IMG/VR virus record: IMGVR_UViG_3300035206_000034
Location: 1-20,134 of that record
Origin: a virus
DNA length: 20,134 nt
Reading direction: 5' to 3' (one strand)
The notes under the pieces were generated by a model that worked only from the letters and a program-made list of their open reading frames with translations, had not been told where the DNA came from and searched no databases. The position numbers and the translations under genes were made by a program. Shown piece after piece: positions 1-20,134 of the stretch (positions within the stretch are counted from its first letter, which is position 1; every line of letters begins with the position of its first letter).

Positions 1-453
1 AACTGCTTTATTTTCTTTGGAAATCATGTGAGGCAATTCTAAGTCTTCAAACAAAATATTGACAAATTCGTCATTACTTAACGCAAAACCAAATTCATCT
101 TCACCAGTGCCTTCATTACTTGCTTTATCACCACCACTTCCTTGCCCTGGTCCACCTTTTGGTTTCTCTAATTGGTCTCCCTCGACAAAATCTTTATTGC
201 CAGGAAGAATAATATCACGTGACCCTGTTTTTGGATTATGAGTGAATTGTGGCTCGTCAATGCCTTTTCGATTGATTACAACATCTTGTGAATCGCCAGA
301 ACCTTTAATACTTCTGTCGCCCAAAGAATCATGTATACTTTTACGTATCTCTTTTTTGGTTCTTTTGATAAATTTTTGACGATTGCCCGAAGATTTCGTG
401 CCAGGATTTCTCATGTCACCATTCTTTCTTCGGTCAATAATATTGTTTGCCAT
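1..453 (-). CDS. yeaH: YeaH/DUF444 family protein, N-terminal part (runs off window)
   Basis: The frame is open from an ATG at 453 to base 1, giving 151 codons with no stop, so the C-terminal part lies outside the window. The N terminus shows hallmarks I know from YeaH/YhbH (DUF444) proteins: an IDRR box at residues 6-9, NRQKFIKR at 24-31, an EPQF box near 71, PGNKDFVEGDQ near 86-96, a Gly-rich linker of GGPGQGSGG type, then DEFGF and the LFEDLELP box near 134-141. In E. coli YeaH is about 430 residues, with a von Willebrand-like domain in the missing part, and is encoded beside the kinase YeaG. Here it follows the prkA gene by 11 bases, with Shine-Dalgarno AGAGGA before the ATG, so the two are very probably co-transcribed. 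YeaH is thought to act with YeaG in a stationary-phase or nitrogen-starvation response; its biochemical role is not settled. The family call is secure, the role in a phage is inference. Confidence 0.9.
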   Translation of the reverse strand, partial: MANNIIDRRKNGDMRNPGTKSSGNRQKFIKRTKKEIRKSIHDSLGDRSIKGSGDSQDVVINRKGIDEPQFTHNPKTGSRDIILPGNKDFVEGDQLEKPKGGPGQGSGGDKASNEGTGEDEFGFALSNDEFVNILFEDLELPHMISKENKAV

Positions 454-464
454 AAAGTCTTCCT

Positions 465-2399
465 CTAGTTAGACTTCTGAACTCGCATATACCATTCTAC
501 TAATCGTTTAACTTGTCGGTTTGTATACCCTTTCTTCACCATTCTATCTATGAAATCGTCATGTTTTGATTGGTCCTCTTTGCTCTTCTTACTACCAAAT
601 GAAATAACTGGAAGCAATTCTTCTGTTCCTGCGAACATCTTATATTCTATTACTTCTCTCATCTTTTCATAAGAAGTCCAAGGTGGATTCTTGCCTTCAT
701 AGTTACTTCTTGCTCGTAATACCCAATTCACAACTTCATTTCTAAAGTCTTTTGGATTGGCAATACCTGCAGGCTTTTCAATCTTCTCAAGTTCTTCATT
801 AAGAATAGAACGGTCAAACAAGTTACCAGTATCAGCATCTTTATAATCGATATTTTGAATCCAGTGGTCAGCATAATCTAAGTATCTATCAAATAGATTT
901 TGACCATATTCATTATAACTCTCTAAATATGCTTTTTGAATTTCTTTTCCTACTTCTTCACTATATTTGACACTTAAATGGTCTTTAATGAAACCAAGTA
1001 GTTCATTTTCTGTCTCTTCTGGAAATTGTTCACGTTTAATTGCCGTTTCTAATACATACATTAGATGTACTGGGTCTGCCGCAATTTCTTCTGGGTCAAA
1101 GTTGAATGTTTGAGATAGAATCTTAAATGCGAAACGAGTACTCATTCCGTTCATTCCTTCATCTACTCCCGCAACATCTCTATATTCCTGCATTGATTTT
1201 GCTTTAGGATCTATATCATGTAAGTTCTCACCATCATATACTCTCATTTTAGCCGCTAGATTAGAGTTCTTATGTTCTTTCAATCTTGAAAGTACTGAGA
1301 ACTGTGCTAATAAGTCAAGTGTATGTGGCGCACAGTTACTGCTATCTAGTCCTGATGAATCTAACATCTTCGTATAGATAAATGTTTCTTCTGTGGCACG
1401 TAAGCAATATGGAACTTTAACGATATATACTCTGTCCAAGAATGCTTCGTTGTTCTTGTTGTTTCTAAATGTTTCCCATTCACTCTCATTTGAGTGAGCA
1501 ACTACGATACCATTAAATGGAATTGCTGAAATACCTTCAGTTCCCATATAGTTACCTTCTTGTGTTGCTGTTAATAATGGATGTAATACTTTGATTGGTG
1601 CTTTAAACATCTCTACGAATTCCATAACACCTTGATTACCACGACATAACGCACCCGAGAATGCGTATGAATCTGGGTCATTTTGTGAAAAGTATTCTAA
1701 TTTACGAATATCAGTCTTACCAACTAGTGCTGATATATCTTGGTTGTTGTCGTCACCTGGCTCGGTTTTCATAATAGCAATTTGCTTTAACTTAGATGGA
1801 TACATCTTCACAACACTAAATTGTGTAATGTCGCCTTCAAATTCATCTAGTCGTTTAACTGCCCATGGTGACAATAAACCAGTAAGATATCGTGCTGGAA
1901 TACCAAATTCTTTTTTAGCATCTTTGCCGAATTCTTTAGGTTCAAACAATCCTAGTGGTGATTCAAATACTGGTGAAATTTCATCACCTGCTTTCAACAC
2001 ATAAACTGGATGTTTTTCCATTAATTCTTTAAGACGTTCTGCTAATGATGATTTACCACCACCAACTGGTCCTAGTAGATATAATACTTGTTTCTTTTCT
2101 TCAAGACCTTGAGCAGATTGTCTGAAATATGCAACCAATCTTTCGATTGCTTCTTCCATGCCATAAAAATCTGCAAATGCTGGATAAACTTTAATCGTGC
2201 GATTTAAAAAGATACGGCTTAATCGAGCATCCGTACTAGTATCAACTAAATCTGGTTTTCCAATCGCATCTAATAGTCTTTCAGCGGCCGATGCATAAAC
2301 TAACTTATTTTTCTTACACAATTTAAGATAATCAGTAAGTGACATCTCCTCGTGTTCTTTGTTAGCATATGATTTTTCAAAATTTTTAATTAAACCCAT
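465..2399 (-). CDS. prkA: PrkA/YeaG family AAA+ serine protein kinase
   Basis: The 644-residue product matches, as I recall, the length of E. coli YeaG and aligns from end to end with the PrkA family. The AAA+ part has Walker A GPVGGGKSS at 110-118, a Walker B-like segment MEFVEMFK at 259-266, a sensor-like stretch GIVVAHSNESEW at 297-308, and the box FLDRVYIVKVP at 320-330 with a candidate arginine finger. The C-terminal third, including EKIEKPAGI and NPKDFRNE, is the PrkA C-terminal domain. I see no truncation or missing key residue. PrkA proteins are ATP-dependent serine kinases linked to sporulation in Bacillus and to starvation responses in enterobacteria. The ATG has Shine-Dalgarno GAGAGGA, and a late-type motif AATAAATA lies 27 bases upstream. 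The downstream gene is its usual partner, yeaH. In a phage it is an auxiliary host-reprogramming gene, and late timing is inferred from the promoter. Base use resembles the neighbours, so acquisition is probably not recent. Confidence 0.96.
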   Translation of the reverse strand: MGLIKNFEKSYANKEHEEMSLTDYLKLCKKNKLVYASAAERLLDAIGKPDLVDTSTDARLSRIFLNRTIKVYPAFADFYGMEEAIERLVAYFRQSAQGLEEKKQVLYLLGPVGGGKSSLAERLKELMEKHPVYVLKAGDEISPVFESPLGLFEPKEFGKDAKKEFGIPARYLTGLLSPWAVKRLDEFEGDITQFSVVKMYPSKLKQIAIMKTEPGDDNNQDISALVGKTDIRKLEYFSQNDPDSYAFSGALCRGNQGVMEFVEMFKAPIKVLHPLLTATQEGNYMGTEGISAIPFNGIVVAHSNESEWETFRNNKNNEAFLDRVYIVKVPYCLRATEETFIYTKMLDSSGLDSSNCAPHTLDLLAQFSVLSRLKEHKNSNLAAKMRVYDGENLHDIDPKAKSMQEYRDVAGVDEGMNGMSTRFAFKILSQTFNFDPEEIAADPVHLMYVLETAIKREQFPEETENELLGFIKDHLSVKYSEEVGKEIQKAYLESYNEYGQNLFDRYLDYADHWIQNIDYKDADTGNLFDRSILNEELEKIEKPAGIANPKDFRNEVVNWVLRARSNYEGKNPPWTSYEKMREVIEYKMFAGTEELLPVISFGSKKSKEDQSKHDDFIDRMVKKGYTNRQVKRLVEWYMRVQKSN

Positions 2400-2426
2400 T
2401 TTAAATCCTCTCTCATTAATTAATAA

Positions 2427-2434
2427 TATTTATT
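2427..2434 (-). promoter_or_regulatory. Late promoter-like motif upstream of prkA
   Basis: The minus strand reads AATAAATA, 27 bases before the prkA ATG. It shares the ATAAATA core with the six exact GATAAATAC sites of this window and with the T4 late consensus TATAAATA. The surrounding gap is very AT-rich, so a chance match is possible. Confidence 0.5.
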
Positions 2435-2458
2435 AAAATATTGTCTTATATACAGTAG

Positions 2459-3304
2459 TTATATAATTTTACTGTTAGAAGATGAATAGAACATCTTTCC
2501 TATATTTCCATTAAATGAATAATGGCCTATATGGTCTAGTTTTACTAATGGATCTAACCATATATCACCACCCAGTTTTTGCCATCTTCGACAAAAAGCA
2601 TAATCTTCACTAAGATATCTCTTTGTATCTTCTTCGTGCATACAATCAAAAAACAAATATGTCCACTTTGAAAATTCTTCTTCAAGATGCAAATCATTAT
2701 TGAAATACAATTCTGGATAACTTTCTATCATTTTTTCAATAACACTTCGTTTAATAAGCATAAATCCAGTACCAGCATCTTTAAGTTTTATTAATCCATC
2801 TTCAATTTGTAAATTGCGTGTATCTGTTTCTTCATTATATCCCCAATCAGGATTCATTGCGTAATTTGCCGCAGTATCTTTGATTGAGCCTTCATCTAAT
2901 CCTCTATTAACCGCATCTTTTATAGATGTCCAGTCTAATTCTTTTTTTGGATATGCTCCAACTATGACATCCTTATCATGTTGTAACATATGTAATATAT
3001 CTACTGCATCAAAATTTATATCAGCATCAATAAACATCATGTGGGTTGCTTCTGGATTAGACATAAAATATGCCACCATATGACATCTTGCTCTAGAAAC
3101 TAAACTCTCATTTGCTGATGTTGTTAATGTATACGGAATTTGATATTTCGTAAACATCATATGACCCTTTGTCCATGACCTAAAATATGGTTCAGAAATT
3201 TGACCTGCGTAACATGGTGTACAATAATGAACGTGAGTCTTTTTGATGAAATCTAAATCTATTTCTTTTCTGAATTTAGATAAATTATCTACTATTGATT
3301 CCAT
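2459..3304 (-). CDS. Putative GT-A fold glycosyltransferase
   Basis: This 281-residue protein looks like a small nucleotide-sugar dependent glycosyltransferase of GT-A fold. An opening strand HYCTPCYAGQ (26-35) is followed by NESLVSRARC (65-74) and the metal-binding DxD-type motif in MMFIDADI (89-96). Next come VIVGAYPKK (113-121), an acceptor-side loop GTGFMLIKR (178-186), a probable catalytic acidic pair in LSEDYAFCRRW (231-241), and a late histidine in LDHIGHYSFNG (256-266). These are in the order seen in family 2/Anp1-like enzymes. Its ATG overlaps the stop of the upstream kinase gene by one base (TAATG), so translation is probably coupled. Substrate and acceptor cannot be read from the sequence. 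Modification of host surface glycans, of virion proteins, or of phage DNA are all possible. No signal peptide or membrane segment is seen, so it should act in the cytoplasm. Confidence 0.75.
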   Translation of the reverse strand: MESIVDNLSKFRKEIDLDFIKKTHVHYCTPCYAGQISEPYFRSWTKGHMMFTKYQIPYTLTTSANESLVSRARCHMVAYFMSNPEATHMMFIDADINFDAVDILHMLQHDKDVIVGAYPKKELDWTSIKDAVNRGLDEGSIKDTAANYAMNPDWGYNEETDTRNLQIEDGLIKLKDAGTGFMLIKRSVIEKMIESYPELYFNNDLHLEEEFSKWTYLFFDCMHEEDTKRYLSEDYAFCRRWQKLGGDIWLDPLVKLDHIGHYSFNGNIGKMFYSSSNSKII

Positions 3305-4017
3305 TACTTTTGCTGACTCAATGTATTTTTCTTATTTTTTTGGTCTTTTATCCAGGCTTTTGCATGACGATTTTTAGGTGGTCTATTTACAAAAGCATCA
3401 ATGTTCTTTGTAACTACCTTAAAATTTTCTGCTCTATCTGGATCTTCAAGACTGCCACTGTTATCAACAACTTGAAATTTATCTGCACCAAATAATTGTT
3501 GAAATTTCATCATATTATCTTGAACTGCTCTCCACATTTTTTCAACTTCTACGGATTTAAGAGTTCTCCCCGGTCTGTCTATGTTTCTTTGTTGTGCTAT
3601 ATCTAAACTTGTATTAACGAATAACATCATACAGGAATAACCCATCTGAACTAATTTCTCTTTAGCCTGTGTTATTTTGTTTAAATCTCTTCCAGTACCA
3701 TCTATAATTAATCCCAATCTACCGTCAAGATACATTTGTTCTTTTTTTGTAGTTAGTTCTTTTGCTTTATTTCGAATTTCTTGGCCTTTATCACTATAAA
3801 TTACATCTGGATCTTCATAATTCAAATCTAATTTATCCATTTTATACTCAAATATATCATCTGAATTTACTATTTTTAAACCAGTGCCTTTTAATAAATT
3901 TGATGTTGCAACATAACTCTTACCCGAGCCAGGCCCACCAGCCAGAAATACCGCTTTAAAGATATGTGGATCATATACTCCTTCTTCAATTGATTTTATG
4001 ATTTCGTTGACCTTCAC
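3304..4017 (-). CDS. P-loop kinase (zeta-toxin/polynucleotide-kinase-like)
   Basis: The 237-residue product carries Walker A GGPGSGKS at 27-34, an acidic NSDDIFEY box at 51-58, a strand IIDGTGRD at 104-111 and an arginine-rich lid segment QQRNIDRPGRTL at 142-153. This is the pattern of small P-loop kinases grouped as AAA_33/zeta-toxin-like, which phosphorylate nucleotides, polynucleotide ends or small molecules. The start codon is GTG, supported by Shine-Dalgarno GGGAG about 8 bases upstream; no better ATG lies nearby. It is the first gene of a unit with the glycosyltransferase. Unusually it has both a sigma70-like promoter (4093-4121) and a late motif (4054-4062), suggesting expression throughout infection. 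There is no antitoxin-like gene beside it, so I do not call it a toxin. Substrate unknown. Confidence 0.75.
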   Translation of the reverse strand: MKVNEIIKSIEEGVYDPHIFKAVFLAGGPGSGKSYVATSNLLKGTGLKIVNSDDIFEYKMDKLDLNYEDPDVIYSDKGQEIRNKAKELTTKKEQMYLDGRLGLIIDGTGRDLNKITQAKEKLVQMGYSCMMLFVNTSLDIAQQRNIDRPGRTLKSVEVEKMWRAVQDNMMKFQQLFGADKFQVVDNSGSLEDPDRAENFKVVTKNIDAFVNRPPKNRHAKAWIKDQKNKKNTLSQQK

Positions 4018-4053
4018 GATAGGTCTCCCAATAGATTATAACTATAATTTATA

Positions 4054-4062
4054 GTATTTATC
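4054..4062 (-). promoter_or_regulatory. Late promoter motif GATAAATAC
   Basis: Exact GATAAATAC on the minus strand, 36 bases before the GTG of the P-loop kinase gene and in noncoding sequence. It is one of six exact copies in the window and resembles the T4 gp55-dependent late consensus TATAAATA. Confidence 0.75.
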
Positions 4063-4079
4063 AGGCTTTGTTGGTTGTT

Positions 4080-4100
4080 TAACATATGTTATAGTATAAC
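4080..4100. repeat. Overlapping palindromes at an early promoter
   Basis: A perfect 12-bp palindrome TAACATATGTTA (4080-4091) overlaps a second inverted repeat GTTATAGTATAAC (4088-4100). The second covers the -10 box at 4093-4098 and the first covers the expected transcription start. This placement is typical of a repressor operator, but no regulator is identified here and AT-rich palindromes are common. Confidence 0.4.
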
Positions 4101-4121
4101 ACTAAAACAACTGTGTGTCAA
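4093..4121 (-). promoter_or_regulatory. Sigma70-like promoter of the kinase-glycosyltransferase unit
   Basis: On the minus strand a perfect -35 box TTGACA (4116-4121) is followed after exactly 17 bases by -10 box TATACT (4093-4098). It lies in the 121-base gap between the 611-residue gene and the P-loop kinase gene, about 75 bases before the kinase GTG. Host RNA polymerase would be expected to use it early in infection. Confidence 0.7.
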
Positions 4122-4138
4122 TTCAAACTTCTCTTTTT

Positions 4139-5974
4139 TTATTTGGGGTTGTTAAACACCTGCGTTTCTATACTCGCCCACGAATTTTTAGTATCTGTTA
4201 GATTCAGAATTGCTCTATCATATTGGTTTTGTACTTCTTTTTCTCCAGTTGCGTACCATTTATCTCTAATTTCTGCTTCCTTAGATTTATCAACGGTGCC
4301 ATCATCAGTGTAATATTGAAAATTCGGGTTGAGTCTCATCGTCAGTAATCTCGTCACCCCTCTATCCATAAGTAGCAAGTTTTTATGCATAGCAATTACT
4401 AAATCTTTAATTTTATCTTTGCCCGTAAAATTGCCATCATCTATCTTTTCTCTTAAATCACTAAGCAAAGTACCTTGAAGTATTTTGTAGTCTTTGATTA
4501 AAGGTATCCATTTTTTCTGTGCTTCTTTATATACAGGAGCAGTTATAGGAGGATAACCTACATATGTAACGCCATCTCTCACAACCCGTATATTCTCATA
4601 TATATACGGTGTAGAAGCATCAACAATATTACCCCTATCAATAATCTGGTCGATTCGCTGAGATGTTGCCTGTATTTTGGCCTTGTTTCTGCTGACAGCA
4701 GAGTTGTTAGAGAGGCCTTTTTGAGCATCTACTTCGCTTTTTTGTGGAGAATATCCATAGATTTGAGTGTGTACTGTAGTTGAACTTTTTGCTAGTGACT
4801 CATTTTCGTTTGTCTCTACGACATCTGTATTGAACGTTTGATTAACTCCAGAATTAAGGGCGGCGAAAGCACGTGCGTATTTTATTTCTTCTGTTACTTC
4901 CTCTGCGTTTGCTCTATTATCTGTAGTTGTTCCTACCATATGAGGATTGCTATAGAGTGGTTTATTTATTTGTTCGACTGCTTCTTTCATAGCAGGAGTA
5001 CCAGTGTTTTCTAATACTTTTCTCTTACAAGGATCTGCTGCCGCTCCTCCAAGAACTAATGCTAATGCTTTTCTTAACAGTTCGGCTGCCATATCGGCTA
5101 AAGCCGCGATTTCATTTGCGATTGCTGATGTTATATCACTCACTGCGTTTATTACTTTTGATACTATAGGTATTAAAATTCCTAAAACAGTTTTAAAGGC
5201 TGCAAGACCAACACCAACTATCGCACTTATTATGTCTGCAACAACACTACCTGCCCCGACTACTGCCGCTACGATACTCTGAAATAAAGATGTTAGACCA
5301 GAATCGTTTAGTAACGCAGTTATGTCACCAATCGCTTGGTCAATAAAATCTAAAGTGCCATCATATATGCCAGCCAATAATCCCATTAACTGATTAAAGG
5401 CCGAACAAGGATCTCCTTGTTCACCAAACTGTTCATTCATTGACGCCAGAGAACTTGCATCTTGCATCGTTCCTGGTATGTTCGCTGTCTGATTATTTGT
5501 ATGATTCGTAAGAGATGTATACATTCCAGTTCCCAATGCCATTAATCCCGCAATCTTTAATATTTTTTCTAAATCTATGCCAGATGCTGCCATCACTCCT
5601 GCGAATAATGCCGCGGTTTCTGCTGTACTAAAATTCTTTGCCGATAATGCTGAACTCAACAATCCCACTTGAGTAGCACCCGATGATGAACCCAAAGCAG
5701 AAAATAAAGAATTACCATATGCTCCTCGTGCCGCATATGGATTAGTGAAGTTATTAGCCTCTATTTCATTTGCTATAGAATTTAATGCCTTTTGTCTATT
5801 ATATTGTTGTTGTCTTGCTTCTAATTGCGCCATTTCAAGTGGCGTCAAGTTTGATGCCGCAATAGCCTCAGAATATAGTTTTGGAGTTAAATTTGTACCA
5901 TCAAATGTTAATGAACCGCCACCATTCGCAACAAATAACTGATATAGTCTTTCGATTTCTGCTTCACTAACCAT
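4139..5974 (-). CDS. Large probable virion protein with hydrophobic Ala/Gly-rich core
   Basis: I do not recognise a named family for this 611-residue protein. Its N-terminal ~160 residues are Ala/Ser/Asn-rich and partly helical. Residues ~195-312 form a long run of hydrophobic and amphipathic segments rich in Ala, Gly, Val and Ile, for example VAAVVGAGSVVADII, with few charges. DPC tripeptides at 188-190 and 314-316 bracket this core and could be disulfide-linked. The C-terminal ~280 residues are polar, charged and probably helical. The gene starts inside the end of the PAAR gene (8-base overlap) and belongs to the same late unit as the tail genes. A tail/baseplate component or a protein carried at the spike and released on injection would fit. 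The hydrophobic core suggests membrane contact or tight oligomer packing. Virion location is inferred from context only. Confidence 0.6.
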   Translation of the reverse strand: MVSEAEIERLYQLFVANGGGSLTFDGTNLTPKLYSEAIAASNLTPLEMAQLEARQQQYNRQKALNSIANEIEANNFTNPYAARGAYGNSLFSALGSSSGATQVGLLSSALSAKNFSTAETAALFAGVMAASGIDLEKILKIAGLMALGTGMYTSLTNHTNNQTANIPGTMQDASSLASMNEQFGEQGDPCSAFNQLMGLLAGIYDGTLDFIDQAIGDITALLNDSGLTSLFQSIVAAVVGAGSVVADIISAIVGVGLAAFKTVLGILIPIVSKVINAVSDITSAIANEIAALADMAAELLRKALALVLGGAAADPCKRKVLENTGTPAMKEAVEQINKPLYSNPHMVGTTTDNRANAEEVTEEIKYARAFAALNSGVNQTFNTDVVETNENESLAKSSTTVHTQIYGYSPQKSEVDAQKGLSNNSAVSRNKAKIQATSQRIDQIIDRGNIVDASTPYIYENIRVVRDGVTYVGYPPITAPVYKEAQKKWIPLIKDYKILQGTLLSDLREKIDDGNFTGKDKIKDLVIAMHKNLLLMDRGVTRLLTMRLNPNFQYYTDDGTVDKSKEAEIRDKWYATGEKEVQNQYDRAILNLTDTKNSWASIETQVFNNPK

Positions 5975-6272
5975 TGATTATCACCTTACTTGAGCCTGCT
6001 ATAACTTTTACACCACATGAATGAGTATCTCCCACTCTACCAGCAGGTCTATTGTTTATTAAAACATTATGAGAACCTTGCACTAATGGAGTAACATGCG
6101 GAACACATGTTTCTGGATCACCTTGTGGTATTCCATGTGGGAATGTTTTATCACTTACACGATATGCAAGTTTGTTTTCGATAATTACATTCTCACTTCC
6201 CATACCACACTGTTCAAGCCCACAAGGGGAATGTGCAGAAATAGGGTCAGTTGTTCTAGCGGCTTGTGGCAT
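5967..6272 (-). CDS. 5.4: PAAR-repeat spike-tip protein (T4 gp5.4-like)
   Basis: This 101-residue protein has the layout of a PAAR cone. It starts MPQAARTTDPISAH, has a central GSENVIIENKLAYRVSD segment, and ends with a second repeat QGSHNVLINNRPAGRVGD followed by THSCG and SSKVIING. The VLINNRPAGRVGD core is diagnostic of PAAR domains. Histidine and cysteine residues (H14, C17, H46, C56, H59, H83, C85) are available to bind the metal ion at the tip. In T4 phages and type VI secretion systems such proteins sharpen the central spike that pierces the outer membrane. The length is close to T4 gp5.4. Its ATG overlaps the previous stop by one base (TAATG) and its end overlaps the 611-residue gene, which may therefore attach to or near the spike. 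Confidence 0.92.
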   Translation of the reverse strand: MPQAARTTDPISAHSPCGLEQCGMGSENVIIENKLAYRVSDKTFPHGIPQGDPETCVPHVTPLVQGSHNVLINNRPAGRVGDTHSCGVKVIAGSSKVIING

Positions 6273-6583
6273 TATTGTAAAATTTTTCCGTTTTCTGGAG
6301 TTATAATAGTAGTTGTTGCTTGAATATACGCATCTATTGTTTGATTGTTTGTTCCCAACACAGCAATAACTTTATCTGTCTTAAATTGAACACTTTTCTC
6401 ACTATCACCTGTAACCGTAAACGGTTGAAACGCCGCCCCTTGTGGTCCAACAGCAATAGTTAGTGGTTTAGCAATAACAGTATAATCTTCATCTTCTGAC
6501 ACGAATTTTCCTAATACTTCTTGTCCTGTTTGTAGATATAGAGTTATTATATCACCCACTTTATATGTATTTTCTTTTAGCAT
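6272..6583 (-). CDS. Small beta-rich protein, Sm/SH3-like barrel suspected
   Basis: This 103-residue protein is of uncertain family. It is almost entirely predicted beta: GDIITLYLQTGQEVLGKFV and DYTVIAKPLTIAVGP near 11-47 resemble the first strands of an Sm/LSm-like or SH3-like small barrel, where a Gly-rich turn precedes a strand that alters or binds a ligand. The second half is Thr/Ile-rich. It is first in a late unit followed by the PAAR protein and the 611-residue protein, with single-base TAATG overlap to PAAR. A minor tail or baseplate part, or an assembly factor, is plausible from context. The ATG is preceded by ACAGGT as a weak ribosome site, and two overlapping ATAAATA late motifs lie 24-37 bases upstream. 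The fold assignment is inference from strand pattern only. Confidence 0.65.
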   Translation of the reverse strand: MLKENTYKVGDIITLYLQTGQEVLGKFVSEDEDYTVIAKPLTIAVGPQGAAFQPFTVTGDSEKSVQFKTDKVIAVLGTNNQTIDAYIQATTTIITPENGKILQ

Positions 6584-6607
6584 TTTTTTTACCTGTTGTT
6601 ATTATAT

Positions 6608-6620
6608 GTATTTATTTATG
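6608..6620 (-). promoter_or_regulatory. Late promoter motif pair (CATAAATAAATAC)
   Basis: The minus strand reads CATAAATAAATAC, so two ATAAATA cores overlap with a 5-base shift (6613-6620 and 6608-6616). The downstream core ends 24 bases before the ATG at 6583. It is a variant of the GATAAATAC sites used elsewhere in the window. Confidence 0.6.
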
Positions 6621-6674
6621 CTTAAACTACACACTTAATTATTTTGAATTTGTGATTTTTTCGTAACTGAGCAG

Positions 6675-7628
6675 TTACATTGTCCAACGTTTTACAGTAT
6701 ATGATATTTCAGTAGTAAAGTTTGCGTCTTGTGTGTAATTAATTTTCATATCAGTACCATCTATAACTGATGTGAATTCAATATTAGAAAATTCATCTGC
6801 TTCAGCGGTTCCATCACCGTCATCTTGCCAAATTTCTGTATTATCGTCTGTAAGTTTAACCAATCCTGTTAGTGGAGGGGTTATAGCCTCTCCATTGATA
6901 ACTCTAATTGTACCGACACGAACAAATGTATTTGTAGTATCTGTTTGTTTCAATGAGTAATCAATAAAAAATGAAGTGGAGTCTGATGCCGCATATTTTA
7001 GAAATGTGCCTTCTGTGGTGTCATTGGCGTTTAATTCTTTCTTAAACAAATCAGAACGTAAGCCAGTTGCTGCCGCATGTGATTCTAAATGTATATTAGC
7101 ATACAATTGACTAAAACTCTTTTCAGTAAGAACTTCTGTGTTTGTTCTTGCTCTACCGAATATTTCTACATTAAATCCACCGTTAGTTTCCATATCAGCA
7201 AGAAGCAAGGCTACGCCGTCAAATTTTGCTGTTCCTGTTCCTGTTCCTACGCCTGTTGCTGTGAATACTGTTCCTGCAACACTATCTGCCGCACCAATTA
7301 AAGTGAAGTCTGTGTTGCCTGGTGTTACAATTGTATATTCAGTACCGACCACAAACGCACCTGCTGAATGGATTGTAGATATACTGATTACTAAATCTTC
7401 ATCTACTTCTAAACCGTTTAATGGAGCAGATAGTAGATTTAGATATGACTGAATAACTGCGTGAGCATTTGCAAACGGGTCAAATACAATTTCATCACTT
7501 GAATCTGCAGTACCAACAAATAGTTGATTCGTGTCAGTAGTATAACCCAATTCGCCAGCATCTAAAGTATCTGCTGTTATCTCATTGCGTAAACCACGTC
7601 TTAATAAAATTTTTACATTTGTTGCCAT
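6675..7628 (-). CDS. Tail-fibre-like structural protein with Mtd-type N terminus
   Basis: This 317-residue protein begins with the segment KILLRRGLRNEITADTLDAG, then ELGYTTDTNQLFVGT (26-40), a signature shared by many phage tail-fibre and receptor-binding proteins and by the N-terminal domain of major tropism determinant. Residues ~90-135 hold a module of form GTEYTIVTPGNTDFTLIGA followed by a GTGTGTA turn, which recurs in many marine phage structural proteins. The remainder is beta-rich and Thr/Asp-rich. The start ATG has Shine-Dalgarno GGGAG 6 bases away and a late motif 21 bases upstream. The role is probably adsorption or a tail/whisker accessory. The protein is short for a full fibre, so it may be a tip or adaptor. 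Which receptor it contacts cannot be read. Confidence 0.75.
   Translation of the reverse strand: MATNVKILLRRGLRNEITADTLDAGELGYTTDTNQLFVGTADSSDEIVFDPFANAHAVIQSYLNLLSAPLNGLEVDEDLVISISTIHSAGAFVVGTEYTIVTPGNTDFTLIGAADSVAGTVFTATGVGTGTGTAKFDGVALLLADMETNGGFNVEIFGRARTNTEVLTEKSFSQLYANIHLESHAAATGLRSDLFKKELNANDTTEGTFLKYAASDSTSFFIDYSLKQTDTTNTFVRVGTIRVINGEAITPPLTGLVKLTDDNTEIWQDDGDGTAEADEFSNIEFTSVIDGTDMKINYTQDANFTTEISYTVKRWTM
7231..7248. repeat. Hexanucleotide tandem repeat (GTTCCT)x3
   Basis: Three perfect copies of GTTCCT on the plus strand lie inside the fibre-like gene and encode alternating Gly-Thr on the minus strand. The next hexamers are degenerate (ACGCCT, GTTGCT). Slippage here would change length in frame by two residues. 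Confidence 0.8.
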
Positions 7629-7643
7629 TTTAAACTCCCATTA

Positions 7644-8333
7644 TTACATGTATTTATCAAAATACTCTTGGACCTTACCAGCCCACATTATGGCGTAACG
7701 TTGATATTCGTCCTCTTCAACAACAAATTCTTGATAGTTTCCCATATTGTCTGCTTCTTCATCCCAACCAATCATCATTATAACAATTGTTTTGATATCA
7801 GTGCCATAAATTTTATTATGGGCTTCGGCATATGCGGCACCTTGTAAGAAGTAATCATCAATCCATTCTCGTCTTTTTGGTTTACGAGTTGTCTTAAAAT
7901 CAATGATTGCAGGTTTACCTTTCCATACGCCAACACAATCAGTTGTGCCTGCGTACAATTCGGGATAATATAACGGAACTTCTGTTCCCCATACTTCGTC
8001 TAAATTTGATAAACCTTGCTCAATGACAATCTCTGCTAACTCTCTTGCCATCTGATGAATAAGATTTGAACCATTCGGTCTATCTTCTTCTAGGATATGT
8101 TTTTCTAAATGTAAGTGAACTTGTGTTCCGATGCCAACAGCAAGTCGCATAATTCTGTCTGCTTCTTCATTTCCGACACGTTTGCGCCATTCATATATAG
8201 CAGTCTTATCTTTTAATGCGTCAAGTAAGGTGGTAACACTCGGCAAAGGCTGTCCGTCGGGCGTTTGATAATGCCGACTGCCTTTAATGTTTACTCGTTC
8301 TAGGGGATTATAGGTAAATTTTTCTTTAAGCAT
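7644..8333 (-). CDS. PD-(D/E)XK nuclease (RecB/Cas4-like exonuclease)
   Basis: The 229-residue product shows the full motif series of RecB-type nucleases: GTQVH at 69-73 with the metal-binding histidine, a conserved glutamate in GTEVPLYY (E118), AGTTDCVG at 128-135 (D132), the catalytic core AIIDFKTTR at 142-150 (D145, K147), and the QGAAYAE helix (Q164, Y168). Such enzymes degrade or process DNA ends in replication, recombination or host DNA breakdown. Cas4 cysteines for an iron-sulfur cluster are not apparent. It has its own sigma70-like promoter whose -10 box ends 6 bases before the ATG, with no visible Shine-Dalgarno, so it may be leaderless and early. Its last codons GAT AAA TAC (D-K-Y) double as the late promoter of the next gene. 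Confidence 0.85.
   Translation of the reverse strand: MLKEKFTYNPLERVNIKGSRHYQTPDGQPLPSVTTLLDALKDKTAIYEWRKRVGNEEADRIMRLAVGIGTQVHLHLEKHILEEDRPNGSNLIHQMARELAEIVIEQGLSNLDEVWGTEVPLYYPELYAGTTDCVGVWKGKPAIIDFKTTRKPKRREWIDDYFLQGAAYAEAHNKIYGTDIKTIVIMMIGWDEEADNMGNYQEFVVEEDEYQRYAIMWAGKVQEYFDKYM
7650..7658 (-). promoter_or_regulatory. Late promoter motif GATAAATAC inside the nuclease 3' end
   Basis: Exact GATAAATAC on the minus strand, read in frame as Asp-Lys-Tyr just before the final Met and stop of the nuclease gene. It lies 21 bases upstream of the fibre-like gene ATG. Distance and sequence match the other late sites. Confidence 0.7.
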
Positions 8334-8339
8334 AGCATT

Positions 8340-8368
8340 AGTATACTATACTTCGACACGGAAATCAA
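8340..8368 (-). promoter_or_regulatory. Sigma70-like promoter of the nuclease gene, leaderless geometry
   Basis: On the minus strand -35 box TTGATT (8363-8368) and -10 box TATACT (8340-8345) are separated by 17 bases. Only 6 bases (8334-8339) separate the -10 box from the ATG at 8333, so the expected transcript would begin at or beside the start codon. Confidence 0.6.
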
Positions 8369-8373
8369 GTGAA

Positions 8374-8781
8374 TTATAGATTTTCTTTGACTTCTGCTAT
8401 TAATTTTGCTTTAGTATGTCTACGGTCTAATTGAATACCGAGATTTTCTTCAGCCCATTCATCAATTTGCTTTTTAGTCATTGATTCGAAATTTACTTCT
8501 GGTAGTTCTGTAGTCTGTTCGACTGTTTGGACTGTCTCGCCTGTTGCTATTGTTACAATCTCACTTGTTGCGATTGCATCATCTAATTCTTTTTCATTGT
8601 TTTTAGCAACTCGATTCATAAATTCACGATGTCTTTTAGCATCTTGAACTTCTTTTCTAATTTCTCTCTTTTCTGGAGAAAGTTTTGCTAATGGATCTTC
8701 GCCTTTTTTCATACTATCCACAAGTTTTTTCATTTCTTCTTTAGAGATAACGTTTTGTTCGCCTTTAACTATTAATGCCAT
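8374..8781 (-). CDS. Unknown charged protein with HeH/SAP-like C terminus
   Basis: No family is recognised with confidence for this 135-residue protein. The N-terminal half is Lys/Glu-rich and helical, containing EKREIRKEVQDAKRHREFM around 39-57. The middle (~75-95) is Thr/Glu-rich and probably a linker. The last 40 residues, with SMTKKQIDEWAEENLGIQL and RRHTKAKLIAEVKENL, have the helix-extension-helix pattern of HeH/LEM or SAP-like domains, which bind nucleic acids or proteins in phages. The ATG overlaps the upstream stop by one base (TAATG), and AAGGTG precedes it. As the last gene of the head-type unit it may be an internal or DNA-associated virion protein; this is inference from context. 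Confidence 0.6.
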   Translation of the reverse strand: MALIVKGEQNVISKEEMKKLVDSMKKGEDPLAKLSPEKREIRKEVQDAKRHREFMNRVAKNNEKELDDAIATSEIVTIATGETVQTVEQTTELPEVNFESMTKKQIDEWAEENLGIQLDRRHTKAKLIAEVKENL

Positions 8782-9101
8782 TATTTTTTCACCTTCTTTT
8801 TTGCTGTTTTAACTGCTAATTTATGGACTGAATCTTTTTCAGCCTTGTCACTTTTATTATATTTGTTTTTTAATTCTATTGTATCTACTGTGACTTTTGA
8901 TATGTATTTACTATTTGATAATAAATCAACTATAGACTCTGCATCTACTGTATAGCCCATTCTTTTTAACTCACGAACCATCATGTCCATAGACACAGAA
9001 GGAATTTCATTTGCTTTTAAGGAAATAAGATAAGCATTGATGTCACCCATTAACTGTGCATCATAATTTGCCTTCTCTTGTAAGAGTAGACTGATTTTCA
9101 T
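8781..9101 (-). CDS. Unknown small protein with basic C-terminal tail
   Basis: This 106-residue protein is not recognised. Residues 1-65 appear as a helical domain with alternating hydrophobics (DINAYLISLKANEIPS, MMVRELKRMGYTVD, ESIVDLLSNS). That layout, two or three helices and then a short strand pair (KVTVDTIELKN), is reminiscent of a small winged-helix fold. The tail from ~80 is Lys-rich and ends KTAKKKVKK, which suggests nucleic acid contact or packaging with DNA. It sits one base after the stop of the 151-residue gene and overlaps the next start by one base, so it is firmly within the same unit of probable head proteins. Confidence 0.6.
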   Translation of the reverse strand: MKISLLLQEKANYDAQLMGDINAYLISLKANEIPSVSMDMMVRELKRMGYTVDAESIVDLLSNSKYISKVTVDTIELKNKYNKSDKAEKDSVHKLAVKTAKKKVKK

Positions 9102-9102
9102 G

Positions 9103-9558
9103 TTAGGCTCTTTCTTCTCTGCCTAACGGATTATCCTCTTCACCTGACGCTGATTCATCACCGCCAATATCTGCTGTGAGGTCATCTTCTAGGTCTGCAC
9201 CCATATCGCCACCAAGTTCAACATCACTCATATCATCAGCAACCTTTTCGCCTGATAATACCAGTGTTGCGTCTGCTACTGCATCTTTGGCAGAACGTGC
9301 TTGTCCTAATAGACCATTAATCGCATCATCAACTGAATCCTTAAACGTTGCCGCTTGGTCTGGACCATGTGAGTATGCCATTTCATCTGCTAGTGGACCA
9401 ATTTGGTCATTTTGAATTTTGCCTAGTTTCTCAATTACGTCTTGTAATTCATCAACAATACCTCTGGCAGCCATCGTGATTTCTGCTTCTGCGGCATCGA
9501 CTTCAAGTAGAGAGTTTAACTCTTCCATCAAAGATTTTTCTAATTTAGTTTTTTTCAT
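9103..9558 (-). CDS. Acidic helical protein, probable internal virion/core protein
   Basis: I do not recognise a named family for this 151-residue protein, although proteins of this composition are frequent in marine T4-like phages. Residues 1-50 are strongly helical and coiled-coil-like (EKSLMEELNSLLEVDAAEAE, VDELQDVIEKLGKIQND). Residues 50-105 form a second Ala-rich helical block. Residues 105-151 are a disordered, very acidic Gly/Asp/Glu tail. The start ATG has a good Shine-Dalgarno, AAGGA with 7 bases spacing. It follows the 409-residue protein closely in the same late unit. Its acidic, helical nature would fit a scaffold/core or internal head protein. KTKLEK and LLEV near the N terminus resemble L-x-E type prohead protease sites, a weak hint. 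Confidence 0.6.
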   Translation of the reverse strand: MKKTKLEKSLMEELNSLLEVDAAEAEITMAARGIVDELQDVIEKLGKIQNDQIGPLADEMAYSHGPDQAATFKDSVDDAINGLLGQARSAKDAVADATLVLSGEKVADDMSDVELGGDMGADLEDDLTADIGGDESASGEEDNPLGREERA

Positions 9559-9581
9559 TTTATTTCCTTAATTATAATATA

Positions 9582-10811
9582 TTACATTCCGTAGTATTCT
9601 GTATTTTTATCCCATTCAGAATGTATGTCTTCTAGTTTTTGCTTAATTCCCATTAAGCCGCCAACGCCTGCTTTGTCGCCATTATTAAAAAATTTGGCAC
9701 TGTTTTCGCCTCTATATTGTATTGCATTGTCCAGTTCATCTATGGCACCTTCAATACGACCTATAACAACAGCCAATTGAGAGTCATTTTTCCATCGATA
9801 ATGTTCAGGACCCTTTTCTGCATCTGCTGTTCGTTTATACATTTCATCATCTTCTTTGACTGATTCTCGATACTGACCCCACTCTTTTGGATTAATACTA
9901 TATACATAATCAAAGAATTTCTGTTTGTCGGCATCTGTTTTCAAGTCATCAAGGGAGTTTATCCCAAACTTTTTCATCGCCAAGGTAAGATAGTTAGTAC
10001 CGAAGAGATGGACGATTTTCCTAATAGCCTTGGCGAATGTAACTTTAACACCGCCTTTAGTCATTATTTCTCCTTTGCCTATATGTGGTGGCATGTTGAT
10101 AACTTCATAATCTTTCTCAATATCATACATTTCATCATCTTCTTTGACTGATTCTTTGCTTTCTGAAACAGCGTCCATATATTCACCAACTGCATCAGAC
10201 TTTTTAAGTAAATATTCTATTTCACTTATTGGCTCTGAACTTTCGTGATAAATCCATTCAGCAACCTTGTTGATTAATTCTTCATCATCATCTTCTGTTA
10301 CTTTTTCTTTAATTGATTCCGAAACACCCAAATGTTCTTCAGCATATGCTTTTACATCTTCTGGATTTCCATGAAATGAAACTTTATATCCACCCCACGG
10401 TGAAGTTATTAATTTACCATTGTCATCTCTATGTATTTGCTTTCTTAAGTTAAATTTCTTATGTTCGTGAGGTATACCTTCGGGTTGATAATTTGATACA
10501 GTAATAGTTGTTCCATCATCACTATATTTTTCTCCAGTTGGAGATTCGTCATCTTCTTTTAAAGTCTTACCGTGTGCTTTTAACAATGCTGTAATTGTCT
10601 CAATCATTAACATATTTTCAATATACTTTTTACTCATATAATGATGATTTTTCAACTCTTGTTGCTCAACTTCAAGTGAGTTTTTTGCTTCTTGGAGCGT
10701 ATCTATATCGCCTTCGACTTCATAGCCAAAGTTTTTCTTCATATATTCATTCATTCGTGAAGATACGTGAACTTCATTCGAATTAAAGAAACTTGATGTA
10801 TTTAAATTCAT
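9582..10811 (-). CDS. Multidomain probable head protein with repeated KEDDE linkers
   Basis: This 409-residue protein has no family name I can give. It looks like several small domains joined by acidic linkers. Linkers appear at 83-90 (TLKEDDES), 164-177 (SESIKE to EDDDE), 219-229 (KESVKEDDEMY) and 315-325 (RESVKEDDEMY). The last two are identical over 10 residues and are encoded by a perfect 31-bp direct repeat. Each linker contains [LIV]-K-E, similar to the [LI]-x-E site cut by the T4 gp21 prohead protease, so it may be cleaved into pieces during head maturation. The segment at ~245-310 (KVTFAKAIRKIVHLFG, MKKFGINSLDDL) is helical; 110-165 contains a possible beta domain. The late motif lies 30 bases before the ATG. 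Virion location is inferred. Confidence 0.6.
   Translation of the reverse strand: MNLNTSSFFNSNEVHVSSRMNEYMKKNFGYEVEGDIDTLQEAKNSLEVEQQELKNHHYMSKKYIENMLMIETITALLKAHGKTLKEDDESPTGEKYSDDGTTITVSNYQPEGIPHEHKKFNLRKQIHRDDNGKLITSPWGGYKVSFHGNPEDVKAYAEEHLGVSESIKEKVTEDDDEELINKVAEWIYHESSEPISEIEYLLKKSDAVGEYMDAVSESKESVKEDDEMYDIEKDYEVINMPPHIGKGEIMTKGGVKVTFAKAIRKIVHLFGTNYLTLAMKKFGINSLDDLKTDADKQKFFDYVYSINPKEWGQYRESVKEDDEMYKRTADAEKGPEHYRWKNDSQLAVVIGRIEGAIDELDNAIQYRGENSAKFFNNGDKAGVGGLMGIKQKLEDIHSEWDKNTEYYGM
9837..9867. repeat. 31-bp direct repeat, copy 1
   Basis: Identical over 31 bases to 10125-10155 (plus strand begins atacatttcatc and ends gactgattct). It encodes the ESVKEDDEMY segment of the 409-residue protein at about residues 316-325. 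Confidence 0.95.
10125..10155. repeat. 31-bp direct repeat, copy 2
   Basis: Second copy of the repeat, 288 bases (96 codons) from the first and in the same reading frame. It encodes ESVKEDDEMY at about residues 220-229. Recombination between the copies would delete 96 residues without a frameshift. Confidence 0.95.
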
Positions 10812-10841
10812 ATTAATTATCCCAATTGATGCGTATTACAT

Positions 10842-10850
10842 GTATTTATC
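10842..10850 (-). promoter_or_regulatory. Late promoter motif GATAAATAC
   Basis: Exact GATAAATAC on the minus strand in the 95-base gap between the 205- and 409-residue genes, 30 bases before the ATG at 10811. It would drive the 409-151-106-135 residue gene run. Confidence 0.75.
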
Positions 10851-10906
10851 TTTTTTGTGTTAATACACGAATTTATTTAGCACACATTCGTATATTATTA
10901 AGATAA

Positions 10907-11524
10907 TTAAAGAATTATTTCTTCGTAAAGTTTTGCTATTCTTCGTTTGGCTTTGCCAGCCTCACTTTTTGCTTGGGAAAATTTTGCTTGGGCAATATCC
11001 ATTCTGCCCTCGTTCATTGCTTTTTTGGCAACTTGATATGAATGCTTATGTTGAAGTGCTCCAGTATAATGACGTTCAAATTTTTCATTTATTGTAATTA
11101 TATCAGTAATTTCTGAAGAATTAATTGGTTTACCTTCATTAAGATGATTAGCAATACAACAAACTGTCTCATATAATTGAATATCTTGAAATAATATAGA
11201 ATCACTACGACTATCAAGTATATTGTATCTATCTTCGTCATTTTTTTCTACTGAAAACGCTCCAACTTTGACGCCTTTTTCAGTTTTAGTAGATTCTGTG
11301 ATTGTTTTCTTGACTTTATATGCTACGCTGGTTGTTGCCTCATTAAAACCTTTCATAATTTTTGACATTGCGTCAATATCCGAACGTTTTACGCCTGGCG
11401 TAACGTCTATGTGTGATTTATCACTCTGTGGGGAAGATGTTTCTTCTAATTTAACTTTTTCGCCATTCATGACCTTCATTAGATTAGTCATTAAATTGAC
11501 ATCTGCTTTGCTTGGTACTGACAT
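10907..11524 (-). CDS. Unknown protein with N-terminal duplicated helix motif, probable virion protein
   Basis: The family of this 205-residue protein is not recognised. The N terminus holds an imperfect duplication: SKADVNLMTNLMKVMNGE (5-22) and KRSDIDAMSKIMKGFNEA (46-63), i.e. D-[VI]-[ND]-x-M-x-[NK]-[LI]-M-K repeated with about 42 residues between. The first copy is followed by KVKLEETSS, another L-E-E site of the prohead-protease type. The C-terminal half is a helical domain (QLYETVCCIANHLNEGKPI, KAMNEGRMDIAQAKFSQA) with a basic end (KAKRRIAKLYEEI). The Shine-Dalgarno TAGGAG 7 bases before the ATG is strong. It lies in the late run beginning at 13181. A head or core component is plausible; the duplicated helices could bind two copies of a partner. 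Confidence 0.6.
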   Translation of the reverse strand: MSVPSKADVNLMTNLMKVMNGEKVKLEETSSPQSDKSHIDVTPGVKRSDIDAMSKIMKGFNEATTSVAYKVKKTITESTKTEKGVKVGAFSVEKNDEDRYNILDSRSDSILFQDIQLYETVCCIANHLNEGKPINSSEITDIITINEKFERHYTGALQHKHSYQVAKKAMNEGRMDIAQAKFSQAKSEAGKAKRRIAKLYEEIIL

Positions 11525-11544
11525 TTTAGAACTCCTACTAGTTG

Positions 11545-11739
11545 TTAAACAGTTTTATACCCTCGTAGTGTAGGAACTAACACACCTTTATGTGTTAATT
11601 TCTCTGCCAGGACTGTTTCTCTACCTGACAACTGCGATTCGTTTACATAATCTCCCTCGGAGAAGTATTTGTTAATCAAATCTTCTTCTTCCTCTGTAAT
11701 CATTACATATAACCCACCTAATATTTCTTTTAATCTCAT
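11545..11739 (-). CDS. Small winged-helix-like protein
   Basis: The product is 64 residues long. The core (EEEEDLINKYFSEGD, SQLSGRETVLAEKLTHKGVL, VPTLRGYKTV) has the layout helix, Ser-Gln-Leu turn, helix, then a short beta hairpin, as in small winged-helix domains. The chosen ATG at 11739 overlaps the upstream stop as ATGA, typical of translational coupling. An alternative ATG at 11703 (Met13) is preceded by TTAGGTGGG and would give 52 residues. It sits between two probable virion genes. It could be a small regulator or a structural adaptor; nothing decides this. Confidence 0.6.
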   Translation of the reverse strand: MRLKEILGGLYVMITEEEEDLINKYFSEGDYVNESQLSGRETVLAEKLTHKGVLVPTLRGYKTV

Positions 11740-12644
11740 TGTTGCTCTTGCTGTGCTTGTTGTTGTGCTTTTCTTAATCTATTAAGTAAATTTCTAAACT
11801 GTATTCTAGTATCTGGGCTGACGGCAAGAGCATCTAAGTTAGCGGCTTGATATGCCATTGCTTGTCGCTGAATTGGCGTCAATGGTTTGCCTTGTTGTGC
11901 TTTGTCCATTGCGTCTGCCGCCATAGCCGCTGTTGCGCCGCCTAAATTATCTCTACCGAGTCTTTGCATTGCTTGAATTCTTGCTGTTTTTATTTTGCCT
12001 AATGCGGATGAATCTACTGAACCTGTTGTTCCTGTTGGTTCTTCTTCTGGTTCATCTACATATGCATCTTCACCTTCTTCATCTGGGCCTTGTGAACCTG
12101 TGCTGTAGGCTTCAGATAGTTCTTTCCACTCTTCATGTGATAAGTAAATGTCTGTGTCTGGGTCATAATAACTTCCCTCTTTCGGGTCATAGTACACCAC
12201 TTTGCCTGATTTTGTCATAATTGGACCTTCTAGTCCATCACGTTCTTGATATTTTTCTGTATCAATTCGTGACAACGTATGTTTACGAGTATGTGCTTTT
12301 GCTATGTCTGATGAATCTGAATAAAAATGAAAATCATTAATATCGGCATTTTTTGCTGTTGCTAATGTGTCTGCCATAGAACTTTCATCAATGTCATCAA
12401 TAGGACTTTTCCAATTAGGGTCTCTTGCTGGCCATCCCATGATACGTTCAATATTATCTTTGTCTTGGGTTTTTAGTGCCGTCATTACATTAATATAATC
12501 AGAAAATGTCAATGTTTTCAGTCGTTTTTTAACAATCTCGACTGAAATATCCATAAGTGTAGCAATATCTTGAATTCTATCTTCATAGCCCTCTACAAAC
12601 ATTGTTTTTTCTATTTTATTCTTTAATGACACTGTATTCTCCAT
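11736..12644 (-). CDS. Unknown probable virion/scaffold-type protein
   Basis: This 302-residue protein is not recognised. The N-terminal ~75 residues are helical (KNKIEKTMFVEGYEDRIQ, LMDISVEIVKKRLKTLTFSD) and resemble a small DNA- or protein-binding fold. Residues ~95-175 are polar and include two short DP-[KD]-x-[GT] segments (YYDPKEGSYYDPDTDIYLS), an unusual Tyr-Asp-Pro repeat. Residues ~185-215 are an acidic Glu/Thr/Gly linker. The C-terminal ~90 residues form Ala/Gln-rich helices ending in a poly-Gln-like tail (KAQQQAQQEQQ). The ATG overlaps the upstream stop by one base (TAATG) and is preceded by AGAAG. Coiled, Ala/Gln-rich ends are common in scaffold and internal head proteins. The role is inferred from context. 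Confidence 0.6.
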   Translation of the reverse strand: MENTVSLKNKIEKTMFVEGYEDRIQDIATLMDISVEIVKKRLKTLTFSDYINVMTALKTQDKDNIERIMGWPARDPNWKSPIDDIDESSMADTLATAKNADINDFHFYSDSSDIAKAHTRKHTLSRIDTEKYQERDGLEGPIMTKSGKVVYYDPKEGSYYDPDTDIYLSHEEWKELSEAYSTGSQGPDEEGEDAYVDEPEEEPTGTTGSVDSSALGKIKTARIQAMQRLGRDNLGGATAAMAADAMDKAQQGKPLTPIQRQAMAYQAANLDALAVSPDTRIQFRNLLNRLRKAQQQAQQEQQ

Positions 12645-12922
12645 TATCTTCTATTTAGAGTTTTTAATCTCTTACTCGCTGGATTCATTCTTTTTGTCAT
12701 CTTTGCTTTACGTTTCATTCTTGCACCCATTTTTGCTTTTGTTCTTGCTAATGTGAAACGTTTCTTCATATTAACAGGTTTAAAACATGCCGCTGGTGTT
12801 GATACTGTCTTACCTTTTAGTCTTCCTGATCCACATCTATATTTACGAACAATTGACCTTCCTTTTCTAGCATATACTAATTTTGCTTCGTATATCTCTT
12901 CGGAAATCTCTTCAAATAGCAT
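12644..12922 (-). CDS. Very basic small protein, probable virion DNA-associated
   Basis: The open frame extends to 12967, but I place the start at the internal ATG (12922). It has Shine-Dalgarno AAGAGA 7 bases away, and this start clears the preceding gene's stop at 12933. The resulting 92-residue protein begins MLFEEISEEIYEAKLVYARKG. A region with two cysteines follows (YRCGSGRLKGKTVSTPAAC), then an extremely Lys/Arg-rich tail (FTLARTKAKMGARMKRKAKM). Short proteins with this acidic-head, basic-tail layout occur in marine T4-like phages, where I know them as hypothetical proteins. A role in DNA condensation or in the head core is plausible. The acidic helix may contact a capsid or core partner. 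Overlap of one base with the next gene shows tight coupling. Confidence 0.7.
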   Translation of the reverse strand: MLFEEISEEIYEAKLVYARKGRSIVRKYRCGSGRLKGKTVSTPAACFKPVNMKKRFTLARTKAKMGARMKRKAKMTKRMNPASKRLKTLNRR

Positions 12923-12932
12923 TTTAGTTCTC

Positions 12933-13181
12933 TTATATAAGTTTAAACATCTGTGCAAATAAGGCAATCAACATAGTAGAAAACAAAGTTGATGCTGTCC
13001 ATATCACCAATTTTCTTATTTCCATAAAACCTTCTTTTGTTTCTTTTGCGTTCTTTTCTATCATTCCTTCTAGATTAGTCAATGCTCTATTAAAATGATG
13101 GTATCTCTCATAGCATACTGCTACGTGAGTTTCCAAACTCTCCGCTTCTAGGTGTGCTAATTTTGGTTCTTTATCAGCCAT
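12933..13181 (-). CDS. XhlA/holin-accessory-like membrane protein
   Basis: This 82-residue protein has an N-terminal charged coiled coil (LAHLEAESLETHVAVCYERY, NRALTNLEGMIEKNAKETKE) and a single C-terminal transmembrane helix (residues ~58-80, LVIWTASTLFSTMLIALFAQ). This is the arrangement of XhlA-like haemolysin/holin-accessory proteins, though it could equally be an unrelated membrane-anchored coiled coil. The ATG has Shine-Dalgarno GGGGAGA. It is the first gene after the terminator, behind two late motifs, so it should be made late, in keeping with a role in lysis or at the membrane. No endolysin is visible in this window. Confidence 0.65.
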   Translation of the reverse strand: MADKEPKLAHLEAESLETHVAVCYERYHHFNRALTNLEGMIEKNAKETKEGFMEIRKLVIWTASTLFSTMLIALFAQMFKLI

Positions 13182-13216
13182 GATAGAATCTCCCCGAATA
13201 TAATTAATTTCTAATT

Positions 13217-13225
13217 GTATTTATC
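13217..13225 (-). promoter_or_regulatory. Late promoter motif GATAAATAC
   Basis: Exact GATAAATAC on the minus strand, 35 bases before the ATG at 13181, in the intergenic space after the terminator. It begins the head-type gene run. Confidence 0.75.
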
Positions 13226-13237
13226 TTCTTTAGTATT

Positions 13238-13246
13238 TTATTTATC
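13238..13246 (-). promoter_or_regulatory. Second late-like motif GATAAATAA
   Basis: GATAAATAA lies 12 bases upstream of the exact site at 13217-13225 and shares eight of nine positions. It may be a second start for the same unit or a decoy. Confidence 0.5.
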
Positions 13247-13261
13247 TTCAAGCAAAACTAA

Positions 13262-13281
13262 AAAAGAGGACAATTTGTCCT
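13262..13281 (-). terminator. Rho-independent terminator
   Basis: On the minus strand a stem GAGGAC / GTCCTC (extendable to AGAGGACAA paired with TTGTCCTCT, with a very small loop) is followed directly by a run of T. It lies about 25-45 bases after the stop of the 259-residue gene and ahead of the next late promoters, exactly where a transcription unit should end. Confidence 0.85.
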
Positions 13282-13305
13282 CTCTTAATTAATTAATTTA
13301 ATTAA

Positions 13306-14085
13306 TTATGAATATGTGTCTCTATCGCCCTTAATACGCCATTGTCTATTAGAAAGTGTTGACCTTCCTATTCTTTTGCCTATTTCTCCTGCCACTTTGA
13401 GGGCGGCGAGTCCTGCACCAACTTTAACTATTGGATTGTCCCATATCTTTTTCTTATCATCTTTTTTGTCGTCAATCATATAATTGCCACGTTTTTGTAA
13501 TTTTAGAAGTGCTGGAAATATTTCGGCTAGTCTTGCTTTTCTACGGAACCATTGAACTAGTCGTGTTACTACCAATGCTCTCTGATTTTGACTTAAATTG
13601 TCCCAATCTCCAACTAGTCTACGAACTGATTTTAACATACCGTCTTGAACATTAAGATTTCTCTGATAACGTAACAAATATCTTTGTTCAAATGATGTAT
13701 CACTTCTATTATTAGCATAATGAAGTAAAAATCTTAAAATATCGGGTTTATATAACGAAAGTCTTTCTTTTGCTATTGCATCTTTTTCATCATCGCCAAT
13801 ATCATTGTCTTTACCCATTAATCTATTAAGAGCCATGTACATATCAGTTCCATTTGTTCTGAAATAGTCAAAATTTCTAAAAATCATAGTGCGTTTTGCT
13901 ACATCAGATGCCAACGGGGCAAAATCATAATCTTTATTAAATATATTCAATACAAGAAAGTGACAAAAAACTAAGTCGGCCGCGTCATCTATATTGACAT
14001 CATTCGCCATCTTTTTAGTTCTGAATAATCTACTTTCAGATAATGTATTTACAAGTTGTAGTTTTTCTCTTTCGTACTGTTCCAT
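13306..14085 (-). CDS. Unknown helical protein (259 residues)
   Basis: I do not recognise this protein beyond a general resemblance to hypothetical proteins of marine T4-like phages. It is mostly helical and rich in Asp, Arg and Leu. Visible blocks are DDAADLVFCHFLVLNIFNKD (~32-51), a central basic/aromatic region (FEQRYLLRYQRNLNVQDG), VVTRLVQWFRRKARLAEIFP (~173-192), and a Lys/Asp-rich linker DDKKDDKKK. A short Gly/Ala-rich helix follows (VKVGAGLAALKVAGEIGKRIG), weakly amphipathic rather than a clear membrane span. Its ATG follows the stop of the DUF6356-like gene without a gap, and the unit ends at the terminator 25 bases downstream. The placement beside a small membrane protein could mean the two work together. 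Confidence 0.6.
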   Translation of the reverse strand: MEQYEREKLQLVNTLSESRLFRTKKMANDVNIDDAADLVFCHFLVLNIFNKDYDFAPLASDVAKRTMIFRNFDYFRTNGTDMYMALNRLMGKDNDIGDDEKDAIAKERLSLYKPDILRFLLHYANNRSDTSFEQRYLLRYQRNLNVQDGMLKSVRRLVGDWDNLSQNQRALVVTRLVQWFRRKARLAEIFPALLKLQKRGNYMIDDKKDDKKKIWDNPIVKVGAGLAALKVAGEIGKRIGRSTLSNRQWRIKGDRDTYS

Positions 14086-14295
14086 CTATTTTCTTCCCAT
14101 TTCTTCTAACATTTTCGCATTTTCAAAAGTTTTATTACTTGCATATACAGTGAAATATCCTGGTATAAATGCGTGTATCGTTAACGCAAATGCCATTTTT
14201 AAACATTTTATCATAAACTTACTAGCAAAGATAAAATGTTCCCAATAAGTCATATTAACGTCATCAAGGTGTTTTTTTGACTCCTTAATAACCAT
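14086..14295 (-). CDS. DUF6356-like small membrane protein
   Basis: The frame is open to a TTG at 14316, but the ATG at 14295 follows Shine-Dalgarno GAGGGGAG and is preferred, giving 69 residues. The segment HLDDVNMTYWEHFIFASKFM followed by IKCLKMAFALTIHAFIPGYF and YASNKTFENAKML matches the pattern I know for DUF6356: a short N-terminal Tyr/Trp-E-H box, a hydrophobic helix, a His-Ala-Phe-x-Pro turn and a charged C terminus. One membrane helix is likely (~31-48). Members occur in bacteria and phages with no assigned function. A late motif ends 29 bases before the start, so it should be expressed late with the 259-residue gene. Confidence 0.75.
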   Translation of the reverse strand: MVIKESKKHLDDVNMTYWEHFIFASKFMIKCLKMAFALTIHAFIPGYFTVYASNKTFENAKMLEEMGRK

Positions 14296-14324
14296 AATTC
14301 TCCCCTCATTCCTCAATTATAATA

Positions 14325-14333
14325 GTATTTATC
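14325..14333 (-). promoter_or_regulatory. Late promoter motif GATAAATAC overlapping a stop codon
   Basis: Exact GATAAATAC on the minus strand. Its internal TAA (14329-14331) is the stop codon of the 49-residue basic protein, and the site lies 29 bases before the DUF6356-like ATG. Confidence 0.75.
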
Positions 14334-14478
14334 TTGTACTTCCATTTCGACATCTCTTACTGTTAGGATGTCGTTTACATCTAAATGAACCGTGACTCAT
14401 ATGCTTCTTAGTTGCAGTTGCTTTGCGAGTACTTGGGTTTCTTTTAACAGTTACAAATGGTATTCCTCTTTTACCCAT
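14329..14478 (-). CDS. 49-residue basic protein, possible zinc-binding (short ORF)
   Basis: This short gene runs from an ATG at 14478 to a TAA inside a late promoter motif. It begins MGKRGIPFVTVKRNPSTRK and ends with a Cys/His-rich segment: HMSHGSF, then CKRHPNSKRC. H26, H29, C34, H37 and C43 could bind a zinc ion, but the spacing does not match a standard finger I can name. More than a third of residues are basic. Evidence that it is real: a strong Shine-Dalgarno CAGGAG 9 bases from the ATG, a 2-base gap from the preceding stop (the ribosome site overlaps the end of that gene), and it fills an otherwise empty 165-base stretch. Nucleic acid binding is plausible. Confidence 0.7.
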   Translation of the reverse strand: MGKRGIPFVTVKRNPSTRKATATKKHMSHGSFRCKRHPNSKRCRNGSTR

Positions 14479-14480
14479 TT

Positions 14481-14759
14481 TTAATCTCCTGGTCTACCTA
14501 AATGTAAAATTGTATCGTTATCGTAATAAACTGCAAACGATGTCGCCTCTGATTTAATTGTGTTGGCTCGTGGCCTTCTAAATGTTGCTGATGAAGGACC
14601 TCTGAACTTGATACGTCTGTTCTTGACTGGTAACAATCGTGTTACATAATCGTACAATTCTATAGGAATACCTTTAAACATGCTACGGTCTGACATCGGA
14701 CTAATATACTTTCGTAATAGTTGCTGGTCTTCTAATGAATAGTCTGCATAAATTTCCAT
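14481..14759 (-). CDS. Unknown small protein (92 residues)
   Basis: This 92-residue protein has no recognised family. The N-terminal third is acidic and helical (SLEDQQLLRKYISPMSDRSM). The central part is basic (LPVKNRRIKFRGPSSATF, RRPRANTIKSEA). The end is a predicted beta pair (TSFAVYYDNDTILHLGRPGD). The ATG follows the ligase-like gene's stop by one base, with Shine-Dalgarno GGAGAG formed in the last codons of that gene. The upstream protein also contains an RFRGPRKPR segment similar in style to the basic stretch here, so the two may act on the same nucleic acid, which is only a suggestion. Confidence 0.6.
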   Translation of the reverse strand: MEIYADYSLEDQQLLRKYISPMSDRSMFKGIPIELYDYVTRLLPVKNRRIKFRGPSSATFRRPRANTIKSEATSFAVYYDNDTILHLGRPGD

Positions 14760-14760
14760 A

Positions 14761-15960
14761 TTATCTCTCCTTTCTCATATTCGCCGCTGTAAATCCTGCT
14801 CTGTTTACAAGTTTCACGTCTTTATCTATTACGTAGCCTTCTCCACCTCTTTCACCATTTGTACTGGCTTCGATATCTGCTGGTTGAGAATCTAACGTTT
14901 TAATAATCTTATTCTTTGTAGTCATAACCCCTTTGATGAAACCGAATATTGCTTCAAATCCATCACTATTTTCTTGAACCCATTGAACTACTCGTTCTTT
15001 TTTAGGTCCACTTAGTTTTGATGAGTTTACCCACTCACTAAAATTCATTCCTAGTTTATCTAAATTGCCTGCTTTCACACTATTATTAATATAAGTGTAA
15101 AGAATATTTCTAAAGTCTGCCATTTTTAATTCGGCTGGAACTGCTAATAACTTATCAATTGCATTTGCATTTGATTTTAAATAACTTTCTAATCTGTCTA
15201 CTTCTGGTAAGTCAACGCCTGGAGATTGAGTAACATATACTGGAGGCATAATCCATGTTTTGCCTGCTCTAAGTTGTCCCATATCTACGTTACTTTTATT
15301 TCCGTCTAATCCAATTACTACATGAACTACAATACCGACATCAAAATTAATTATCTTTTGACCAATGTCACTTTTAGCATCCACTGAATATGTTGTTGTG
15401 TTTGGCTTGAATATAAGTCTGCCGTCTTTTTCTTGTGGAGTTGAGAACCATAACAAGTCACCATGTAAGTATCCTCTGAAATCTTCAGGTATAACACTTT
15501 CTACTGTGTTCCATATACCTTTCATCTTTGATGCGAAATCTCGTCTGCTATCATCAATTTCACCTTTGGCTCTATTTAGAAACATTTTCTCTAAGTCATC
15601 GCCGTTTGTAACTCTGCCATCATATCCTTTTGCAGTAAATCCACTTTTATCTGTAAGAACGAATTCACCCTTTTCATTGCGACCAAAGATAACGGCTGGT
15701 GAGCCATCCCATTTGATACTGATTGATTTTGGAGAAGTTTCTACTTGATGTAGTTTTGCGATTGTTTTTTGACCACCAACTGAACCATCAAAAATAATCA
15801 AGTCTTCTAAATGTTGAATTCTTGCACCCTCTTCTTTAAGGGCTTTATCCAGAAGTTTCTTCATCTTCTGATGGAAGCCGATTTGTTTATTACGAGGTTT
15901 TCTTGGTCCTCTAAATCTTCTTTCACGGCCTTTGCCTAATATTATTTCTCTGACTTTCAT
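14761..15960 (-). CDS. Ligase-like nucleotidyltransferase (DUF6267-like, KWDG motif)
   Basis: I start at the ATG at 15960 because it has Shine-Dalgarno AAGGA 7 bases away; the frame extends to an unsupported GTG at 15987. The 399-residue protein has a basic N terminus (LGKGRERRFRGPRKPRNK). The order of motifs then recalls the ATP-dependent DNA/RNA ligase and capping-enzyme superfamily: KWDG at 83-86 (motif I, K83 as possible adenylated lysine), GYLHGDLLWF at 163-172 (motif III-like), FDVGIVVHVVIG at 206-217 (IIIa-like), GEGYVI at 373-378 (motif IV-like) and DVKLV at 381-385 (motif V-like). The gap between IIIa and IV is much longer than in typical ligases, pointing to an inserted helical domain (~250-365). 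I believe this is the phage family known as DUF6267. Nick sealing or RNA end repair is possible; the reaction is not established. Confidence 0.7.
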   Translation of the reverse strand: MKVREIILGKGRERRFRGPRKPRNKQIGFHQKMKKLLDKALKEEGARIQHLEDLIIFDGSVGGQKTIAKLHQVETSPKSISIKWDGSPAVIFGRNEKGEFVLTDKSGFTAKGYDGRVTNGDDLEKMFLNRAKGEIDDSRRDFASKMKGIWNTVESVIPEDFRGYLHGDLLWFSTPQEKDGRLIFKPNTTTYSVDAKSDIGQKIINFDVGIVVHVVIGLDGNKSNVDMGQLRAGKTWIMPPVYVTQSPGVDLPEVDRLESYLKSNANAIDKLLAVPAELKMADFRNILYTYINNSVKAGNLDKLGMNFSEWVNSSKLSGPKKERVVQWVQENSDGFEAIFGFIKGVMTTKNKIIKTLDSQPADIEASTNGERGGEGYVIDKDVKLVNRAGFTAANMRKER

Positions 15961-15961
15961 A

Positions 15962-16195
15962 TTATTCCTTGCCGTATGGTGATTCACCTGTCAATCTCGG
16001 ACGAGCAAACCATAACTTGAACCAATCATCTGTTCCTGGCTCTATTTTATGCTTCTTTTGATACTTAGACTTTTCAGTTCCAATATAGGAAATATTCTCC
16101 TGCTGAGTTTCCTCAGGTTGATAGGGCTTATAAATTCCTGATAGAACTTTTAATTCTTTAAGTTGTTGGTCAAGAGTCATTTTTTCGCTTCGCAT
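15962..16195 (-). CDS. Unknown small protein (77 residues)
   Basis: This 77-residue protein has no recognised family. The opening MTLDQQLKELKVLSGIYKPY (from Met6) is a short helix ending in L-S-G-I, followed by a polar Glu/Gln-rich middle and a Trp/Phe box (DDWFKLWFARPRLTGE). Two ATGs are possible: 16195, which overlaps the upstream gene by 26 bases with a GGA 9 bases away, and 16180, with a shorter overlap of 11. I list the longer form without strong preference. Its stop lies one base before the ligase-like gene's ATG and includes that gene's ribosome site, so the two are co-translated. It may be a partner of that enzyme. Confidence 0.6.
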   Translation of the reverse strand: MRSEKMTLDQQLKELKVLSGIYKPYQPEETQQENISYIGTEKSKYQKKHKIEPGTDDWFKLWFARPRLTGESPYGKE

Positions 16196-16430
16196 GAGTT
16201 ATTCCACGTTTGAATTTTCTCATGTCGCCCGTGCGAATGCTGTTAACAAGCCGCTTGGTTAAATCCACAGCAACAGATTCATCAAATTCACGATTTATGA
16301 ACTCAATTAAATTTATTGCACCAGTAATTATATGTTCGCCTTTTTGTTCGACAAATCTTTCTGGCTCATTTTTAGAAATCGCCATCGAATTTAATTCTTC
16401 AAACAAACTTCTACGTGGTTTCTTAGTCAT
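16170..16430 (-). CDS. Unknown small helical protein (86 residues)
   Basis: The frame extends to a TTG at 16460, but that start would lie inside the late promoter. The ATG at 16430 has Shine-Dalgarno AAGGAG 9 bases away and is preferred. The 86-residue product begins MTKKPRRSLFEELNSMA and continues with helices (EHIITGAINLIEFINREFDE, SVAVDLTKRLVNSIRTGD) and a basic end (RKFKRGITHAKRKN). The general form is known to me from hypothetical proteins of marine T4-like phages; no function is assigned. It follows the helicase gene by 26 bases and heads a late unit that includes the ligase-like enzyme. Confidence 0.65.
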   Translation of the reverse strand: MTKKPRRSLFEELNSMAISKNEPERFVEQKGEHIITGAINLIEFINREFDESVAVDLTKRLVNSIRTGDMRKFKRGITHAKRKNDS

Positions 16431-16449
16431 AAGATAATTCTCCTTATCA

Positions 16450-16458
16450 GTATTTATC
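16450..16458 (-). promoter_or_regulatory. Late promoter motif GATAAATAC at the helicase stop
   Basis: Exact GATAAATAC on the minus strand, overlapping the TGA stop of the helicase gene (16457-16459) and ending 19 bases before the ATG at 16430. It marks the switch from the replication unit to a late unit. Confidence 0.7.
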
Positions 16459-17863
16459 AATTATCACTGAATGGACTAGATTTTTTTGACTTTACCATAG
16501 CACGTAAATTTTTTGCTGATTCTGTTTTTTCTGGAGGAATTGCAGACGGATTGTCTGTAACTATTGTTTTTCTCTTTAATATATCTGTGACTGTAGTTGC
16601 GTCTTGGTTGCCAACTGCTAAATCATCATCACTCAAGTCTGAATCACTAATTCTAAGACTATCTCTGTCAAATACTAGATTTATTTTAGAACCAACACCA
16701 CTTGAACTTCTTGTTTTTAGTAGTTGGAGTTGATATTGACCACGTTCTCTCATGGCATTACTCGTAAAAATACCGATAACATTATCGGCAGTTTGAATTT
16801 TAGAAATACCACCAGCAATATGAGAGTGGTCAAACTCGATTTCTTCTACTGCTGAACGATTTAATTGTGAGGCTGTAACCGCAACTAGTTCTGATTCCAT
16901 TGCAAAGTTACGAATTTCTTCTGTGACATATTTGTCTTTAATGAATAAGTCGCCTGGATTAACTTTCTTAGTAGCAGGCATTAACAAATCTAAGTAGTCA
17001 ATACATACACAATCAACTATTTGTCCTGTTACTATTTGAAGTTCCTTTAAATATGCCCGAACATCATTAATCGTTGAACCAGATGACATATATTTAATTC
17101 TAAGCATTCCAGATTTCTTACCAACTGTTCTAACTTGTAATTCAACATCATCAAGTTCTTTAAAAATGCGTCTGGTACTGCGGTCAGTTACCATTGCGTC
17201 AATACGCATTGCTGATAATTCTTCTGATAATTCTAAAGTAACATAGACAACATTCAATCCCATCTGCACCCAGTTCAAACACAAATTCTGTATGAATAAC
17301 GACTTACCTGAACCCGAGCCTCCAGCGAAGATAGTTACTTCACCTCGATTAATACCACCATAAAGTTTATCGTCTAAATCTTTCCATCCCGTAGTGATTT
17401 GTCCATTATTGTCTTTCAAGTGCTGAAGTCTTTTTCTTGGGTCATGAAAATAATCTGTACCCAAAGACCTTGTTAATCCAATCTGAACTGCATCTTTGAT
17501 GGTTGTTTCTACTTCGCCGTATTTGCCTTCTTCAAGCAAATCAGCACTATTAACGATTGCTCGTTCAATTGCTTTGTGTCTGCAAAATGTTTCGAACTCA
17601 TCAATAAACCAATCATTATGTTGCTCTACATTATCTAATAATTCTATATCTTGGCCTGTTTCTGCTTTTATCATTTCAACTGTAGGCAGAGTAGAATAAT
17701 CCTCACTATACTCAATAAGAAATTTTACAATATCACGAATAGGTCTATCAAAATGTCGTTCATCAACAATTCCCATTATTCGTGTGAATAATTGAGGATC
17801 GGTTAACATAAACTGAACAAACAGTTCCTGCAAGTCTGATGAATAATTTTTGACTTCTGACAT
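16457..17863 (-). CDS. 41: Replicative DNA helicase (T4 gp41/DnaB-like)
   Basis: This 468-residue RecA-fold helicase unwinds DNA at the phage fork with the primase. The N-terminal helical domain (1-130) includes the segment HFDRPIRDIVKFLIEYSEDY and TLPTVEMI, seen in T4-like gp41 proteins. Motifs: Walker A FAGGSGSGKS at 179-188, a catalytic-glutamate region VTLELSEE at 208-215, Walker B VCIDYLD at 286-292, and the motif 3/4 region VTASQLNRSA (~338-347) with the DnaB-like AGGISKIQTADN box after it. The Arg-rich LLKTRSSSGVG loop corresponds to DnaB motif 4. The C terminus is Lys/Ser-rich. The length is close to T4 gp41. A consensus sigma70 promoter lies just upstream; the ATG has only a weak ribosome site (TAGGT). 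Confidence 0.94.
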   Translation of the reverse strand: MSEVKNYSSDLQELFVQFMLTDPQLFTRIMGIVDERHFDRPIRDIVKFLIEYSEDYSTLPTVEMIKAETGQDIELLDNVEQHNDWFIDEFETFCRHKAIERAIVNSADLLEEGKYGEVETTIKDAVQIGLTRSLGTDYFHDPRKRLQHLKDNNGQITTGWKDLDDKLYGGINRGEVTIFAGGSGSGKSLFIQNLCLNWVQMGLNVVYVTLELSEELSAMRIDAMVTDRSTRRIFKELDDVELQVRTVGKKSGMLRIKYMSSGSTINDVRAYLKELQIVTGQIVDCVCIDYLDLLMPATKKVNPGDLFIKDKYVTEEIRNFAMESELVAVTASQLNRSAVEEIEFDHSHIAGGISKIQTADNVIGIFTSNAMRERGQYQLQLLKTRSSSGVGSKINLVFDRDSLRISDSDLSDDDLAVGNQDATTVTDILKRKTIVTDNPSAIPPEKTESAKNLRAMVKSKKSSPFSDN

Positions 17864-17887
17864 TTATTTACCTAGGGTTATTACTAT

Positions 17888-17916
17888 ATTATACAAAATT
17901 TATTACCGTTTGTCAA
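17888..17916 (-). promoter_or_regulatory. Perfect-consensus sigma70 promoter of the helicase gene
   Basis: On the minus strand TTGACA (17911-17916), a 17-base spacer, then TATAAT (17888-17893). Both boxes match the bacterial consensus exactly. The -10 box lies 24 bases before the helicase ATG, giving a short leader. It overlaps nothing but the 55-base gap after clpP. Confidence 0.85.
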
Positions 17917-17918
17917 CA

Positions 17919-18569
17919 TTAATATGTTTCAATTAATTTATCAGCAATTCCGTGTTTAATTGCTTCTTCTGGTGTCAACCAATGGTCTGTTTTCGGTGCT
18001 AACATATGTTTACGAATGTAGTTTTCTTTCTTTCCTGTACATTTAATATAATGTTCAAGAAGTTTTAGATTTGTCCATTCTATATGAGATTGGGCATCTA
18101 TTATATCGTGATACTGACCACGTGTTGAACCACTGAATTCATGTGACATAACTGCTGTATTTTGTGTTAGATAACGATGTCCTTTCTTACCAGCCATCAT
18201 AAGCATTACACCACATGATGCAATTGAGCCCATTCCGTATGTATGAACGGGAATTCGTGACTGCTTTACAACATCAATTAAATGCATACAACTATCTACA
18301 AATCCACCAGGACTATTAATATATAAATGAATAATTTTAGGAGCCTCTTTTTTTGGCATTAAATTGTACTCCATAATCATTTTAACTAGAGGCATACAAT
18401 TTTCCTGATTAAATTCTTTATCCATATGTAAAACACCGTTATCCCTTAGAAACTCTCCTGGAGGTTTTGGCGGCACCGGAGGCATTGGCATCGGTGGCGG
18501 TGGTGGCGCTTCTGGTGTTTCCTTAGGTTTTGGTATTACATTATATCTAACATCATTAGTTTTTTCCAT
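17919..18569 (-). CDS. clpP: ClpP-like serine protease with proline-rich N terminus
   Basis: The 216-residue protein carries the ClpP catalytic set: oxyanion segment INSPGG at 84-89, nucleophile Ser118 in GMGSIASCGVM, His143 in AVMSHEFSG, and Asp195 in KTDHWLTPEEA. It is a peptidase of the ClpP/crotonase fold that would normally assemble as rings and work with an AAA+ unfoldase, either host ClpX/ClpA or none. Two features are odd. Residues 20-38 are nearly all proline (PPPPPMPMPPVPPKPPG), which is not in ordinary ClpP and replaces the N-terminal processing region. The gene also sits between primase and helicase. The ATG has Shine-Dalgarno AGGAG. A role in head-protein processing, host-protein turnover or ClpP subversion is possible. 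Confidence 0.9.
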   Translation of the reverse strand: MEKTNDVRYNVIPKPKETPEAPPPPPMPMPPVPPKPPGEFLRDNGVLHMDKEFNQENCMPLVKMIMEYNLMPKKEAPKIIHLYINSPGGFVDSCMHLIDVVKQSRIPVHTYGMGSIASCGVMLMMAGKKGHRYLTQNTAVMSHEFSGSTRGQYHDIIDAQSHIEWTNLKLLEHYIKCTGKKENYIRKHMLAPKTDHWLTPEEAIKHGIADKLIETY

Positions 18570-18591
18570 TACTTCTCCTACGCTTTTTAGT

Positions 18592-18612
18592 GCGGTCGTT
18601 TGGCAAACCCGC
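18592..18612 (-). other. GC-rich hairpin between primase and clpP
   Basis: The minus strand can fold as GCGG-GTTT, loop GCC, AAAC, a 2-base bulge, CCGC. It stands out in an AT-rich gap and lies 22 bases before the clpP ATG, upstream of AGGAG. No T-run follows, so it is not a classical terminator. RNA processing or translational control is possible. Confidence 0.45.
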
Positions 18613-18623
18613 TACCTTGAGTC

Positions 18624-19622
18624 TTACATTATTCGTGTTTTCACACTTATTTTCGTTTTATTACTTATACGACCATCAATAATAGATTTCAATGTATATA
18701 ATTTTCCATATTCTTTTACTGAATCTGTCGCATCTTTTACATGTTCTTCCCAGATTGGAAATGAAACACTCCAACCATTTTCTTGTGCCTGATAGATTAA
18801 TTTTTTACCTGCGGCATCTCTATCTGGACACACAATTACTTCCCCTTTAAACTGATTAATATAATCAATTTGTTTCTGTGATGCTTCATTGCTCATTATT
18901 GCTACACAATCTAATATAGCCGCATCGATTGTTCCCTCCACTATAATTAAAAATTCTTTATCTTCTTTAATCTTATCAGAATTATATAAAAAATTCTTCG
19001 GTTGCTTCGTCATATATTTTGACTCTGACTTACCTGTAATATCTCTCCCCGTATAACCGACAATTCTATCGCCTTGTGTAAATGGAAATATTATACGATT
19101 CTTAAATCCAAATGAACTGCTCCAATATGTATCTACGAAGTCATATATACCTCTGTCTAATAGGTATTTAGCAGCCATAATTGCACCTTCAGGTGGATTA
19201 TCTTTATTTATTATATTATCTAACGATTCTGAGTTTTCTGGCAACTTCATACTGATAAATGAAGGTATTCTTGTTGTTTGAGTTTTTGATGTAAACACCC
19301 ATGGGCCCTCTGATAATTCTTTTTCTCTTATACTTTCAATCTGTAATCTCTTTATCTCACTTTCAGGAACACCCACTAATCTCATAAATTTAACAAAATT
19401 CTTGTTTATTACATGCCCTTTTCTATGAGATGCAGTAATACCACAATTAAAACAATGATATGATATTAAATCGCCCTCGGTCTTTAATCCACCTCTCATT
19501 CTCGTGTCAGCACGAGATTCACCTTGGTCGATACAGCACGGACAATTAAAACTCAGCCAGCCGCCTGAACTTTGTCGTGTCTTTCCGGGGATAAATTGAT
19601 AAACCGTTTGTTGAAGTTCCAT
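18624..19622 (-). CDS. 61: DNA primase (T4 gp61-like)
   Basis: The frame opens at a TTG at 19649. I choose the ATG at 19622 because MELQQTVYQFIPGKTRQSSG is the conserved start of these primases and because the promoter overlaps the longer form. The 332-residue protein has a zinc-binding domain (C27, C29/C30 in FNCPCC and C57, C60 in HCFNC) and a Toprim catalytic domain with IIVEGTID (226-233) and CPDRDAAGKK (265-274). The glutamate and aspartates that bind the metal are present. It makes RNA primers for lagging-strand synthesis and works with the helicase encoded two genes downstream; length and layout match T4 gp61. No Shine-Dalgarno is seen, and the -10 box ends 6 bases before the ATG, so the mRNA may be leaderless. 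Confidence 0.93.
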   Translation of the reverse strand: MELQQTVYQFIPGKTRQSSGGWLSFNCPCCIDQGESRADTRMRGGLKTEGDLISYHCFNCGITASHRKGHVINKNFVKFMRLVGVPESEIKRLQIESIREKELSEGPWVFTSKTQTTRIPSFISMKLPENSESLDNIINKDNPPEGAIMAAKYLLDRGIYDFVDTYWSSSFGFKNRIIFPFTQGDRIVGYTGRDITGKSESKYMTKQPKNFLYNSDKIKEDKEFLIIVEGTIDAAILDCVAIMSNEASQKQIDYINQFKGEVIVCPDRDAAGKKLIYQAQENGWSVSFPIWEEHVKDATDSVKEYGKLYTLKSIIDGRISNKTKISVKTRIM

Positions 19623-19628
19623 GTTGTT

Positions 19629-19657
19629 ATAATACAACATTAGAGTCAAAAAGTCAA
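19629..19657 (-). promoter_or_regulatory. Sigma70-like promoter of the primase gene, leaderless geometry
   Basis: On the minus strand TTGACT (19652-19657), 17-base spacer, then TATTAT (19629-19634). Six bases (19623-19628) lie between the -10 box and the ATG at 19622, so transcription should begin at or beside the start codon, as for the nuclease gene promoter. Confidence 0.6.
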
Positions 19658-19669
19658 GTAATTATGTGA

Positions 19670-20122
19670 TTAGTTTCTCATCAAGATTTTATCTACTGTA
19701 CCAGTTGATGTGTTTAACCATGAAACTCTCATCCAATTGACGTTTGCTTGTATGACGTATCCTTGAACACCAGTTTCATTATTAATAGTAATATCTGGGT
19801 CATACATAAGTCTTGGAGTTAAATCGAACCAATCACTATCTGATGTACTAGGCTGTACACTCAAATCACCTTCTATTTTTATAACTCCTGTAAATCCGTT
19901 GTAATATAACGCAAATGTGTGTAATGATTTTGATTTAATAGTGTTACCAGCACCATCAAATACTGTTGAGATTAACTTAGTGCCATCATCAAAGAATGTT
20001 GCTGTTTCTTGTGAGTCTTCAAACTCAGGATAAACATCATCTAACACTTCAAGCACACCATGAGCATTATCGTTCACGTCAGTATAGATTATTTGCTCTA
20101 CACCATCTTTAACCGTATACAT
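19670..20122 (-). CDS. Unknown beta-rich protein, possibly extending beyond the window
   Basis: The stretch from the ATG at 20122 encodes 150 residues, but the frame stays open to the window edge (20134, with four more codons) and there is no ribosome site before the ATG, so the true start may lie outside. The sequence is beta-rich and Asp/Thr-rich (QIIYTDVNDNAHGVLEVLDD, FDGAGNTIKSKSLHTFALYY, WMRVSWLNTSTGTVDKILM), which is the look of a small phage structural or decoration protein rather than an enzyme. No family is recognised. It precedes the primase gene by 47 bases; the primase promoter lies in that gap. Confidence 0.6.
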   Translation of the reverse strand: MYTVKDGVEQIIYTDVNDNAHGVLEVLDDVYPEFEDSQETATFFDDGTKLISTVFDGAGNTIKSKSLHTFALYYNGFTGVIKIEGDLSVQPSTSDSDWFDLTPRLMYDPDITINNETGVQGYVIQANVNWMRVSWLNTSTGTVDKILMRN

Positions 20123-20134
20123 TGCGAACTGATA

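Follow-up and report, generated by a model that had tools for sequence, protein, structure and literature searches.

A cassette-swapping, probably virion, protein of a large marine phage and the 31-base repeat at its joints

In a virus record of 20,134 bases (the whole stretch analysed, hereafter the window), we found a gene for a 409-residue protein, which we call family A, with fixed end domains and changing cassettes between them; the cassettes are gained, lost and shared with other genes, and acidic [LIV]-x-E stretches are the points of exchange. On balance, and with moderate confidence, we read it as a cassette-swapping protein, probably of the virion, of a large marine phage, and a 31-base repeat in its gene as two copies of a joint. 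The window's helicase was closest to those of jumbo phages of Pseudomonas, PA5oct among them (55% identity), and distant relatives of its DUF6267 protein were found mainly in T4-like cyanophages, 50 of the 59 records bearing the name Synechococcus, Prochlorococcus or Cyanophage.

Architecture of the protein and its repeat

From the N terminus, the protein consists of the N domain, LKEDDE, cassette m1, VTEDDDEE, cassette m2, one repeat copy, cassette m3, the other repeat copy and the C domain (Table 1). The first-pass annotation, made from the letters alone, had described a perfect in-frame direct repeat of 31 bases, and comparison of coordinates and sequence confirmed it: the two copies are 100% identical, are spaced 288 bases (96 codons) apart and encode ESVKEDDEMY twice in frame, at residues 220-229 and 316-325. 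The related linkers that it listed, TLKEDDE (residues 83-89) and SESIKE (164-169), are present as claimed, and a further joint-like stretch that it overlooked, KVTEDDDEE, lies at residues 170-178. The pair is the longest exact direct repeat of the window; with one copy blanked, the longest was 17 bases, and the longest exact repeat in 100 mononucleotide shuffles of the window was at most 18 bases; on this ground we rejected a chance origin.

Table 1. Positions in the window of the family A protein, its parts and the genes around it
Feature	Position	Strand	Basis
Family A modular protein, 409 aa: N domain, three cassettes, C domain	9582..10811	minus	ORF, homologous loci
Conserved N domain, helical, residues 1-81	10569..10811	minus	alignment of 18 sequences; AF2
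L39-Q-E41-A42, candidate predicted prohead-protease site in N domain	10686..10697	minus	conservation
Joint 1, LKEDDE, residues 84-89	10545..10562	minus	identity with L012, L013, L014 breaks here
Cassette m1, about residues 90-170	10302..10544	minus	similarity to L109 protein
Joint 2, VTEDDDEE, residues 171-178	10278..10301	minus	L013/L014 identity resumes nearby
Cassette m2, about residues 179-219	10156..10277	minus	also in L013, L014 (cut), L032
Joint 3, ESVKEDDEMY, first repeat copy in reading order	10125..10155	minus	exact repeat
Cassette m3, about residues 230-315	9868..10124	minus	best-predicted part of protein
Joint 4, second repeat copy	9837..9867	minus	exact repeat; [LIV]xE precedes C domain in 22/22
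Conserved C domain, about residues 326-409	9585..9836	minus	alignment; 27 loci
Sister modular gene, family B, 302 aa	11736..12644	minus	shares cassettes with family A in relatives
205-aa neighbour, syntenic	10907..11524	minus	blastp 1.7e-17 to Phosso XYS97613, 2e-5 to GAP32_292
151-aa neighbour, homologous to domain of PA5oct gp247	9103..9558	minus	blastp 6e-18
106-aa neighbour, homologue of PA5oct gp246	8781..9101	minus	blastp 2e-5

An AF2 model built from 21 family sequences was weak as a whole (mean pLDDT 55, pTM 0.27): m3 and parts of the end domains were predicted, and m1, m2 and the joints fell below pLDDT 50. The N domain was predicted as helices at residues 18-28, 36-56 and 61-79 (block pLDDT 56-78 for residues 11-80), and m3 reached a block pLDDT of 84-91 over residues 251-300, with a core, AMKKFGINS..DL, common to proteins in L093, L098, L100, L101 and L103. 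Cassette m2 stayed below pLDDT 50 and m1 yielded no confident structure, m1 matching residues 689-779 of the L109 protein at 36% identity (E 1.7e-9). Fold searches with the weak whole-protein model returned no match at E <= 0.001 in the PDB and BFVD, the protein had no Pfam match at cut-off and PHROG matches only at E >= 0.011, and a tblastn search of 50,697 phage records with the whole protein found nothing; tblastn of phage records with a sister-gene cassette, m3 or the L020 middle likewise found no match. A scan of genome contigs for the N domain gave 152 pattern hits, none of them a relative, and this result together with the phage context disfavours an origin as a host gene or prophage.

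Exchange and sharing of cassettes

IMG/VR scans gave 10 loci for the whole protein, 41 for the N domain and 27 for the C domain, many on the same contigs. The relatives considered here are the proteins holding the N domain (32 distinct, including that of the window), and loci found by the C domain alone with their start cut off were not used. The C domain is present in 22 of the 32; six of the other 10 run off their contig, and in the remaining four the N domain is joined instead to the domain of the 151-aa neighbour. Complete N-to-C proteins ranged from 175 aa without any cassette (L012) to 599 aa (L020), the cassettes measured being about 40 to 125 residues long, and among these relatives, from no cassette to several, the number of linkers varied, in line with the modular reading of the first-pass annotation.

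Near the gene, the window DNA shared 99.4-99.7% identity with L012 and L013 to either side of a differing middle, and 99.3% with L014 on the N-terminal side, the L014 contig ending inside the gene (these identities cover about 700 bases of flank and end domains). The window has m1-m2-m3 in the middle; L012 has nothing there, L013 a cassette with two cysteine pairs followed by m2, and L014 another cassette followed by m2. Identity among the four stopped at the KEDDE/TEDDD joints or within a few codons of them, and that with L013 and L014 was back at about codons 165-167, a few codons ahead of joint 2. Farther from the gene, aligned blocks were mostly 94-99% identical (one 88%), with other stretches variable among these strains at about 4122-4870, 7205-7385 and 14102-14309 of the window. 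The stretch at 7205-7385 is a second sharp break of identity with the close strains, inside a 317-aa gene (6675-7628) that has segments in common with relatives' proteins of up to 853 aa; that at 14102-14309, about 200 bases with a small ORF, is present in L014 and absent from the L012 and L013 contigs, so that a small free-standing gene has been gained or lost there.

The repeat has its counterpart among these strains. L013 carries a single 31-base copy and is the exact allele minus the 288-base unit, its left flank equalling the sequence before the window's first copy (148/150 bases) and its right flank that after the second copy (251/252 bases). Because L013 lacks exactly this unit, the in-frame version shorter by 288 bases that had been predicted from the window alone does exist in a close relative; L013 may represent either the ancestral state or the product of a deletion. 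Among 30 distinct homologues, the longest exact repeat of the gene exceeded 14 bp in two, L018 (18 bp) and L029 (17 bp), and both repeats fell on joints. The sister gene of the window is without a cassette of about 84 codons that L012, L013 and L014 carry. Cassette exchange at the joints is well supported.

Cassettes were also common to several genes. One of 125 aa occupies different positions in L017 and L027, where its two versions share 97% identity, and recurs at 84-89% identity inside the 933-aa L109 protein, which is encoded by another gene. Family A cassettes of L018, L020 and L044, along with a short stretch of L043, matched sister-gene proteins, and a cassette of L023, L024 and L026 was also present in a protein of Methylophilales phage Melnitz and in phage C48C1. 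Pfam and PHROG scans of the A proteins gave a strong family for one cassette only, that of L027 (phrog_7799, 78 positions, 8.5e-14), which weakly matched tiny ORFs of the cyanophages P-SSM7, P-HM1 and S-SSM4 (tblastn E 3e-4, 3e-4 and 4e-5, respectively). A sister-gene cassette matched phrog_13298 and the 83-aa KVP40.0154 (1e-8). To judge from nearby genes, among them nrdC.11 and one for a Dda-like helicase, these small stand-alone counterparts would sit in early-gene regions. The start of KVP40.0154 (L110:2411-2662), MQGFKDYFKKGEVKLQETEQ, resembles a targeting leader with an L-x-E site, ahead of the sister-gene cassette, and the protein is possibly an unrecognised internal head protein of KVP40. 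The third-gene protein of 933 aa (L109:2469-5267) holds at least two shared cassettes and opens with MRLSQLTQPLKESN, just ahead of the first.

The neighbouring genes make it likely that the family A protein is in the virion. The 151-aa neighbour matched phrog_14154 (virion structural, 1.8e-15), and its domain is fused to the family A N domain in L046-L052. In PA5oct (NC_071039.1), gp245-gp247 and gp249-gp254 are annotated ESI-MS/MS, and gp248, a possible counterpart of the 205-aa neighbour (E 0.04), is without this annotation; the tag alone is no proof of a structural role, since the ribonucleotide reductase genes gp240 and gp241 also carry it. A similar row of proteins in GAP32 is annotated virion structural. 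We treat homology between the N domain and the beginning of PA5oct gp247 as no more than suggestive (hhalign P = 0.018, probability 2.6%), and the alignment to Phosso XYS97614, which spanned only 23 columns, was set aside. Elsewhere, the window encodes a PrkA-type serine protein kinase (465-2399, minus strand; AAA_PrkA 1e-172, PrkA C-terminal domain 1e-67).

The [LIV]xE motif and a possible prohead protease

Joints were defined blind to the motif, as the ends of local homology among 49 nonredundant proteins, 22 of family A, 16 of family B and 11 others hand-picked for shared cassettes (151, 67 and 24 joints, 242 in all); ORFs of at least 100 aa were taken, and those covered by another at >= 85% identity were removed (763 to 503). 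The pattern for family B missed four B-like ORFs, which were added by hand in the cassette comparison, and the joint statistics excluded E residues lying 9-15 aa away from a joint. [LIV]xE occurred within 5 residues of 93/242 joints, compared to 45.3 ± 5.4 in circular shifts (maximum 65 in 1000), counts that are not independent as the proteins are related. For E, L/I/V at P3 was enriched near joints (odds ratio 1.96, p = 2e-6), and no such enrichment was found for D, K, S, N or Q.

After merging of identical contexts, [LIV]xE remained more frequent near joints than far from them in all proteins (109/428 vs 96/587, p = 0.0005), in family A with E41 excluded (70/283 vs 18/212) and in family B (28/101 vs 7/89), and was not enriched in the 11 hand-picked proteins (11/44 vs 72/291); whether contexts occurring both near and far were counted as near, counted as far or dropped made little difference. 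Among the merged contexts of the 49 proteins, [LI]xE alone was not significant (p = 0.08), and the strict form [LI]xE|[SNTA] was borderline (19/428 near vs 14/587 far, p = 0.075), its enrichment vanishing when the constant E41 site was kept (p = 0.77). In family A, [LI]xE|[SNTAG] was no commoner near joints than far from them (17 near, 24 far), since the constant E41 of its 22 proteins falls on the far or the near side according to distance; residues 36-44 were then excluded, a choice made after this result was seen, and the P1' classes were likewise picked after the data were seen.

The joints at the two fixed ends were the most regular. Homologues keeping the domains and lacking the motif would have counted against the first-pass annotation by its own account; all 22 proteins with the C domain were found to have [LIV]xE, starting 11-20 residues ahead of the C-domain core. 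In the 19 distinct C joints, P3 was V in 17 and L in 2, P1 was E in 19/19, P2 took six residues, and P1' was D in 15. After the N domain, the motif stood within 24 residues in 25 of 26 distinct sequences, L032 (LDLDD) being the one without it. Shuffling of letters gave expectations of 11.0 (maximum 19) for the 26 N joints and 6.3 (maximum 12) for the 19 C joints.

A protease that might act on such sites is encoded in two related records. T4 gp21 cleaves after L/I-X-E, according to the available text of PMC9026906, and of the 12 related records, the two of greatest size, near-identical to each other, encode a PF03420 protease together with a gp23-type capsid protein; these hold distant relatives with the fused N domain, and since their A-type and protease proteins are mutually identical, the two records may be one virus. 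The protease gene was not seen in the other 10 of the 12 records, all fragments, and no gp21-type protease gene was found among the ORFs of the 20-kb window, which lay outside the 12-record search. From conservation among 64 distinct N-termini in the best 80 of 598 gp23-like loci, none of them proven to be from the window's own phage, we predicted a capsid site of the form [LI]xE|[SNTA], with the E followed by 25 residues ending in Arg-Arg; the N-terminus of L149/L163 was read by eye as M-T-E, the script having given an upstream V-L-E. V at P3, D at P1' and G at P1' were all absent from this set.

Measured against this predicted site, the candidate sites of the two modular genes differ. The first-pass annotation had likened the [LIV]-K-E of the linkers to the [LI]-x-E site of T4 gp21; the repeated site is V-K-E and does not match [LI]-x-E. 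The joints of the repeat, V-K-E|D-D, lie outside the capsid site predicted from the best 80 of 598 loci, and cleavage there is doubtful. In the N domain, L39, E41 and A42 were invariant in 18 sequences, position 40 varying, and LxEA[KR] stood at this site in 22/22 nonredundant A proteins; L-x-E41|A42 agrees with the predicted capsid site, yet it sits in an AF2-predicted helix. In the sister gene, the strict form was found in 9/101 contexts near joints vs 2/89 far from them (p = 0.064), with LDE|AYS, LSE|AYS and IDE|SAY as fitting examples; allowing G at P1' gave 16 near vs 2 far (p = 0.001), and nine further joint contexts had V at P3. As judged from these motifs, cleavage after E41 and at some sister-gene joints is plausible.

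Residues 99-131 of a 135-aa neighbour (8374-8781, minus strand) match phrog_8608, prohead protease inhibitor (6e-6). A P-loop protein (3304-4017, minus strand; Zeta_toxin 5.6e-11, AAA_33 2.4e-8) starts with MKVNEIIKSIEEGVYDP, which has the look of a brief leader that stops at an [LI]xE|G site; the protein is possibly a packaged kinase. In the accessible parts of the papers on Melnitz, CBB and MIJ3, nothing is said on the cutting of such proteins.

Competing readings and relation to known systems

According to our preferred reading, that of a cassette-swapping and probably virion protein, the 31-bp repeat is either the remnant of one cassette gain or the substrate for the matching 288-base loss, and short homology in the joint DNA would enable in-frame recombination that swaps whole cassettes. 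The protein would be assembled into the virion, most likely in the head interior, as the PA5oct homologue of the neighbouring gene apparently is, in which case cassette swapping would alter the protein payload. More speculatively, a T4-type prohead protease may trim the protein; a cut after E41 is the most credible case, some sister-gene joints may be cut as well, and V-K-E|D-D is the least credible site.

The strongest rival, to which we give somewhat less than an even chance, holds that the joints are ordinary acidic disordered linkers of a virion or non-virion protein, with no protease involved; the cassettes would be shuffled because the linkers have codons in common, and [LIV]xE would be a by-product of a few reused ancestral linkers. 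The D that follows the motif in most distinct C joints, unlike the predicted capsid site, speaks for it, as do the lack of a clear enrichment of the strict capsid form at joints and the absence of [LIV]xE enrichment from the 11 other proteins; E and D at joints could be ordinary linker composition, and the joints lie in stretches of pLDDT < 50, although m1 and m2 do likewise. Against it, P3 is held to [VL] and P1 to E with six different residues at P2, the enrichment of [LIV]xE survives merging of contexts in both A and B, and D, K, S, N and Q show no such excess of L/I/V two residues upstream. The opposite rival, of a polyprotein in which the prohead protease cuts every [LIV]xE joint, the two copies of the repeat included, and frees each cassette as an internal head protein of its own, was raised by the first-pass annotation and appears unlikely to us. 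The joint-motif statistics, the cleavage specificity of T4 gp21 as given in the available text of PMC9026906 and the PF03420 gene in two distant relatives favour it. The prohead-protease site put forward in the first-pass annotation is partly supported, by a motif that marks joints and by a T4-type protease gene in 2 of 12 related records; V-K-E|D-D itself is unlike the capsid site predicted from the best 80 of 598 loci. Against the polyprotein stand the V at P3 and D at P1' of the repeat, absent from the 64 predicted capsid sites, the sister-gene joints with V at P3 (9) or G after [LI]xE (7), neither of which occurs in the capsid set, and the other 10 related records, fragments in which the protease gene was unseen.

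A third rival takes the repeat for an accident, a second copy arising from recent slippage or a meaningless misassembly, and misassembly could give two perfect copies in one metagenomic contig. But the unit between the copies is open, has a well-predicted core and is related to parts of other phage proteins; the reading frame is preserved, both flanks agree with those of a real relative (L013), and the various architectures are joined at sites of one kind. We rejected slippage and misassembly on the open unit, the predicted core and the L013 flank matches, and consider an accidental origin very improbable. A broader proposal, which we put forward only tentatively and think improbable as a whole, is that of a payload magazine: marine T4-superfamily jumbo phages would hold two or three of their virion proteins in the form of cassette arrays, into which small stand-alone genes such as those of cyanophages and KVP40 would be loaded in frame between joints serving both recombination and the protease, and strains with closely similar genomes would swap payloads, delivering host-takeover or anti-defence domains at injection.

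If our preferred reading holds, the joint has a double use, in DNA as a recombination site and, possibly, in protein as a cutting site, which would explain how a phage renews the cargo it carries in without breaking the carrier protein. Cassettes between conserved joints also offer a search handle for candidate injected proteins in uncultured phages, and even without cleavage, whole-domain swapping in one gene of close phages is a useful natural experiment.

Among the titles and abstract openings listed from open-access papers, we found no earlier account of cassette arrays with prohead-protease joints. The PA5oct gp247-gp249 locus is syntenic and its gp247 carries the domain of the 151-aa neighbour, but the similarity of the N domain is too weak to prove descent. 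In phage protein domain mosaicism (PMC10684548), ongoing shuffling of fragments is likewise described, and in the available text that paper names replication, tail and lysis classes, no word of its main text starting with internal, linker or protease. In SPN3US, the gp21-like gp245 cuts head proteins of a large phage, with several cuts in long propeptides; unlike the sites considered here, it cuts after A-X-E, 13/14 sites remove N-terminal propeptides, and no cassette exchange is described in the available text (PMC10052503).

Two systems come closest. Polyvalent proteins are multidomain phage proteins with reassorted domains, for which entry into the host along with the DNA is predicted (Iyer et al. 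2017, PMC5512222), and family A similarly has two or more reassorted domains per polypeptide. Polyvalent proteins, as presented in the accessible text of that paper, combine recognisable enzymatic domains, and processing by their own metallopeptidase is proposed, with an assemblin-like peptidase in some; in contrast, the A proteins scanned (11/32) match no Pfam family at cut-off, though unknown folds could be enzymes, and no peptidase domain was found in them, so that cutting, if there is any, would fall to a separate prohead protease. T4 IPI-IPIII and Alt, in the available text of PMC9026906, are variable head proteins cut after L/I-X-E, to which the candidate L-x-E|A in the fixed N region would correspond; the T4 internal proteins are separate and have short targeting leaders, whereas here several domains are strung between fixed ends. 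The family A protein thus resembles both the polyvalent proteins and the T4 internal proteins without full membership in either.
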